A stretch of 64,000 bases of DNA from Nocardioides sp. (lineage in GTDB: Bacteria > Actinomycetota > Actinomycetes > Propionibacteriales > Nocardioidaceae): the NCBI RefSeq assembly GCF_025965415.1, contig NZ_JAOPWY010000085.1:1-64000 (forward strand). Direction: 5' to 3'. The notes under the pieces are model-generated. The model saw nothing but the letters and a program-made list of their open reading frames with translations. It was not told the origin of the DNA and searched no databases. Position numbers and translations under genes: made by a program. Shown here piece after piece: positions 1 to 64,000 of the stretch (the first letter of the stretch is position 1; every line of letters begins with the position of its first letter).

Positions 1-171
1 GTAGTCCAGGACGTGGCCGTAGCGCGCGCCCAGCAGGTCCGGACGGCGCACGGAGAAGTCGACGCTCGCGAGGTCGATGGGCGGGTGGTCCGCGGCGAGC
101 CGGTCGACGTGCTCGACGAGCCGCCGCTCGGTCGCGGCCACCGTGGTCACGGGGAGGATCCTAGGGTTCAT
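1..171 (-). CDS. Partial unrecognised protein (5' end only)
   Basis: The reverse strand reads as an open frame from an ATG at 171 to the window edge, giving 57 residues that begin MNPRILPVTTVAATERRLVE and continue with a segment containing DHPPIDLASVDFSV and RYGHVLDY. Composition and third-position GC fit a real actinobacterial coding region, and the opposite strand has no convincing product here. I do not recognise the family, and the 3' part lies outside the window. An in-frame GTG at 150 is an alternative start. The ATG lies only a few bases from the start of the divergent exporter gene, so one of the two starts may be wrong or both promoters lie inside the neighbouring gene. Confidence 0.55.
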   Translation of the reverse strand, partial: MNPRILPVTTVAATERRLVEHVDRLAADHPPIDLASVDFSVRRPDLLGARYGHVLDY

Positions 172-174
172 CGT

Positions 175-1578
175 GTGAGTACTTCGGCACCGGCCAGCGT
201 TCGGCTTGGAACGACGACGGGCCGGGCCGTCGTCGCGGCCGCCGTGCTCGGCTCGGGGATGACCCTGCTGGACGGGACGGTCGTCAACGTCGCGCTGAAG
301 ACCATCGGCGAGGACCTCGACGCGAGCCTGGCCCAGCTCCAGTGGGTGACCAACGGCTACCTGCTGTCGCTGGCCAGCCTGATCCTGCTCGGCGGCTCGC
401 TGGGCGACCGTTTCGGGCGGCGTCGGGTCTTCGTGCTCGGCACCTGGTGGTTCGCGCTGGCCTCGCTGCTGTGCGGCCTCGCACCCAACCCGGAGGTGCT
501 GATCGCGGCGCGCGTGCTCCAGGGCGTCGGCGGCGCGCTGCTCACCCCGGGCAGCCTGGCCATGATCCAGGGCGCGTTCGTCAGCGAGGACCGGCCCAAG
601 GCGATCGGCGCCTGGTCCGGGCTCGGCGGGATCGCGGCCGCGATCGGCCCGTTCATCGGCGGGGTGCTGATCGACTACGCCAGCTGGCGCTGGATCTTTC
701 TGGTCAACCTGCCGCTGGCCGTGGTCACGGTCGTGATCGCGCACCGCTGGGTGCCGGAGACCCGCGATCCCCACGCCTCCAGGCACTTCGACGTCCCCGG
801 CGCCCTGCTCGTGGTCGCGGCGCTGGGCGGTACGACGTACGCGCTGATCGAGTGGGGCGGCCGGCTCGCGCCGTGGGCGGCCGTGGTCGCGCTGCTCACC
901 GGCGCCGCGTTCCTCCTCGTCGAGCACCGCACCCCCGAGCCGATGCTGCGCCTCGGGATCTTCCGCGACCGCACGTTCAGCGCCGCCAACGCGATGACCC
1001 TCCTGGTCTACGCGGCACTCGGCGCGATCATGTTCTTCCTGACCCTCCAGCTGCAGACCGTCGGCGGGTACGGCGCGCTGGCGGCCGGGCTGGCCACGGT
1101 GCCGGTCACGGTCTGCATGCTGTTCCTCGCGGCCAAGGGCGGCGAGCTGGCCGCGCGGATCGGCCCGCGTGTCCCGATGACGCTCGGGCCGGTGGTGATG
1201 GCCGCCGGCACCGTGCTGCTCCTACGTGTCGACGCGGACGTCGTCTACTGGACCGACGTACTGCCCGGGATCACGGTCTTCGGGCTCGGGCTCGCGCTGA
1301 TGGTGGCGCCGCTGACCGCGACCGTGCTCGCCGCGGCGCCCGACGAGGACACCGGCATCGCCAGCGGCATCAACAACGCCGTCGCCCGCGCCGGCTCCCT
1401 GCTCGCGGTCGCCGCCCTGCCCATGGCCGTCGGCCTCGCGGGCGACGACTACCGCGACCCGGCCCGCTTCGACACGGCGTACGGCTCCGCGATGCTCGCC
1501 TGCGCGCTCCTGCTCGTGGTCGGGGGACTGGTCTCGTGGATCGCGATTCCCGGCCGGATCCGCACAACTCCTGCCTAA
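175..1578 (+). CDS. MFS transporter, DHA2 (EmrB/QacA) drug-exporter type
   Basis: Probable proton-driven exporter of drugs or metabolites in the cytoplasmic membrane; the substrate cannot be read from sequence. From a GTG at 175 the product has 467 residues and about 14 hydrophobic segments, the DHA2 architecture. LDGTVVNVAL after the first membrane segment matches the DHA2 signature, and GDRFGRRR is the conserved loop after TM2. The first helix begins about 15 residues after this GTG, which favours it over the longer upstream frame; GGGGAGGA at 151-158 is rather far for a ribosome site. Codon use matches the neighbours. A second DHA2 exporter lies at 12540-14114. The lipoprotein peptidase gene follows after 10 bases, so co-transcription is likely. 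Confidence 0.88.
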   Translation: MSTSAPASVRLGTTTGRAVVAAAVLGSGMTLLDGTVVNVALKTIGEDLDASLAQLQWVTNGYLLSLASLILLGGSLGDRFGRRRVFVLGTWWFALASLLCGLAPNPEVLIAARVLQGVGGALLTPGSLAMIQGAFVSEDRPKAIGAWSGLGGIAAAIGPFIGGVLIDYASWRWIFLVNLPLAVVTVVIAHRWVPETRDPHASRHFDVPGALLVVAALGGTTYALIEWGGRLAPWAAVVALLTGAAFLLVEHRTPEPMLRLGIFRDRTFSAANAMTLLVYAALGAIMFFLTLQLQTVGGYGALAAGLATVPVTVCMLFLAAKGGELAARIGPRVPMTLGPVVMAAGTVLLLRVDADVVYWTDVLPGITVFGLGLALMVAPLTATVLAAAPDEDTGIASGINNAVARAGSLLAVAALPMAVGLAGDDYRDPARFDTAYGSAMLACALLLVVGGLVSWIAIPGRIRTTPA

Positions 1579-1588
1579 GGTCTCTCAC

Positions 1589-2803
1589 ATGCGCGTACGA
1601 CGGGGAGCGGGGGTGGCGGTCGCGGCTGCGCTGACCCTGCTGCTCGGCGCGTGCAGCGACTCGGGCACCCCCGTCGAGCCGGACCCCACGCCCGCCTCCG
1701 AGCCCTCGAGCGCCGACCCCTCGAGCACGCCGGCCGTGCCGGTCGCCGACCCCGCGCACGCCGTGGACCCGCCGGGCAAGCGCGACGGACGGCTGTGGAG
1801 CGCCGACATCCTCGTGCAGTGGGACAAGCCCCTCGACGACGCGCTGGTGAAGCGGATCGAGAAGCTCGAGGGCGTCGCGCACACCGAGCGCATCGGCCTG
1901 GGCCAGGTCAGCCTGGAGAACCGCGTGCTGACGGTCGCGTCGGTCGACCCCGGCGACTACCGGCACTTCACGCAGGCCGACGTGGCCGACTTCCAGGAGG
2001 CCTGGGACCGGGTGGCCGGCGGCGAGATGGCGATCGACCAGGAGGTGGCCAAGCGGCTCGCCGACCAGGACGGGATGATCCGGCTCGGGAGCGACGAGCA
2101 GGCACCGACCCTGCACGTGGGGGCCTACACCCCCCAGATCCCCACCATCGACATGGTCGTCAACACCGCATGGGCCGGCGACATCGAGATGGCCACCGAC
2201 AACGGCCTGCTGATCTCCACCGACGACATCACCCCCGCCACGATCCGCAAGCCGCTGGAGAAGCTGGTCGGCAAGGACGCGTCGGTCCAGATGCTCGACG
2301 TGGCCTCGCGGATCGGGCTCGACCCCGACGCCAAGCTCACCGCGATCCCCACCGGTGACACGCTGGGCAGCGTCGTCGGCACCTACCGCTACCGCGTCAT
2401 CGGCGGTGGACGGATCGCCCCGGAGTCCTCGTGGGTCGCGGCCAACATCCGCACCGAGGTGGTGCCGATCCTCGGCAGCGTCACCTGCCACAAGGACCTC
2501 TTCCCGCAGCTGCGCGCCGCCCTGCTCGAGGTGCAGCAGCGCGGCCTGTCCGACGCGATCCACCCGGGGGAGTACGCCGGGTGCTACTACCCGCGCTTCA
2601 TCGCCAACACGACCACGCTGTCCAACCACTCCTTCGGCCTCGCGCTCGACCTCAACGTCCCCGGCAACGGCCGCGGCACGGTCGGCCAGATGGACCGCGA
2701 CGTGGTGGCGATCTTCAAGACCTGGGGCTTCGCCTGGGGCGGGGACTGGCGCTACACCGACCCGATGCACTTCGAGCTCAGCGAGGTCAAGGCCGTCGGC
2801 TAG
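1589..2803 (+). CDS. M15-family D-Ala-D-Ala carboxypeptidase-like lipoprotein
   Basis: Predicted zinc peptidase acting on peptidoglycan stem peptides outside the membrane. The 404-residue product starts with a lipoprotein signal peptide (arginines, hydrophobic stretch, lipobox LLGAC), then a Pro/Ser-rich linker, a roughly 250-residue region I do not recognise, and a C-terminal VanY/M15 domain. The zinc ligands are visible: His347 and Asp354 in NHSFGLALDLN and His394 in DPMHFEL, as is usual for M15 enzymes. The domain is complete. The long middle region is unusual compared with small VanY proteins and may position the enzyme in the wall. It sits 10 bases after the exporter and 11 before the oxidoreductase, suggesting one transcript. 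Confidence 0.85.
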   Translation: MRVRRGAGVAVAAALTLLLGACSDSGTPVEPDPTPASEPSSADPSSTPAVPVADPAHAVDPPGKRDGRLWSADILVQWDKPLDDALVKRIEKLEGVAHTERIGLGQVSLENRVLTVASVDPGDYRHFTQADVADFQEAWDRVAGGEMAIDQEVAKRLADQDGMIRLGSDEQAPTLHVGAYTPQIPTIDMVVNTAWAGDIEMATDNGLLISTDDITPATIRKPLEKLVGKDASVQMLDVASRIGLDPDAKLTAIPTGDTLGSVVGTYRYRVIGGGRIAPESSWVAANIRTEVVPILGSVTCHKDLFPQLRAALLEVQQRGLSDAIHPGEYAGCYYPRFIANTTTLSNHSFGLALDLNVPGNGRGTVGQMDRDVVAIFKTWGFAWGGDWRYTDPMHFELSEVKAVG

Positions 2804-2814
2804 CCTCCGGTCCC

Positions 2815-3792
2815 ATGAAGGCAGTCCAGGTCGTCGCGCTCACGGGTCCCACCGACATCGAGGTGCGCGAGGTGGACCCACCCACCCCGGCCGCCCACGA
2901 CGTTCTGGTCGAGGTGCACAGCGTGGGCGTCGCCTTCCCCGACCTCCTGCTGAGCCGCGGGGAGTACCAGTTCAAGCCCGAGCCGCCCTTCACGCTCGGC
3001 GTCGACTTCGCCGGCGTGGTCCTCGACCCCGGTGCCGGTGACTCGAGCGGCTTCACCGTCGGCCAGCGGGTCGCGGGCGTCAACCTCCACGGCGGCGCCG
3101 CCGAGGTCGTCGCCAACCCGGCGATCTTCACCTTCGCGCTGCCCGACGAGATGTCGTACGACGAGGGCGCCGCGCTGCCGATGAACTACCTCACCGCCCT
3201 CTTCGCGCTCGAGGAGCGCGGCGGCCTGCGCGACCGCGAGACGGTCCTCGTGCACGGCGCCGCCGGTGGCGTCGGCACGGCGACCCTGCAGGTGGCCAAG
3301 GGCCTCGGGGCGCGCACCATCGCCGTCGTCAGCACCGAGGAGAAGGCCGCGTTCGCACGGGCCGCCGGTGCCGACGAGGTCGTCATCGGCCCGGACTTCA
3401 AGGGTGCGGTCAAGGAGCTCACCCAGGGCCGCGGGGTCGACGTGGTGCTCGACGTGGTGGGGGGCGACGCCTTCACCGACTCGCTGCGCTGCCTGGCCGA
3501 GCAGGGCCGGATCCTCGTGGTCGGCTTCGCCGCCGGCCAGGGCATCCCCGAGGTCAAGGTCAACCGGCTGCTGCTGGGCAACACCGACGTCCGCGGCGTC
3601 GGCTGGGGCGCCTATGCGATGACCCGCCCGGGCTACATGCAGAAGCAGTGGCACCGCCTCGCCCCGATGATCGAGTCGGGCGTCATCAGGCCGCCGATCG
3701 GCGCGACCTACGACATGGCCGACTTCGGGCGGGCGCTCGTCGACATGGACGAGCGCCGCACCCTCGGCAAGTCGGTCGTGCGGGTGCGCTGA
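2815..3792 (+). CDS. NADPH:quinone oxidoreductase-type (zinc-less MDR) dehydrogenase
   Basis: A 325-residue medium-chain dehydrogenase/reductase of the quinone oxidoreductase group: cytoplasmic, NADPH-dependent, reducing quinones or other alpha,beta-unsaturated carbonyls. The N-terminal GroES-like domain carries GVDFAGVV, and the Rossmann domain has VLVHGAAGGVGTATLQ, the AxxGxxG nucleotide loop. The cysteine/histidine structural-zinc cluster of alcohol dehydrogenases is absent, as expected for this subgroup. Length is typical. The ATG at 2815 lies 11 bases after the peptidase stop. The physiological substrate cannot be inferred from neighbours. Confidence 0.88.
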   Translation: MKAVQVVALTGPTDIEVREVDPPTPAAHDVLVEVHSVGVAFPDLLLSRGEYQFKPEPPFTLGVDFAGVVLDPGAGDSSGFTVGQRVAGVNLHGGAAEVVANPAIFTFALPDEMSYDEGAALPMNYLTALFALEERGGLRDRETVLVHGAAGGVGTATLQVAKGLGARTIAVVSTEEKAAFARAAGADEVVIGPDFKGAVKELTQGRGVDVVLDVVGGDAFTDSLRCLAEQGRILVVGFAAGQGIPEVKVNRLLLGNTDVRGVGWGAYAMTRPGYMQKQWHRLAPMIESGVIRPPIGATYDMADFGRALVDMDERRTLGKSVVRVR

Positions 3793-3880
3793 CCGCCGGC
3801 GGCGCATTTCCAGTCGTGCCAGCACGTGGTCTGGACCAGTGCGCGGTGGTCTGTCTGGCCTGCCGGGTTAGGGTCGGCGG

Positions 3881-5824
3881 GTGACGATCCTCGACGCCGC
3901 CCGCGACGGCATGAACCCCGACATCCGACCGCAGGACGACCTGTTCGGCCACGTCAACGGCCGTTGGCTGGAGGAGACCGAGATCCCCTCCGACAAGTCG
4001 AGCTGGGGCGCGTTCATCGCGCTGGCCGACGCCGCCGAGCAGCAGGTGCGCGACATCATCACCGACCTCGCCGACCGTCCCGCCGACGAGCTCGACGAGG
4101 ACGAGCGCAAGGTGGGCGACCTCTACGCCTCCTTCATGGACACCGACACGATCGAGTCCCTGGGCCTGCGACCGGTGCAGGGCCTGCTCGACCAGGCGCA
4201 CGGGATCAGCGATCTCACCGAGCTCGCGGCGTTCCTCGGCATGTTCGAGCGCATCGGCGGCCCCGGGCTGTTCGGCTCCTACATCACGCCCGACCGCGGC
4301 GACGCCTCGAAGAACATCGTCTACCTCGCCCAGGGCGGGCTCGGCCTGCCCGACGAGTCCTACTACCGCGACGAGAAGTTCGCCGAGATCCGCGAGAAGT
4401 ACGTCGCCTACCTCACGAAGCTGCTGACCCTGAGCGGGCACGACGACCCGACGGGCGCGGCCGCGACCGTGCTGGCGTACGAGACCCGGCTGGCCGAGGG
4501 CCACTGGGAGGCCGCCGAGACGCGCGACGTGCAGAAGACCACCAACCACAAGAGGCTCGAGGAGCTGCAGGAGCTCTGCCCGGCCTTCGACTGGATCACC
4601 TACGTCACCGCCCTCGGCGGCACCGAGGAGACCCTGCGCACCACGATCGTGATGCAGCCCGACTTCTTCTCCCACCTCTCGGCGGTGCTCGAGGAGACGC
4701 CGATCGAGGCGTGGCGCGACATCCTGCACGTGCGGATCATCCGCAGCTCCGCGCCCTACCTGCCCGACGAGTTCGTCCAGGCCAACTTCGACTTCTACGG
4801 CCGCACCCTCAACGGGACCCCGGAGCTGCGGGCCCGCTGGAAGCGCGGCGTCGACTTCGTCGAGGGCGCGATCGGCGAGGCCGTCGGCAAGGTCTACGTC
4901 TCGCGCCACTTCCCGCCCACGTCGAAGCAGATGATGGACGAGCTGGTCGCCAACCTCGTCACGGCCTACCGCCGCTCGATCGAGACGCTCGACTGGATGG
5001 GGGAGGACACCAAGCAGAAGGCGTACGACAAGCTCGACCGCTTCTACCCCAAGATCGGCTACCCGACGGAGTTCCGCGACTACTCCGCGCTCACCATCTC
5101 CGCCGATGACCTGATGGCCAACGTCAACGCGGCGTCGGCCTTCGAGACCGACCGGCAGCTCGAGAAGGTCGGCCAGCCCGTCGACCGCGACGAGTGGCTG
5201 ATGCTCCCGCAGACCGTCAACGCCTACTACCACCCGGGCACCAACGAGATCTGCTTCCCGGCCGCCATCCTCCAGCCGCCCTTCTTCAGCCCCGACGCCG
5301 AGGAGGCGGAGAACTACGGCGGCATCGGCGCGGTCATCGGCCACGAGCTGGGCCACGGCTTCGACGACCAGGGCGCGCAGTACGACGGCGACGGCAACCT
5401 GCACGACTGGTGGACCGCGGCCGACAAGGCCGCCTTCGAGGCCAAGTCGCAGGCCCTGATCGCGCAGTACGACGAGTTCGAGCCGCGCACCCTGCCCGGT
5501 GAGCACGTCAACGGCAGCCTGACCGTCGGCGAGAACATCGGCGACCTCGGCGGCCTGACGATCGCGCACAAGGCGTACGTCATCAGCCGCGACGACCAGG
5601 CGACGCTCGAGGAGCGGCGGACCCTGTTCCTCAACTGGGCGCACGTCTGGCGCACCAAGCGCCGCAAGGAGCAGGAGCTCCAGTACCTCACCATCGACCC
5701 GCATAGCCCGGCCGAGTTCCGCGCCAACATCGTGCGCAACCTCGACGAGTTCCACGAGGTCTTCGAGACCCAGCCGGGCGACGGCCTGTGGCTCGAGCCG
5801 GAGGGTCGCGTCCGGATCTGGTGA
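3881..5824 (+). CDS. M13-family zinc metallopeptidase (neprilysin/PepO-like)
   Basis: A 647-residue endopeptidase of the M13 family, which cleaves oligopeptides. Both halves are visible: the long N-terminal helical domain (beginning MNPDIRPQDDLFGHVNGRWL, as in many bacterial members) and the catalytic C-terminal domain with HELGH at residues 488-492 and Glu551 in ENIGDLGG, the third zinc ligand plus its supporting Asp555. The C terminus GRVRIW resembles the family ending. No signal peptide or membrane anchor is seen, so it is predicted to be cytoplasmic, like actinobacterial PepO-type enzymes. Start is GTG 3881 with a weak ribosome site; the conserved N-terminal motif begins only ten residues in, which supports it. 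Confidence 0.93.
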   Translation: MTILDAARDGMNPDIRPQDDLFGHVNGRWLEETEIPSDKSSWGAFIALADAAEQQVRDIITDLADRPADELDEDERKVGDLYASFMDTDTIESLGLRPVQGLLDQAHGISDLTELAAFLGMFERIGGPGLFGSYITPDRGDASKNIVYLAQGGLGLPDESYYRDEKFAEIREKYVAYLTKLLTLSGHDDPTGAAATVLAYETRLAEGHWEAAETRDVQKTTNHKRLEELQELCPAFDWITYVTALGGTEETLRTTIVMQPDFFSHLSAVLEETPIEAWRDILHVRIIRSSAPYLPDEFVQANFDFYGRTLNGTPELRARWKRGVDFVEGAIGEAVGKVYVSRHFPPTSKQMMDELVANLVTAYRRSIETLDWMGEDTKQKAYDKLDRFYPKIGYPTEFRDYSALTISADDLMANVNAASAFETDRQLEKVGQPVDRDEWLMLPQTVNAYYHPGTNEICFPAAILQPPFFSPDAEEAENYGGIGAVIGHELGHGFDDQGAQYDGDGNLHDWWTAADKAAFEAKSQALIAQYDEFEPRTLPGEHVNGSLTVGENIGDLGGLTIAHKAYVISRDDQATLEERRTLFLNWAHVWRTKRRKEQELQYLTIDPHSPAEFRANIVRNLDEFHEVFETQPGDGLWLEPEGRVRIW

Positions 5825-5932
5825 TCAGGGACGCGGAGCGGACCTGATCGATGGTGGTCGAGCAGCGACCACGGCTGAGGGACCGCCTGCGTCAGTGGAG
5901 CGCGGGGACGGACCCGGCGCCCCCGCGCTCCA
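5823..5932. terminator. Cluster of three hairpins between convergent genes
   Basis: Three inverted repeats follow each other between the M13 peptidase and the oppositely oriented collagen-like gene: GATCAGG/CCTGATC (5823-5849), GTGGTCG/CGACCAC with a 5-base loop (5854-5872), and the 12-bp stem TGGAGCGCGGGG/CCCCGCGCTCCA (5896-5932). None has a T-tract. I infer a bidirectional terminator region, the last hairpin being the strongest. Confidence 0.55.
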
Positions 5933-5944
5933 GTGTCGGAGGGG

Positions 5945-6478
5945 TCAGCGCGCGACGGTGGCGCAGACCACGTCGAGGTCGAGGCTGTTGGCCCCGATGG
6001 GCAGCGCGCTGAGCGCCGTCGCCTTGAAGGCGGTGTCACTCAGGCGCGTGACCTGGGTGAGCACACCGAGGAGGGGGTTGCTGGCCCCCCCGGTGGCCGC
6101 GATGGCCTGCTTGCCCGCGGGGCACGCGGCACTCGTGACCCCGCTCAGCAGACCGGTGAGGGGGATGGAGGACCTGACCACCTCGAAGCCGCTCAGCCCG
6201 GCAGGTCCTGCAGGTCCTGCAGGTCCTGCAGGGCCGGTCGCTCCCGTGGCACCCCGATCGCCCGCGGATCCGGCCGGGCCGCGGAGCGTGCTCTTCGCAC
6301 CGGCGGAGAAGTCCCTGGCCTTGAGGGAACGGTTCTTCACGTCCGCGGTGGTGACGGTCCCGTCCTTGATCTGCTTGCCGGTGATGAGGATCGACGCGGT
6401 GGCTCCGGCGCCCGCCGAGAGGATCAGTGCCAGGACGGCGACGAGGACGGCGACGGCCGTCCGGGGGGTTCCCTTCAC
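5945..6478 (-). CDS. Exported collagen-like (Gly-Pro-Ala repeat) protein
   Basis: A 177-residue protein with an N-terminal hydrophobic segment (signal peptide or anchor), then a short motif common in actinobacterial surface proteins (ITGKQIKDGTVTTADVKN), then about nine Gly-X-Y triplets including four consecutive GPA units (residues about 67-94), and a roughly 80-residue C-terminal domain with two cysteines that I do not recognise. The GXY block is short and could form a small triple-helical trimerisation stalk. GTG at 6478 is chosen because GAGGAG lies five bases upstream; a longer frame from 6580 would put about 34 poorly signal-like residues in front. The GPA codons come from a perfect 9-bp tandem repeat, so length variation between strains is expected. 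Confidence 0.8.
   Translation of the reverse strand: MKGTPRTAVAVLVAVLALILSAGAGATASILITGKQIKDGTVTTADVKNRSLKARDFSAGAKSTLRGPAGSAGDRGATGATGPAGPAGPAGPAGLSGFEVVRSSIPLTGLLSGVTSAACPAGKQAIAATGGASNPLLGVLTQVTRLSDTAFKATALSALPIGANSLDLDVVCATVAR
6202..6228. repeat. Three tandem 9-bp copies CAGGTCCTG
   Basis: Three perfect head-to-tail copies of CAGGTCCTG, followed by a partial fourth, encode the Gly-Pro-Ala triplets of the collagen-like protein on the minus strand. Copy number changes by slippage would add or remove whole GPA triplets without frameshift. Confidence 0.9.
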
Positions 6479-6624
6479 GATGACTCCTCGTGGATGTTCT
6501 GTGGATTTCTGGGTTACCAGAGAGTAGGTGGTCCCGACACTCGCGCGCGGAGAAATGACGCAACCGCCGGCTCCCACCACGCAGACGTTTCCGGGATCAC
6601 GATCCGCGGCTGTTGAATGGTCCC

Positions 6625-7431
6625 GTGACGCTGCCCGGCCATGACCAGTCCACCCACCGGCTCCGTATGGAGTGGGGGCCGACGGGTGCCGCCGAGGTGC
6701 CGGCGGACTACGCGGTCGTGGTCGACGTGCTCTCCTTCACCACGACCCTGAGCGTTGCCCTCGAGCGCGGCATCGAGGTCTTCCCCTTCCGCTGGAAGGA
6801 CTCCCGCGCCGCCGAGCACGCCCTGCGCCACGGCGCGACGCTGGCGATCGGGCGCTTCGAGGCGCTCTCGCGCGGGGATGCGCGGCACGTCTCGCTCTCG
6901 CCGGCGAGCCTGTCGGAGGTGGAGGGGATCGAGCGCCTGGTGCTGCCCTCGCCCAACGGCTCGACCATCGCCTTCGCGCTCGCCGACTCCGGGGCCGAGG
7001 TGGTCGGGGCGTGCCTGCGCAACGCCGGCGCGGTGGCCCGGTGGTTGGCGCCCCGGGTGGCCGACGGCGCCAGCGTGGTTGTCGTACCCGCGGGGGAGCG
7101 GTGGTACGACGACACGCTCCGCCCGGCCGTGGAGGACCTGTGGGGTGCGGGTGCGGTCCTGGCGGCGCTGGTCGGTGAGCTGGAGTCCCCGGCCGCCGCG
7201 AGCCCCGAGGCCCGGATGGCCGTGGCCGCCTGGCGGGCGACCGCCATGCCCGCCGACCTGCTCAACGCGGCGAGCGGGATCGAGCTGGCCGAGGCCGGCT
7301 TCATCGCCGACGTGGAGATCGCCGCCCAGCACGACGTCAGCGAGGTCGTGCCGGTCCTCGTGGGCGAGTCCTTCCGCGACGCCGCGGCCCTGCCGCCGCC
7401 CGGTCCCCGGCTGCGCCGCGTGCGGTCCTGA
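6625..7431 (+). CDS. 2-phosphosulfolactate phosphatase family (ComB-like)
   Basis: Member of the ComB family, Mg-dependent phosphatases that in methanogens hydrolyse 2-phosphosulfolactate in coenzyme M synthesis; the role in actinobacteria, which lack that pathway, is unclear. Visible family motifs are VVVDVLSFTTTLSVALERG near the N terminus (ComB: DVLRATT-type) and LPSPNGSTIA in the middle (the conserved SPNG). About 268 residues, a normal length. The start is uncertain: GTG 6625 is preferred, with TTG 6613 and ATG 6667 possible, since no clear ribosome site is present. Neighbours give no pathway hint. Confidence 0.82.
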   Translation: MTLPGHDQSTHRLRMEWGPTGAAEVPADYAVVVDVLSFTTTLSVALERGIEVFPFRWKDSRAAEHALRHGATLAIGRFEALSRGDARHVSLSPASLSEVEGIERLVLPSPNGSTIAFALADSGAEVVGACLRNAGAVARWLAPRVADGASVVVVPAGERWYDDTLRPAVEDLWGAGAVLAALVGELESPAAASPEARMAVAAWRATAMPADLLNAASGIELAEAGFIADVEIAAQHDVSEVVPVLVGESFRDAAALPPPGPRLRRVRS

Positions 7432-7541
7432 CGGGCGATCGGTCCGGCAGCCCTGACCGTTCGGTCTGGTGGCGACGGCGGTGACTCCCTAGTGTGATGG
7501 CGGCCACACTCGGGTGGCCGTCGATCTCGGAGGACCCACGC

Positions 7542-8561
7542 ATGACTCGCACGCCTTCATCCCGCCTCGTCGCGGTGCTCGGCTCGGCCCTCGTCGGCCT
7601 GCTCAGCCCCCTGCTGCTCCAGCCCGCCCAGGCTGCGGCGCCGGCCTATGTCGCCCTCGGCGACTCCTACGCCTCCGGCACCGGCACCCGCTCCTACATC
7701 AGCGACGGCACCAGCTGCCAGCGCTCCGCGCAGGCCTACCCGAGCCTGATCGCGGCGGCCCGCGGCTACGCCCTCAACTTCCGCGCGTGCTCCGGCGCCA
7801 CGATCCCCGACGTCACCAACACCCAGCTCTCCGCGCTCACCTCGGCCACCACCTACGTCACGATCTCCGTCGGCGGCAACGACGCCGGCTTCGCCAGCGT
7901 GCTGACCGAGTGCGCCCTGCCCGGCTGGGCGAGCAACTGCAACGGCAGGATCGACACCGCCCAGGCGTTCGTCAACAGCACGCTCCCTGCCCAGCTCACG
8001 ACCCTCTATTCCTCCATCCGCGCGCGGTCGCCGTACGCCAAGGTCGTGGTGGTCGGCTACCCGCGGATCTTCATGGGCGAGGACTGCAACGCCCTCACCT
8101 GGTTCTCCCCGGCCGAGGAGGCGCGCCTGAACCAGATGGCCGACCTGATCAACACCAGGACCGCCGCGGCCGCCTCGGCGGCGGGGTTCTCCTTCGCCAA
8201 CCCGACGAACGCGTTCATCGGCCACGCGGTGTGCGACAACCCGGAGTGGATCAACGGGCTCTCCAACCCCATCAGCGAGAGCTACCACCCCAAGGCCGCC
8301 GGCCACGCGGGTGGCTACACGCCGACCGTGAGCCCACTGCTCACCGGCGCCGCCGTCGCGGTGACCGCGCAGGTCGCGGCCGACGCGTCCGCCAGCGGTG
8401 CCGAGCAGGCCGCCCTCCAGAGCCAGTACGCCGACGCCGACCGCTCCATCGAGCCGGAGGTCGTGCTCGCCCCCGACCTGACGACGACCGAGGTCCGCCG
8501 GGCCGCGCGCAAGGCCGGCATCGACCTCGACCGCTTCATCGCCGACAGCCAGCGCCGCTGA
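7542..8561 (+). CDS. Secreted SGNH/GDSL hydrolase (esterase/lipase)
   Basis: A 339-residue secreted ester hydrolase. The signal peptide ends around LLLQPAQA (residue 31), and block I VALGDSYASG follows immediately with nucleophile Ser42. Block III is visible as SVGGNDAGF, and the catalytic Asp/His block lies in SESYHPKAAGH. The catalytic core resembles the Streptomyces secreted esterase/lipase group. A C-terminal extension of about 80 residues after the catalytic His is helical and Ala-rich, of unknown use. ATG 7542 is supported by CGGAGGA a few bases upstream and by the signal peptide. Confidence 0.92.
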   Translation: MTRTPSSRLVAVLGSALVGLLSPLLLQPAQAAAPAYVALGDSYASGTGTRSYISDGTSCQRSAQAYPSLIAAARGYALNFRACSGATIPDVTNTQLSALTSATTYVTISVGGNDAGFASVLTECALPGWASNCNGRIDTAQAFVNSTLPAQLTTLYSSIRARSPYAKVVVVGYPRIFMGEDCNALTWFSPAEEARLNQMADLINTRTAAAASAAGFSFANPTNAFIGHAVCDNPEWINGLSNPISESYHPKAAGHAGGYTPTVSPLLTGAAVAVTAQVAADASASGAEQAALQSQYADADRSIEPEVVLAPDLTTTEVRRAARKAGIDLDRFIADSQRR

Positions 8562-8614
8562 CCTCCGGGCCCCGTGCCACGCACGGCGTCGGTCCCTGTT
8601 GGTAGACAGTGCGC

Positions 8615-10759
<2,145 letters not shown>

Positions 10760-10762
10760 GCG

Positions 10763-12001
10763 TCAGGAGCCGTCGTCCATCGGGCGGCGGTGGAGCCGGG
10801 TCGTCAGCAGCCGACGCTCCGCGTCGTTGGTCGTCAGCGCGAGGGCCCTGGTGTTGGCCTCCGCCGCCTCGGCGTCGCGGCCCAGCGCGGTCAGCAGGTG
10901 GGCACGAGTGGCATGGAACGGGTGGTAGCCCGCGAGCGGGCCCGCCAGCGACTCCAGGCGCGCGAGGGCGTCCGCCGGCCCGGCCACCTGGGCGTGGGCG
11001 ACCGCCTGGTTGAGCCGGACGACGGGCGACGGGTCGTGGTGGGCCAGCTCGTCGTAGAGCAGGGAGATCTGGAGCCAGTCCGTCTCCGCCCAGCTCGACC
11101 CGGTGGCGTGCACGGCCGCGATCGCCGCCTGGAGCTGGTAGGGGCCCGGCCGGCGCAGGGCTGCGGCCCGCTCGATCAGCCGCTCGCCGTCCGCGATGGC
11201 CGCCGCGTCCCAGAGCGCCCGGTCCTGGTCGCGCAGCAGGACGAGGTCGCCGTCGGCGAACCGCGCGCGGCTCCGGGCGTGCTGGATGGTGAGGAGGGCG
11301 GCCAGGCCCCACGCCTCGGCCTCGCCGGGCAGCGCGGTGGCGACCACGCCGGCGAGCCACACCGCGTCGGCCGCGGGGTCACGGTCCTGGGTGGCCCCGG
11401 TGGAGGAGACGAACCCCTCGTTGAACATGACGTAGACGACGGCCAGCACGTCCCCCAGGCGCGCCGACAGCTCGGTCGGGGGAGGCACGGTCAGTGCGAT
11501 GCGGGTCGAGACGATCTTGCGCTTGGCGCGGACGATGCGCTGGGCCAGCGTGGTCTCGTGCACGAGGAAGGCCCGGGCGATCTGGGGCGTGGTGAGGCCG
11601 ACGACCGCGCGCAGCGTGAGGGCCAGTCGCACGTCGGGTGCGAGGGCCGGGTGGCAGCACGCGAAGAGCAGCGCCAGCCGGTCGTCGGTGCCGTTCGTCG
11701 GGTCCTCGGACCCGGCGACCCGTGGGTCGGCCCGGGCGGCGAGGGCGCGCTGGCGGTCGCGGTGCCGTACGCCGTCCATCGCGTTGCGGGCCGCGGCGAC
11801 CTGGAGCCAGGCTCCGGGTCGCTGCGGCGGACCGTCGCGACGCCACGACGTGAGTGCCTCGACCACCGCCCCCTGCACGGCCTCCTCGGCCAGGTCGAAG
11901 TCCCCGAACCGGCGCGAGAGCCGGGCCACCAGCGGGCCGGCCTCCTCGCGCAGGGTGCGCGCGAGGAGGTCGTCCGTGGTGGTCGGCCGCCGGTGCGTCA
12001 C
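10763..12001 (-). CDS. ECF sigma factor, ECF42-like, with C-terminal helical extension (DUF6596)
   Basis: RNA polymerase sigma factor of the extracytoplasmic-function class. Sigma2 lies at about residues 15-80 (RRFGDFDLAEEAVQGAVVEAL, then PGAWLQVAAARNAMD), sigma4 at about 110-165 (LTLRAVVGLTTPQIARAFLV), and a roughly 240-residue alpha-helical TPR-like extension follows, the hallmark of ECF42 proteins. No anti-sigma gene is nearby, as usual for this group. The GTG start at 12001 overlaps the stop of the DGPF/YCII gene by four bases, so the two are translationally coupled. 412 residues is a normal length. A candidate ECF42 promoter lies upstream of the pair at 12416-12444, implying autoregulation. 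The physiological signal is unknown. Confidence 0.9.
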   Translation of the reverse strand: MTHRRPTTTDDLLARTLREEAGPLVARLSRRFGDFDLAEEAVQGAVVEALTSWRRDGPPQRPGAWLQVAAARNAMDGVRHRDRQRALAARADPRVAGSEDPTNGTDDRLALLFACCHPALAPDVRLALTLRAVVGLTTPQIARAFLVHETTLAQRIVRAKRKIVSTRIALTVPPPTELSARLGDVLAVVYVMFNEGFVSSTGATQDRDPAADAVWLAGVVATALPGEAEAWGLAALLTIQHARSRARFADGDLVLLRDQDRALWDAAAIADGERLIERAAALRRPGPYQLQAAIAAVHATGSSWAETDWLQISLLYDELAHHDPSPVVRLNQAVAHAQVAGPADALARLESLAGPLAGYHPFHATRAHLLTALGRDAEAAEANTRALALTTNDAERRLLTTRLHRRPMDDGS

Positions 12002-12366
12002 CCCTCCATGTGGGAGTAGTCCTCGACCATGGGCCGGATCTCGACGGCGACCCCGGCCAGGTCGAGCATCGGCCAGGTCCGGACGACGGCGATGGCGGCG
12101 TCCATGTCGGGCACGTCGATGACGCTGAACCCGCCGACGACCTCCTTGGCCTCGTTGAAGGGCCCGTCGACCACGACGGGGCCCTCGGGGGAGTGCCGGA
12201 CCGTGGTCGCGGTCTCGACGCCGAGCAGCTCGGCGCCCGAGTCGGCCATGACGCCGGCGTTCTCACCGAACCACTCGTAGACCCGCTTGTAGGCGGCCTG
12301 GGCGGTCTCGGGGTCGACGCCTGCGGCCAGGTCGGGGCGGGAGGTGTACATCAGGACGTACTTCAT
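11998..12366 (-). CDS. YCII-related DGPF-domain protein, partner of the ECF42 sigma factor
   Basis: A 122-residue YCII-like dimeric alpha/beta protein with the diagnostic DGPF motif at residues 67-70, followed by KEVVGGFSVIDV. Genes of this family are the standard neighbours of ECF42 sigma factors, though the biochemical role of the pair is not settled. ATG 12366 begins MKYVLMY, the canonical family start; the frame extends upstream but that part is not conserved-looking. It is the first gene of the operon and its stop overlaps the sigma-factor start. The arrangement argues that it senses or modifies something for the sigma factor; that is inference. Confidence 0.88.
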   Translation of the reverse strand: MKYVLMYTSRPDLAAGVDPETAQAAYKRVYEWFGENAGVMADSGAELLGVETATTVRHSPEGPVVVDGPFNEAKEVVGGFSVIDVPDMDAAIAVVRTWPMLDLAGVAVEIRPMVEDYSHMEG

Positions 12367-12415
12367 GGCGGTGCCTCTCGTGCTGCGGCCCCGCCGGTCG
12401 GGGCCCCTCATCACC

Positions 12416-12444
12416 TCGTCGCCGCTCGCCACCGGAAATCGACA
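12416..12444 (-). promoter_or_regulatory. Candidate ECF42-dependent promoter of the DGPF-sigma operon
   Basis: On the minus strand TGTCGA (12439-12444) is followed after exactly 17 bases by CGACGA (12416-12421), about 50 bases before the ATG of the DGPF gene. TGTCGA at -35 with a CGA-type -10 is the promoter I associate with ECF42 sigma factors, so this reads as an autoregulatory promoter. Confidence 0.65.
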
Positions 12445-12484
12445 GCTCGCGACGATCTCCTTCCCATCATGCTCCGCACGTGCA

Positions 12485-12522
12485 GCGACCGGGCGGCTCC
12501 CCGAGGGGAACCGCCCGGTCGC
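12485..12522. terminator. Strong GC hairpin downstream of the DHA2 exporter
   Basis: GCGACCGGGCGG pairs with CCGCCCGGTCGC (12 bp), with CCCC/GGGG continuing the stem inside. It begins 18 bases beyond the stop of the minus-strand exporter gene and has no T-tract. Likely terminates that transcript just before the divergently unrelated DGPF promoter. Confidence 0.7.
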
Positions 12523-12539
12523 CGGGACGTGCTGTGCGG

Positions 12540-14114
12540 TCAGTGACCCATCATCGCCGCCGGGTCGACCGGGGCGACCTTCCTGCGCGGCAGGAAGGCG
12601 GCGGGGATCAGGCAGCAGGCGACGAGGATCGTCGCGACGATGAAGACCGTCGCGAACGCGTCGGCGAGCGGCGCCTGACCGGACGCCGCGAAGCCGGCGA
12701 ACTGGTCGGCGGACATCCCGAACTTCTCGGCGATCGCGGCCAGCACTCCGGGGTCACCCTCGGCGGAGCGCGACGCCAGGTAGGCACCGGCCGTGTCGCT
12801 GCCCTTGATCTGGTTGGTGAGGATCACCGAGAAGAGCGCGGTGCCGATGGAGGCGGCGACCTGCTGGGTGATGTTGAGCAGGGTCGAGCCGCGGGCCACG
12901 TTGTGCGCGGTCAGCGTCGCGAGCGCGGCCGTCATGATCGGCATCATGGTGCCGCCCATGCCGAGGCCCATCACGAACAGCGCGCCGAGCATGTAGGCGT
13001 ACGACGTGTCCGCCCCGATCTGGGTGAACATCGCCATGCCCACGGTGATGACCGTGACGCCGACGAGGACGATCTTGCCGGGGCCGATCTTGTCGGCCAG
13101 GACGCCGGCGATCGGCATGGTGATCATCGCGCCGATGCCCTGCGGGGCGAGCAGCAGTCCGGCGCCGAGGGCGTCCTCGCCGCGGACCTGGATGAAGTAG
13201 AGCGGGAAGAGCAGCGAGGCGCCGAAGAAGGCGATCGCGAACAGCATCATCGCCAGCACCGCGACCGTCATGTCCTTGTTCTTGAACAGGCGCAGCTCCA
13301 CCAGCGGGTGGAGGTTGCGACGTGCCAGCGCCCACGGGACGAAGGCGGCGATCAGGACCAGGCCGAGCGTCGCGGGCAGCCACACCTCGGTGGCCGTGGC
13401 GGTGCCGTGCTCGGGGATCGAGCTGACGCCGTAGAGGAACGCGGCCAGACCCGGGGACAGCAGCACCATGCCCAGCCAGTCGAAGGTCTCCGACGGCTCG
13501 ACCGAGTCCTTCGGCAGCACGATCCAGGCGTAGACGAGGGCCGCGATGCCGATGGGCAGGTTGATCAGGAAGATCCAGTGCCACGAGGCGCTGTCGATGA
13601 GCGCGCCGCCGAGGATGGGGCCGAAGATCGGGCCGAGCAGCATCGGGATGCCGAGCACGGCCATCACGCGTCCGACGCGCTCGGGACCGGCGGCGCGGGT
13701 CAGGATCGTCATGCCGAGCGGCATCAGCATGCCGCCGCCGAGGCCCTGGAGGACCCGGTAGAGGACGAGCAGCTCGAGCGAGGTGGCCGTCGCGCAGAGC
13801 ACCGAGCCGGCCGTGAAGAGCAGCACGGCGAGGAGGTAGAGGCGCTTGGTGCCGAAGCGGTCCGCGGCCCAGCCGGTGAGCGGGATGACGCTGGCGAGCG
13901 CGAGGGTGTAGCCGGTCATCGTCCACGCGACCTCGGCGGCGGTGGCGTTGAACTCGCGCTGGAAGGTCTCCAGCGCGACGGAGACGACGGTGATGTCGAG
14001 GATCGACATGATGGCGCCGAGGACGACGACGCCGGCCACCATCAGGACGCCCTTGTCGAGCTTGTCGGAGTGGTCCGGATGGGTGTCGCCGGGCTGGATC
14101 TGGGTGTCGGTCAC
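12540..14114 (-). CDS. MFS multidrug exporter, DHA2 (EmrB/QacA) family
   Basis: A 524-residue proton-coupled exporter with about 14 membrane segments. LDITVVSVALETF after TM1 and WTMTGYTLALASVIPLTGW are typical of EmrB-like proteins; GLGGGMLMPLG and GPILGGALID are the conserved drug-antiporter motif region. The short C terminus RRKVAPVDPAAMMGH is cytoplasmic. GTG 14114 is preferred; ATG 14138 would add eight residues. Upstream on the minus strand, ATTGG and CCAAT flank an inner GTTG/CAAC pair (14127-14153), an inverted repeat overlapping the probable promoter that could be an operator, but no regulator gene is adjacent. Confidence 0.92.
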   Translation of the reverse strand: MTDTQIQPGDTHPDHSDKLDKGVLMVAGVVVLGAIMSILDITVVSVALETFQREFNATAAEVAWTMTGYTLALASVIPLTGWAADRFGTKRLYLLAVLLFTAGSVLCATATSLELLVLYRVLQGLGGGMLMPLGMTILTRAAGPERVGRVMAVLGIPMLLGPIFGPILGGALIDSASWHWIFLINLPIGIAALVYAWIVLPKDSVEPSETFDWLGMVLLSPGLAAFLYGVSSIPEHGTATATEVWLPATLGLVLIAAFVPWALARRNLHPLVELRLFKNKDMTVAVLAMMLFAIAFFGASLLFPLYFIQVRGEDALGAGLLLAPQGIGAMITMPIAGVLADKIGPGKIVLVGVTVITVGMAMFTQIGADTSYAYMLGALFVMGLGMGGTMMPIMTAALATLTAHNVARGSTLLNITQQVAASIGTALFSVILTNQIKGSDTAGAYLASRSAEGDPGVLAAIAEKFGMSADQFAGFAASGQAPLADAFATVFIVATILVACCLIPAAFLPRRKVAPVDPAAMMGH

Positions 14115-14226
14115 CCGACCACGGTATTGGTTGCACACGACAACGACCCAATCCTTTTCGGGGTGGGCTGGATCACGTCGGTCGCGACGACCGCGCGTGA
14201 CAATCGCGTGTCAGACTGCCCCCGGG

Positions 14227-15408
14227 TCAGGCGCCGTCGAGGTCCTCGATCCGCGCCAGGCTCGGGCCGCGCACCTGCTGCAGGTCGGTCGCCACCGCCC
14301 GGACCTCCCGCATCACCCGCAGGACGTTGCGGCAGGTGAGCCGGGACAGGTCGTCGGCCGACCAGCCGCGGTCGCTGAGGGCCGCGAGCAGCGCGGGGTA
14401 GGTGGAGACGTCCTCGAGGCCGGCCGGCAGCACCTCGACGCCGTCGTAGTCGCCGCCGAGCCCGATGTGCTCGATCCCCGCCACCTCGCGCACGTGCTCG
14501 CAGTGCGCCACCACGTCGGCCAGGGTCGCCGGGGGCTGGGGGTGGTCGACGACCCACTTCTCCTCGAAGGCGCCGAACCGCAGGCCGTCGGCCTCGGGGA
14601 TGCCGTCGGCCGCCGCCGCGGCGACCATCTCGCGGTGCCAGTCGGCGCAGGCGGCGTTCACGAACTTCGGCACGAACGTCACCATGCACACGCCGTTGCC
14701 GCGGGCCATCTGCTCGAGCACGTCGTCGGGGACGTTGCGCGGGCTGTCGGTGACCGCACGCGCCGAGCTGTGGCTGAAGACCACCGGCGCCTCGGCGACC
14801 TCGAGCGCGGCCCGCATGGTGTCGGCCGAGACGTGCGAGAGGTCGACCATCATCCCGATCCGGTTCATCTCGCGGACCACCTCGCGGCCGAAGGCGGTCA
14901 GCCCCCCGGCCGCCGGTCGGTCGGTCGCCGAGTCTGCCCAGGGGGTGTTGGCGTTGTGGGTGAGCGTCAGGTACTGCACGCCCAGCGCGTGCAGCTGGCG
15001 CAGGGTGCCCAGCGAGCTGTTGATGGAGTGCCCGCCCTCCGCGCCCATCAGCGAGGCCATCCGGCCGGAGGCCCACGCGGCCTCGACCTCGTCCGCGGTC
15101 GTGGCCCACGCGAGCTGGTCGGCGTACGTCCGCGTGAGGTGGCGGGCGGCGTCCACCTGCTCCAGCGTCGCGCTGACCGCGTCGTCGCCGGTCAGGCGGC
15201 ACGGGACGTAGACCGACCAGAACTGCGCGCCCATCCCGCCGGCTCGCATCCGGGGCAGGTCGGTGTGGGTGGGCGTGCCCCCCGCGCCGACGTCGAGGCG
15301 CGTGAAGTCGTACGCCGTCGCGACGCGTGCGGTCCACAGCAGGTCGTTGTGGCCGTCGACGACCGGGTGCGCGGCGAGCAGGTCGGCGATGTCCGTGCGG
15401 GATCCCAT
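14227..15408 (-). CDS. Membrane dipeptidase family M19 (renal dipeptidase-like)
   Basis: A 393-residue binuclear zinc dipeptidase hydrolysing dipeptides, including D-amino-acid-containing ones in characterised bacterial members. Ligand motifs are present: HND at 20-22 (DGHNDLLW), GAEGGH supplying the bridging Glu, DLSHVS and FSHSSARAV supplying histidines, and GLGGDYDG near the C terminus with the catalytic Asp. No signal peptide is seen, so cytoplasmic. ATG 15408 starts ten residues before the first strand; the frame stays open far upstream across the SNF2 gene but that extension is not protein-like. It is divergent from the SNF2 gene, with a dispersed repeat between them. Confidence 0.9.
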   Translation of the reverse strand: MGSRTDIADLLAAHPVVDGHNDLLWTARVATAYDFTRLDVGAGGTPTHTDLPRMRAGGMGAQFWSVYVPCRLTGDDAVSATLEQVDAARHLTRTYADQLAWATTADEVEAAWASGRMASLMGAEGGHSINSSLGTLRQLHALGVQYLTLTHNANTPWADSATDRPAAGGLTAFGREVVREMNRIGMMVDLSHVSADTMRAALEVAEAPVVFSHSSARAVTDSPRNVPDDVLEQMARGNGVCMVTFVPKFVNAACADWHREMVAAAAADGIPEADGLRFGAFEEKWVVDHPQPPATLADVVAHCEHVREVAGIEHIGLGGDYDGVEVLPAGLEDVSTYPALLAALSDRGWSADDLSRLTCRNVLRVMREVRAVATDLQQVRGPSLARIEDLDGA

Positions 15409-15493
15409 GGGCGTCGACGCTAGCCGGTCGGGGTCGGTGGGGAACGTTGTGTCGGTGCCAGGCGTTACGGTCGCTGTCGAGACGTGGGACCGC

Positions 15494-15530
15494 TGGTTGA
15501 GCAGCGAGCGCAGCGAGCGTGTCGAAACCA
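15494..15530 (+). repeat. GC-rich dispersed repeat, copy A
   Basis: A 37-bp element beginning TGGTTGAGCAGCGAGCG and ending GCGAGCGTGTCGAAACCA, with TGGTT/AACCA ends and a core GAGCGCAGCGAG. A second copy in inverted orientation with about four mismatches lies at 21932-21970. This sequence type is abundant in Nocardioides-like genomes (recollection). It ends about 20 bases before the SNF2 start codon. Confidence 0.8.
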
Positions 15531-15549
15531 AGGTCCTGCTGGAGGTCGC

Positions 15550-18233
<2,684 letters not shown>

Positions 18234-18237
<4 letters not shown>

Positions 18238-18938
18238 GCTCGACCGGCACGACCCACCCTCGCCTGCCCGCGCGGCGCGGCGGCGGGTCCGGCACGTGGT
18301 GGAGCAAGGCCGTGCTCCGCGCGGTCGAGGAGGCCGCCTTCAGTGCCGCCGACCTCCGCGCCGGGCGATCCCTGGCGCGCGCCGGCGCGGTCGGCGCCAT
18401 CACCGTCGGCGACGGCAGCGCCGTGGCGGCCGTGACCCAGGGCCACGACGCCTTCACCGTGGAGGTGACCGTCCCGGTGCTCGGCGACTCCGACGCGGCG
18501 GCCTTCACCGAGCTCGTCGCCGCGGAGTCGGGCCGGATCGCCGCGCTGCTCGCCGGTCAGCTGCCGCACGCCCTGGTCGAGGCGGTGGAGGAGGCCGGCG
18601 TCGAGCTCCTGCCGTACGGCGGGGAGCTGGGCTCGGCCTGCTCGTGCGAGGCCTGGCTCGACCCCTGTCCCCATGCGCTGGCGGTGCTGACCCAGCTGGC
18701 GTGGTTGATCCAGGCGGACCCGTTCGTGCTCACGCACCTGCGCGGGCTCTCGCGCGACCGCGTGCTGCGTGACCTGCACTCGATCACCCGGCCCCACCCG
18801 CACGAGGTCCGCCGTGACGCCGAGGGCGACGAGGCCGGTGAGGGTCCCGACGAGGTGGACGACCTCGTCGTGGCCGAGGACGCGGCGGTGCGGGCGGCAC
18901 GCCTGCTGCAGCAGGAGAGCCCCTTCGAGGCGATGTGA
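18234..18938 (+). CDS. SWIM zinc-finger protein coupled to the SNF2 helicase
   Basis: A 234-residue protein with a SWIM zinc finger Cys136-x-Cys138-x6-Cys145-x-His147 (CSCEAWLDPCPH), followed by a helical region with HLRGLSRDRVLRDL and an acidic C-terminal tail. SWIM domains bind DNA or protein and occur next to or fused with SNF2 ATPases in bacteria and archaea. The ATG overlaps the SNF2 stop (ATGA), giving tight coupling. The N terminus carries TWWSKAVLRAVEE, often seen in this partner family. I infer that it recruits or regulates the SNF2 translocase; the cellular task is unknown. Confidence 0.85.
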
Positions 18939-18959
18939 CGGGAGCCGTGGCGATCCCGG

Positions 18960-19472
18960 TCAGCGGACCTCGGTGGTCGCCACCGGGCGCGCGCCGAGCT
19001 CCTCGTCGAGGCGGAGCAGGCCGGGGCCGTCGTCGTCGATCATCTTGACCCGGCCGACGATCTCCTTGACCGTCGCCTCCTCCTCGATCTGCTCGTCGAG
19101 GAACCAGTTGAGCAGCGGGCGCGAGTCGAGGTCGCCCTCGGCCTCGGCGAGGCGGTAGAGGTCGCGGATCGAGGCCGACACCTTCTCCTCGTGGGCCAGC
19201 GCGGCCTCGAAGGCGTCGAGCACCGAGGCCACCGGCGCGCTCGGCGCCGCGGTCGCCCCGATGCGCGGGTGGTTGTCGCGATCGGCGACGTGGTCGATGA
19301 ACTTGTTGGCGTGCACGATCTCCTCGTCGGCCTGGTGGCGCAGCCACGCCGCCATGCCGGGCAGGTCCATCAGCTCGAGCTCGATCGCGAGCTGGCGGTA
19401 GACCAGGGAGGCCTGCAGCTCGAGGGTGATCTGCGCGTTGAAGGCCTTTTCGAGGGTGTCGCTCAGCTTCAT
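18960..19472 (-). CDS. Ferritin (non-haem, FtnA/BfrB type)
   Basis: A 170-residue iron-storage four-helix protein, assembling into 24-mers that oxidise Fe(II) and store Fe(III). Ferroxidase ligands are visible: Glu in ITLELQASLVY, E-x-x-H in ADEEIVHANKF, Glu in AHEEKVSASI and the EQIEEEATVKEIV helix. The CSxxH haem-binding features of bacterioferritin are absent. A short C-terminal tail after helix E (LGARPVATTEVR) resembles mycobacterial BfrB. ATG 19472 begins MKLSDTLEKAFNAQ, the usual N terminus; no Shine-Dalgarno is obvious. The adjacent TetR gene ends 35 bases upstream, but there is no evidence they are functionally linked. Confidence 0.93.
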   Translation of the reverse strand: MKLSDTLEKAFNAQITLELQASLVYRQLAIELELMDLPGMAAWLRHQADEEIVHANKFIDHVADRDNHPRIGATAAPSAPVASVLDAFEAALAHEEKVSASIRDLYRLAEAEGDLDSRPLLNWFLDEQIEEEATVKEIVGRVKMIDDDGPGLLRLDEELGARPVATTEVR

Positions 19473-19506
19473 GCACGAGAGCGTAGCGGGGGAAGGAGCA
19501 GACGGA

Positions 19507-20058
19507 TCAGGCGAGTCCGAGGGCGCCGTGCGCCATGTCGCGGAGCACGTCGTGCATCTGCGGGTCGGGCAGCCGGCCGCTGTGCGGTGTGGAGTTGAGC
19601 AGGCCGAAGAGCACGTGCGCGCGGGTGCGGGAGGTCTCGGGGCTGAGCTCGGGGTGGAAGCGGCGTACCTGCGTGGCCCACACGTCGACGTAGGCGCGCT
19701 GCAGGGCACGGACCCGCTCGCGCGCGGCGTCGGGCAGGCTGCTCCAGTCGCGGTCCTGGACGACGATCAGCGCGCGGTGTTCGATGGCGAACTCGATGTG
19801 CCACTCGACCAGCGCCACGAGCGCCTGACGGGCACCGTCGGCGGTGGCGACGCGGCTGCGGCCCTCGGTGAGCAGGGTCTCGCTGATGGAGACCAGCATC
19901 TCGGCGAGCATCGCGTCCTTGGACTCGAAGTGCTTGTAGAGCGCCGGGCCGGAGATCCCGCAGGCGGAGCCGAGCTCGGCGACGGAGACGCCGTGGAACC
20001 CGCGCGCGGCGAAGAGCTCGGCCGCGATGTCGAGGATCTGCTGTCGCCGGGGGGTCAC
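19507..20058 (-). CDS. TetR-family repressor of the divergent acyl-CoA carboxylase operon
   Basis: A 183-residue TetR regulator: helix-turn-helix at about residues 5-50 (RRQQILDIAAELFAARGF, then SVAELGSACGISGPALYKHF), followed by a ligand-binding domain. It is transcribed away from the carboxylase operon with a 275-bp spacer. GTG 20058 starts VTPRRQQ, directly before helix 1; the longer frame to 20220 is not TetR-like. The probable promoter is leaderless: TAACCT lies seven bases before the GTG and forms half of an operator GGTTA-N8-TAACC, also found at the carboxylase start. The likely ligand is an acyl-CoA of leucine or fatty-acid breakdown (inference). Confidence 0.9.
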   Translation of the reverse strand: MTPRRQQILDIAAELFAARGFHGVSVAELGSACGISGPALYKHFESKDAMLAEMLVSISETLLTEGRSRVATADGARQALVALVEWHIEFAIEHRALIVVQDRDWSSLPDAARERVRALQRAYVDVWATQVRRFHPELSPETSRTRAHVLFGLLNSTPHSGRLPDPQMHDVLRDMAHGALGLA

Positions 20059-20066
20059 GGGCCTGA

Positions 20067-20084
20067 GGTTAGTGCCTGTTAACC
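20067..20084. promoter_or_regulatory. TetR operator copy 1 overlapping the tetR -10 element
   Basis: GGTTA-N8-TAACC, nine bases upstream of the TetR GTG. On the minus strand TAACCT fits a TANNNT -10 hexamer placed for a leaderless mRNA, so bound repressor would block its own gene. Confidence 0.72.
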
Positions 20085-20108
20085 CGTCGGAGGACGCTCG
20101 AGGTGCCG

Positions 20109-20225
20109 GAAGCGCCACCAGGCGCTTCGGCGTCTCCCAGACAGCAAGCGGAATCACGCGTGCCTCCCCTACCGGTGCTCCCAGTGGGCCGCACCCCCGC
20201 AGCGGCCCACTGATCCCCACGATCA
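20109..20225. promoter_or_regulatory. Hairpin-rich spacer of the tetR-carboxylase divergon
   Basis: Contains GAAGCGCC/GGCGCTTC (20109-20128), a strong 11-bp stem CAGTGGGCCGC/GCGGCCCACTG with a C-rich 9-base loop (20182-20212), and TGATC/GATCA (20211-20225). No convincing coding frame. With both neighbouring genes apparently leaderless, these hairpins are unlikely to be their 5' UTRs; they could be a small RNA or structural spacer. Confidence 0.45.
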
Positions 20226-20307
20226 GCAGTCCCTCTTCCTCAGGTATCAGTGTGCCTCGCCGTGCCTCGCGAGGGAAGTCGTACCAGCACCCGCCACTGG
20301 ACGCCGG

Positions 20308-20327
20308 AGGTTAACGATCGCTAACCT
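20308..20327. promoter_or_regulatory. TetR operator copy 2 overlapping the carboxylase -10 element
   Basis: AGGTTA-N8-TAACCT, a near-perfect 20-bp palindrome (core CGATCG) ending seven bases before the GTG of the carboxylase beta gene. TAACCT serves as a TANNNT -10 for a leaderless transcript. The half-sites and 8-base spacing are the same as at 20067-20084. Confidence 0.78.
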
Positions 20328-20333
20328 GACCCG

Positions 20334-21923
20334 GTGTCCGACCCCGTGAGCACCACCCCGGATCCCGCGCCGGTCCCCCCGACCATGCGCGAGCTCGTCG
20401 ACGACCTCCGCGTCCGGCTGGCCCGGGTCCGACAGGGCGGCTCGGAGCGCGCCCGCCAGAAGCACACCGACCGCGGCAAGCTGCTGGCCCGCGACCGCGT
20501 CGACCGGCTCCTCGACCCGGGGAGCCCGTTCCTCGAGCTGGCGCCGCTGGCGGCCCACGGGATGTACGGCGCCGAGGGCGACGACTACGCCGTCCCCTCC
20601 GCCGGCGTCGTCGCCGGGATCGGCCGGGTCTCCGGGCGCGAGTGCGTGATCGTGGCCAACGACGCGACGGTCAAGGGCGGCACCTACTACCCGATGACGG
20701 TCAAGAAGCACCTGCGCGCGCAGACCGTCGCCGCGGAGAACCACCTGCCGTGCATCTACCTCGTCGACTCCGGCGGCGCCTTCTTGCCGATGCAGGACGA
20801 GGTCTTCCCCGACCGCGAGCACTTCGGCCGGATCTTCTTCAACCAGGCCAACCTCTCGGCCGCCGGGATCCCGCAGATCGCCAGCGTGATGGGCTCCTGC
20901 ACCGCCGGCGGGGCCTACGTCCCGGCGATGTCCGACGAGACCGTCATCGTCCGGGGCCAGGGCACGATCTTCCTCGGCGGCCCGCCACTGGTGAAGGCCG
21001 CGACCGTTGAGGTCGTGACCGCCGAGGACCTCGGCGGCGGTGACGTGCACGCCCGCACCTCGGGCGTGGTCGACCACCTCGCCGAGGACGACGCCCACGC
21101 CCTGGCGATCGTCCGCTCGATCGTCGACACGCTGCCCGCGGCGCTGCCCGCCCGCGAGCCGCAGGCCGACGTCGAGGAGCCCCACGACCCGCCGGAGTCG
21201 CTCTACGACGTCGTCCCCACCGACACGCGCACGCCGTACGACGTGCGCGAGGTGATCCGGCGCGTGGTCGACGGCAGCAGGTTCCACGAGTTCAAGAAGC
21301 TCTACGGCGACACGCTGGTGTGCGGCTTCGCCCGGATCCACGGCCACGAGGTCGGCATCGTCGCCAATAACGGCATCCTCTTCAGCGAGTCGGCCCTCAA
21401 GGGCGCCCATTTCATCGAGCTGTGCAACCAGCGCAAGATCCCGCTCGTGTTCCTGCAGAACATCACCGGCTTCATGGTCGGCCGGGAGTACGAGAACAAG
21501 GGCATCGCCCGCGACGGCGCCAAGCTCGTCACCGCGGTCGCGTGCAGCGTCGTGCCGAAGTTCACCGTCGTCATCGGCGGCTCGTTCGGCGCCGGCAACT
21601 ACGGCATGTGCGGGCGTGCCTACGACCCGCGCTTCCTCTGGATGTGGCCCAACGCGCGGATCTCGGTGATGGGAGGCGAGCAGGCCGCGTCGGTCCTCGC
21701 GACCGTGCGCACCGACCTCGCCGACGACGAGGCGGTGGAGGCCTTCAAGGCGCCGGTCCGCGAGCAGTACGAGACCCAGGGCTCGCCCTACTACGCCAGC
21801 GCGCGGCTGTGGGACGACGGGATCATCGACCCCGCCGACACCCGCCGGGTGCTGGGCATGGCCCTCGCCGCCACGTCGTACGTGCCCATCCCCGAGCCCC
21901 GCTACGGCATCTTCCGCATGTGA
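20334..21923 (+). CDS. Acyl-CoA carboxylase beta subunit (carboxyltransferase), methylcrotonyl-CoA type
   Basis: The 529-residue carboxyltransferase half of a biotin-dependent acyl-CoA carboxylase. The N-terminal crotonase-like domain carries [16 protein letters not shown] and the C-terminal domain [19 protein letters not shown], where carboxybiotin and acyl-CoA meet. [19 protein letters not shown] closely matches methylcrotonyl-CoA carboxylase beta, more than propionyl- or acetyl-CoA carboxylases. With the alpha subunit and HMG-CoA lyase downstream this gives steps 3 and 5 of leucine catabolism. GTG 20334 follows the TetR operator by seven bases, so the mRNA is probably leaderless and repressible. 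Confidence 0.92.
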
Positions 21924-21931
21924 CGCGCCTT

Positions 21932-21970
21932 GTTTTTCGACACGCTCGCTTCGCTCGCTGCTCACCCAGC
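21932..21970 (-). repeat. GC-rich dispersed repeat, copy B
   Basis: GTTTTTCGACACGCTCGC, TTCGCTCGCTGCTCACCCAGC in sequence: the inverted counterpart of the 15494 copy with about four differences. It lies between the two carboxylase genes, ending about 65 bases before the alpha-subunit ATG, and so must be transcribed within the operon mRNA. Confidence 0.78.
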
Positions 21971-22035
21971 GGCGCCGCCGGTCGAGCAGGGCCGCCAGGC
22001 CCGTGTCGTCACCGAGGCCGCCGAGAAGGAGACAC

Positions 22036-23970
22036 ATGAACACCCTCTTGATCGCCAACCGCGGCGAGATCGCCCTGCGGGTGATGCGCACCGCGCGCCG
22101 CCTGGGCTGGCAGACCGTCGCGATCCACACCGATCTCGACGCCGACGCACCGCACGTGCGGGCTGCCGACGCCGCCGTCCGGGTCGGCTCCTACCTCGAC
22201 ATCGACGCCGTCGTGGCCGCGGCGCGCGAGAGCGGTGCCGGACACGTCCACCCGGGCTACGGCTTCCTCTCCGAGCGCGCACCCTTCGCCCGGGCGCTGG
22301 CCGACGCCGGCATCACCCTGGTCGGTCCGACGGCCGAGGTGATGGACGCGATGGGCCGCAAGGACAGGGCGCGGGACATCGCGGTCGCGGCGGGCGTGCC
22401 CGTGGTGCCGTCGTACTCCCTCGATGACGACCCGACGACCTTCGCCTACCCGGTGCTGGTCAAGGCCGCGGCTGGCGGCGGCGGCAAGGGCATGCGCGTG
22501 GTGCGCTCGGCGGACGAGTTCGCCGAGGCGTGCGACGCGGCCCGGCGCGAGTCGCTCAAGGCCTTCGGTGACGACACGCTCCTGGTCGAGAAGTACGTCG
22601 AGTCCGGCCGCCACATCGAGGTGCAGGTCATGGGTGACGCGCACGGACGCGTGCTCCACTTCTTCGAGCGGGACTGCTCCACCCAGCGCCGGCACCAGAA
22701 GGTGCTCGAGGAGGCGCCCGCACCGACGATCGACGACGCTCAGCGCGCGGCCATCACGGCGTCGGCCGTCGCGTTGGCGCAGCAGTGCGGCTACACCGGC
22801 GCCGGCACGGTCGAGTTCCTTCTGGACAACGCGAGCGCCGAGTTCTACTTCCTCGAGATGAACACCCGGCTCCAGGTCGAGCACCCGGTGACCGAGGAGG
22901 TCGTCCGGGTCCGGTCCGCGTCGGGGAGCGAGCGCGTCGACCTCGTCGAGCTGCAGCTCCTCGTCGCGACCGGCGAGCCGCTGCCCTTCGACCAGGACGA
23001 CGTGACGCTCGAGGGCCACGCGATCGAGGCGCGCGTCTACGCCGAGGACTCCTTCCACGGCTTCCTCCCGCAGGCCGGGCGTACGTCGATCGTGCGGTGG
23101 CCTTCCGGCGACGGTGTTCGCGTCGACCACGCGCTCGAGCCGGACCAGGAGGTCAGCACCTCCTACGACCCGATGCTCGGCAAGGTCATCGCCCGGGGTG
23201 CCGACCGCGAGGCGGCGCGCGCCGGCCTCGTCGCGGCCCTCGACGAGACCGCGATCCTCGGCATCACGACCAACACCGGCTTCCTGCGCGCGCTGGCGGC
23301 CTCGGACGAGTTCCGCGACGCCGCCATCGACACGGCCTGGCTCGACGACCACGAGGTGCCGGCGCCCGACCCCGACCTGGCGCGGATCTTCGGCGCCTGG
23401 ACCGAGGTGCTGCTCGACACGATGCCCGGCTCGCGGCAGGGCGGCACCGGCCCGTGGCGGTCGGACGGCTGGCGGATGGGCGCCGACCCGGCTCCCGACA
23501 CCGTCGTGCTCGGCGACGACCTCGTGGTGGTCGACCGGCACCTCGGCCGCGTGACGCACGACGGGCGCGACCACGACGTACGCCTCGTGTCGGCGGCCGA
23601 CCACACCGTCCACCTCCTCGTCGACGGCCGCGCCGAGCACGCCGTGCTCGACGTGCAGCGGGACCTCGTCGAGGTCGTGCACCGCGGCCAGCGCTGGACG
23701 TGGGAGCGGCCCGACCCGTTCGGCGACCACGGCGTCGCGGCCGGTGACGGCACGCTGCTCGCGCCCATGCCCGGCACCGTCCTCGCGGTGAACGTCGAGC
23801 CCGCCCAGGTCGTGGCAGAGGGTGAGACGCTGGGCGTCATGGAGGCGATGAAGATGGAGCTCGCCCTCAAGGCGCCCTTCGCCGGCACGGTCACGACCGT
23901 CGGTGCGGCCGTCGGCGACCTCGTCACGCTCGGCGCGACGCTCTTCGTGGTGGAGGCGCTCGATGACTGA
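22036..23970 (+). CDS. Acyl-CoA carboxylase alpha subunit (biotin carboxylase plus biotin carrier)
   Basis: 644 residues. The ATP-grasp biotin carboxylase domain spans about 1-445 (IANRGEIALRVMRTARRLG at the N terminus, KAAAGGGGKGMRVV ATP loop, EMNTRLQVEHPVTE catalytic region), then a bridging region with DGRAEHAVLDV, and a C-terminal biotinyl domain with EAMKMEL, the biotin attachment site being Lys606. Biotin carboxylase charges biotin with bicarbonate using ATP and passes it to the beta subunit encoded just upstream. ATG 22036 has AAGGAGA four bases upstream. The stop overlaps the HMG-CoA lyase ATG by eight bases, indicating coupled translation. Substrate assignment (3-methylcrotonyl-CoA) rests mainly on context. 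Confidence 0.93.
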   Translation: MNTLLIANRGEIALRVMRTARRLGWQTVAIHTDLDADAPHVRAADAAVRVGSYLDIDAVVAAARESGAGHVHPGYGFLSERAPFARALADAGITLVGPTAEVMDAMGRKDRARDIAVAAGVPVVPSYSLDDDPTTFAYPVLVKAAAGGGGKGMRVVRSADEFAEACDAARRESLKAFGDDTLLVEKYVESGRHIEVQVMGDAHGRVLHFFERDCSTQRRHQKVLEEAPAPTIDDAQRAAITASAVALAQQCGYTGAGTVEFLLDNASAEFYFLEMNTRLQVEHPVTEEVVRVRSASGSERVDLVELQLLVATGEPLPFDQDDVTLEGHAIEARVYAEDSFHGFLPQAGRTSIVRWPSGDGVRVDHALEPDQEVSTSYDPMLGKVIARGADREAARAGLVAALDETAILGITTNTGFLRALAASDEFRDAAIDTAWLDDHEVPAPDPDLARIFGAWTEVLLDTMPGSRQGGTGPWRSDGWRMGADPAPDTVVLGDDLVVVDRHLGRVTHDGRDHDVRLVSAADHTVHLLVDGRAEHAVLDVQRDLVEVVHRGQRWTWERPDPFGDHGVAAGDGTLLAPMPGTVLAVNVEPAQVVAEGETLGVMEAMKMELALKAPFAGTVTTVGAAVGDLVTLGATLFVVEALDD

Positions 23971-24910
23971 GCTGCCCATGACCGTCCCCGCCGACGGACT
24001 GCCCGGCCGGGTCACGATCTATGAGGTCGGCCCCCGCGACGGCCTGCAGAACGAGCAGGCGATCGTCCCGGTCGAGGTCAAGGCCGAGTTCGTACGACGC
24101 CTCGTCGCCGCCGGGCTCCCGATCGTCGAGGCGACCAGCTTCGTGCACCCCAGGTGGGTGCCGCAGCTCGCCGACGCCGCGGAGCTGATGGCCGACCTCG
24201 GTGAGGCCGGCCGCCACCTGCCCGTGCTGGTGCCCAACGAGCGCGGCCTCGACCGGGCCCTGGAGCTCGGGCTCGAGCACATCGCGATCTTCGGCAGCGC
24301 GACGGAGACCTTCGCGACCAAGAACCTCAACCGCACCTTCGACGAGCAGTTCGCGATGTTCGAGCCCACCGTGGCGCGCGCCCGGGGGGCCGGGATGGAC
24401 GTGCGGGCCTACGTCTCGATGTGCTTCGGCGACCCGTGGGAGGGCGCCGTGCCGATCGAGCAGGTCGTCACCGCCGGCACCCGGCTGCTCGACCTCGGCG
24501 CGAGCCAGCTCAGCCTCGGCGACACCATCGGGGTCGCCACCGCGGGCCACGTGACCGCGCTGGTCGCCGCCTTCGCCGAGGCGGGCGTGGGCACCGACCG
24601 GCTCGCGATGCACTTCCACGACACCTACGGCCAGGCCCTGGCCAACACCTTCTCCGCGCTGCAGGCCGGCATCACCACCTTCGACGCCAGCGCAGGAGGT
24701 CTCGGCGGCTGCCCCTACGCGAAGTCGGCGACCGGCAACCTCGCCACCGAGGACCTCGTCTGGATGCTCACCGGGCTCGGGATCGAGCACGGTGTGGACC
24801 TCGGCGCCGTCGTCGCGACCAGCGTGTGGATGGCCGACGAGCTCGGCCGCCCGAGCCCGAGCGCCGTCGTACGAGCGCTCGGTGGCGGACTGGCACAATC
24901 GCCCCCATGA
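23963..24910 (+). CDS. Hydroxymethylglutaryl-CoA lyase
   Basis: A 315-residue DRE-TIM metallolyase that splits HMG-CoA into acetoacetate and acetyl-CoA, the last step of leucine breakdown. VTIYEVGPRDGLQNE is the N-terminal substrate/metal motif, FHDTYGQALAN supplies metal-binding His, and the signature GLGGCPYAKSATGN carries the catalytic Cys250 (Ser where Gly is usual after Lys). Length is normal. The ATG overlaps the carboxylase stop, and its own stop overlaps the first sulfotransferase ATG (ATGA), so the operon appears to continue. Isovaleryl-CoA dehydrogenase and methylglutaconyl-CoA hydratase genes are not in this cluster. Confidence 0.93.
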   Translation: MTELPMTVPADGLPGRVTIYEVGPRDGLQNEQAIVPVEVKAEFVRRLVAAGLPIVEATSFVHPRWVPQLADAAELMADLGEAGRHLPVLVPNERGLDRALELGLEHIAIFGSATETFATKNLNRTFDEQFAMFEPTVARARGAGMDVRAYVSMCFGDPWEGAVPIEQVVTAGTRLLDLGASQLSLGDTIGVATAGHVTALVAAFAEAGVGTDRLAMHFHDTYGQALANTFSALQAGITTFDASAGGLGGCPYAKSATGNLATEDLVWMLTGLGIEHGVDLGAVVATSVWMADELGRPSPSAVVRALGGGLAQSPP

Positions 24911-25995
24911 GCCGCGTCGTCCACCTCCACATCGGCGCTCCCAAGACCGGGACGACCTACCTCCAGGACCGGCTGCGGCTCAACACCGCCTCCCTGGCCC
25001 GGCACGGCGTGACCGTGCCCGCCACGCGCCCTGGACGCTCCGACATGTTCCACTTCCGCGCCGCGCTCGACCTGCTCGAGCAGGACTGGGGCGGGCCGCC
25101 CGGGCACGCCAGGGGCGCCTGGGACGCGATGGTGAGGCGGGTCAATCGCGGCGAGGACAACGTCGTGATCAGCCACGAGATCCTCGCCGGCGCCAAGCCC
25201 GACAAGATCGCCAAGGCGATGAACGACCTCGCCGGCAACGAGGTGCACATCGTCTACTCCGCGCGCGACCTCGCCCGCCAGATCCCCGCCGCGTGGCAGG
25301 AGTCGATCAAGCAGGGCCGCAAGTGGCAGTTCCGCCGCTTCATCGACCGCTACGAGTCCGGCAAGACCTTCTTCTTCCGCCAGGCGCTGGACCTGCCCGA
25401 GGTGCTGACCGCCTGGGGCGCCAAGATGCCGCCGGAGCGGATCCACGTGGTGACCGTCCCCCACGACCGCGGACCCGACGGCGACGAGCTGTGGCTGCGC
25501 TTCTGCCGGGCGTTCGGCATCGACCCCGCGTGGGCCCCGCTGGACTCCGAGCGCGACAACCGCTCGCTCGGGATCGCCGAGACGTCGCTGCTGCGCAAGC
25601 TCAACCGCCGCCTCGAGCTGGGCGTGTGGCGCGACCCCGTCTACGACGCCCTCATCCGGCAGCTCCTCGCCCAGGAGGTCCTGGTGGCGCGCGACGCCGT
25701 CCCCGTACGCCTGCCCCCCGACCGCTACGACTTCGCCGAGCAGCAGGCAGAGCTCTGGATCGAGTGGGTCAAGGGCAGCGGCGTCGACGTGATCGGCGAC
25801 CTCGAGGACCTGCGTCCGCGGCGCCCGGCCGAGGACGCGGAGTGGCGCAACCCCGACCGCGTCCGCGCCAAGCTGGAGCTCAGCGCCGCCCTGGACGCGC
25901 TCACGGTGATGACGCGCGAGGCCGCCAGCCACGCCTCCAGCGGCGCGGTGGGCGGCCGGCTGCGCGAGACCGCCCGCCGGCTGCGCGACCGTTGA
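24907..25995 (+). CDS. Sulfotransferase-like protein 1 (intact PAPS loop)
   Basis: A 362-residue protein starting MSRVVHLHIGAPKTGTTYLQ. GAPKTGTT (residues 10-17) is the 5'-phosphosulfate-binding loop of PAPS-dependent sulfotransferases, and VVISHEIL and VYSARDLARQIPAAWQ fit the strand containing the 3'-phosphate-binding Arg. C-terminal part ends with VDVIGDLEDLRP, shared with the two following genes. Related actinobacterial proteins sit in cell-wall polysaccharide clusters, so the acceptor may be a glycan, but none is indicated here. Its ATG overlaps the HMG-CoA lyase stop, and its stop overlaps the next start (TTGA). Probably cytosolic. Confidence 0.82.
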   Translation: MSRVVHLHIGAPKTGTTYLQDRLRLNTASLARHGVTVPATRPGRSDMFHFRAALDLLEQDWGGPPGHARGAWDAMVRRVNRGEDNVVISHEILAGAKPDKIAKAMNDLAGNEVHIVYSARDLARQIPAAWQESIKQGRKWQFRRFIDRYESGKTFFFRQALDLPEVLTAWGAKMPPERIHVVTVPHDRGPDGDELWLRFCRAFGIDPAWAPLDSERDNRSLGIAETSLLRKLNRRLELGVWRDPVYDALIRQLLAQEVLVARDAVPVRLPPDRYDFAEQQAELWIEWVKGSGVDVIGDLEDLRPRRPAEDAEWRNPDRVRAKLELSAALDALTVMTREAASHASSGAVGGRLRETARRLRDR

Positions 25996-27116
25996 CCGGC
26001 GCCTCCGCGTCCGACCCGTCCGGCCGCGCCCACAGCTGGATCGCGCACCTGCGCGAGGGGGGTACGACGCCCTGGCTGGCGTGGTCCCACCACGGTGCGG
26101 CCGCGGGCGGCCCGCTCCCCGGTGCCCAGCAGCTCGAGCTGCTGCGCCGGATCAACCTCGCTGCCCCGGCCGATCGAGCCCTCGCTGACCGCGTGCTGGC
26201 CGCCCCGGCCGCGGGCCGCGGCAAGGCCGACCTGCCGCTCCTCGGGCTCGCCCCCTCCGGCTTCGGTCCCCGCCCGGTCGACCCGGCGACCGTCAGCGCC
26301 CACGAGCTGCTGCGCGTCGCCTCGGTCCTGCTCGCCGACGACCTCGTCGGCCTGGGCGCCGACCCGGTCCGCGCGACGTGGCCCCGCCCGTGGCGACGGA
26401 GGTTCCGGCTGGTGGGCGACCCCGTGCTGGTCGGCGCCCTCCGCGAGGACCTGCTCGCCCGCGGGCGCCCCGAGGGCGGGCCGCGCACGTTCGTCGTCGC
26501 CGTCGGCGCGCCGCTCGACGACCTGCTCGCGCACACCTGGACCCAGCGCTGCTTCGAGACCGGCACCAAGCCGTGGGCCGAGTGGCTGCGGTTCTGGCGC
26601 GAGCGCGACCAGCTGCCCGCCAGGGCCGACCTCCTCGCCTCCGTACGCCGCTGGAACGCCCGCCGTCCCTTCGTCCGGATCGTGACCGACCTCGACCAGC
26701 TGCCCCGGCAGGTCGGCGTACGACGCCTGCCGGAGGTCCGCGTGCCTGGCGCCGACCAGGCCGAGCTGGCCCGCCGGGTGGCCGCGGTCGTGGGCCTCAG
26801 GGTCCCCGCCGACCAGCGCCCCGGCCTGATGCGGACGCTCCAGCGACGGATGCCCGGCAGCGGCGCCGCGCCCATCGGCGTACCTGCCCGCGAACGGGAG
26901 TGGGTCGCCGCCTCGGCCGAGCGGATGTCCCGGAGCCTGACGCGCGCTGGCTACTCTGTCGTCGGCGACCTCGCCGATCTCGCGCCGCGCGCCGCGTCGG
27001 CCGCGACCGGCACCGGCGGCGCCGACGACCGGCAGGTGCTGGACCTGGCGATCCGGATGGTGGTCGACCCGAGCTGGCGGAGCCGGCGACCGAGTGAGGG
27101 GGAGGGGCAGCAGTGA
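25992..27116 (+). CDS. Diverged sulfotransferase paralogue lacking the PAPS loop
   Basis: 374 residues from a TTG at 25992 that overlaps the preceding stop. The N-terminal third (REGGTTPWLAWSHHG, PLPGAQQLELLRRIN) is unlike its neighbours and has no P-loop-like GxPKTGT. The rest can be aligned by eye to the flanking sulfotransferases: LAHTWTQRCFETG matches IPAAWQESIKQG and IPAEWQENVKHR, and YSVVGDLADLAP matches VDVIGDLEDLRP and HDVAGSLDDL. I infer a paralogue that lost sulfonate-donor binding and now serves as a partner or scaffold. The low-frequency TTG start implies lower, coupled translation. Function unknown; not a frameshifted pseudogene, as the frame is intact and compositionally normal. 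Confidence 0.75.
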   Translation: MTGASASDPSGRAHSWIAHLREGGTTPWLAWSHHGAAAGGPLPGAQQLELLRRINLAAPADRALADRVLAAPAAGRGKADLPLLGLAPSGFGPRPVDPATVSAHELLRVASVLLADDLVGLGADPVRATWPRPWRRRFRLVGDPVLVGALREDLLARGRPEGGPRTFVVAVGAPLDDLLAHTWTQRCFETGTKPWAEWLRFWRERDQLPARADLLASVRRWNARRPFVRIVTDLDQLPRQVGVRRLPEVRVPGADQAELARRVAAVVGLRVPADQRPGLMRTLQRRMPGSGAAPIGVPAREREWVAASAERMSRSLTRAGYSVVGDLADLAPRAASAATGTGGADDRQVLDLAIRMVVDPSWRSRRPSEGEGQQ

Positions 27117-28315
27117 GCAAGCGAGTGCTGCTGCACGTCGGCTGCCCCAAGACCGGCACGTCGTACCTCCAGGACGTGCTGTTCCGCAACCAGGAGATCC
27201 TCCGCGAGCACGACATCCTCTATCCGGCCGACCGCTTCGACGCCCACTTCCTGGCGGCCCTCGACCTCATGACGCTGCCGTGGGGAGGCCTGGAGACCGA
27301 GGCGGTCGGCGCGTGGGACCGGCTGGCCGAGCAGGTCCGCGAGTGGCACGGCACCGCGATCATCAGCCACGAGATCTTCGCCCGCGCCACGCCCACCCAG
27401 GTCGAGCGCGCCCTCGCCTCGCTCGGTGACGCGGAGGTCCACCTCGTCCTTTCGGTGCGCGACCTGGTGCGTCAGATCCCGGCCGAGTGGCAGGAGAACG
27501 TCAAGCACCGCAGCCACATCACCTATGCCAGGTTCCTGCAGGCCGTCCGCGACCCCGCGCGCGAGTCGAAGATCGGATCGTGGTTCTGGGCGGTCCAGGA
27601 GATCCCCGACATCCTCGATCGCTGGGGCGCCTCCCTGCCGGCCGACCGCGTCCACCTCGTCACGGTGCCGCCCTCGGGCTCCGACCGGGGCGAGCTGTGG
27701 CGCCGCTTCTCGCGCACCTTCGGCCTCGACGACCTGCCGCTCGACCTCACCGCCGAGCGGGAGAACCCGTCCCTCGGCGTGCCCGAGACCTCCCTGCTGC
27801 GCACCATCAACCAGCGGGTGACCTCGATCCTGGCACCGCCCGACTACCGTCCGCTGGTGCGCGAGCTGCTCGCCCACCAGACCCTGTCGCGCGGCGTCGC
27901 CTCGGCGCGCCTCGGGCTGGCGCCGGACGACCACGCCTGGGCGCAGGGCCTGTCCCGCAGCTGGGTGAGGCTGCTCGCGGAGCGCGGCCACGACGTCGCC
28001 GGCTCGCTCGACGACCTGCTCGGTCCCGACCTCGGCCCCTTCGCCGACCCCGACACCGCGAGCGCCGAGGAGCTGCTGCCGCCGGCGCTCGATGCGATCT
28101 CCGCCCTGCTCGTGGAGGCCGCCCGGCTGCGCGCCGTGGAGGAGCGGCTCCACGAGGAGCTCCGGGAGGCGCACCAGGAGCGCGACCGCGCGCGGCTGAC
28201 ACCGTCGTACAGGATCCGCCGCAAGGTGGTCACCAGCCTGGAGGACAGCGCCGTGGGGCGCGGCACGCTGGACACCTATCGTCGGCTCAAGGGCAGGGGC
28301 AAGGGCCCCGCCTGA
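27113..28315 (+). CDS. Sulfotransferase-like protein 2 with C-terminal coiled coil
   Basis: A 400-residue paralogue of the gene at 24907. GCPKTGTSYLQ (residues 10-20) is the PAPS-binding loop, LVLSVRDLVRQIPAEWQ the second nucleotide-binding segment, and HDVAGSLDDL the shared C-terminal motif. After it comes a heptad-like helix RLRAVEERLHEELREAHQER and a basic tail (LTPSYRIRRKVV), a feature common in actinobacterial glycan-modifying enzymes that assemble on membrane complexes. GTG 27113 overlaps the upstream stop by four bases (GTGA). Last gene of the apparent operon; 125 bases follow before the next gene. The acceptor is unknown. Confidence 0.82.
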   Translation: MSKRVLLHVGCPKTGTSYLQDVLFRNQEILREHDILYPADRFDAHFLAALDLMTLPWGGLETEAVGAWDRLAEQVREWHGTAIISHEIFARATPTQVERALASLGDAEVHLVLSVRDLVRQIPAEWQENVKHRSHITYARFLQAVRDPARESKIGSWFWAVQEIPDILDRWGASLPADRVHLVTVPPSGSDRGELWRRFSRTFGLDDLPLDLTAERENPSLGVPETSLLRTINQRVTSILAPPDYRPLVRELLAHQTLSRGVASARLGLAPDDHAWAQGLSRSWVRLLAERGHDVAGSLDDLLGPDLGPFADPDTASAEELLPPALDAISALLVEAARLRAVEERLHEELREAHQERDRARLTPSYRIRRKVVTSLEDSAVGRGTLDTYRRLKGRGKGPA

Positions 28316-28440
28316 CCCGCTCCTCGGGTGTACTGTCGGAGGTAGCCGCGGGTCACTCCTTCGAACCGACGGTGGGTCTGCAGCGTCTCGTGACGAGCGC
28401 CTCTCTGTGTGCCTCCTTCGAGCTCACGCGAGAGAACCTC

Positions 28441-29139
28441 ATGGTCCCTGCATCCGATGCCTCCTCCTCCGACTTCACCCAGTCGATCGCCGAGGCCGCC
28501 CGCACGCTGAACAAGCCGCGGAGCCTCGACGACACCCTCCAGACGATCGTCGAGGTCGCCTGCAACTCCGTGCCCGGCTTCGAGCACGTGGGCATCGCGA
28601 CGCTCGAGAAGAAGGGCGTGATCCAGACCCGGGCCTTCACCGGCGTCCTGGTGCAGTGCCTCGACGCCACGCAGTACGCCCTGCAGGAGGGTCCGTGCTC
28701 GGAGGTGCTGCGGGGCGACGGTCCGGTGTGCGTCTCGAGCCTCACCACCGAGGACCGGTGGCCCCGCTACGCCCCACAGGCGCGCGAGGCGGGGGTCCGC
28801 TCGCAGCTCGCGGTCAAGCTCTACCTCGACCGGGGCACGCTCGGCGGCATCAACTTCTACTCCACGGTCAACGAGGTCGTGAGCGAGGACGCGCAGGCGC
28901 TGGCCCGGCTGTTCGGCACCCACGCGGCGATCGCCCTCGGTCATGCCCGGGAGCGGGAGACCTTCACCGAGGGACTGGAGACCAGACGCGCCATCGGCCA
29001 GGCCATCGGCATCCTCATGGAGCGCTACGACGTGAACGAGGACCGGGCCTTCGCCTTCCTCGTCCGGGCCTCCTCGCACGCGAACATCAAGCTGCGTGCG
29101 GTGGCGCAGGCGCTGGTCGAGGAGGGCAACGTCCGGTAG
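28441..29139 (+). CDS. GAF and ANTAR domain RNA-binding regulator
   Basis: A 232-residue regulator with an N-terminal GAF sensor domain (about 25-170) and C-terminal ANTAR domain (about 175-230; RRAIGQAIGILMERYDVNEDRAFAFLV). ANTAR domains bind paired hairpins in mRNA leaders and act as antiterminators, usually after dimerisation triggered by the sensor. The GAF ligand is unknown. ATG 28441 has GAGAGAA upstream; the frame is open further 5' but those residues are not GAF-like. It stands alone, 125 bases after the sulfotransferase operon. This class is very common in Nocardioides-like and mycobacterial genomes. Confidence 0.9.
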   Translation: MVPASDASSSDFTQSIAEAARTLNKPRSLDDTLQTIVEVACNSVPGFEHVGIATLEKKGVIQTRAFTGVLVQCLDATQYALQEGPCSEVLRGDGPVCVSSLTTEDRWPRYAPQAREAGVRSQLAVKLYLDRGTLGGINFYSTVNEVVSEDAQALARLFGTHAAIALGHARERETFTEGLETRRAIGQAIGILMERYDVNEDRAFAFLVRASSHANIKLRAVAQALVEEGNVR

Positions 29140-29192
29140 CGGGCACCGGACAGCGCTGGCCTGCCCCGTGAGGTCCTGCGAGGCTCGGCGCC

Positions 29193-29759
29193 ATGCCCTC
29201 CAGCCCCTGGCCCGTCCGCACCGGCGACCTGCTCCTCCGGGACGCGGTCGAGACCGACCTCGAGGCGCTGCTGTCCTTCCGCAACGACCCGCGCGTCAAC
29301 CGCTTCATGGTGCACACCTACGTCGACCCCGCTGACCTACGGCGCGACTGGCTCGCCGCGGCGGACCGCCCGACGGACTTCTCCTGCGTGGTCGAACGGT
29401 CGGGCCGGGTCGTGGCGATGGGCTTCCTCGACGTCGTCGACGGCCCCGGTCAGCCGGGCAGCCCGACGGGCACGGACGGGCTGATCGGCTACATCGTCGA
29501 CCCCAGGTTCGCCGGCCGGGGCATCGGCTCGGCCACCGCGCGTGCGCTGCTGCGGGCGGCCTTCGAGGTGCTCGGGCTGCGCCGGGTCACCGCGGCGGCG
29601 TACGCCGACAACGCCGCGTCCGTGCGCATCCTCGAGAGCGCGGGCATGCGCCGCGAGCGGCTCTCCCGCCAGGCACTGTGGCACGCGGAGCTCGGCTGGC
29701 TGGACGAGGTGGGCTACGCGCTGCTGGCCGACGAGTGGGCGGCGCCCGGCGATCGGTGA
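29193..29759 (+). CDS. GNAT-family N-acetyltransferase (RimJ-like)
   Basis: A 188-residue acetyl-CoA-dependent N-acetyltransferase of the RimJ/RimL type. LLLRDAVETDLEALLSFRNDP is the first strand-helix unit, VDPRFAGRGIGSATARALL the acetyl-CoA pyrophosphate loop (R/Q-x-x-G-x-G/A), and VTAAAYADNAASVRILESAGM the conserved end of the fold. Substrate unknown; relatives modify ribosomal proteins, aminoglycosides or small amines. ATG 29193 gives the usual short N terminus. Ends at a large hairpin shared with the convergent EcsC gene. Confidence 0.88.
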   Translation: MPSSPWPVRTGDLLLRDAVETDLEALLSFRNDPRVNRFMVHTYVDPADLRRDWLAAADRPTDFSCVVERSGRVVAMGFLDVVDGPGQPGSPTGTDGLIGYIVDPRFAGRGIGSATARALLRAAFEVLGLRRVTAAAYADNAASVRILESAGMRRERLSRQALWHAELGWLDEVGYALLADEWAAPGDR

Positions 29760-29795
29760 AGCGGGCGGGGCCGCGCTCGGTCGACCGGCTCGGTC

Positions 29796-29833
29796 GCCAA
29801 CTCACGAGTTGGTCAGCCAACCGGTGAGTTGGC
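29796..29833. terminator. Bidirectional hairpin between convergent GNAT and EcsC genes
   Basis: GCCAACTCAC pairs perfectly with GTGAGTTGGC (10 bp), and after a 2-base mismatch GTTGG pairs with CCAAC around a TCAG tetraloop. No T-tract on either side. Located midway between the two stops. Confidence 0.75.
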
Positions 29834-29867
29834 ACCACACACGCCAGCCGTGCCGCACCCCCGGGTC

Positions 29868-30545
29868 TCACCGACGGCGCGGCAACAGCTCCCGGTCGGC
29901 GTAGCGACCGATCTTCCACGTCGCGAAGCCGTCGGCGCCGGCCCCGACGACGCCGCCGACGACCGGCACCCGGCGCCCGACCGTGGTGGCCAGGCGCTTG
30001 CCGGCGATGCGCGTGATGATGTTGCTGGCGACGACGGCGGAGATCGTGCCGTCGAGCGTCGGGTCGTGCGCGGGAGCGGTGGCCAGGGCCATCGGGGTGG
30101 CGGGGAGCTTCTTCTTCGTGACCAGCTCGAGGACCTGCTCCTCGCCGAGCAGGAGGGCGAGGATCGCGTTGCGCACGCGCGGGTCTGCCAGGTCGTGGCC
30201 GCGCAGGTGCGCGATGCCGGCGACCATGCGGCACTGGATGACCGCGAGCCCGGTGACGTTGGCGGGCAGGGTGATGGCCATCGTCACGAGCCCGCCGACG
30301 TTGGTCGCGAAGCCCTGGGCGCCGGCGATGCGGACGTTGTTCTCGATGACCTCGTGGATCGCCCGCTCGACGTTGCCGCGCTGCTCGGCGAGCTGCTTGT
30401 CAGCGGCCGTGGCCGCCGGCGCCAGGGGTCCGATGCCGTCGATGGCGCGGTTGAGTGCCTCGCGCACGAAGCCGGTGGTGAGCCCCGGTGCGAGCTCCTG
30501 GATCCTCGGTGCGAGCTGTCGCCCGACGGTCTGCCTCAAGCCCAT
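29868..30545 (-). CDS. EcsC-family protein
   Basis: A 225-residue protein of the EcsC family (named after a Bacillus subtilis transporter-operon gene; molecular function unresolved). It has amphipathic helices and glycine-rich hydrophobic stretches (GFATNVGGLVTMAITLPANVTGL and PVVGGVVGAGADGFATW), suggesting membrane association. IQCRMVAGIAHLRGHDLADPRVRNAILALL is the characteristic central motif. ATG 30545 is the first plausible start. It is divergent from aat with 35 bases between starts, leaving little room for separate promoters. Confidence 0.83.
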   Translation of the reverse strand: MGLRQTVGRQLAPRIQELAPGLTTGFVREALNRAIDGIGPLAPAATAADKQLAEQRGNVERAIHEVIENNVRIAGAQGFATNVGGLVTMAITLPANVTGLAVIQCRMVAGIAHLRGHDLADPRVRNAILALLLGEEQVLELVTKKKLPATPMALATAPAHDPTLDGTISAVVASNIITRIAGKRLATTVGRRVPVVGGVVGAGADGFATWKIGRYADRELLPRRR

Positions 30546-30580
30546 GCCCCGATCGTACGGTCAGTCGCTAGCGTGAGGGG

Positions 30581-31267
30581 GTGCCGATCGCTCCCGCTCC
30601 GACGCCGTGGGGCTTCCCGCACCACGCGACGTGGGATCCCGACGACGACCTCGTCGCGCTCGGCGCCGACCTGGAGCCGGGCACGCTGATCACCGCCTAC
30701 GCCGGCGGCCTGTTCCCGATGCCGGTCACGATGGACGGTGACGAGCACCTCGGCTGGTTCTCGCCGGTCGAGCGCGGCGTGCTGCCCGTCGACGGGATGC
30801 ACGTCTCGCGGTCGCTGCGGCGCTCGGCACGCGACTTCGAGATCCGCATCGACACCGCCTTCGACGAGGTGGTGGCGCAGTGCGGGAGCCCCGACCGGCC
30901 CGACGGGTGGATCACGGCCGAGTTCGCCCGCGCCTACGGTCGCCTGCACCGGCTCGGCTGGGCGCACTCGGTCGAGACGTGGCGCGACGGCCGGCTGGTC
31001 GGTGGGCTGTACGGCGTCAGCATCGGCGGCCTCTTCGCCGGGGAGTCGATGTTCCACCGCGAGCGCGACGCGTCCAAGGTCGCGCTGCTCGGGCTGGTGG
31101 ACCTGCTCCGCGACCACCACGCCGAGCATCGGGTGCTCGACGTCCAGTGGCAGACCCCGCACCTGGCCTCGCTGGGCGTCGTGCGACGTCCGCGTGCGGA
31201 GTACCTCGAGTCGCTCGAGCACGCCCTCGGCATCCCGCTGCCCCCACCGTTGCAGGTGGACGACTAG
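30581..31267 (+). CDS. aat: Leucyl/phenylalanyl-tRNA-protein transferase
   Basis: A 228-residue enzyme that adds Leu or Phe from aminoacyl-tRNA to proteins with N-terminal Arg or Lys, making them N-degrons for ClpS-ClpAP/ClpCP. Conserved blocks are visible: GLFPMPV near the N terminus, WFSPVERGVLP (the WxSPxxR motif), and the long block GLYGVSIGGLFAGESMF with RDASKVALLGL. GTG 30581 gives a normal N terminus. Its presence implies an active Leu/N-degron pathway alongside the proteasome marked by bpa at the right end. Confidence 0.93.
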   Translation: MPIAPAPTPWGFPHHATWDPDDDLVALGADLEPGTLITAYAGGLFPMPVTMDGDEHLGWFSPVERGVLPVDGMHVSRSLRRSARDFEIRIDTAFDEVVAQCGSPDRPDGWITAEFARAYGRLHRLGWAHSVETWRDGRLVGGLYGVSIGGLFAGESMFHRERDASKVALLGLVDLLRDHHAEHRVLDVQWQTPHLASLGVVRRPRAEYLESLEHALGIPLPPPLQVDD

Positions 31268-31331
31268 CGCTGATCGCGCAAGGGTGGGCGCGAACGTGAT
31301 GCCGCTACGACGTCCCGATGAAGGGGAGAAC

Positions 31332-31883
31332 ATGACCGTCCACACCCGCCTGTCCCTGGCGAGCGTCGTCCTGCTGGTCGGTGCCGTCACCACGGCCTGC
31401 GGTGGAGACGGCGGCGATGGTGCCGGTGGAGCCGGTGATGCCGGTGATGCCGGCGCACCTACGAACGCCAGCGAGAAGGAGTTCTGCCAGACGCAGTCGA
31501 GCCTCTTCGAGGACCTGCTGCCCGACGACATGGCCGACCCCGAGCTCCCCACGGACGAGGAGATGGCCACCGCCGTCCAGGACTGGGGCACGAACCTCGA
31601 GCAGGTCGGCACCCCCGAGGACATCCCGGACGACGCGCGCAAGGGCTTCGAGGTGATCGTCGAGGGCGCTGGCGACGTCGACCCCGCCGACTTCTCCATC
31701 GACCAGCTCGAGCAACTCGAGCAGGGGGGCGAGGATGCGTCCGCCGAGGTGAAGAAGCAGGCACAGGCCTTCTCGGACTACCTCGCCAGGACCTGCGGCA
31801 ACCCCCTGGACGACCTCGACCTGCCTGAGATGCCGGAGGTGCCGGAGATGCCCGACTCCACCGAGGGACAGCAGGATCCGTGA
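31332..31883 (+). CDS. Acidic lipoprotein of unknown function
   Basis: A 183-residue predicted lipoprotein: hydrophobic signal segment (LASVVLLVGAVTTAC) with lipobox cysteine Cys23, then a Gly/Asp-rich linker (GGDGGDGAGGAGDAGDAG) and an acidic helical domain with two further cysteines (EFCQTQ and RTCGNP) that could form a disulfide. The C terminus is a PEMP repeat-like tail (LPEMPEVPEMPD). ATG 31332 follows AGGGGAGAA. Not recognised as a named family. The next gene begins about 50 bases later and may be co-transcribed. Confidence 0.75.
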   Translation: MTVHTRLSLASVVLLVGAVTTACGGDGGDGAGGAGDAGDAGAPTNASEKEFCQTQSSLFEDLLPDDMADPELPTDEEMATAVQDWGTNLEQVGTPEDIPDDARKGFEVIVEGAGDVDPADFSIDQLEQLEQGGEDASAEVKKQAQAFSDYLARTCGNPLDDLDLPEMPEVPEMPDSTEGQQDP

Positions 31884-31933
31884 CCGGGCGAGTAGCATCA
31901 GGGCACTTGGGCGACGGGGAGGGTGGCGGGGGC

Positions 31934-32323
31934 ATGGCGATCACGCGCGAGGGCAGGATCTGTTCCTTCTGCGGCACGGCCGGCGGCCCGGGCACCGAGG
32001 TGCCGCTGATCGGCGGTCTCGGGGCCCAGATCTGCCAGGGCTGCGTCGACGACTTCCACGCGCTCGTGCACGACGAGGCGCGGGCCGCCGAGGCCCGCGG
32101 CTCGATGCCGTGGGACCGGATGTCCGACGCCGAGGTGCTCGCGGTCCTGCCGCAGATCATGGCCTCGGCCGACCAGAACGTCGCTTTCGCGCATGAGTGG
32201 GTCGACCTGCTGCGTGCGCGCCGCGTGTCCTGGGCCGAGATCGGTCGGGTGCTCGGGGTGTCGCGCCAGGCCGCCTGGGAGCGATTCGCCAAGAAATCCG
32301 GAGACAAGAGCGCCACCGCGTGA
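31934..32323 (+). CDS. ClpX-type C4 zinc finger fused to a helix-turn-helix
   Basis: 129 residues. The N-terminal CSFCG-x20-CQGC unit (Cys10, Cys13, Cys34, Cys37) is the zinc-binding domain of ClpX, which dimerises and binds adaptors and substrates, but no AAA+ ATPase follows. Instead a helical linker leads to a C-terminal HTH, SWAEIGRVLGVSRQAAWERF. I infer a DNA-binding regulator with a protein-interaction or zinc-sensing head. ATG 31934 begins three residues before the conserved zinc block; a GTG at 31880 overlapping the previous stop is an alternative. Ends 35 bases before a large terminator. Confidence 0.75.
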   Translation: MAITREGRICSFCGTAGGPGTEVPLIGGLGAQICQGCVDDFHALVHDEARAAEARGSMPWDRMSDAEVLAVLPQIMASADQNVAFAHEWVDLLRARRVSWAEIGRVLGVSRQAAWERFAKKSGDKSATA

Positions 32324-32337
32324 GACGATCTACCCCT

Positions 32338-32354
32338 GTCAAGCTAGACTTGAC
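32338..32354. promoter_or_regulatory. Inverted repeat GTCAAG-N5-CTTGAC
   Basis: A 6-bp perfect inverted repeat with CTAGA spacer, just after the stop of the zinc finger/HTH gene and before the main terminator hairpin. Possibly an operator or accessory terminator stem; no gene starts nearby. Confidence 0.4.
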
Positions 32355-32358
32355 GCAT

Positions 32359-32403
32359 CGGGTGTCGGTCGGACTTCACGGGGGTGAGTCCGATCGACAC
32401 CCG
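32359..32403. terminator. 17-bp hairpin between convergent genes
   Basis: CGGGTGTCGGTCGGACT pairs with AGTCCGATCGACACCCG over 17 bp with a single G-T wobble and an 11-base loop. It ends four bases from the stop of the minus-strand glycosylase gene and lies 35 bases after the zinc finger/HTH gene. Bidirectional terminator without T-tract. Confidence 0.8.
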
Positions 32404-32407
32404 TGAC

Positions 32408-33289
32408 TCATTTCAGCAGCCGTGACATCCGTCGGTCGGCCAACGGCTTCCCGCCGGTCTGACACGTCGCGCAGTACTGCAGGCTCGAGTCCGCGAACGA
32501 CACCTCGCGCACGACGTCGCCGCACACCGGGCACGCCTGGCCGGTCCTGCCGTGGACCGCGAGGTTGCTCTTCTTCTCACCCTTGAGCTGGCTCGCCGCG
32601 AGTCCGCTGGCGCGTCGGACCGCGTCGCCCAGCGTGCTGCGGATGGCGTCGTACAACGTCTGCAGATCGGCCTCGTCGAGGCTGTTGGCCGGCTTGAACG
32701 GCGACATCCTCGCGGCGTGCAGTATCTCGTCGCTGTAGGCGTTGCCGATGCCGGCGATGATCGACTGCATCCGCATCACGCCCTTGATCTGCTTGCGCCC
32801 CTCCGCCTCGAGGATCGCCCTCAGCGCCTCGAGCGTGAAGGCGTCGCCGAGGGGGTCCGGACCCAGGCGCGCCACGCCCGGCACGTCGGCGGGGTCGCGC
32901 ACGACGTAGATGGCCAGGCCCTTCTTGGTGCCTGCCTCGGTGATGTCAAGGCCCGGTTGGGTGTCGAGGTCAGGGTCGTCGATGACGATGCGGGCAGCGA
33001 GGGGGTTCTTGCTGTTGGGACGGGCGGGCAGGGCGGGCACCTCGTCGCGCCACCGGATCCAGCCGGCGCGGGCGAGGTGGATCACGACGTGCACGCCGCT
33101 CGCGTCGATGTCGAGGAACTTGCCGTGCCTCGTCACGTCGTCGACCAGCGTGCCGTGCAGGGCGTGCAGCGCCGGGTCGAAGGTCTTGAGGGCGCTGAAG
33201 GCGGTCAGGTCGACCCGGCTGATGGCCTTGCCGACCAGCCGTCCGCGCAGGTCCTGGACGAGGGCTTCGACCTCCGGCAGCTCGGGCAC
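32408..33289 (-). CDS. Fpg/Nei-family DNA glycosylase
   Basis: A 293-residue base-excision repair enzyme with glycosylase and AP-lyase activity. Mature N terminus PELPEVE provides the catalytic Pro2 and Glu3. The helix-two-turn-helix region includes MQSIIAGIGNAYSDEILHAARMSPF, and the C-terminal zinc finger has CPVC and CATC followed by QTGGKPLADRR. The finger loop has Lys where Fpg proteins often have Arg, so it may be a Nei-like or actinobacterial-specific subgroup. ATG 33289 is unambiguous. It diverges from the small gene at 33350, and an inverted repeat lies between their starts. Confidence 0.9.
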   Translation of the reverse strand: MPELPEVEALVQDLRGRLVGKAISRVDLTAFSALKTFDPALHALHGTLVDDVTRHGKFLDIDASGVHVVIHLARAGWIRWRDEVPALPARPNSKNPLAARIVIDDPDLDTQPGLDITEAGTKKGLAIYVVRDPADVPGVARLGPDPLGDAFTLEALRAILEAEGRKQIKGVMRMQSIIAGIGNAYSDEILHAARMSPFKPANSLDEADLQTLYDAIRSTLGDAVRRASGLAASQLKGEKKSNLAVHGRTGQACPVCGDVVREVSFADSSLQYCATCQTGGKPLADRRMSRLLK

Positions 33290-33304
33290 GGAGCGAGTCT
33301 AGGC

Positions 33305-33327
33305 GCGTGACCCTCTTGGAATCACGC
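33305..33327. promoter_or_regulatory. Inverted repeat GCGTGA-N11-TCACGC between divergent starts
   Basis: A perfect 6-bp inverted repeat centred in the 60-bp spacer between the glycosylase and the 87-residue gene. Its position suggests a regulator site shared by both promoters; no regulator is identified. Confidence 0.45.
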
Positions 33328-33349
33328 CCCGAGAGAGTCACCATGGGAC

Positions 33350-33613
33350 ATGGCCCGGCATCACCTTCCTCGCACCGGGGCGGTCTTCCTCGACCCCCGC
33401 GCCGATGACCGCTCGCTCCGGGTCACCTGGCACCAGGAGTCGCAGTTGGTGGTGCTCTCGCTGTGGCGCGACAACGTCTGCGCCGGCACCTTCCGGCTCG
33501 CCGCCGACGAGGTGCCCGACCTGATCGCCCTGCTCCGCCAGGGCCTCGACGAGGCGTACGACGCCGCGCGGGAGCGGGTCGAGCGCGTCGAGCGGCCGAG
33601 CGAGGCGGGCTGA
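33350..33613 (+). CDS. Small conserved-looking protein, function unknown
   Basis: An 87-residue soluble protein with the pattern TWHQESQLVVLSLWRDNVCAGTFRLAADEVPDLIALL, a beta-sheet followed by a helix, and a charged C-terminal helix (AYDAARERVERVERP). Similar small proteins occur in many actinobacteria (recollection), but I cannot assign a function. ATG 33350 is the only good start. It shares a divergent spacer with the DNA glycosylase and ends just before a perfect palindromic terminator. Confidence 0.7.
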   Translation: MARHHLPRTGAVFLDPRADDRSLRVTWHQESQLVVLSLWRDNVCAGTFRLAADEVPDLIALLRQGLDEAYDAARERVERVERPSEAG

Positions 33614-33621
33614 GGCCTCCT

Positions 33622-33655
33622 CTCACGAACCACCGGGTACCCGGTGGCTCGTGAG
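33622..33655. terminator. Hairpin around an 18-bp perfect palindrome
   Basis: CCACCGGGTACCCGGTGG (33630-33647) is a perfect palindrome, flanked by TCACGA and TCGTGA, which extend the stem. It begins about ten bases after the small gene. GGGTACCCGGTG recurs at 33698-33709, giving a second weaker copy. Confidence 0.7.
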
Positions 33656-33783
33656 GTTCCTGCCCGTTGCAACGGTCGACAAGCCGAGGAACCGGCGGGT
33701 ACCCGGTGATCGCGACAAAGGCGCGACTCGCCAACTATCCGACCATCTACGATCATCCCTAGATTCCCCGATACCGTCTGATC

Positions 33784-34980
33784 GTGGACCCGATCCGAAA
33801 CCCGTACGCCCCGGGCGCGGGCCAGCGCCCGCCCGAGCTCGCCGGTCGTGACGAGCAGCTCGCGGCCTTCGACGTCGTCCTCGAGCGGGTCGCCAAGGGG
33901 CGCCCCGAGCGCAGCCTGGTGCTCACCGGCCTGCGCGGCGTCGGCAAGACCGTGCTGCTCAACGCGCTGCGCGGTGCCGCCGTGCGCAAGGGCTGGGGCA
34001 CCGGCAAGCTCGAGGCCCGGCCGGGCCAGGGGTTGCGGCGGCCGCTCAGCAGCGCCCTGCACCAGGCCGTGCGCGAGCTCGGCCACCGTGACGAGGAGTC
34101 GGTCGACCACGTCCTCGGGGTGATCAAGTCCTTCGCGCACCGCGACGCCGGCACCGCCGCCAAGCTCAAGGACCAGTGGAGCCCCGGCATCGACGTGGCG
34201 GCCGTGCGCGGTCGCGCCGACTCCGGCGACATCGAGATCGACCTCGTCGAGCTCTTCACCGACCTCGGCGGGCTCGCCGCCGACGTGGGCAAGGGCATCG
34301 GGATCTTCATCGACGAGATGCAGGACCTCGGCCCCGACGACGTCTCCGCGCTGTGCGCCGCGTGCCACGAGCTCAGCCAGTCGGGCCTGCCCGTCATCGT
34401 CGTCGGCGCCGGCCTGCCGCACCTGCCCGCCGTGCTCAGCGCTAGCAAGTCCTACAGCGAGCGGCTCTTCCGCTACCAGCGCATCGACCGGCTGGCCCGC
34501 GACGCGGCCGACCGGGCGCTGGAGGCCCCTGCGGCCGACGAGGAGGCCGCCTTCGAGCCTGACGCCCTCGCCGCGATGTACGACGCCACCGGCGGCTACC
34601 CCTACTTCATCCAGGCCTACGGCAAGGCGGTCTGGGACCTCGCACCCCGCTCGCCGATCACGACGGCCGACGTCGCGGTCGCTGCACCCGAGGCCGAGTC
34701 CGAGCTCGCGGTCGGCTTCTTCGGCTCCCGCTACGAGCGCGCGACGCCGGGGGAGCGCGACTACCTGATGGCGATGGCCGACGTGGCCGTCGACCAGGAC
34801 GACGCCGAGGGCGACGCGGTCCTCAGCGCCGACGTGGCGGCGCGGCTGGGCAAGAAGCCGCAGTCGCTGTCACCGGCGCGCGACTCGCTGCTCAAGAAGG
34901 GCCTCGTCTACTCCGGCGAGCGCGGCCGGATCGCCTTCACGGTGCCCCACTTCGGCCGCTACCTGCGCGAGCGCGGCTGA
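33784..34980 (+). CDS. AAA/STAND-type ATPase with ORC/Cdc6-like layout
   Basis: A 398-residue P-loop ATPase. Walker A is GLRGVGKT (Lys55), Walker B IGIFIDEMQDL, followed by VIVVGAGLPHLP (sensor-1-like), then GGYPYFIQAYGKAVWDLA, the lid motif typical of archaeal-type ATPases and ORC/Cdc6 relatives, and a C-terminal winged-helix-like region (SPARDSLLKKGLVYSGERGRIAFTVP). The role is unknown; relatives are annotated only as ATP-binding proteins. GTG 33784 lies about six bases after a GATACCGT stretch that may be the -10 of a leaderless promoter. Single gene without an obvious partner. Confidence 0.8.
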   Translation: MDPIRNPYAPGAGQRPPELAGRDEQLAAFDVVLERVAKGRPERSLVLTGLRGVGKTVLLNALRGAAVRKGWGTGKLEARPGQGLRRPLSSALHQAVRELGHRDEESVDHVLGVIKSFAHRDAGTAAKLKDQWSPGIDVAAVRGRADSGDIEIDLVELFTDLGGLAADVGKGIGIFIDEMQDLGPDDVSALCAACHELSQSGLPVIVVGAGLPHLPAVLSASKSYSERLFRYQRIDRLARDAADRALEAPAADEEAAFEPDALAAMYDATGGYPYFIQAYGKAVWDLAPRSPITTADVAVAAPEAESELAVGFFGSRYERATPGERDYLMAMADVAVDQDDAEGDAVLSADVAARLGKKPQSLSPARDSLLKKGLVYSGERGRIAFTVPHFGRYLRERG

Positions 34981-34995
34981 CGACGTCGGAGTGGC

Positions 34996-35763
34996 TCAGC
35001 ACCACTCGCGTACGCCGTCGGGCGTGAGGTCGCGGTCGCGCAGCACCACCGCCAACCGGTCGCCGTACGCCGCGCAGGTCCGCGCGAAGTCGCGGGCGCG
35101 GTACTCCACGACCAGCACGTGGTCGCCGTACGACGCGACGTAGCTCCCGCACTCGTCGTAGCGCCCGCACTCCTCGGCGATCGCGAAGTCGAAGCCGGCA
35201 CTCGAGCCGTCCCACTCGGCCCAGTTCTTCTGCGCCACGGCCAGTCCGGAACGGTGCGCGGCGGCGGTGAGCAGGCGGGCGAACGCCCGGGCGTGGCGGG
35301 CGCGGACCAGGCCGCGGCTGCGCGAGAAGGAGTCGAGGTTGTCGAGCTCGACGGCGTCGAAGCCGTCGCGGGAGCAGCCGCCGATCCAGCGCCCGACGAT
35401 CCTCGCGAGCCGGTCGCGGCGGGCCGACGTGCGGATGTCGAGGAGCCACTCGCCCCAGGCCTCGTCGACCACGAGCCCGCCGTCGTCGCTCAGCAGCAGG
35501 TCGCGCCGCTGCAGCCAGAAGCGACGCGCGTCGGGCTGCGTCTGGAAGCCGTTGACGTAACAGACGTTGTAGCGCCCGGGCACCGGCGCGTCGGTGTGAT
35601 CGCGCACCACGATGCCGACGTGGTCGGGCGGGTCCGCCGCGCCACCGAGCTGGTAGTCGACGTCGGTGCCCGTCGGTGGTGGGACGGGGTCGGTCGTCGT
35701 CGTCGCCGTGGCCGTGCCGGGGACGAGGACCAGCAGGAGCAGGACGGTCGCGACCAGACGCAT
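34996..35763 (-). CDS. Secreted GH114-like (endo-alpha-1,4-polygalactosaminidase-type) protein
   Basis: 255 residues with an N-terminal signal peptide (MRLVATVLLLLVLVPGTATA). The mature part has the TIM-barrel features of the GH114 family: CYVNGFQTQPD, IVGRWIGGCSRDGFDAVELDNLDSF (family D-x-D/N acidic residues), GLAVAQKNWAEW and DFAIAEECGRY, ending VVLRDRDLTPDG. Characterised members cleave galactosaminogalactan; the bacterial substrate is unknown. ATG 35763 is chosen for the signal peptide. The flavoprotein gene on the same strand ends 22 bases upstream, so they are probably co-transcribed. Confidence 0.82.
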   Translation of the reverse strand: MRLVATVLLLLVLVPGTATATTTTDPVPPPTGTDVDYQLGGAADPPDHVGIVVRDHTDAPVPGRYNVCYVNGFQTQPDARRFWLQRRDLLLSDDGGLVVDEAWGEWLLDIRTSARRDRLARIVGRWIGGCSRDGFDAVELDNLDSFSRSRGLVRARHARAFARLLTAAAHRSGLAVAQKNWAEWDGSSAGFDFAIAEECGRYDECGSYVASYGDHVLVVEYRARDFARTCAAYGDRLAVVLRDRDLTPDGVREWC

Positions 35764-35785
35764 GGGGCCACCGTGCCACAGCCGC

Positions 35786-37237
35786 TCAGGCGGGCGGCGT
35801 CCGGAACTCCCGCGGCAGCTCCTCCAGCAGCCGCAGCCACAGCTCGCTCGCCGTCGGGTACGACGCCACCGCGTGGCGCAGCACGTGGACGGGGACGTCG
35901 CCGACGATGGCCACCGTCGCCGCATGGACCAGCTCCCCGGTCTCGGGACCGACGAACGTCGCGCCGAGCAGCAGCCGCGACCCAGCGTCGACGACCAGCT
36001 GCGACTCGCCCCTGACGTGGTCGCGCAGCAGGCCGGTGCCGGCCGCGGACGAGGTGGGCACCCGCGTGAGGACGACGTCGTGGCCCGCGTCGCGCGCCTC
36101 GGCCTCGGTCATCCCGACACTGGCCACCTCCGGGTCGCTGAAGACGACCTGGGGGACCGGTGCCTCGCGGTCGGGCTCCCACGCGACCTCGCCGACCGCC
36201 GTGGCGGCGATGCGCGCGCCGACCACGCGGGCCTGGTGCTTGCCCCAGTGGGTCAGTGGCGGACCACCGCTGGCGTCGCCGACGGCGTGCAACCACTCCG
36301 GCAGCCGTCCGCCGGTGACGTCGTCGCGGGTGAGGCCGACCGCGTCGAGGCCGAGGTCGTCGAGCCGCGGCGCCCGTCCGACGGCGAGGAGCAGCTCGTC
36401 GGCCTCGATCTCGCCGGCCGTGGTGGTGAGCCGGACGAGGCCTCCGTGGATCCGACCGAGGCCGGTCGCGGCCGCACCGTCACGGCGTACGTCACTGACC
36501 TCGGTGCCGAGGAGGACCGTGACCCCGCGATCGCGCAGCCCGGCCAGGACGGCCTCGCCGGCGAACGGCTCCGCGCGGCCCAGCAGGCGGGTCCCGCGGA
36601 CGACGAGCGTCACCTGTGAGCCGAGCGCGCTCATCCAGATCGCCGACTCGCAGGCCACCACCCCACCCCCCACGACGACCAGTCGCGCCGGCACGTCGAC
36701 GACGCCGGTGGCGTCCCGTGAGCCCCAGGGCAGGACGTCTGCGTAGAGGGCCGGAACGGCGGCCTCGCTGCCCGTCGCGATCACGACCGCGTGGCGCGCT
36801 CGCACGGTGCGCTCGCCCGCTGCGGAGGTGACCCGGACCGTGCGTTCGCCGACCAGCCGGGCCTCGCCGCGCAGCACCGCGATGCCCGCGCCAGTGGCCC
36901 AGGACTCCTGGCCGCTGTCGTCGTAGTGGGAGACCCAGTAGTCCCGCCGCTCGAGCAGCGCCTTGGGCGCGGCGTGGGCCGTGGAGACCCCACCCAGGTC
37001 GGCGGTCAGGTCCGCCACCGCGACCGGCCGCAGGAGCGCCTTGCTGGGCATGCAGGCGTAGTAGCTGCACTCGCCGCCCAACAGCTCGCGCTCGACGAGC
37101 GCCGACGTCATGGCCCGGCCGTCCACGGTCACACCCTCGACGGCGTACTGCGCGGCGTTCTCGCCGGCCGGCCCGCCGCCGATCACCACCACGTCGTACT
37201 CCACGGTCCCTGCGCCACCCACCACGTCGCCAGTCAT
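35786..37237 (-). CDS. FAD-dependent pyridine nucleotide-disulfide oxidoreductase
   Basis: A 483-residue flavoprotein of the dihydrolipoamide dehydrogenase/mercuric reductase superfamily. FAD loop VVIGGGPAGENAA, redox disulfide GGECSYYACMPSK (C-x4-C), NAD(P) loop VVVGGGVVACESA, and the second FAD motif LHAVGDASG are all present. The C-terminal dimerisation domain carries VASYPTASELW where lipoamide dehydrogenases and glutathione reductases have an active-site HP-x-x-SE, so the catalytic His is replaced by Tyr. This points to an actinobacterial oxidoreductase subgroup with a different acceptor, not classical lipoamide dehydrogenase. ATG 37237. Confidence 0.88.
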   Translation of the reverse strand: MTGDVVGGAGTVEYDVVVIGGGPAGENAAQYAVEGVTVDGRAMTSALVERELLGGECSYYACMPSKALLRPVAVADLTADLGGVSTAHAAPKALLERRDYWVSHYDDSGQESWATGAGIAVLRGEARLVGERTVRVTSAAGERTVRARHAVVIATGSEAAVPALYADVLPWGSRDATGVVDVPARLVVVGGGVVACESAIWMSALGSQVTLVVRGTRLLGRAEPFAGEAVLAGLRDRGVTVLLGTEVSDVRRDGAAATGLGRIHGGLVRLTTTAGEIEADELLLAVGRAPRLDDLGLDAVGLTRDDVTGGRLPEWLHAVGDASGGPPLTHWGKHQARVVGARIAATAVGEVAWEPDREAPVPQVVFSDPEVASVGMTEAEARDAGHDVVLTRVPTSSAAGTGLLRDHVRGESQLVVDAGSRLLLGATFVGPETGELVHAATVAIVGDVPVHVLRHAVASYPTASELWLRLLEELPREFRTPPA

Positions 37238-37294
37238 GGGGGCGAGACTACGGCGCCCTCGAATGGCGATCCCCTGGTCCGTTCACCTATCCTT

Positions 37295-37411
37295 CGGCGT
37301 GAGGGGAGTACCCCGCCCAACATCCGTCGGTCAGTACGGTGCCTCGACAGGCACCCCGGCGGAGACCGCCTCGGAGGCGGTGGGGGAGACCTCAGGAGCT
37401 CGATCCTGAGG
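37295..37411 (+). promoter_or_regulatory. yybP-ykoY-like manganese riboswitch before terC
   Basis: The 5' element TGAGGGGAGTA (37300-37310) and 3' element GGGGGAGACCTC (37382-37393) are the conserved internal-loop segments of the yybP-ykoY class, closed by P1 TGAGG (37300-37304) with CCTCA (37390-37394). Between them are hairpins CCGT/ACGG (37324-37339), GGTGCCT/AGGCACC (37338-37355) and ACCGCCT/AGGCGGT (37365-37381). Downstream CCTCAGGA (37390-37397) can instead pair with TCCTGAGG (37404-37411), masking the GAGGAG ribosome site. The two pairings share CCTCA, so ligand-stabilised P1 would free translation of terC. Confidence 0.75.
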
Positions 37412-37417
37412 AGACCC

Positions 37418-38440
37418 ATGTCGTCCATCGCGTCCCCCACCCTGTGGTTCATCACCATGGCCGTGGTGCTCGCCCTGCTCGTCGTCGACTTCATCGCGAC
37501 GCGCCGGCCCCACGAGGTCTCGATGAGGGAGGCCCTCGCGTGGTCGGCGTTCTACGTCGCGCTGCCGCTGGCCTTCGGCCTCTACGTCTGGTCGGCCCAC
37601 GGCGGCGACCGCGGGCTGGAGTACTACACCGGATACCTCGTCGAGAAGACGCTGAGCGTCGACAACCTCTTCGTCTTCATGCTGCTGCTGGCGGCGTTCG
37701 CGGTGCCCGAGGTGCTCAAGCAGCGGGTGCTGCTCTACGGCATCATCGGCGCGCTCGTGCTGCGCGGGATCTTCATCGCCCTCGGTGCGGCCGCCCTGTC
37801 GAGGTTCGACTGGGTGTTCCTGATCTTCGGCGGCGTGCTGCTGCTCACCGGCATCAAGCTGCTGCGCGACGCGATCCGCGGCACCGAGCACGAGGTCGAC
37901 GTGTCCCAGCTGCGCGCCGTGAAGGTCGCGCGCCGCTTCATGCCCGTCACCGAGGACTACGAGGGCGCCAGGCTCACCGTGGTGAAGGGCGGCGCGCGCG
38001 CCCTCACCCCCTTCGCGCTCGTGACGATCGCGGTGCTCGCCACCGACATCGTCTTCGCCGTCGACTCGGTCCCCGCCGTCTACGGCATCACCGGCGACCC
38101 CTACCTCGTCTTCGTGACCAACGCGTTCGCGCTGCTCGGCCTGCGGGCGCTCTACTTCGTGCTCGAGGGCGCCCTCAGTGCGCTGGTCCACCTCAGCTAC
38201 GGCCTGGCGGCGATCCTGGGCTTCATCGGCGCCAAGCTGGTGCTGCACTGGGCCCACCTGGTGTGGCCCTCGATCCCGGACGTGCCGACCCTGGCCTCGC
38301 TGTTCGTGATCGTCGCGATCCTCGCCGTGACGGTGTGCACCAGCCTGGTCGCCAACGCGCGCTCGAAGGCGGCCACGAAGGCGGGCACGGAGGCCGGCAC
38401 GGAGGACGAGGCGGACGACGACGCGTTCGTGACGCGCTGA
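37418..38440 (+). CDS. TerC-family membrane protein (Mn export/metal homeostasis)
   Basis: A 340-residue integral membrane protein with about nine transmembrane segments. The TerC signature EKTLSVDNLFVFMLLL and the second acidic motif ATDIVFAVDSVPAVYGIT are both present, with aspartates positioned for metal coordination. Related proteins (Alx, MeeY/MeeF) export manganese or metallate exoenzymes. The C terminus is a charged tail rich in ATKAGTEAGTED. ATG 37418 has GAGGAGA directly upstream, and that site lies in the riboswitch expression platform, so synthesis is predicted to rise with Mn2+. A second manganese transporter candidate lies at 47847. Confidence 0.92.
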   Translation: MSSIASPTLWFITMAVVLALLVVDFIATRRPHEVSMREALAWSAFYVALPLAFGLYVWSAHGGDRGLEYYTGYLVEKTLSVDNLFVFMLLLAAFAVPEVLKQRVLLYGIIGALVLRGIFIALGAAALSRFDWVFLIFGGVLLLTGIKLLRDAIRGTEHEVDVSQLRAVKVARRFMPVTEDYEGARLTVVKGGARALTPFALVTIAVLATDIVFAVDSVPAVYGITGDPYLVFVTNAFALLGLRALYFVLEGALSALVHLSYGLAAILGFIGAKLVLHWAHLVWPSIPDVPTLASLFVIVAILAVTVCTSLVANARSKAATKAGTEAGTEDEADDDAFVTR

Positions 38441-38593
38441 CGTCTAGACCATGTCGTCCTGGCGACCCACCCACGTCCCTCGCCGGGGGCACGGTGTCGA
38501 CACGGGTGGGTAACAGTGACCTCACGGGTCGACCGAGTCCGTACCGTCATTACCAGACAAAAGCGTGGAATCGCGGGAGCAACGCCACGGAAT

Positions 38594-38605
38594 CATTGGC
38601 CAATG
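38594..38605. promoter_or_regulatory. 12-bp palindrome CATTGGCCAATG
   Basis: A perfect palindrome directly abutting the ribosome site (GGGAGGAG, 38605-38612) of the following gene, in a locally AT-richer patch. A candidate operator acting on transcription or, as a hairpin, on translation. Confidence 0.4.
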
Positions 38606-38618
38606 GGAGGAGTGGGTC

Positions 38619-39083
38619 ATGTTCCAGCACACCGACACACAGCCGTACGACGTGCTGTCCCATGGCGACTCCGTGCTCGGACGTCCGGAGAACCTCGGCA
38701 TCGGCCGCACGAGCTGCGGAGGTGCCGTCGCCGATCAGGAGGTGCCGCTGTTCGCCCTCCTCCGGTCGACCCACGGGCTGCCGCTCGACGACCGGCGGTG
38801 GTGGCCCGAACGCCCCGTGCGCCACCGGCGCGCGCCCGCTGCGGAGGCGACCGACGGGGAGGACCCCTTCGCGGCCGGGGGCCGCACCATCGTGGCGGAC
38901 GGGGTGTTCCCGACCGCCCGCGAGCTGAGCCCACCCACCACCGAGCTCCTCGAGCGGACCCTCGCCGGGCTCCGGGCCTGGAGCACCGTCGCGAGCGCCG
39001 ACCGGCTCCGGCCCGTGGGACGGCACCAGCTTGCTCCGAGCGTGACGCTCGCAGGCGACCGGGACGTGATCGGTCGACGGTGA
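38619..39083 (+). CDS. Unrecognised 154-residue protein
   Basis: A 154-residue hypothetical protein from ATG 38619, which has a very good ribosome site GGGAGGAG six bases upstream. No signal peptide, membrane segment or known motif is visible; notable parts are EVPLFALLRSTHGLPLDDRRWW and an Arg/Pro-rich middle, then a helical end (TTELLERTLAGLRAW). Coding evidence is the ribosome site and GC3 bias; the Arg-rich content makes it less certain than its neighbours. It ends adjacent to the stop of the convergent LysE-type gene (39084). Confidence 0.55.
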   Translation: MFQHTDTQPYDVLSHGDSVLGRPENLGIGRTSCGGAVADQEVPLFALLRSTHGLPLDDRRWWPERPVRHRRAPAAEATDGEDPFAAGGRTIVADGVFPTARELSPPTTELLERTLAGLRAWSTVASADRLRPVGRHQLAPSVTLAGDRDVIGRR

Positions 39084-39707
39084 TCAGTCGACGGTGAGCA
39101 TGGTCGCGCCGAGGCCGATCATCATCGTGCCCCCGGTGGCGCTCAGCGCGTCGAGGCGCGTGGGGCGACTCGCGAACCAGGTGCGGGCTGCGCCCGCGGC
39201 CAGCGCCCACATGCTGTCGGAGGCCACGGCGAGCAGTCCGAAGACCAGTCCGAGCACCATGGTCTGGACGGCGACGGGCCCGGCCGGGTCCGTGAACTGC
39301 GGGAGGAAGGCCACGAAGAAGACGATCGTCTTCGGGTTGGTCGCCCCGACGGTGAAGCCGATCCGCACCGGGTGGCCGCGCCGGACCGGGGTGGCGTCGG
39401 CCATCGCCCGTCGCGCGTCGCTGCGGTGCCGGATCGCCTGCACGCCGAGCCAGATGACGTACCCCGCGCCGATCATCTTGATCGCGGTGTAGGCCGTCGC
39501 ACTGGCCGCGACGACGGCACCGAGCCCGACGGCGACCAGGCTCACCTGGGCGAGCAGCCCGAGGGCGTTGCCGACCACGGACAGCAGCACCTCACGGCGC
39601 CCGACGGTGAGGGCACGCCCGATGGTGAAGAGCAGGCTCGGACCCGGCACCTGGATGAACAGGATGGATGCGACGAGGAAGGCGACCCACTGGCTGGACG
39701 ACGGCAT
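39084..39707 (-). CDS. LysE/RhtB-family amino-acid exporter
   Basis: A 207-residue inner-membrane protein with six hydrophobic segments, of the LysE/RhtB translocator family, exporting amino acids or derivatives by proton exchange. FIQVPGPSLLFTIGRALTVGRR is the N-terminal signature (family: PGP near TM1) and GFTVGATNPKTIVFFVAFLPQF the central motif (NPK). Substrate not predictable. ATG 39707 is the standard start. No linked regulator (these often have a LysR partner) is seen. Confidence 0.92.
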   Translation of the reverse strand: MPSSSQWVAFLVASILFIQVPGPSLLFTIGRALTVGRREVLLSVVGNALGLLAQVSLVAVGLGAVVAASATAYTAIKMIGAGYVIWLGVQAIRHRSDARRAMADATPVRRGHPVRIGFTVGATNPKTIVFFVAFLPQFTDPAGPVAVQTMVLGLVFGLLAVASDSMWALAAGAARTWFASRPTRLDALSATGGTMMIGLGATMLTVD

Positions 39708-39776
39708 GGCCCCAGTGTGGGGCCACGCCGCCGTCGGTGTCGGACCAGTTCCGAGGAGTGGTGCGAGACGGCCGGG

Positions 39777-40274
39777 TCAGCAGCCGCAGGAGTAGTAGGT
39801 GATGTCCCAGTGGCTGCCCTCGCGGGCGTAGGCGTTGCCCGAGGGGGCCGTGTAGAGCGCCGCCCCGTCGCTGCGCGTGCCGGAGTAGGCGTAGTGGCTG
39901 GTGATGTAGCTCGAGACGCACGTCGTCGGGCTGACGTCGACCTTGTAGCCGTTCCAGTGGCTGTAGGTGCCCGACGCGTGCCCGGTCTCGGTGCCGCCGG
40001 TGATCGTGATCGCGCAGCCGCTGACCGACCGGAAGGTCTTGATCCCGGTGACGGTGTCCTGGTTGATCTGGTCGTAGGACGTGCAGGTCGAGCCGTTGCG
40101 GTTGGTGCACCCGCCGCTGGAGACGCGGGAGATGCCGGATGCCGAGAGCTGGCTGGCCGCCTGCGCGTCCGTGAGCCTGGTGACCGCGTGGGAGGGGCTG
40201 GCGAGGCCAATCACCGCGACGAACGAGGCGATGACGGCCAGGGCGGTCCTGCTGGTGCTGGTGGCACTGGGCAT
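39777..40274 (-). CDS. Secreted small protein with M15/LAS-like zinc-site pattern
   Basis: 165 residues with a cleavable signal peptide (ending near ASPSHA), then a 130-residue domain rich in Gly, Ser, Thr and Tyr with several cysteines (GGCTNRNGSTC, SGCAIT, TTCVSS, YYSCGC) likely forming disulfides. GHASGTYSHWNGYKVDV followed by EGSHWDITYY resembles the H-x(6)-D plus later His arrangement of M15/LAS peptidases, so a cell-wall or autoinducer-type peptidase is possible. I recognise the type from other actinobacteria as uncharacterised secreted proteins. A hairpin GGCGAG/CTCGCC (40295-40318) lies in its 5' leader, about 20 bases upstream. Confidence 0.75.
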   Translation of the reverse strand: MPSATSTSRTALAVIASFVAVIGLASPSHAVTRLTDAQAASQLSASGISRVSSGGCTNRNGSTCTSYDQINQDTVTGIKTFRSVSGCAITITGGTETGHASGTYSHWNGYKVDVSPTTCVSSYITSHYAYSGTRSDGAALYTAPSGNAYAREGSHWDITYYSCGC

Positions 40275-40294
40275 GGGGATGACTCCGATGTCGT

Positions 40295-40318
40295 GGCGAG
40301 ACCCCCGATGGGCTCGCC
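40295..40318 (-). promoter_or_regulatory. Hairpin in the leader of the secreted protein gene
   Basis: GGCGAG pairs with CTCGCC and an inner CCC/GGG extends it. It lies 20-44 bases upstream of the ATG at 40274 and would be transcribed as part of its 5' UTR, so it may affect translation or stability. The remaining spacer to 40495 shows nothing else distinctive. Confidence 0.4.
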
Positions 40319-40495
40319 GCTCCCTCCACCCGACCCGATCCGCGACGCCGGGTCAACCCCGCGCCCAGCCCACGCGTCGGCCCCAGTCCGTGCGAGATGG
40401 CGAAGGGGAGCAGATCCTCGGGCATCCATGAGTCGCATCGTTGACGCCCGCTGCAGCGGCGTACTGGGGACGCAGCGCAGTCGAAGGTGATCACG

Positions 40496-40963
40496 ATGAC
40501 CAGGGACAGTGACTTCAAGCAGGTCGTGCGTGCGCGGATGGCCGAGACCGGGGAGACCTACACGGTCGCCCGCGCCGCGGTCGAGGCGACCCGCAGCCCG
40601 CACGAGGCGTCGTACGACGCTGCGCGGGCCGAGCAGGAGAAGCTGGTGGGCCGGCTCTTCAGCGGCGGCCGCATCGAGCGGGTCCCGGCGAGGCGCAAGG
40701 TGCGTGCCGCGGTGCTGCTGGAGGTGCTGAGCCGCTTCGAGCCGGGCCGTGACTACTCCGAGCCCGAGGTGAACGAGATCCTGCTCGGGGTGCACGACGA
40801 CTTCGCCTACCTCCGCCGCGAGCTGGTCAACTACCGCTACCTCGAGCGAGGCGACGGTCGCTACCGCACCGCAGCGCAGGCGCCGCCGCGTGCGGCGGTC
40901 GAGCACCAGGAGATCCCGGCGTGGGAGGCGCACTGGCTGCCGGCCTTCCTCTCGGGCCGATGA
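40496..40963 (+). CDS. DUF2087 domain protein
   Basis: A 155-residue protein. The C-terminal half, from RRKVRAAVLLEVLSRFEPG through YSEPEVNEILLGVHDDFAYL to ELVNYRYLERGDGRYR, is a clear DUF2087 domain, a winged-helix-like fold often found in transcriptional regulators. The N-terminal half is helical and charged. It may bind nucleic acid; no target is evident. ATG 40496 is preferred, with AAGGTGA upstream; a GTG nine bases earlier is possible. Monocistronic between divergent and convergent secreted-protein genes. Confidence 0.8.
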   Translation: MTRDSDFKQVVRARMAETGETYTVARAAVEATRSPHEASYDAARAEQEKLVGRLFSGGRIERVPARRKVRAAVLLEVLSRFEPGRDYSEPEVNEILLGVHDDFAYLRRELVNYRYLERGDGRYRTAAQAPPRAAVEHQEIPAWEAHWLPAFLSGR

Positions 40964-40998
40964 CGGGGCAGGACCACGTCCTCTGAGGCCCGCGGCGA

Positions 40999-41796
40999 TC
41001 AGCAGCCGGACGCCTTGAAGGTGAAGGTGCTGAGGAAGACGGCCTGGTTGCCGTTCCCCCGCGCGTTCCAGTAGGTCAGCGTGATGTCCTGCACGTCACC
41101 CACGTAGGTGACCTCGATGTTGCCGGAGGCGTCGCCGTTGTCGGTGGCGACGACCCCGTTGTCGTACATCCGCCAGGGTCCCTCGGTGGTGGAGCTCTCC
41201 GCGCCGGAGACGCCCGCGCCGATGACGTAGACGTTGTCCACGTCGCGACTGGTGGCGGTGAAGGTGCGGGTGCCGCTGAGCTCCACACGGTCCCAGAAGT
41301 CGGCGGACCGGTTGTTGCCGGCGACGTTGTTGGAGTCGATGTCGGTGATCGTGAACTTCAGGCCGGTCACGGCGCGGTCGAACTGGATCCTGAGCTCCTG
41401 ACGGCTGGTGTTCCGCCCGGCCGAGATGTCCTGGTGCTGGAGCAACAGGCCGGTGCTGCCGGTGGCGCCGACGTTGGGGTAGGTCGTCGAGTTGACCGTG
41501 AGGTTGTTGCCGGTCCGGGTGTCGACGCCGACGTTCCTGCTGGTGAAGGTCGCGACCACGGGCGTGGAGCCCGCCGGCCCGTCGACCGTGGCGGTGCCCG
41601 TCTTGACCCGGTTGGCGGCCGGGCCGGTCGTCACAGTGCTGTACGCCACGGATCCCCAGTTCAGCGTGTAGGGGTAGACCGTGGTCCCGCACGAGGCGGC
41701 GAAGGCCGGGGCACTCACGCCGACGGCGACGACCGGGACGGTCCAGGCCGCGGTCCGGACCACCGTGCGTCGTGAGGGCAGCATGACGTCGTTCAT
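40999..41796 (-). CDS. Tat-exported protein of unknown function
   Basis: 265 residues. The N terminus has a twin-arginine signal: SRRTVVRTAAW followed by a hydrophobic stretch and cleavage near APAFA. The mature protein is beta-rich, Thr/Asn/Gly-rich (TFTSRNVGVDTRTGNNLTVN), with only two cysteines (one at each end, CGTT and ASGC), which could form a closing disulfide. FDRAVTGLKFTITDIDSNN and VELSGTRTFTA suggest a jelly-roll or CBM-like domain. No catalytic motif is recognised. ATG 41796 has TGAGG upstream. Tat export implies folding before secretion, perhaps with a metal. Confidence 0.75.
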   Translation of the reverse strand: MNDVMLPSRRTVVRTAAWTVPVVAVGVSAPAFAASCGTTVYPYTLNWGSVAYSTVTTGPAANRVKTGTATVDGPAGSTPVVATFTSRNVGVDTRTGNNLTVNSTTYPNVGATGSTGLLLQHQDISAGRNTSRQELRIQFDRAVTGLKFTITDIDSNNVAGNNRSADFWDRVELSGTRTFTATSRDVDNVYVIGAGVSGAESSTTEGPWRMYDNGVVATDNGDASGNIEVTYVGDVQDITLTYWNARGNGNQAVFLSTFTFKASGC

Positions 41797-42021
41797 CGAA
41801 TCCTCAATCCCACGCGGCCCCTGGCGGATCCCCACACGCATCGATGCGATGCCGCACGCCGAGACTAGGAGTGTCGGGATCGATCACCCGGTCTTGGTGA
41901 TTCCTGCGGAATACCTTGAGAATCGCGCGGAAGGATGGGATCGGTGGTCCAGACACTGGTGGCGGAGAACCCGCCGCAGCAGTGCGCCCGCACCGATCGG
42001 GATACGTGCCATGCTCACCCC

Positions 42022-42843
42022 ATGCGTCGTACGCCGCGCATCCGCCGCGCCCGTGAGCCCCGTCAGCGACCACAGGTGGTGGCGCACCGGGGCAGCAGCC
42101 ACGACACCCCGGAGCACACCCTCGCCGCCTACGTGAAGGCGCTCGACGAAGGGGCCGACGCGCTCGAGTGCGACGTCCGGCTCACCGCCGACGGGCACCT
42201 CGTCTGCGTCCACGACCGCAACCTGCGACGTACGGCGGCGACCCCTGGACTGGTGTCGACGATGAACCTCGCCGAGCTGGACGAGCTCGACTTCGCGTCG
42301 TGGAAGAGCCCGTGGGCCGACCTGGACGACGAGGCACCCGCGCGCGATCCCGAGATCGGCAAGGTGCTGACGCTGCGCAAGCTGCTGGAGATGGTCGCCG
42401 ACTACGACAGGCACGTGGAGCTGGCCATCGAGACCAAGCACCCCACCCGGTACGGCGGGCTCGTCGAGCGGCGGCTGGTCGAGACGCTGGGCGACTTCGG
42501 CTGGGACCGGGCGGGCTCGCCGGCGCGCATCATGAGCTTCTCGCTCAACGCGATGAGCCGCGTGCGCCGGCTGGCGCCCGAGCTCGACGTGGTGATGCTC
42601 GTCGAGAAGGCGCACCACTGGCCGGTGCTGCGCCCGGTGGTCGGTGACGACTGGATCATCGGCCCCGGCATCAAGGAGCTGCGCGAGCACCCGGGACTCG
42701 GCCGGCACCTCGTGAAGGCCGGGCGGGAGGTCCACGTGTGGACCGTCAACACCGCCGAGGAGCTGGAGGTCTGCCTCGACCTCGGGGTCACCGCGGTGAT
42801 CACCGACCGCCCGTCGTACATGCTGGAGCTGCTGGGCGGATAG
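42022..42843 (+). CDS. Glycerophosphodiester phosphodiesterase
   Basis: A 273-residue GDPD-family enzyme hydrolysing glycerophosphodiesters (deacylated phospholipids) to glycerol-3-phosphate and an alcohol. Active-site blocks are visible: AHRGSSHDTPEHTLAAY (catalytic HRG and the Glu of PEHT), ADALECDVRLTADGHLVCVHD (E-x-D metal ligands and the second catalytic His), and the C-terminal VHVWTVN. No signal peptide from ATG 42022, so cytoplasmic; an upstream frame from 41935 is not conserved-looking. The DUF5926 gene follows after nine bases, a pairing also common in other actinobacteria (recollection). Confidence 0.92.
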   Translation: MRRTPRIRRAREPRQRPQVVAHRGSSHDTPEHTLAAYVKALDEGADALECDVRLTADGHLVCVHDRNLRRTAATPGLVSTMNLAELDELDFASWKSPWADLDDEAPARDPEIGKVLTLRKLLEMVADYDRHVELAIETKHPTRYGGLVERRLVETLGDFGWDRAGSPARIMSFSLNAMSRVRRLAPELDVVMLVEKAHHWPVLRPVVGDDWIIGPGIKELREHPGLGRHLVKAGREVHVWTVNTAEELEVCLDLGVTAVITDRPSYMLELLGG

Positions 42844-42852
42844 GTTCTGGCA

Positions 42853-43782
42853 ATGGCCAAGAAGTCCCGCAACCGCACCCAGTCCGCCGACACCGCTCCC
42901 GGGGAGGTCGGTCCCCGCCAGCCCTGCCCCTGTGGCTCCGGGAAGCGCTACAAGGCCTGCCACGGTGCGGCGGGTGGCGCCGCGCCGACCTTCGTGGCCC
43001 GTCCCTTCGAGGGGATGCCCGACGAGTGCGACGTGATCGCGCTGCGCGAGCTCGTCCCCGCAGCGACCACGCCCCTGACCCTGGAGGACGGCCGGACGGT
43101 CCGGCTGGCCACGCTGCTCCCGGGTGCCGCGCCGGCGATGGTGCGCGAGTCCGGCGACATCTGGCTCGGTCTCCAGGTGCAGCACTCCTACGGCAACCCG
43201 GCCCGCGACCTGGGTGCCGTGCTCGAGGCGGCGCTGGCGAGCGAGGAGCCCGGCATCGTCGGCCTCCCGAACGCCCCCGGCGAGGGCCCGAGCCTGCAGG
43301 ACCTGATCACCGACACGAGCCTCGACATCACCGTCCACAAGGGCTTCGAGTACTGGATCGACGACATCCCCGAGCGCGACGCCAGCATGGAGGCGGCGCT
43401 GGAGCAGGCCAACGGCGGCGTCATGCCCACCGTGCGGTTGACCTCGGTCGAGGCCGCCTACTGGACCGACGTCGGCACCAAGGAGCACCTGCGCTGGGTC
43501 ATGCCCCACCCCGAGGACCAGCTCCTCGACGCGCTGGCGCGCCTCCACGCGGCCGGCCAGGACTCGGTGGCCGAGGGGTCGCGCTTCGTCGGCATGTTCC
43601 GTGCCCACGGGTTGCTCGCCCCGGTGTGGGACCTCCCCCTCGGCACGGGCGCCGAGGTGCTCGAGGAGCCGGCCGCACGCTTCGCCGCGGACCTCGAGGA
43701 GGCCATGAAGGGCGGCGCGCTGACGGCCGAGGAGCGGTCGGCGCGCGCCGGTCTGGCCAATCGTCAGGTGACGATCCGGTAA
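42853..43782 (+). CDS. DUF5926 protein with SEC-C motif
   Basis: A 309-residue cytoplasmic protein. The N terminus carries a SEC-C metal-binding motif, CPCGSGKRYKACH, the unit by which SecA and related proteins bind zinc and interact with SecB or ribosomes. The rest is the actinobacterial DUF5926 domain, of unknown function (for example WVMPHPEDQLLDALARLHAAG and VGMFRAHGLLAPVWDL). Start ATG 42853 follows the GDPD stop by nine bases, indicating co-transcription. Terminates at the hairpins at 43814-43907. Confidence 0.88.
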   Translation: MAKKSRNRTQSADTAPGEVGPRQPCPCGSGKRYKACHGAAGGAAPTFVARPFEGMPDECDVIALRELVPAATTPLTLEDGRTVRLATLLPGAAPAMVRESGDIWLGLQVQHSYGNPARDLGAVLEAALASEEPGIVGLPNAPGEGPSLQDLITDTSLDITVHKGFEYWIDDIPERDASMEAALEQANGGVMPTVRLTSVEAAYWTDVGTKEHLRWVMPHPEDQLLDALARLHAAGQDSVAEGSRFVGMFRAHGLLAPVWDLPLGTGAEVLEEPAARFAADLEEAMKGGALTAEERSARAGLANRQVTIR

Positions 43783-43813
43783 GGAACGGTCCACATCGCC
43801 ACCACGAGCCGAA

Positions 43814-43835
43814 CACAACCGGGACAAAGGTTGTG
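43814..43835. terminator. Hairpin CACAACC/GGTTGTG after the DUF5926 gene
   Basis: A 7-bp inverted repeat with an 8-base loop, 31 bases after the DUF5926 stop. Could be the gene's own terminator, or an operator since TTGTGC within it also fits a -35 element for the next hairpin transcript. Confidence 0.45.
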
Positions 43836-43867
43836 CGGGCGCTCGCGCGCGGAGTAGATTCGTCTTC

Positions 43868-43907
43868 GCCCGGTCGTTGTTGTTTCCCCCGTCAACAACG
43901 ACCGGGC
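43868..43907. terminator. Perfect 15-bp hairpin between convergent genes
   Basis: GCCCGGTCGTTGTTG pairs without mismatch to CAACAACGACCGGGC around a loop TTTCCCCCGT. It abuts the stop of the minus-strand cyclase gene (43910) and faces the DUF5926 gene. Serves both directions. A sigma70-like TTGTGC-N18-TAGATT ends about six bases before it, so it could also be a very short independent transcript. Confidence 0.75.
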
Positions 43908-43909
43908 CT

Positions 43910-44938
43910 TCACGTCTCGGCAGGCTCCGGATGGTCCTCGCGACTGGGCCGCACCCGCCACGCCTCGAGGTGGTCGAAGCCCTTTGCGGAGACCCGGCGG
44001 AGCCGGCGCCAGCGCCACGACTCGTCGTCCGCGGCCGTCAGCGCCTCGTGGACGCCCGCGTCGACGAGCACCGTCCCCGGGCGGGCGGCCGAGGTCAGGC
44101 GGGAGGCCGCGTTGACGGTCGAGCCGAAGACGTCGCCGAGGCGTCGTACGACGGCTCCGTGGGCGATGCCGGCGCGCACCGCGGGGAACGGGTCGTCCGG
44201 GTCGTCGCCGCGGGCGGTCAGCGCGAGCGCGATCGTCACGGCGGCCGCCGGGTCGGCGACGGTGAAGAGCACCTCGTCGCCGATCGTCTTGATGACCTGG
44301 CCGGCGTGGTCGACCACGAGGGTGGTCGTGTCCTGCTCGAAGCGGTCCACCCACGCGACGAGCTCGGCGCCGTCGAGGCTGCGGCTCTGGGTGGTGTAGC
44401 CGACGATGTCGACGAAGCAGACCGCCAGCAGTGCCTCGCCCTGCGTCAGCGCGCTGGTGTCGGTGAGCAGGTGCTGGGCGGCGCTGGCCAGGTGGCGGCG
44501 CCACACGTAGGTCTGCAGCGCCTCGACGCGGGGCAGGACGTCGGTGGCCAGGTCGGCGAGCGTGGTGGCCGGGTCGCCACCCTCCACGGCGAGGCCGGCC
44601 AGCAGCGTGGTCTGCCACTCGGCGAGCCGGGCATAGCTGCGGCCCCACGTGCGCACGAGCGCCGCCTGCGACTCGGGCGGCAGGATGCCGATCTCGACCA
44701 GGTCGGCGCTCAGCCGCAGCGCCTCGACGTCGCTCTCGGCGAAGGCGACGTCCTCGTCGTCGTGGTGGGGGAAGCCGAGCTGGTGCCAGAGCGTCACGGC
44801 CCGGTCGAGGGGTACGCCGGCCCGCTGGGCGACCTGCACCCGCGTCAGGCTGGGCTCCTGGCCGAGCAGGAAGGACTCCAGGGCGTGCGCCACGTCGGCG
44901 GGGACGTCGAGCTCCGGCCCGTCCGGCTCGTCGCCCAC
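43910..44938 (-). CDS. Class III adenylyl cyclase with N-terminal regulatory domain
   Basis: A 342-residue soluble nucleotidyl cyclase making cAMP. The N-terminal roughly 160 residues are helical with a MerR-like opening (TRVQVAQRAGVPLDRAVTLW) and resemble the autoinhibitory adenylate cyclase regulatory domain known from mycobacterial Rv1264. The catalytic domain has CFVDIVGYTTQSR (first metal Asp), GQVIKTIGDEVLF (substrate-binding Lys and second Asp) and GDVFGSTVNAASRL (substrate Asp, transition-state Asn and Arg), so all six canonical residues are present and a homodimer should be active. GTG 44938 follows the cNMP-binding gene by four bases, forming an operon. Confidence 0.9.
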   Translation of the reverse strand: MGDEPDGPELDVPADVAHALESFLLGQEPSLTRVQVAQRAGVPLDRAVTLWHQLGFPHHDDEDVAFAESDVEALRLSADLVEIGILPPESQAALVRTWGRSYARLAEWQTTLLAGLAVEGGDPATTLADLATDVLPRVEALQTYVWRRHLASAAQHLLTDTSALTQGEALLAVCFVDIVGYTTQSRSLDGAELVAWVDRFEQDTTTLVVDHAGQVIKTIGDEVLFTVADPAAAVTIALALTARGDDPDDPFPAVRAGIAHGAVVRRLGDVFGSTVNAASRLTSAARPGTVLVDAGVHEALTAADDESWRWRRLRRVSAKGFDHLEAWRVRPSREDHPEPAET

Positions 44939-44942
44939 GGGG

Positions 44943-45317
44943 TCAGCGTCCCTCGAGGCGCCCCGCGACGGCGGCCCGCAGCGCGGCGCCGAAGGCGGGG
45001 ACCTCGTCGGCCAGCTCCTCGAGGCGCTCGCTGGTGAAGTGGACGACCTTGAGCGGGGTCAGCGCGATGACGGTGGCCGAGCGCAGCGTCCGGTTGACGA
45101 TGGCCGCCTCGCCGACGACGGCGCCGGGACCGAGCGTGGCGATCTCGACGCCGCTCTTGCGCACCGACACCTCGCCCTCGGTGATCAGGTAGGCCTTGTC
45201 GGCCGGGGTGCCGGCCGCGATGGGCGACCAGCCCTGCGGCAGGGTCAGCGCCCGTCCCGCGGCCAGCACGCGCTCGGCGTCGGCGGGGTCGAGGGCATCG
45301 AGGATGGAGTCGTTCAT
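44943..45317 (-). CDS. Stand-alone cyclic-nucleotide-binding protein
   Basis: A 124-residue protein consisting of one cNMP-binding domain. The phosphate-binding cassette is VVGEAAIVNRTLRSATVIAL, retaining the Glu that contacts ribose and the Arg that contacts the cyclic phosphate. There is no helix-turn-helix or other output domain. It is the first gene of a two-gene operon with the adenylyl cyclase, only four bases apart, so it probably binds the cAMP that the cyclase makes and relays, buffers or feeds back on it. Its C-terminal helix after the barrel (LEELADEVPAFGAALRAAVAGRL) is the usual hinge. ATG 45317. Confidence 0.88.
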   Translation of the reverse strand: MNDSILDALDPADAERVLAAGRALTLPQGWSPIAAGTPADKAYLITEGEVSVRKSGVEIATLGPGAVVGEAAIVNRTLRSATVIALTPLKVVHFTSERLEELADEVPAFGAALRAAVAGRLEGR

Positions 45318-45375
45318 GCTCCGTCAACGATCCATCCGGGCGAACGTGATGCCCATTCGGTCAACAGCTGTCCAC

Positions 45376-46611
45376 TCAGTCGACGAGCAGGGGCTCCCGG
45401 GAGATCGGGCAGCTCATGCAGCGCGGTCCGCCACGTCCCGAGCCGAGCTCGGAGCCCGCGATCCGGACGACCTCGATCCCGGCGTCCTCGAGCCGGTCGT
45501 TGGTCTCGTCGTTGCGCTCGTAGGCCACGGCCACCCGGGGCGCGAGCGCCAGGGTGTTGTTGCCGTCGTCCCACTGCTCGCGCTCGGCGGTGACCGGGTC
45601 GAGGCCGGTGTCGATCTGGTGCAGCGTGTCGATCTGCATCGCCTTGGCGGCGGCCACGAGGAACGGCTCGGACTCGCTCACGCTCAGCGTCAGGTCGGAC
45701 TCGTCGGAGCCCTGGTCGGCCAGGGTCACGGTCACCGCGCGCAGGGTGTGCGCGACGTTGGGGTACATCACGACCTTGTCGACGTCGACCATGGTGCACA
45801 CGGTGTCGAGGTGCATCGTCGCGCGCTCCTGCGCGATCGGCACGGCCAGGACGGTGTGCGCGAGGTTGGCGTGGAAGACCTGGCGGGCCAGCCGCTCCAC
45901 GCCGGCGGGCGTCGTACGCTCCCCGACCCCGACCGCGATCACGCCGGGGGCCAGCAGCAGGACGTCGCCGCCCTCGACGTGCTCGTTGTGCCAGCCGTGG
46001 ATCTTGCGGGTGCCGGCGAAGCGCGGGTGCTCGGTGTAGATCAGCTCGGTCAGCTGGGTCTCGCGCTTGCGCGCGGGCATGGCCAGGCTGGTGACCGCGA
46101 CCCGGTCGCGGACCCACACGCTGGAGTCGCGGGTGAAGAGCAGGTTGGGGAGCGGGTCGATCAGGAAGTCGTGCGGGTCGAGCAGGCTGGTCACCAGACC
46201 GTGGCCGCCGCGGACCTCGTCGTTGCGGATGCCGGCGGTCAGCACGTCGGTGAGCTCGGCGGGCGCCAGCTCGCGCAACGACTGGGCGAGGTAGCGGCGC
46301 ATGGTGTCGCCGAGGTGCAGCCCCGACAGCGCACTGGTGATGGCGTGGTTGCGGGCGAGCTCGGTCTCGAGCGTCTCGGTGAGGAGCTCGGTGAGGTAGA
46401 GCACCTCGACGCCGCGCTGACGCAGCGTCTCCGCGAAGGCGTCGTGCTCGTCCTGCGCCCGGCTCACCCAGGGGATGCCGTCGAACAGCAGGCGGTCGTT
46501 GTTGCGGGGCGTCAAGCGCTTGAGCTCGTTGCCCGGGCGGTGCAGCATGACGGTGGCCAGCCGGCCGACCTCGCTGTCGGCGCCGTGGGGGCCGGATGGG
46601 GTGGAGACCAT
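45376..46611 (-). CDS. arcA: Arginine deiminase
   Basis: A 411-residue arginine deiminase converting arginine to citrulline and ammonia, the first step of the energy-yielding ADI pathway. Catalytic blocks are visible: [14 protein letters not shown], the EGGDVLLL region, [10 protein letters not shown] (catalytic His and Asp), and the C-terminal nucleophile Cys in [10 protein letters not shown]. Length matches the family. The partners arcB (ornithine carbamoyltransferase), arcC and arcD are not adjacent, so the enzyme acts alone here or its pathway genes are elsewhere. ATG 46611; two direct repeats lie 29 and 82 bases upstream and may regulate it. Confidence 0.95.
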
Positions 46612-46639
46612 GCCGGGACTCTAGCGCTCACCCACGGGG

Positions 46640-46710
46640 GGACACATGCCCGAGATGTCGTCGCCCGGCCGGTCGACGCCGGACCGCTCGGCGGACACGT
46701 GCCCGAGGTG
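46640..46710. promoter_or_regulatory. Direct repeats upstream of arginine deiminase
   Basis: GGACACATGCCCGAGATG (46640-46657) recurs as GGACACGTGCCCGAGGTG (46693-46710), 53 bp apart, about five helical turns, in the spacer upstream of arcA. The 18-bp units differ at two positions. Candidate regulator-binding sites; the 46658-46692 interval shows no other feature. Confidence 0.6.
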
Positions 46711-46719
46711 CGAACGGCA

Positions 46720-47865
46720 TCAGGCCCGCGCGCGCCACTCCTCGGCGAGCAGGGCGTACTCGTAGGAGTCGGTCCAGGTGCCCTTGGACCAGAAGTCGCC
46801 GACCTTGTGGCTCTCGCGCCGCATCCCGAGGCGCTCGCAGAGCGCGGCGGAGCGGTCGTTGCGCGCGTCGAGGTTGGCGACGATGCGCCGCAGCCCGTAG
46901 TGGTCGAAGCCCAGCCGGAGCACCGCCTGCGCGGCCTCGGTGGCATAGCCGCGACCGCCGTGCTGCGGCAGGATCGTCCAGCCGATCTCGCCCTCGCTGA
47001 GCCCGGTGCCCTGCAGGTGCAGCATCGAGTCGCCGATGACCGCCCCCTCGTGCTCGACGGCCATGCCCACGAACCGCCCGTCGCCGGGCTCGGTGCGCCG
47101 GCGCACCATCTCCCGCACCTCGGCCGGGTTCTGCTGACGGCTCAGCAGGAGGCTGGTCCACTCCTCGGAGGCCCAGGCGTCGACGAACGCGTCGGCGTCG
47201 CGGGCCTCGAAGGGTCGCAGCACCAGCCGCTCGGTGCGCAGCGGCCAGGTCGGCGTCGCCGGCGTCAGGAACTCCCGGCGCGGGGCGTCGACCCACCTCT
47301 CGCGCACGGTCGGTCCGGCGAAGCGCAGCCGGTCGTACGCCGTCATCGGCAGCAGCAGCGAGTCGAGCCCGGGGACGGCGAGCACGCCGTCGACCGCCTC
47401 GCCGAGCATCCCGCGCGCGACGGGGTCGTGCGGGTCCTGGCGCAGGAGGTCGACCGCGGCGGCGGCCTCGGCCACGCGCTCGGTCTTCTGCCTGATCCGC
47501 ACCGGCGAGACCTCGCGCAGGCAGACGTGCTGCCCCGACAGGTAGTGGAGCCACTCCCGCTGACCGGTCGCGGTGTCGTCGTCCCAGAACGCGACGAACC
47601 AGTCGTGCAGCCGGTCCACCCCGCCGGCGATCTCGGCCGGCCTCCCGTGGGCCGCGGGCACCATCGGCGTGCCGTCGTGGAGGACGTACGACGGCAGCGG
47701 CAGGAGGTCGTCGAGCATCAGGGCCATCGCCTCGGGCGTGGCGGGGACGAAGTGCTCGCGGACGTAGGCGTCGTCCTCGGCGGTCATCGGGTGGTCGCCG
47801 TTGACGGCGACGTAGCGGTCGTGGACCGCCATCGCGACCCGAGGCGTCAGCTCGTCATCTCCCAC
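46720..47865 (-). CDS. GNAT acetyltransferase with N-terminal domain of unknown function
   Basis: About 381 residues. The C-terminal part (from LRTERLVLRPFEARDADAFVDAW) is a RimJ-type GNAT domain with IGWTILPQHGGRGYATEAAQAVL as the acetyl-CoA loop and RRIVANLDARNDRSAALCERLGM. The first about 190 residues (AVHDRYVAVNGDHPMTAEDDAYV, LLPLPSYVLHDGTPMVPAAHGRPAEI) are not GNAT and I do not recognise them; they contain TYDRLRFAGP-like segments and may be a substrate-recognition or kinase-like module. GTG 47865 overlaps the end of the upstream gene by 19 bases; ATG 47832 is an alternative start. Confidence 0.75.
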   Translation of the reverse strand: MGDDELTPRVAMAVHDRYVAVNGDHPMTAEDDAYVREHFVPATPEAMALMLDDLLPLPSYVLHDGTPMVPAAHGRPAEIAGGVDRLHDWFVAFWDDDTATGQREWLHYLSGQHVCLREVSPVRIRQKTERVAEAAAAVDLLRQDPHDPVARGMLGEAVDGVLAVPGLDSLLLPMTAYDRLRFAGPTVRERWVDAPRREFLTPATPTWPLRTERLVLRPFEARDADAFVDAWASEEWTSLLLSRQQNPAEVREMVRRRTEPGDGRFVGMAVEHEGAVIGDSMLHLQGTGLSEGEIGWTILPQHGGRGYATEAAQAVLRLGFDHYGLRRIVANLDARNDRSAALCERLGMRRESHKVGDFWSKGTWTDSYEYALLAEEWRARA

Positions 47866-48452
47866 ACGGTCAACCCTGCCATCAACACGCAGACCGTCGC
47901 ACCCACGTAGTGCAGGGCCGAGAGCCTGACCCGCTGGAGCAGCAGGCGCCCGACGATCACCGCGAGGCCGGAGACCGCCAGGAGCGCGCCCCAGGCGCCG
48001 AGGAAGACCGAGACCGGGTCGTCGTACTTCGCGACGAGGGAGATCGTCAGGAGCTGGGACAGGTCGCCCCACTCGGCGGCGAAGAGCACGAGGAACGACG
48101 TGACCACGACGCGGAACCCGTGGGCGGTGGAGTCGGCCTTCGCGGCGTACTCGTCCTCCTGCCCGGGCTCGTCCGCGTCGGCGGTCCGCGCCTCGCGGAA
48201 CAAGATGACCGCGCCGATCACGAACATCAGCGCGGCGATGCCGTGGACGAGCTGCTCGGGCAGGAAGGAGGCGGCCTTGCCGAGGCCGACCGCGACGCCC
48301 GTCTGCACCAGGAAGGCCAGCGCGACCCCGATCCAGACGAAGAGGGGTCGCATCTTGGTCGACATCACCAGCGTGGCGATGAAGGTCTTGTCGGGGAGCT
48401 CGACGACGAAGATGGCGCCGAACGCGAGGGCCACCACGAGGAGATCGATCAC
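47847..48452 (-). CDS. GDT1/TMEM165-family (UPF0016) manganese/calcium transporter
   Basis: A 201-residue membrane protein with six hydrophobic segments in two inverted halves. Each half carries the family acidic motif, here ELPDKTF in the first and EWGDLSQ in the second (consensus E-x-G-D-K/R-T/S; Pro replaces Gly in the first). Relatives in bacteria (MneA) export Mn2+ and in eukaryotes move Mn2+/Ca2+ into the Golgi. With TerC at 37418 the window encodes two manganese exporters. Start ATG 48452; the prephenate dehydratase gene ends 34 bases upstream, too little room for a riboswitch of its own. Confidence 0.9.
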   Translation of the reverse strand: MIDLLVVALAFGAIFVVELPDKTFIATLVMSTKMRPLFVWIGVALAFLVQTGVAVGLGKAASFLPEQLVHGIAALMFVIGAVILFREARTADADEPGQEDEYAAKADSTAHGFRVVVTSFLVLFAAEWGDLSQLLTISLVAKYDDPVSVFLGAWGALLAVSGLAVIVGRLLLQRVRLSALHYVGATVCVLMAGLTVWEMTS

Positions 48453-48486
48453 CGGCAGAGTGTGTCAGCCGGTGCCCGACCGGGGG

Positions 48487-49347
48487 CTAGGCACCCCGGA
48501 ACGCGTCCGCCGCATAGACCCCGAGGACCTTGACCTCGGTGGTGAAGAAGGCCAGCTCCTCCAGCGCGTTGCGCACGCCCGGGTCGTCGGGGTGGCCGTC
48601 GACCTCGGCGAGGACCTGCGTCGCGGTGAAGTGGCCACCGACCATGTAGCTCTCGAGCTTGGTCATGTTGACGCCGTTGGTGGCGAAGCCGCCGAGCGCC
48701 TTGTAGAGCGCCGCGGGGAGGTTGCGGACGTTGAAGATGAAGGTCGTCACGACGGGCCCGTCCCCGGCGCTCGCCTGCTCGAAGTCGCGGGACAGCACCA
48801 CGAAGCGGGTCGTGTTGTGGTCCTCGTCCTCGATCTCCTCGCGCAGCACCTGGAGGCCGTAGATCTCAGCGGCCAGCGGCGGCGCGATCGCGGCCTGGGT
48901 CGGGTCGCCGGACTCCGCGACCTCACGGGCCGCGCCGGCGGTGTCACCGGCGACGACGGGGGTGAGGCCGAGCTCGCGGATCACCCCGCGGCACTGCCCG
49001 AGCGCGTGGACGTGGCTGTGCACGGTGCGCAGCGACCCGATACTCGCCTCCGGCAGCGCCATGAGAGAGAACTGGATGCGCAGGAACCGCTCACCGACGA
49101 TGTGCAGGTCGGAGGTCGGCAGGAAGTGGTGGATGTCGGCCACGCGGCCGGCGATCGAGTTGTCGATCGGGATCATCGCGAGGTCGGCGTGGCCGTTCTC
49201 CACGGCCGCGAAGGCGTCCTCGAAGGAGGCGCACGGCACCGCTTCCCAGTCCGGGTAGGCCTGCTGGCACACCAGGTGGGAGTTGGCTCCCGGCTCGCCC
49301 TGGTAGGCGATGCGGCGGGTCGGGCCCGGCCCCTCTGGCTGCGTCAC
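48487..49347 (-). CDS. pheA: Prephenate dehydratase
   Basis: A 286-residue monofunctional prephenate dehydratase, converting prephenate to phenylpyruvate in phenylalanine synthesis. The PDT domain has IAYQGEPGANSH at the N terminus and the active-site HNTTRFVVL; the C-terminal ACT domain (residues about 190-275, with SYMVGGHFTATQVL) binds phenylalanine for feedback inhibition (the ESRP motif of other PheA proteins is LESYM here). GTG 49347 is chosen because the conserved IAYQGEPG begins 12 residues later; the frame continues upstream across the divergent gene but is not protein-like. No chorismate mutase domain, as usual for actinobacteria. Confidence 0.93.
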   Translation of the reverse strand: MTQPEGPGPTRRIAYQGEPGANSHLVCQQAYPDWEAVPCASFEDAFAAVENGHADLAMIPIDNSIAGRVADIHHFLPTSDLHIVGERFLRIQFSLMALPEASIGSLRTVHSHVHALGQCRGVIRELGLTPVVAGDTAGAAREVAESGDPTQAAIAPPLAAEIYGLQVLREEIEDEDHNTTRFVVLSRDFEQASAGDGPVVTTFIFNVRNLPAALYKALGGFATNGVNMTKLESYMVGGHFTATQVLAEVDGHPDDPGVRNALEELAFFTTEVKVLGVYAADAFRGA

Positions 49348-49416
49348 GTCGGGGAGTCTGGCACGACCGGCCGTGTCCGACCGGCCCTGACCGCCCCGCG
49401 AACATAGGCTCGGGGC

Positions 49417-49815
49417 GTGCTCGCCCTCTCCGTCGCCGCCGTCGTCCTCGCCGCCCTGGCCTGCGTCCTCGCCGGCCTCGCGCTGCGTCGTACGCCCCCG
49501 CGTCCCGGCGGTGACGGTGTCGATGCGCTGCCCGAGGACGTGCACGGCCTCCGGCAGGAGGTCGCGGCCCTCAAGGCGGAGAACGCCGACGCGCTGCGCC
49601 ACCTCTCGGTCGTGCGCTACGACGCCTTCGGCGACGTGGGCGGTCACCTGAGCTGGAGCCTGGCGCTGCTCGACGACGCCGGCCACGGCACCGTGCTGAC
49701 CTCGATCCACGGCCGCAGCGAGGCCCGCACCTACGCCAAGTCCATCGCCGGCTGGACGTGCGAGCAGCAGCTCTCCCCCGAGGAGCTCGAGGCGATCGAG
49801 CACGCCCGCCCCTGA
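49417..49815 (+). CDS. DUF4446 membrane-anchored protein
   Basis: A 132-residue protein with an N-terminal membrane anchor (LSVAAVVLAALACVLAGLAL), a coiled-coil-like helix (LRQEVAALKAENADALRHL), and a C-terminal DUF4446 domain (VVRYDAFGDVGGHLSWSLALLDD, GWTCEQQLSPEEL). Function unknown; the gene is a common neighbour of pheA and serS in actinobacteria (recollection). GTG 49417, divergent from pheA by 69 bases. After it the kdp region begins. Confidence 0.88.
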   Translation: MLALSVAAVVLAALACVLAGLALRRTPPRPGGDGVDALPEDVHGLRQEVAALKAENADALRHLSVVRYDAFGDVGGHLSWSLALLDDAGHGTVLTSIHGRSEARTYAKSIAGWTCEQQLSPEELEAIEHARP

Positions 49816-49842
49816 GCGGTCACCGGCGCACGTGCGCGAGCC

Positions 49843-49883
49843 GTCAAGATCGCGCACCCGGCGCGTCAGTAGGGCATCAAGAC
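49843..49883. promoter_or_regulatory. Paired TCAAGA direct repeats upstream of the KdpD-like sensor gene
   Basis: GTCAAGAT at 49843-49850 and ATCAAGAC at 49876-49883 are 33 bp apart (three 11-bp steps), 38-78 bases before the ATG at 49921. A related pair stands before kdpF at 50751-50769. Possible KdpE sites. Confidence 0.5.
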
Positions 49884-49920
49884 CCTGTTGCCGGGCCTTG
49901 CGCGGTGCTTGCCTGAAGGG

Positions 49921-50691
49921 ATGGTCCTCTCGCCGAACCCGGCCGCCGACCAGAAGGCGTGGTGGCAGTCCCCGTCGCTCGTCCGCGGCGCCGCGGTCGT
50001 CGTACCCCTGGTCGTGTGCGCCGTGCTCGCCACGGTGCGTGACCTCCTCCCGGCCGCGAGCGCGGTGCTGGTCCTCGTGCTCTGCGTCGTCGCCGTCGCC
50101 GCCACCGGCGACCGCCCGGCCGGTCTGGTCGCCGCCCTGTCGAGCGGGGCGTGGTTCGACTTCTTCCTCACCGAGCCCTACCTCCACCTCGCCATCGACG
50201 ACGGCGACGACGTCCAGGCGGCGGTGCTGCTGGTCCTCATCGGCGTCTCGGTGACCGAGCTCGCCCTCTGGGGACGTCGCCAGCAGGAGCAGGCGTCGCT
50301 GCGCTCCGGCTATCTCGACGGGGTGCTGTCGGCGGCCGCCACGGTGGCCGAGGCGGACTCGGGCCCCGACCAGGTGGTGGCCGTCGTGGGTGCCCACATC
50401 GCCGAGGTCCTCGGCGCCGACCGCTGTGCGTACGTCGTCGGCCCCGTCCACGACCCCAGGGTCGCCGTGCTCGACCGCGACGGCGTGCTGACCCAGCACG
50501 GGCAGCACCGCGACGTCGATCGGACCGGGCTGCCCGTCGACGACTACGTCGCGCTCGAGGTGCGGCGCTCGGGGCGGGTGATCGGGCACTTCCTGGTGAC
50601 CGCCTCCACCCGGATGGCGCGGCCCTCGCGCGAGCAGTGCCGAGTGGCGGTCCTCCTCGCCGACCAGGTCGCCCCGCTCATCGAGGGCTGA
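49921..50691 (+). CDS. Detached KdpD-like sensor (DUF4118 plus GAF-like), no kinase
   Basis: 256 residues: four membrane segments of the DUF4118 type (about 20-115), then a GAF-like domain (about 130-255). It matches the middle of KdpD but lacks the N-terminal KdpD/USP sensor and the histidine-kinase core; FFLTEPYLHLAI aligns with YLFTPPLYTLTI of the kdpD product at 55206, including the hydrophobic and Pro/Leu pattern. I infer a stand-alone K+ or turgor-sensing module that may modulate KdpD. It precedes kdpF by 117 bases and shares AAGA-type repeats with it, so it probably belongs to the same regulon. Position of the ATG is supported by the short hydrophilic N terminus. Confidence 0.82.
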   Translation: MVLSPNPAADQKAWWQSPSLVRGAAVVVPLVVCAVLATVRDLLPAASAVLVLVLCVVAVAATGDRPAGLVAALSSGAWFDFFLTEPYLHLAIDDGDDVQAAVLLVLIGVSVTELALWGRRQQEQASLRSGYLDGVLSAAATVAEADSGPDQVVAVVGAHIAEVLGADRCAYVVGPVHDPRVAVLDRDGVLTQHGQHRDVDRTGLPVDDYVALEVRRSGRVIGHFLVTASTRMARPSREQCRVAVLLADQVAPLIEG

Positions 50692-50750
50692 GCGGCAGAC
50701 AGCGCCGGTGCGGGCGGGCTCACACCGACGACAAGTGGCCGTCAACGGGC

Positions 50751-50769
50751 GCTAAGACGGCGCCAAGAC
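50751..50769 (+). promoter_or_regulatory. Candidate KdpE box before kdpF
   Basis: GCTAAGAC (50751-50758) and GCCAAGAC (50762-50769) form a direct repeat with 11-bp spacing, the arrangement expected for OmpR-family dimers, 39 bases before the kdpF ATG. The half-site is shared with the pair at 49843-49883. Confidence 0.6.
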
Positions 50770-50807
50770 CGGCCTCTCGAGCCCCACACGGGTCGACGCT
50801 CGATGGC

Positions 50808-50897
50808 ATGAGCATCGAGAGCGGCCTGCTCGTGGGCGCGGTCATCGTGATCGCGCTCTACGTCCTCGCGGCCCTGGTCTTCCCGGAGCGTTTCTAG
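50808..50897 (+). CDS. kdpF: K+-transporting ATPase small subunit KdpF
   Basis: A 29-residue single-pass membrane peptide, MSIESGLLVGAVIVIALYVL followed by AALVFPERF. Length and the C-terminal FPERF agree with KdpF, which sits at the KdpA interface and stabilises the KdpFABC complex. The ATG at 50808 is the first codon after the presumed KdpE box; its TAG overlaps the GTG of kdpA by one base, so translation is coupled. Easily missed because of its size. Confidence 0.92.
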   Translation: MSIESGLLVGAVIVIALYVLAALVFPERF

Positions 50898-52555
50898 TGT
50901 CCGACACCCTCGGCGGTCTGTTGTCGATCGCCCTCCTCATATCCCTGCTGGCTGCCGCCTACGTCCCCCTGGGCGACTACATGGCGCGCGTCTGGACGAC
51001 CCCAAGGCACCTGCGCATCGAGCGCGGCATCTATCGCCTGAGCGGGGTCGACCCCGACGCCGAGCAGGGCGCGCGGTCCTACTCCACGAGCGTGGTGGGC
51101 TTCAGCCTGGTGAGCATCGTGGCGCTGATGGGGGTGCTCGTCGGCCAGGCCGCGCTGCCGATGGACCGCGGCCTGCCGGGCATGCCGTTCTGGATGTCCT
51201 TCAACACGGCCGTCTCCTTCGTCACCAACACCGACTGGCAGTCGTACGCCGGTGAGTCGACGCTGGGCTTCACGGCCCAGATGGCCGGGCTCGCGGTCCA
51301 GAACTTCCTCTCCGCGGCCGTCGGCATGGCGATCGCCGTCGCGCTGGCCCGGGGCTTCGTCCGCTCACGCAGCGGAACGCTCGGCAACTTCTGGGTCGAC
51401 CTGACCCGGGGCACGATCCGGATCCTGCTCCCACTGGCCTTCGTCGCGGCGGTGCTGCTCATTGCCGGTGGAGTCGTGCAGAGCTTCGCCGACACGACCG
51501 TGTCGACCCTCGCCGGCCACTCGCAGGTGCTCACCGGCGGTCCGGTCGCCAGCCAGGAGGCCATCAAGGAGCTCGGCAACAACGGCGGCGGCTTCTTCAA
51601 CGCCAACTCCGCGCACCCCTTCGAGAACCCGACCGCGCTCACCAACCTCTCCGAGGTCTTCCTGATCCTGGTGCTCCCGGTGTCCCTCACCCGGACGCTC
51701 GGCACGCTGCTGGGCAACCGCCGCCAGGGTCTCGCCTTCCTGGGTGTGATGGGCGTCCTCTGGGTCACCTCCCTCGTCGTCGCGACGTGGGCCGAGGTCG
51801 GCGCGCACTCACCCGCGGCCCAGGCTGCGGGTGCTGCGATGGAGGGCAAGGAGACCCGCTTCGGCGAGTGGGCCTCGGCACTCTTCGCCGTCGCCACGAC
51901 CGGCACCTCGACCGGCGCCGTCAACGCCTCCCACGACTCGCTCACGCCGGTCGGCGGCGGCACGGTGCTGGTCAACATGATGCTGGGCGAGATCGTGCCC
52001 GGCGGTGTGGGCGCCGGCATCTACGGCATCCTCGTGATGGCGATCCTCGCCGTCTTCGTCGCCGGCCTGATGGTGGGGCGCACCCCCGAGCTGCTCGGCA
52101 AGAAGATCAGCGCCCGGCAGATGACGTACGTCGCCCTCTACACGCTGACCACCCCGGCACTGGTACTGGTCGGCACCGGGGTCGCGATCGCGCGCGGCTC
52201 GACCGCCGACGCCATGGGCAACTCGGGCGGCCACGGCTTCTCGGAGGTGTTGTACGCCTACACCTCCGCGGCCAACAACAACGGCAGCGCCTTCGGCGGG
52301 ATCACCGTCACCTCGGACTTCTTCCAGATCACGCTGGGGTCGGCGATGCTGCTCGGCCGGTTGCTCCCGATCGTCCTGGTCCTGCTGCTCGCGGGATCCC
52401 TCGCCGAGCAGGGCAAGGTCCCGGCCACGGCGGGGACGCTGCCCACCCACACACCCCTCTTCGTCGGGATGCTGGTCGGGGTCATCGTGATCATGACCGG
52501 CCTCACCTACTTCCCGGCGCTCGCCCTCGGACCGATTGCTGAGGCCCTCGCATGA
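50897..52555 (+). CDS. kdpA: K+-transporting ATPase subunit KdpA
   Basis: The 552-residue channel-like subunit of the high-affinity K+ pump; ten transmembrane segments. Selectivity-filter loops of the four MPM repeats are visible, for example [32 protein letters not shown] and [11 protein letters not shown]. It binds K+ from outside and passes it through the intersubunit tunnel to KdpB. GTG 50897 overlaps the kdpF stop. Its TGA overlaps the kdpB ATG by four bases (ATGA). Length is standard. Confidence 0.97.
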
Positions 52556-54597
52556 GCACCCCCGACAAGCGCCTGACCACCGCATCCACCGGCGCCCTCC
52601 TGACGCAGGCGGCGCAGCAGCTGCCGGAGGCCGTGCGCAAGCTGGACCCCCGCCACATGTGGCGCTCGCCCGTGATGTTCCTCGTGCTGCTCGGCTCTGT
52701 GGCGTCGACCGTCGCCGCGGTCACCGGCCCCAGCGTCTTCACCGTCTCCATCGCCGTGTGGCTGTGGCTCACCGTCCTCTTCGGCAACCTCGCCGAAGCA
52801 GTGGCGGAGGGCCGCGGCAAGGCCCAGGCGGCGTCCCTGCGCGCGACCCGCACCGACACCGTCGCCCGCCGGCTCGGCGACGACGGGACCGAGGAGCCGG
52901 TCCCCGCTACGCAGCTCAGGGTGGGCGACCGGGTGGTCGTCGAGGCCGGTGAGGTCGTCCCCGGGGACGGCGACATCGTCGAGGGCATCGCCTCGGTCGA
53001 CGAGTCGGCCATCACCGGTGAGTCCGCCCCGGTCATCCGCGAGGCCGGCGGCGACCGGAGCGCTGTGACGGGCGGAACGCGCGTGCTGTCGGACCGGATC
53101 GTCGTCCGCATCACGTCGGCCGCGGGTGACACCTTCCTCGACAAGATGATCGCCCTGGTCGAGGGCACGTCGCGGCGCAAGACGCCCAACGAGATCGCCC
53201 TCTCCATCCTCCTCGCGAGCCTGACGCTCGTGTTCCTCTCGGCGGTCGCCACCCTCGCGCCGATGGCGGCGTACTCCGGGGCTCCGCAGGACGTGGTCGT
53301 CCTGGTCGCGCTGCTGGTGTGCCTCATCCCGACGACGATCGGGGCCCTGCTGTCGGCCATCGGCATCGCGGGCATGGACCGGCTGGTCCGGGTCAACGTG
53401 CTGGCCATGTCGGGCCGCGCGGTGGAGGCGTCCGGCGACGTGAGCACCCTGCTGCTCGACAAGACCGGCACGATCACCTACGGCAACCGGCAGGCCAGCC
53501 GGTTCGTCGCGGCGCCGGGGGTGGGGCAGGACGAGCTGCGCGACGCCGCCCGGCTCTCCAGCCTGGCCGACCAGACTCCCGAGGGCCGCTCGGTCGTCGG
53601 CCTCGCGCTCGCGCAGGGTGCCGACGACCGCGACCTGCCCGGCGAGGCCACCTTCGTCGAGTTCACCGCGCAGACGCGGATGTCCGGCGTGGACCTCGCC
53701 GACGGCACGGAGGTCCGCAAGGGTGCCGGCTCGGCGATCGGCTGCTGGCTCGGCGGCGAACCCTCGCAGGAGGTCCGCGACGTGGTCGACGCGATCGCCC
53801 GCGAGGGAGGGACGCCGCTCGTGATCGGCCGCAAGGACGCGTCGGGCGCCGGCACGGTGCTCGGCGTCATCCACCTCAAGGACGTCGTCAAGGAGGGCAT
53901 GGCCGAGCGGTTCGCCGAGCTGCGCTCGATGGGCATCCGGACGGTGATGATCACCGGCGACAACGCGCTGACCGCCCAGGCGATCGCCGCGGAGGCGGGG
54001 GTGGACGACTTCCTCGCCGAGGCCACCCCCGAGGACAAGATGGCCTACATCCAGCGCGAGCAGGAGGGCGGCCGGCTCGTGGCGATGACCGGTGACGGGA
54101 CCAACGACGCCCCGGCGCTCGCGGCGGCCGACGTCGGCGTGGCGATGAACAGTGGTACGGCGGCGGCCAAGGAGGCCGGCAACATGGTCGACCTCGACTC
54201 CGACCCGACGAAGCTCATCGACATCGTCGAGATCGGCAAGCAGCTGCTGATCACCCGCGGTGCGCTCACCACGTTCTCGATCGCCAACGACGTCGCGAAG
54301 TACTTCGCGATCATCCCGGCGATGTTCGTGGCGGCCTACCCCTCGCTCGACCGGCTCAACGTGATGGGCCTGTCCACCCCGCAGTCCGCGATCCTCTCGG
54401 CCGTCATCTTCAACGCGCTGATCATCGTGGCCCTCATCCCGCTGGCCCTGCGCGGCGTGCGCTTCCGCGCCGCGTCGGCCACGTCGGTGCTCCGGCGCAA
54501 CATCCTGGTGTTCGGGCTGGGCGGGATCCTCGTGCCCTTCGCCGGCATCAAGCTCATCGACGTGCTCGTCTCCACCATCCCCGGACTGAGCTCCTAG
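52552..54597 (+). CDS. kdpB: K+-transporting ATPase subunit KdpB (P-type ATPase)
   Basis: The 681-residue catalytic P-type ATPase of KdpFABC. Actuator motif TGES appears as ITGESAPVI; the phosphorylated aspartate is in [13 protein letters not shown]; nucleotide-binding and hinge motifs include GTKAGS-like ending [18 protein letters not shown]. Seven membrane helices are expected. It hydrolyses ATP to drive K+ import under limitation. The N-terminal roughly 25 residues ([19 protein letters not shown]) extend slightly beyond E. coli KdpB. Overlaps kdpA by four bases; kdpC starts 16 bases after the stop. Confidence 0.97.
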
Positions 54598-54613
54598 AAA
54601 GGGGCTGCCCACC

Positions 54614-55201
54614 ATGCTGCTCTCCGACCTCACCCGCCAGTCGCTCGCCGCGCTGCGCCTCCTCGTCGTCCTCACCGTGCTCCTCGGCGTCGGCTATCCC
54701 GTCGCCGTCTGGGGCGCAGGTCAGGCCTTCGGCGACCGCGCCGACGGGCAGCCGGTTCGTCTCGAGGGCCGGGTCGTCGGGTCCCGGCTGATCGGCCAGC
54801 ACTTCGAGGGGGACCACTGGTTCCACTCGAGGCCGTCCCCCCACGACTACGACACCCTCGCCTCGGCCCCGAGCAACCTCGGCCCGCTCGACCCCGACCT
54901 GATCGCCACGATCGGGGAGCGCCGCACCGAGGTGGCGGAGCGGGAAGGGGTGGCCGAGGCCGAGGTGCCCGCCGACGCCCTGACCGGCTCCGGCTCCGGG
55001 CTCGACCCGCACATCTCCCCGGCGTACGCCCGGCTGCAGGTCGCCCGCGTCGCCGGGGCCAACGGCCTGGCTGTCGCCGAGGTGGAGCAGCTGGTCGCGG
55101 ACGCCACCGACGGCCGCGGCCTCGGCTTCCTCGGCGAGCCCGGTGTCAACGTGGTCGAGCTCAACCTCGCCGTCGCGAGCGCGGGTCAGGGTGGAGACTG
55201 A
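54614..55201 (+). CDS. kdpC: K+-transporting ATPase subunit KdpC
   Basis: A 195-residue single-pass membrane protein: TM helix near residues 15-35 (LTVLLGVGYPVAVWGAG), then the periplasm-facing (here external) domain with the conserved HSRPSPHDYDTLASAPSNLGP, and the LDPHISPAYARLQVARVA helix, ending LGFLGEPGVNVVELN. KdpC raises ATP affinity of the complex and may shape K+ entry. Good ribosome site (GAAAGGGG) before ATG 54614. Four bases separate its stop from the kdpD ATG. Confidence 0.96.
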   Translation: MLLSDLTRQSLAALRLLVVLTVLLGVGYPVAVWGAGQAFGDRADGQPVRLEGRVVGSRLIGQHFEGDHWFHSRPSPHDYDTLASAPSNLGPLDPDLIATIGERRTEVAEREGVAEAEVPADALTGSGSGLDPHISPAYARLQVARVAGANGLAVAEVEQLVADATDGRGLGFLGEPGVNVVELNLAVASAGQGGD

Positions 55202-55205
55202 TCGC

Positions 55206-57740
55206 ATGCCCCTGCCCACCGATCGTGGACGGCTGCGCGTCTACCTCGGCGCGGCCCCCGGTGTGGGCAAGACCTACGCCATGCTCGACGAGGGCCATCG
55301 GCGGCTGGAGCGCGGCACCGACGTCGTCGTCGGCTACGTCGAGACCCACCGGCGGCCGAGGACCGAGGGAGTCGTCGCCGGGCTGGAGGTCGTGCCCCGG
55401 CGCAGCGTCGACTACCGCGGCACGACCCAGGAGGAGATGGACCTCGACGCGGTCCTGGAGCGGGCGCCGGACGTCGTCCTGGTCGACGAGCTCGCCCACA
55501 CCAACGTCCCGGGCAGCACCCACGAGAAGCGGTGGCAGGACGTCGAGGCGCTCCGTGACGCCGGCATCGAGGTCATCACCACGGTCAACATCCAGCACCT
55601 GGAGTCGCTGAACGACGTCACCGAGGCGATCACGGCGGTGCGGCAGCGCGAGACCGTGCCCGACCACGTGGTGCGCTCCGCCGACCAGATCGAGCTGGTC
55701 GACATGAGCCCCCAGTCCCTGCGCCGCCGGATGGCCCACGGCAACATCTACACCGCGGACAAGATCGACGCCGCCCTGTCGCGCTACTTCCGCGAGGGCA
55801 ACCTCACCGCGCTGCGCGAGCTGGCCCTGCTCTGGCTCGCCGACCGGGTCGACGAGGGCCTCGAGCGCTACCGCGACCAGCACCAGATCGACGCCACGTG
55901 GGCGACGCGCGAGCGCATCGTCGTACCCGTCAGCGGTGGTCCGGAGTCCTTCACCCTGATGCGCCGCGCGTCCCGCATCGCGACCCGCCGATCGGGGGGC
56001 GAGTGGCAGGCGTTGTACGTCACCCGGCGCGACGGCCTCACCGGCATCGCCCCCGACACCCTCACCCGGCTCGCCGCCAAGGCCGACGAGCTCGGCGGCA
56101 CCTTCCACACCGTCGTCGGCGACGACCCCGCCGACGCGATCCTGGCCTTCGCGCGCGCCGAGAACGCGACCCAGGTCGTCATCGGCGCCAGCCGGCGCGG
56201 CCGGGTGTCGACGCTCGTGCGGCCCGGGGTGGGCGAGCGTGTCGTCGCGGGCTCGGGCGACATCGACATCCACATCGTCACCCACGACTACGCACGCGGC
56301 CGCACGGCCGGGCGACGTCCGGAGGTGCACAACGTAGGACCGCGCCGCCGCCTCGCCGGCCTCGCCTTCGGGCTGCTGGTCCCCGCGACGCTGAGCCTGC
56401 TGCTCTACCTCACCCCGGACCTGCACGGCCTGCCCGTGGAGGCGATGTCGCTGATGGTCGTCGTGGTGGCCACGGCGCTGATCGGGGGGCTCGCCCCTGC
56501 GGTCGTCTCCGCCCTCGCGAGCGCCCTGCTGCTCAACTACCTCTTCACCCCGCCGCTCTACACGCTGACGATCGCCGAGCCGGAGAACGTCGTCACCATC
56601 GCGATCTTCGTGACGGTCGGCATCGCCGTGGCGTCGGTCGTCGACAACGCCGCCCGCCGCACGGCCCAGGCCGGTGCCGCGCGGGCCGAGGCCGACGCGC
56701 TGACGGTGCTGGCGCACAGCCTGCTCACGTCCAGCCAGGACCTCGAGGGTCTGCTCTCCTCGGCGTGCCGCCTGCTCAACGCCCACGGCGCGGCCGTGCT
56801 CCGGCGGGAGGAGACGGGGGCTGAGGTGGTGGTCGCGAGCTGCGGCACCGCACCGACCTCGGTGGAGCGGGCCGACATGTCCGCGGTGATCGACGACCGC
56901 AGCACGCTCGTGCTCGCCGGCGGCACGCTGCCGGCCAGCGAGCGCGGCCTGCTCAACGCCTACGCCGCCTACGCCAAGGTGATGGAGGAGCGCCGCCGGG
57001 CCACCCTCGCCGACGTGGAGCGCCTGCGCCTCGCCGAGCTGGACCGGACGCGAACGGCGCTGCTGGCGGCGGTCTCGCACGACCTGCGCAACCCGCTCGC
57101 CGCGGTCAAGGCGGCGGTGGCCAGCCTGCGCAGCACCGAGGTGACGTGGTCCGCGGACGACGAGGCCGAGCTGCTGGAGACGATCGAGGAGTCGACGGAC
57201 CGGCTCAGCTCCCTGGTGGCGAACCTGCTCGACATGAGCCGGATCAGCACCGGCTCGCTCAGCGTCCTCCTGAGCGAGGTGGACCTCGCCGACGCCACCC
57301 GCGCCAGCATCGCCCCCCTCGCGTGCGGGGAGCGCATCGAGGTCGACGTCCCGCCCGAGATCCAGGTCTGGGCCGACGCGGGGCTGCTCGACCGGGTGCT
57401 GGCCAACATCTGCGAGAACGCCCTGAAGTACACCCCCGAGTCCGCGCGGGTCCGGGTGGATGCGACGGTGGTGGCCGACCGCGTGGTCGTGCGGATCGCC
57501 GACACCGGGCCCGGGGTGCGCGACCACGACCAGGCCCGCCTCTTCGCCCCGTTCCAGCGGCTCGGCGACGTGCCCCAGAAGGACGGCGTCGGTCTCGGCC
57601 TCGCCGTGGCCCACGGGTTCACCGAGGCCATGGGGGGCACGATCACCTCGGAGGAGACGCCCGGGGGTGGGCTCACCTTCGTGCTGGAGCTCGCCACCCC
57701 ACCGGACCAGGTCCCCGTGGACCGGGAGGCGGCCCCGTGA
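55206..57740 (+). CDS. kdpD: Sensor histidine kinase KdpD
   Basis: 844 residues. Order of parts: N-terminal KdpD domain with Walker A GAAPGVGKTYAML and Walker B VDELAHTNVPGS; USP-like domain (about 245-365, IVVPVSGGPESFTLMRR); DUF4118 with four membrane helices (about 390-490); GAF-like segment; HisKA with phospho-acceptor His625 (AVSHDLRNPL); HATPase with ENALKYTP, DTGPGV and GVGLGLAVAHGF. It phosphorylates KdpE when K+ or turgor is low. ATG 55206 is four bases after kdpC; the TGA overlaps the kdpE GTG (GTGA). All domains are complete. Confidence 0.96.
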   Translation: MPLPTDRGRLRVYLGAAPGVGKTYAMLDEGHRRLERGTDVVVGYVETHRRPRTEGVVAGLEVVPRRSVDYRGTTQEEMDLDAVLERAPDVVLVDELAHTNVPGSTHEKRWQDVEALRDAGIEVITTVNIQHLESLNDVTEAITAVRQRETVPDHVVRSADQIELVDMSPQSLRRRMAHGNIYTADKIDAALSRYFREGNLTALRELALLWLADRVDEGLERYRDQHQIDATWATRERIVVPVSGGPESFTLMRRASRIATRRSGGEWQALYVTRRDGLTGIAPDTLTRLAAKADELGGTFHTVVGDDPADAILAFARAENATQVVIGASRRGRVSTLVRPGVGERVVAGSGDIDIHIVTHDYARGRTAGRRPEVHNVGPRRRLAGLAFGLLVPATLSLLLYLTPDLHGLPVEAMSLMVVVVATALIGGLAPAVVSALASALLLNYLFTPPLYTLTIAEPENVVTIAIFVTVGIAVASVVDNAARRTAQAGAARAEADALTVLAHSLLTSSQDLEGLLSSACRLLNAHGAAVLRREETGAEVVVASCGTAPTSVERADMSAVIDDRSTLVLAGGTLPASERGLLNAYAAYAKVMEERRRATLADVERLRLAELDRTRTALLAAVSHDLRNPLAAVKAAVASLRSTEVTWSADDEAELLETIEESTDRLSSLVANLLDMSRISTGSLSVLLSEVDLADATRASIAPLACGERIEVDVPPEIQVWADAGLLDRVLANICENALKYTPESARVRVDATVVADRVVVRIADTGPGVRDHDQARLFAPFQRLGDVPQKDGVGLGLAVAHGFTEAMGGTITSEETPGGGLTFVLELATPPDQVPVDREAAP

Positions 57741-58414
57741 CCTTCGTCCTGGTCGTCGACGACGACCCCGCCATGCGACGTACGTTGGCGATCAACCTGC
57801 GCGCCCGCGACTACGAGGTCGAGACCGCCGGCGACGGCCGCTCGGCCCTCCAGATCGTCGACGAGCGGATGCCCGACGTGATCCTGCTCGACCTCGGGCT
57901 CCCCGACCTCGACGGCGTCGCCGTGCTCACCCGGCTGCGGTCCTTCACCCAGGTGCCCGTCATCGTCGTGTCCGCGCGCACCGAGTCCGACGACAAGGTC
58001 GAGGCCCTGGACCTCGGCGCCGACGACTTCATCACCAAGCCGTTCTCGATCGAGGAGCTGATGGCGCGCGTGCGGGCCACCTCGCGCCGGGTCGGGCGCG
58101 AGGAGCCGGAGCTGGTCGTCGAGGTCGACGGGCTGCGGCTCGACGTCTCCGACTCGCGTGCCACGCGCGACGGCGTGGAGATCCACCTGACGCCGACGGA
58201 GTGGCGGATCGTCGAGGTCCTCGCCCGCCACCGCGGCCGGCTGGTCCGCCAGGGCGAGCTGCTCGGCGCCGTGTGGGGGCCGCAGTACGAGCGGCAGACC
58301 AACTACCTGCGCGTCCACATGGCCAGCATCCGGCGCAAGCTGGAGGTCGACGCGGCCCGGCCGGTCCTGTTCGTCACCGAGCCGGGGATGGGCTACCGCT
58401 TTGCCGCCGCGTGA
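57737..58414 (+). CDS. kdpE: Response regulator KdpE
   Basis: A 225-residue OmpR/PhoB-type response regulator. Receiver domain: acidic pocket Asp8-Asp10, phospho-acceptor Asp52 in VILLDLGLPD, and the Thr/Lys switch (VSAR, then ITKPFS). The C-terminal winged helix ends with VWGPQYERQTNYLRVHMAS and EPGMGYRF. When phosphorylated by KdpD it activates kdpFABC; the AAGA-type repeats at 50751 and 49843 are candidate targets. GTG 57737 overlaps the kdpD stop by four bases. The next gene is convergent after six bases. Confidence 0.96.
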   Translation: MTFVLVVDDDPAMRRTLAINLRARDYEVETAGDGRSALQIVDERMPDVILLDLGLPDLDGVAVLTRLRSFTQVPVIVVSARTESDDKVEALDLGADDFITKPFSIEELMARVRATSRRVGREEPELVVEVDGLRLDVSDSRATRDGVEIHLTPTEWRIVEVLARHRGRLVRQGELLGAVWGPQYERQTNYLRVHMASIRRKLEVDAARPVLFVTEPGMGYRFAAA

Positions 58415-58420
58415 GGCGCG

Positions 58421-59995
58421 TCAGCGCGGGACGCGCACCAGCAGCCGGCCGTGGACGCACTCCATCCACAGCTCGCGGCCCAGGCCGATCGAGTCGCCGT
58501 CGAGCTGGCGGGGGGTGTCGGTGGACGCCTTGATCCGCACCCGCACGCCCGTACGCCGGTCGATCAGCTCGTCGACGGTCTGGCTCTTGGCCAGCACCCG
58601 CACGGCCAGCGGGATCCAGGAGAGGAACTTCTTGGGGTGCAGGATCACCACGTCGAGCACGCCGTCGTCGATCGCCGCGTCGGGAAGGAGCGGCATGCCG
58701 GCCTGCAGGAAGCCCACGTTGCCCACGAGGACCGTGCGCGCCCGGTGGACGGTCGGCTCCTCGTCGTCGATCTGGATCTCGATCCTGATCGCGGGGAACA
58801 TCAGCGACTTCAGGCCGGAGATGACGTAGGCGACCCAGCCGATCTTCTTCTTGATGTCCTCGTTGACGCCCTCCATGATCGCGGCGTCGAAGCCCATGCC
58901 GGCCATCACCATGAAGTGGGTGTCCTCGATGCCGTCGCCGCCGACGTTGACGAGGTCGATCGCCCGGTCCTGGCCGTTGAGGGCGACGTCGATCGCGGAG
59001 CGGAGGTAGAGCGGGATGTCGAGGTTGCGGGCCAGCAGGTTGCCGGTGCCGGCCGGGATGATCCCAACCGGGATTCCGGTGCCCGCGAGCTCGGCGCACA
59101 CCTCGCGGACGGTGCCGTCGCCGCCGCAGACCATCACCAGGTCGGCGCCCGAGACCGCGGCCCGCTCGGCCATGCCGGTGCCGGGGTCCTCGATCGTCGT
59201 GTACTGCCAGGTCGGCTCGGACCAGCCGGACTCCCTCGCCATCTCGCCGACGGTCGCGCGGAACGCGCCGACGTCCTCGACCTTGATCGGGTTGAGGATC
59301 ACGGCGAGGCGGCGCTCGGAGGCGTAGACCTCCGGGAGCGGCTCGGACCTCGCCGCGGTGGAGCGCGGGAGGGGGTCGATGAACGCCAGCGCGAGGAAGA
59401 AGATGGCGACGGCGAGGAGCGACCCGGCGATGACGTCGGTGGGGTAGTGGCGACCGAGCAGCACCCGGTCGGCGCACACGACCAGCCAGAAGCCGAGCGC
59501 GAGGGTGATGCCGAGGCGGCGCAGGCTCGCGCGGCGTACGAAGAGCACGAGCAGCAGGACCAGGATCGCCGCGTAGGCGGCCGTCGACGAGGCGTGCCCG
59601 GACGGGAAGCTGTAGGAGCTGAGCAGCCCGAGCTTGTCCTGCCAGTCCGGACGGTCGCGGCCCAGCCAGACCTTGAGGCCGGAGGTCGCCAGGGACGTCG
59701 CGATCATCACGACTGCGGCCAGCAGCGCGGCCCAGCGCTGCCGACGTACGACGAGGAGGACCACGAGGACGATGGTCAGGATCGTCATCCCGAGCGTGCC
59801 GAAGGCCACCTCGATCAGCCGCAGCGCGTGCATCACCCACGCGGAGTCGTTGGCCCAGTCCTCGAGCTGTCGACCCTCGGTGTCGAACGCGTCGAGGGGC
59901 GCCCGGTCGCGGGTGACGAGGAAGGCCAGGACGCTGAAGAGCGCGCCGCTGAGGAGCACCCAGGCCAGGCTGCGGTTGCGGGAGGCGGGAGTCAC
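58421..59995 (-). CDS. PAP2 phosphatase fused to a diacylglycerol kinase-like domain
   Basis: 524 residues. N-terminal half: membrane-bound PAP2 lipid phosphatase with [20 protein letters not shown] and [16 protein letters not shown] (motifs C1-C3 with catalytic histidines). C-terminal half: soluble lipid kinase of the DAGK/YegS type with [23 protein letters not shown] and a C-terminal beta domain ([18 protein letters not shown]). Such fusions could interconvert phosphatidic acid and diacylglycerol, or act on an undecaprenyl-type lipid. GTG 59995; upstream is the short spacer to serS with a degenerate dispersed repeat. Only six bases separate it from convergent kdpE, with no terminator. Confidence 0.88.
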
Positions 59996-60072
59996 CCGCG
60001 AAGTATGCCCAAACCGGTTCGGATTCCCGTGGTCGCGGCGGCTAGCCTTCCCCCATGACGCGACCCCACGAC

Positions 60073-60094
60073 GAGCCTCGCTGCGCTCCCCTCG
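60073..60094. repeat. Degenerate copy of the GC-rich dispersed repeat
   Basis: GAGCCTCGCTGCGCTCCC followed by CTCG, an inverted match to the core CTCGCTGCGCTC found at 15494, 21932 and 62201. It lies 17 bases before the serS start. Shorter and less complete than the other copies. Confidence 0.5.
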
Positions 60095-60110
60095 CCGCAG
60101 GGACCCCGGA

Positions 60111-61376
60111 GTGATCGACCCCCGGCTCCTCCGTGACGACCCCGACCGCGTGCGCGCCGCCCAGGCCAAGCGCGGCCTGTCCGCCGACGTGGTGGACCGG
60201 GCGCTGGAGGCCGACTCCGCTCGGCGCCAGGCGATCGCCGACTTCGAGACCAAGCGGGCCGAGCAGAAGGCCAGCGGTGCCCTCGTCGCGCGGGCGCAGG
60301 GCGAGGAGAAGCAGGCGCTGCTCGCCCAGGTCAAGGAGCTGGCCGCCGGCGTGAAGGCCGCCGAGGCCGCCCGCAACGAGGCCGAGGCCGCGTGGGACGA
60401 CGCCATCAAGGCCATCCCCAACCCGGCCGCCGACGAGGCCCCGGCCGGCGGTGAGGACGACTTCGTCGTGCTCGAGCACGTCGGCACCCCCCGCGAGTTC
60501 GACTTCGAGCCGCGCGACCACATCGAGCTCGGCAAGATGCTCGGCGCGATCGACCTCGAGCGCGGCGCCAAGGTCAGCGGCTCGCGGTTCTACTTCCTCA
60601 CCGGCATCGGCGCGCAGCTCGAGCTCGCGCTCGTCAACATGGCGATGGACCAGGCGCGCAACGCCGGCTTCACGCAGGTGATCGCGCCGTCGCTGGTCAA
60701 GCCCCGCGCGATGGAGGGCACCGGCTTCCTCGGCCAGGCCGCCGACGACGTCTACCGCATCGAGGGCGAGGACCTCTACCTCGTCGGCACCAGCGAGGTC
60801 GCCATGGCGGCCTTCCACAGCGACGAGATCCTCGACGGCGGCGCGCTGCCCTTGCGCTACGCCGCCTTCAGCCCGTGCTTCCGCAAGGAGGCCGGCTCGC
60901 ACGGCAAGGACACCAAGGGCATCATCCGGGTCCACTGGTTCGACAAGGTCGAGATGTTCGTCTACACGACCGTCGAGGAGTCGTACGCCGAGCACCAGAG
61001 GCTGCTGGAGTGGGAGAAGGAGTTCCTCGACAAGCTCGAGGTCGCCTACCGCGTGATCGACGTGGCGGCCGGCGACCTCGGCCTGAGCGCGCAGCGCAAG
61101 TTCGACTGCGAGGTGTGGATCCCGACGCAGGGCAAGTTCCGCGAGCTCACCTCGACGTCCAACTGCACCGACTTCCAGTCGCGCCGCCTCGACATCCGCA
61201 CCCGCGAGGACGGCCAGACCGTCCCGGTGGCCACCCTCAACGGCACGCTCACCGCGATCACCCGCACGATCGTCGCGATCCTCGAGACCCACCAGAACGA
61301 GGACGGCTCGGTCACCGTGCCGCAGGCGCTCCGCCCCTACCTCGGCGGCCTGGAAGTGCTGAAGACCGTTGTCTGA
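60111..61376 (+). CDS. serS: Seryl-tRNA synthetase
   Basis: A 421-residue class II aminoacyl-tRNA synthetase. The N-terminal coiled-coil arm (about 30-100, rich in AEQK and [19 protein letters not shown]) binds the long variable arm of tRNA-Ser. Motif 2 is [20 protein letters not shown] and motif 3 [16 protein letters not shown], with the serine-binding [14 protein letters not shown] between. It follows the Streptomyces-type subgroup (Trp instead of Gln after RVH). GTG 60111 matches the usual [11 protein letters not shown] start. Its stop overlaps the TTG start of the HAD phosphatase gene, implying coupled translation. Confidence 0.95.
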
Positions 61377-62205
61377 CTGGACGCCCCGGCTCGTCGCGCT
61401 CGACATCGACGGCACCCTGCTCAAGTGGGTCGAGGGCCAGACCGAGGACTACGAGACGATCACCGAGCCGGTGCTGGACGCGGTCCACCGTGCTCTCGAC
61501 GCCGGCGCCCACATCGTCCTCTCCAGCGGACGGTCGCCGCACGGCATGACCCGCATCGCCGACCTGCTGAAGATCCCGCGCGAGGAGGCCGACCGCCTGT
61601 GGGTGGTGGCGTCCAACGGTGCCGTGGTCTTCCGCTACCCGCCGATGGAGGTCGTCCACGAGGAGACCTTCGACGCAGCGCCGGCCGTCGCCGCCGTGCT
61701 GGAGCACCACCCCCGCGCGCTCGTCGCCGTCGAGGAGCGCGGTGTCGGCGGCTACCGCGTCAACCGGGTCTTCCCCGCGGGCGAGATCTCCGGTGAGCAG
61801 ATCATCACCGACGTCGCCGACATCGTGGGCGAGCCCGTGAGCCGCGTCATCATCCGCGACCCCGACGCCACCGCCGACGACTTCATCGAGCTCGCCGCCA
61901 GGCTGGGCCTGCACGGCACCGACTACGTCGTCGGCTGGACGGCGTGGATGGACCTGTCCCCGGTCGGCGTCTCGAAGGCCTCCGGGCTGCAGCACGTGTG
62001 CGACCGGCTCGGCCTCAGCGCCGCCGACGTGCTCGCGATCGGCGACGGTCGCAACGACATCGAGATGCTGCGCTGGGCCGGTCGCGGGGTCGCGATGGGT
62101 CAGGCCGTCGACGAGGTGAAGGCGGTCGCCGACGACGTGACCGCCTCCGTCCACGACGAGGGCGCGGCCGTCGAGATGTCGCGTTGGTTCCCCGTCGATG
62201 GGTGA
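61369..62205 (+). CDS. HAD-superfamily phosphatase (Cof type) 1
   Basis: A 278-residue Cof/IIB-cap HAD hydrolase; Mg-dependent phosphatase on small phosphometabolites. Motif [12 protein letters not shown] (nucleophile Asp), motif II LSSGRS, and motifs III-IV in SKASGLQHV and [12 protein letters not shown] are present. TTG 61369 is the start because it overlaps the serS stop by eight bases and gives the canonical [15 protein letters not shown] beginning. It is followed by a closely related second HAD gene. A serS-HAD arrangement is common in actinobacteria (recollection). Substrate unknown. Confidence 0.9.
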
Positions 62206-63025
62206 GGTGCGAGCGCAGCGAGCCTCGGACCTCCCTCGTCTGGTCGCCACCGACCTCGACGGGACCCTGCTCCACTCCGACGGCACCGTCACCGCCCGCA
62301 CCCGCGCGGTCCTGGCCGAGCTCGATGCGCGCGGTGTGCCCGTCGTCTTCACCACGGGCCGTCCGATCCGCTGGATGGAGGAGCTCTGGGAGGACGTCGG
62401 CGGCCACGGGCTGGCGATCTGCAGCAACGGCGCCCTCGTGTACGACGTCGCGCGCCGGGAGGTGCGCGACTTCCGCGCGGTGCCGCGCGAGGTGGGCATC
62501 TCGATCGCCGAGCAGCTGCGCGAGTCCGTCCCGGGCACGACGTTCGCGATCGAGCACACCGCCGGGTGGGCGAGCGAGACCGACTTCCCCCGCCACCCCG
62601 ACGACCGGGCCGAGCGCCTGAGCGGCGACCTCGTCGACATCTTCCGCGACGACGTCGTGAAGGTCCTCGCCGTCCACCGCGAGCTGGAGCCCGAGGAGTT
62701 CTGGCGACAGGTCGAGGCGGTGGTCGGCGACCAGGTCGTGACCACCTGGTCGTCCTCCTTCGCACTGGTCGAGATCAGCGCCGCTGGGGTCACCAAGGCC
62801 ACCCGGCTGGCGTCCCTCGCCGAGGAGATGGGCGTCGTCGCGGCCGAGGTGCTGGCCTTCGGCGACATGCCCAACGACCTCCCGATGCTCGAGTGGGCCG
62901 GCACGTCCTACGCGATGGCCAACGCCCACCCGTCGGTGCAGGACCTGGCCGACCACCTCGCGCCGAGCAACGACGACGACGGGGTGGCCGTGGTGCTCAG
63001 CGACCTCTTCGGCCTCGCTCGCTAG
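62198..63025 (+). CDS. HAD-superfamily phosphatase (Cof type) 2
   Basis: A 275-residue paralogue of the preceding gene, 30-40% similar by eye. Motif I LVATDLDGTLL, motif II FTTGRP, motif III VTKATRLASLA and motif IV AFGDMPNDLPML are all present. ATG 62198 overlaps the stop of the first HAD gene. Residues 2-10 (GEVRAQRAS) are encoded by a copy of the GC-rich dispersed repeat, so the repeat has been absorbed into the coding sequence and the ancestral start was probably further in. Substrate unknown. Confidence 0.88.
   Translation: MGEVRAQRASDLPRLVATDLDGTLLHSDGTVTARTRAVLAELDARGVPVVFTTGRPIRWMEELWEDVGGHGLAICSNGALVYDVARREVRDFRAVPREVGISIAEQLRESVPGTTFAIEHTAGWASETDFPRHPDDRAERLSGDLVDIFRDDVVKVLAVHRELEPEEFWRQVEAVVGDQVVTTWSSSFALVEISAAGVTKATRLASLAEEMGVVAAEVLAFGDMPNDLPMLEWAGTSYAMANAHPSVQDLADHLAPSNDDDGVAVVLSDLFGLAR
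62201..62231 (+). repeat. GC-rich dispersed repeat, copy C, inside a coding start
   Basis: GGTGAGGTGCGAGCGCAGCG continuing AGCCTCGGACC; contains the core GAGCGCAGCGAG shared with the 15494 copy. It spans the overlap of the two HAD genes and encodes residues 2 to about 11 of the second. Confidence 0.65.
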
Positions 63026-63035
63026 GCTCATCGCC

Positions 63036-63608
63036 ATGTTCCGTGCCGTCCGCATCGCCGCCGCGATGCTGCTCGCGTGCCTGGGCCTGCTCCTCACGAC
63101 CACGGCCCCGGCCTCCGCCGCCTGCACCTGCAAGCAGGGCGAGCTCGGCCAGCAGGTCAAACGGGCCGACGTGGTCTTCATCGGCACGATCGACCAGGTC
63201 GAGACCCAGGGCGACGACCACACCTACGACATCACCGCCTCCCGCGCCTACCGGGGCAGCCCCGAGCGCTCGACGCAGGTCGTGTCCGTCGGCGGCCGCA
63301 ACGCCTGCGGCCTGGGTGCGCTCGAGGTCGGCGCGACCTACGTCTTCCTCGCCACCGGCAACGAGGCGCCGTACGCCGCCGACAGCTGCGGTGGCACGAG
63401 CGTCGCCAACCCGGCCAAGGTGGACAAGATCGAGAAGCTGCTCGGCGAGGGCACCTCGGTCGAGCCGCCTCCGCCGCCGACGGCGGTGCTGACCAAGGTC
63501 GAGGACTCCGCTCCGCCCCGCTTCGCCCGCGCGGCCGCACCCGGGGCCGCCGCGGTGCTGCTCGGCCTCCTGGGCCTCGTCGTCGTACGACGGCTCGCGC
63601 GCCGCTGA
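63036..63608 (+). CDS. Secreted, membrane-anchored protein with TIMP/netrin-like N terminus
   Basis: 190 residues. Signal peptide ends near APASA, and the mature protein begins with a cysteine pair AACTCKQGELGQQVKRADVV, closely resembling the N-terminal CxC and ADVVF strand of TIMP/NTR (OB-fold) domains, followed by VFIGTIDQVE and a beta-rich domain with two more cysteines. After a Pro-rich stretch (EPPPPPTA) comes a C-terminal transmembrane helix and RR tail (LLGLLGLVVVRRLARR), a membrane anchor. In TIMPs the free N-terminal Cys amine chelates a catalytic zinc; whether that applies here is not known. ATG 63036 with no distinct ribosome site. Function unknown. Confidence 0.8.
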   Translation: MFRAVRIAAAMLLACLGLLLTTTAPASAACTCKQGELGQQVKRADVVFIGTIDQVETQGDDHTYDITASRAYRGSPERSTQVVSVGGRNACGLGALEVGATYVFLATGNEAPYAADSCGGTSVANPAKVDKIEKLLGEGTSVEPPPPPTAVLTKVEDSAPPRFARAAAPGAAAVLLGLLGLVVVRRLARR

Positions 63609-63624
63609 ACCTCCGGCCTCCCCA

Positions 63625-63685
63625 ATAGTCCGCATCAGTTGGCTCCCCGTAGCCGTTCCGGGAGGAGTCAATTGATGCGGACTAT
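63625..63685. terminator. 22-bp-class hairpin between convergent genes
   Basis: ATAGTCCGCATCA (63625-63637) pairs perfectly with TGATGCGGACTAT (63673-63685); the stem continues inward through a G-T wobble, TTG/CAA, another wobble, and CTCC/GGAG, about 22 bp in total. It separates the NTR-like gene from the convergent bpa gene. Bidirectional terminator, no T-tract. Confidence 0.78.
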
Positions 63686-63699
63686 CGAGGGGGCGGGGG

Positions 63700-64000
63700 T
63701 CAGAGGTACATGCCGCCCGACGAGCCGCCGGGCTCGCGCGCGTCCTCGGTCGGCATGTTGGGCATGCCCATCGGCTGGTGGGACTCGTGCCCGCCGCTGC
63801 CCGCCGGGAGGGCGCGGCGCATCTGCTCGAGCTGCGCGCGCGAGGCCATCTGCTGGGCGTAGATCGCGGTCTGGATGCCGTGGAAGAGGCCCTCGAGCCA
63901 CCCGACCAGCTGGGCCTGTGCGATCCGCAGCTCGCCCTCGGACGGGGTGCCGTCCTCGGTGAAGGGCAGCGAGAGCCGCTCGAGCTCCTCGACCAGCTCG
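63700..64000 (-). CDS. bpa: Bacterial proteasome activator (Bpa/PafE), 3' part
   Basis: The last 100 residues of a protein whose start lies beyond the window. The sequence contains LSLPFTEDGTPSEGELRIAQ, AQLVGWLEGLFHGIQTAIYA, QQMASRAQLEQMRRALP and a C terminus ending SGGMYL. This is the helical core of Bpa (PafE), which forms dodecameric rings and opens the 20S proteasome gate for ATP-independent degradation; its final residues (GQYL in mycobacteria) dock into the proteasome, and here the end is GMYL, with Tyr-Leu kept. Met- and Gly-rich linker (HQPMGMPNMP) precedes it. Implies a 20S proteasome in this genome. Confidence 0.9.
   Translation of the reverse strand, partial: ELVEELERLSLPFTEDGTPSEGELRIAQAQLVGWLEGLFHGIQTAIYAQQMASRAQLEQMRRALPAGSGGHESHQPMGMPNMPTEDAREPGGSSGGMYL

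Follow-up and report, generated by a model that had tools for sequence, protein, structure and literature searches.

Three overlapping genes on the chromosome of a soil bacterium, Nocardioides, raise the question of what a protein without a PAPS loop might do between two relatives that have kept theirs. In the window, by which we mean the whole stretch of 64,000 nucleotides that was analysed, the three tandem genes lie on the plus strand at the coordinates and in the frames given by an earlier note on this DNA: gene A (24907..25995, ATG start at 24907, 362 aa), gene M (25992..27116, TTG start at 25992, 374 aa) and gene C (27113..28315, GTG start at 27113, 400 aa). That note proposed that M is a dead paralogue held with A and C in an obligate complex, two claims that fare differently below.

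The outer genes and their overlaps

Each of the three start codons overlaps the preceding stop by four bases, as the earlier note had recognized: TTGA between A and M (25992..25995), GTGA between M and C (27113..27116), and ATGA (24907..24910) between A and an HMGL-like HMG-CoA lyase gene whose stop codon is at 24908-24910. The note also took these overlaps as a sign of a complex, and this part does not hold. Since the partner of A is a gene of leucine degradation, four-base overlaps alone are no such sign; the same overlap with the lyase gene is present in 28 of 75 measured loci. An APS kinase is encoded in the same genome.

The outer proteins carry the GxPKTGT loop ascribed to them, as GAPKTGT in A (24934..24954) and GCPKTGT in C (27140..27160), at residues 10-16 in both. 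In C, the P-K-T-G-T element is invariant in 44 of 44 proteins; in A, the P, G15 and T16 are found in 36 of 36 proteins, the K in 35 and T14 in 34. An R-D motif is also invariant in A and C. An Arg and a Ser that bind the 3'-phosphate, with a set spacing, are expected in PAPS-dependent sulfotransferases, and eight residues beyond the motif the window proteins have Ala, not Ser.

The structure model of C (pLDDT 72.5) has its best structural matches in 3rnl (Z 14.5), NDST1 (Z 13.8) and 3-OST (Z 13.5), and sulfotransferases make up 49 of the best 50 matches listed. A Foldseek search with this model is weaker, giving one match at E <= 0.001 and including P-loop kinases and GTPases in its first 50. 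Of the outer pair only C was modelled, and the fold of A is assigned through its 40% identity to C over 347 residues. At E <= 1, neither A nor C of the window is matched by any Pfam sulfotransferase model, Sulfotransfer_3 (PF13469) included, and the relatives match PF13469 weakly (7 of 36 A proteins, best E 0.01; 3 of 44 C proteins, best E 0.057). No sulfotransferase family appears in an NCBIfam scan of the 36 A relatives, and sequence-profile searches of the PDB yield no credible match, the best E values being 0.0037 for C (entry stem_mimetic_01), 0.055 for M and 0.012 for A. From the loops and the fold we infer that A and C are sulfotransferase-like and active-looking, and sulfate transfer is predicted for both.

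Ancestry of the middle protein

M is a sulfotransferase paralogue of A and C that has lost the PAPS loop. Profile-profile comparison with hhalign aligns M residues 147-360 (26430..27071) with the part of C that lies past its PAPS-loop third, with a score of 131.8 and a probability of 98.9, and the corresponding score against A is 122.1. Both alignments are colinear over about 210 columns. In the controls, reversed profiles score 16.6 and 16.9, and 20 column shuffles per profile reach a maximum of 23.2. Pairwise BLASTP alone is marginal, with E values of 5e-4 and 9e-4. The earlier note had matched M to its neighbors at a W-helix (LAHTWTQRC / IPAAWQESI) and a GDL-x-DL motif, and had suggested a profile comparison that could have assigned M to an unrelated fold. 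Both matches are found within the single colinear profile alignment, and the last ~215 residues of M prove homologous to A and C. Neither Pfam nor NCBIfam has a family that matches the window M (the NCBIfam scan covered the window M), and a Pfam scan of M with 60 relatives gives scattered single-member matches, the best at E 7.6e-5 in 1 of 61. An AlphaFold2 model of M, built from 23 close sequences, has a mean pLDDT of 41.6, which is too poor, and it was kept out of the fold searches.

The missing loop, reported earlier for the window M, is a property of M proteins generally: neither GxPK nor [PR]K[ST]GT occurs over the entire length of any of 96 distinct M proteins. Chance GxPR matches are present in some, mostly near residue 162 within the shared half, and one M (L103) has GRPRRGT near its C terminus. 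The SHE of C faces G-x-P in M, a pairing matched by predicted secondary structure only, the M model being of low confidence. In the column of the 3'-phosphate arginine, R is kept in 8 of 61 M proteins.

The place of the loop is taken by an N-terminal module, residues 1-136 (25992..26399), with conserved GG-TT-P-W, PGAQQLELLRR and GRG motifs. Across 61 diverse members drawn from seven genus codes, G23, GRG 75-77 and G142 are invariant, and W28 is found in 60. A decayed PAPS loop was considered as the origin of this module and rejected, the profile scores against the loop region of A and C being 11.2 and 12.0. The earlier note called the M N terminus unrelated, which is not clearly so, since a weak resemblance links residues 11-60 to the W-helix region of M itself (score 33.1, probability 51.6; controls at most 19.2 in 250 shuffles, 22.2 in 60 shuffles and 17.9 with five unrelated families). 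Compared with the C-terminal portions of A and C, the N terminus reaches scores of 25.8 and 22.3, with 60-shuffle maxima of 18.0 and 17.1. These values are no more than suggestive of a copy made from that portion of either protein.

Distribution of M and the consequences of its loss

Full-length M is found in 87 of 198 sampled genomes of the window's own family and nowhere else in our samples, with none outside the family among 293 genomes of the order (family members included, in a share not given) or 396 of the phylum, and no match on plasmids. Because few candidates were scored per genome (6 in the order sample, 4 in the phylum sample and 9 in one other survey), M outside the family could be missed. 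A C gene lies within 100 bases downstream of M in all 96 distinct M loci, at exactly -4 in 71 of them, and M without an adjoining C is seen in none. Start choice affects individual loci: automatic assignment misplaced the start in L039 and L062, and in L061 the position it selected holds no start codon. Upstream of M, an A/C-type gene is present in 81 of the 96 loci, 50 of them with the -4 overlap. The other 15 have no same-strand A/C-type gene there; in three of these (L065, L070 and L076) such a gene is found in divergent orientation on the opposite strand, and one (L086) lies at a contig edge. A neighborhood survey for the triad, as the earlier note had suggested, thus recovers C beside M throughout and the upstream gene in most loci only. 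The block is syntenic across the family together with its unrelated neighbors, so the co-occurrence of A, M and C alone is weak evidence. Within that synteny comparison the labels of the biotin carboxylase and ANTAR neighbors are unreliable, because their queries were read in the wrong frame.

At least eight genomes retain A and C with M absent (seven) or reduced to a shortened copy (one, L121). No full M is found elsewhere in these eight; among the 20 matches listed, the shared half only is seen. Since the short frame already known from G028 went unnoticed in this search, a reduced M could escape detection. Three genomes with C and no full M (G035, G062 and G095) have contig-edge ends and were excluded from the count. 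In a C tree of 83 rows (about one in four of L003-L020 kept, L036-L057 left out, and C genes scoring 500 or less dropped, including the split C of L107), M-positive and M-negative C proteins are interspersed. Five changes are needed, one at the outgroup, which gives about four losses or reductions of M.

After correction for neighboring genes, C shows raised divergence at every locus where M is missing or reduced (8 of 8, mean z 2.19), with the smallest shift in L121. No such rise is seen in 13 loci where A is lost (mean z -0.23), and M divergence is likewise unaffected there (mean z 0.0); for A, a slight rise accompanies the loss of M (mean z 0.89). These tests used the neighbors present at each locus, with 58 M-bearing rows and 43 rows having all three genes; L124 had a single neighbor, and the A-loss test was run without L027 (short flank) and L086. 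When loss clades are compared with their M-bearing relatives, C is faster in four of four, by 3.0, 5.3, 0.9 and 0.7. Two of these differences are small. The M-bearing C proteins of genus code g5 are fast as well (mean z 1.1-1.3), so part of the rate signal there is lineage. The residues tell a similar story. Of 79 residues that are invariant otherwise, the eight C proteins with M absent or reduced have each altered 1-11 (median 2.5, at least 2 in seven of eight). Invariance is defined by 44 M-associated C proteins, whose median under leave-one-out treatment is 0, with at least 2 in 5 of 44 and up to 6, and 30 further M-associated C proteins, mostly closely related, have 0-2 changed. In the C of L126, the glycine of the loop is lost, as is the histidine of SHE. 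Since C persists without it, M is not strictly obligate. Over about four events, the rate and residue evidence together points to C, and not A, as the gene to which M is tied, and we put the probability that M acts as a prozyme-like, stoichiometric, non-catalytic partner of C at roughly 55%.

Alternatively, M might have an unrelated job, such as binding a glycan or other ligand, and owe its place in the operon to shared ancestry and vertical inheritance only. The distinct N-terminal module with its invariant residues would suit such a role, as would the synteny of the unrelated neighbors, but we consider it unlikely given that none of the 96 loci has M without C and that loss of M goes with faster change in C. 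An obligate complex in which M scaffolds two active sulfotransferases, as first proposed, fits the adjacency of the genes and the usual presence of the upstream A/C-type gene. It is nevertheless quite improbable, as that gene is missing from 15 loci with the rates of C and M unchanged in the 13 that are testable, and M is gone or reduced in eight genomes where both A and C remain.

With dN/dS values of 0.26-0.39 against four relatives, M is a real gene under purifying selection, though less constrained than C (0.13-0.23). This weaker constraint, the shortened copy in L121 and the repeated losses could describe a slowly decaying, functionless remnant retained for the translational coupling of C, a reading that the clear purifying selection and the motifs invariant across seven genus codes make very unlikely. 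M has no PAPS loop and most of its matching active-site residues are gone, yet it is under purifying selection, which makes it a non-catalytic paralogue; with its homology to A and C, and with C following it in every locus, the dead paralogue beside active-looking sulfotransferases stands as originally proposed. That M is instead an active transferase binding PAPS through a new N-terminal loop is hard to credit, since its GGTT-P-W motif, well conserved as it is, contains no lysine, the N terminus has no profile match to the loop region of A and C, and the arginine column is not conserved.

Proposed role of M and comparison with known systems

As a prozyme-like partner of C, M would descend from an A/C-family sulfotransferase in which the N-terminal third, PAPS loop included, was lost, and it now carries a different, strongly conserved module. 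Stop-start coupling would have M and C translated together, the shared C-terminal half would be where M binds C, and without M the folding, activity or acceptor choice of C would be incomplete. A would be a related sulfotransferase at the same locus, probably independent or secondary. More tentatively, M and C may form the first bacterial heteromeric sulfotransferase in which a live subunit depends on a dead one, in which case a duplicated segment of the acceptor side would have contributed to the new module of M, and M would give C activation or acceptor recognition. If the partnership is real, the natural losses in one family offer an easy system in which to measure the effect of a pseudoenzyme on its partner, and the locus would hint that these actinobacteria make a sulfated product not yet studied.

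Residues 1-306 of C resemble the solved PAPS-dependent sulfotransferases (3rnl from Alicyclobacillus, human NDST1 and the 3-O-sulfotransferases) in fold (Z 13-14.5), in the GxPKTGT-type loop and in the R-D motif after the next core strand. C differs from them in its identity of only about 10-13%, in its extra, long C-terminal helical tail and in the dead paralogue within its operon. Human SULT4A1 is an orphan cytosolic sulfotransferase, long reported without activity, for which the title of PMC8803991 claims activity. M, as a putatively inactive relative of the sulfotransferases, is like it in this. SULT4A1 is not known to be without the loop, or to accompany an active paralogue as its constant neighbor. 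As a catalytically dead sulfotransferase homologue, M also resembles the pseudosulfotransferases, a class named in PMC9539457 (citing Ribeiro et al. 2019). In the open-access literature we found neither a pseudoenzyme partner nor such an operon partner for a bacterial sulfotransferase; pseudoenzyme partners as such are already known. The mode of action proposed for M is that of the trypanosomatid prozymes, dead paralogues of deoxyhypusine synthase (DHS) and AdoMetDC that are likewise kept together with an active paralogue and for which, according to PMC3663545, both the complex and the activation were measured, the latter 3000-fold for DHS. Those enzymes are eukaryotic and unrelated to sulfotransferases and their complex is a measured one, whereas the M-C complex is predicted from sequences and M has also replaced a third of its fold. 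The activating dead paralogues found in the literature consulted are trypanosomatid (PMC3663545), and a bacterial case with the sulfotransferase fold would add to these.

The middle gene and its sulfotransferase-like neighbours

The three overlapping genes, the outer A (24907–25995, + strand, 362 aa) and C (27113–28315, +, 400 aa) and the middle M (25992–27116, +, 374 aa), lie where the earlier note had placed them, each with its start codon in a four-base overlap with the gene before it, as the note had read. M in the window matches no family in the Pfam and NCBIfam libraries. Profile comparison with 61 M members gives colinear alignments to the C profile (score 131.8 over 217 columns, M 147–360 to profile positions 94–336 of C) and to the A profile (122.1 over 208 columns), as against 16.6 and 16.9 for the reversed profiles and ≤23.2 for column shuffles (20 per profile); the second part of M scores ≤18.6 with five unrelated neighbour families. 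When 198 genomes of the family, which we take to be Nocardioidaceae, were searched with the M profile, M was found at 251–491 bits, a gap separating it from the A/C-type genes, which scored ≤105 bits and whose matches, among those listed, were confined to profile positions ∼115–373. The profile alignments and, independently, the genome search show M to be related to sulfotransferases over its C-terminal part, which bears out the earlier reading of the middle gene as a paralogue.

The reported lack of a PAPS loop also holds, as GxPK is found in none of 96 M proteins. Residues 1–136 of M occupy the place of strand 1, the PAPS loop and helix 1 of A and C, and this module carries invariant or near-invariant residues (G23, W28 and GRG at 75–77). 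The N terminus weakly resembles the W-helix segment of M itself (score 33.1, probability 51.6; shuffles ≤19.2 in 250 and ≤22.2 in 60), which hints that the module arose partly by internal duplication. Comparison with four relatives gives dN/dS values of 0.26–0.39 for M, 0.25–0.30 for A and 0.13–0.23 for C; the value for M indicates a real gene under selection.

The window A and C are unrecognised by Pfam and NCBIfam. Among their relatives, Sulfotransfer_3 gives weak matches for A in 7 of 36 (best E 0.01) and for C in 3 of 44 (0.057). A structure model of C was built from 27 aligned A and C sequences (mean pLDDT 72.5). In Foldseek its top four matches are NDST1, 3-O-sulfotransferase and tyrosylprotein sulfotransferase entries, with E < 0.001 for one match only and P-loop kinases and GTPases coming next. 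VIA-align pairs the model with 3rnl, an Alicyclobacillus sulfotransferase (Z 14.5, rmsd 4.4, 231 residues), NDST1 (Z 13.8) and 3-OST-3 (Z 13.5), and the 50 entries listed comprise 49 sulfotransferases and one adenylate kinase (Z 8.7). Because of the VIA-align matches and a PKTGT loop that is invariant in C, we regard C as a sulfotransferase-fold protein and a putative sulfotransferase, and A likewise through its 40% identity to C. The C-terminal tail of C (28064–28312), predicted with low confidence to be helical and absent from A, carries a conserved YRR-x-RGR motif close to its end and may bind a membrane or a partner.

Distribution and gene order

Full or nearly full M occurs in 87 of the 198 family genomes, across 7 of 26 genus codes (profile rows >250 bits, own genome included, nine candidates scored per genome); samples of 293 genomes (order) and 396 genomes (phylum) yielded no such M outside the family. 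Every one of the 22 named M relatives found belongs to Nocardioides, with N. alpinus and N. astragali nearest, which places the window in this actinobacterial genus. Removal of duplicates left 96 distinct M loci, the window and 95 others. C lies directly downstream of M, within 100 bases, in all 96 (spacing −4 in 71; in one, L107, C is split over two frames), and an A/C-type gene precedes M on the same strand in 81 (−4 in 50).

The conserved order is an acyl-CoA carboxylase carboxyltransferase (named by eye), HMG-CoA lyase, A, M and C, followed by an oppositely oriented EcsC-family gene and a leucyl/phenylalanyl-tRNA transferase; as no function linking these neighbours is known, being adjacent is in itself little evidence. 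Family-wide, the leucine-degradation operon (HMG-CoA lyase at 23966–24910, HMGL-like, E 9.5e-43) runs directly into the sulfotransferase operon (A at 24907–25995), the lyase-to-A spacing being −4 in 28 of 75 loci. In a genome from a different class of the phylum (L135:235–3259), two A-type sulfotransferase genes in tandem, 55% identical to A, come directly after HMG-CoA lyase. Either the lyase–sulfotransferase link predates the family, or this contig, from a 960-contig assembly, is a contaminant.

Natural losses of M and A

Full M is missing from the locus, and was not found elsewhere, in eight genomes that retain A and C there. A adjoins C in six. In G028, a ∼219-codon M-like frame (L121:7182–7841, − strand) lies between A and C, shares an ATGA overlap with A, retains the AQLEAARR and GRG motifs and is read as M in the course of reduction. 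In G152, an AurF-type N-oxygenase (E 9e-82) and an opposite-strand family-2 glycosyltransferase stand at the place of M (L126:5998–7972). On a C tree of 83 rows there are five switches of the M label, one at the outgroup.

After correction with up to five neighbouring genes, C divergence is raised in 8/8 of these loci (z 0.9–5.0, mean 2.19), and A has a mean z of 0.89 where M is lost. The 13 loci without A show no shift (mean z −0.23 for C, 0.0 for M). Seventy-nine residues are invariant in 44 M-associated C proteins. The C proteins of the eight loci lacking full M change 1–11 of them (median 2.5), as against a leave-one-out median of 0 within the 44 (two or more in 5/44, 6 at most). Another 30 M-associated C proteins, most of them closely related to the 44, change 0–2, and two outgroup C genes with neither M nor A change 4 and 5. 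In the L126 C gene, the loop glycine and the histidine of the SHE motif are gone. Such a pattern would be expected if C came under relaxed constraint once a partner was lost. About four events underlie the signal, two being weak (differences of the loss clades from M-bearing relatives 3.0, 5.3, 0.9 and 0.7), and it could partly reflect lineage effects.

A proposed prozyme-like partner for C

Where the earlier note proposed an obligate complex of all three proteins, we prefer to read M as a putative prozyme-like partner of C. The overlap seen in the sequence would couple translation of M and C, which may then associate through their shared half; M would raise the stability, activity or selectivity of C, which would hold PAPS, as loop loss and rates suggest. 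A would have a separate or redundant role. The same genome has, on contig C163, two more divergent sulfotransferase relatives (L132:12330–13649 and 18521–19555). By eye, that stretch presumably also carries a GT2-like glycosyltransferase and a LicD-like gene, neighbours that would fit a putative glycan acceptor.

Among the matches listed from the open-access literature, we found no bacterial sulfotransferase, those of actinobacteria and of Nocardioides included, with an inactive paralogue as partner. Pseudosulfotransferases are named as a class (PMC9539457), sulfotransferases are named among enzymes with non-catalytic roles (PMC5106787), and prozymes, dead paralogues that activate a live one, are established in trypanosomatids (PMC3663545). 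The M–C pair would resemble the trypanosomatid case, with M as the putative dead paralogue and C as the putative live enzyme.
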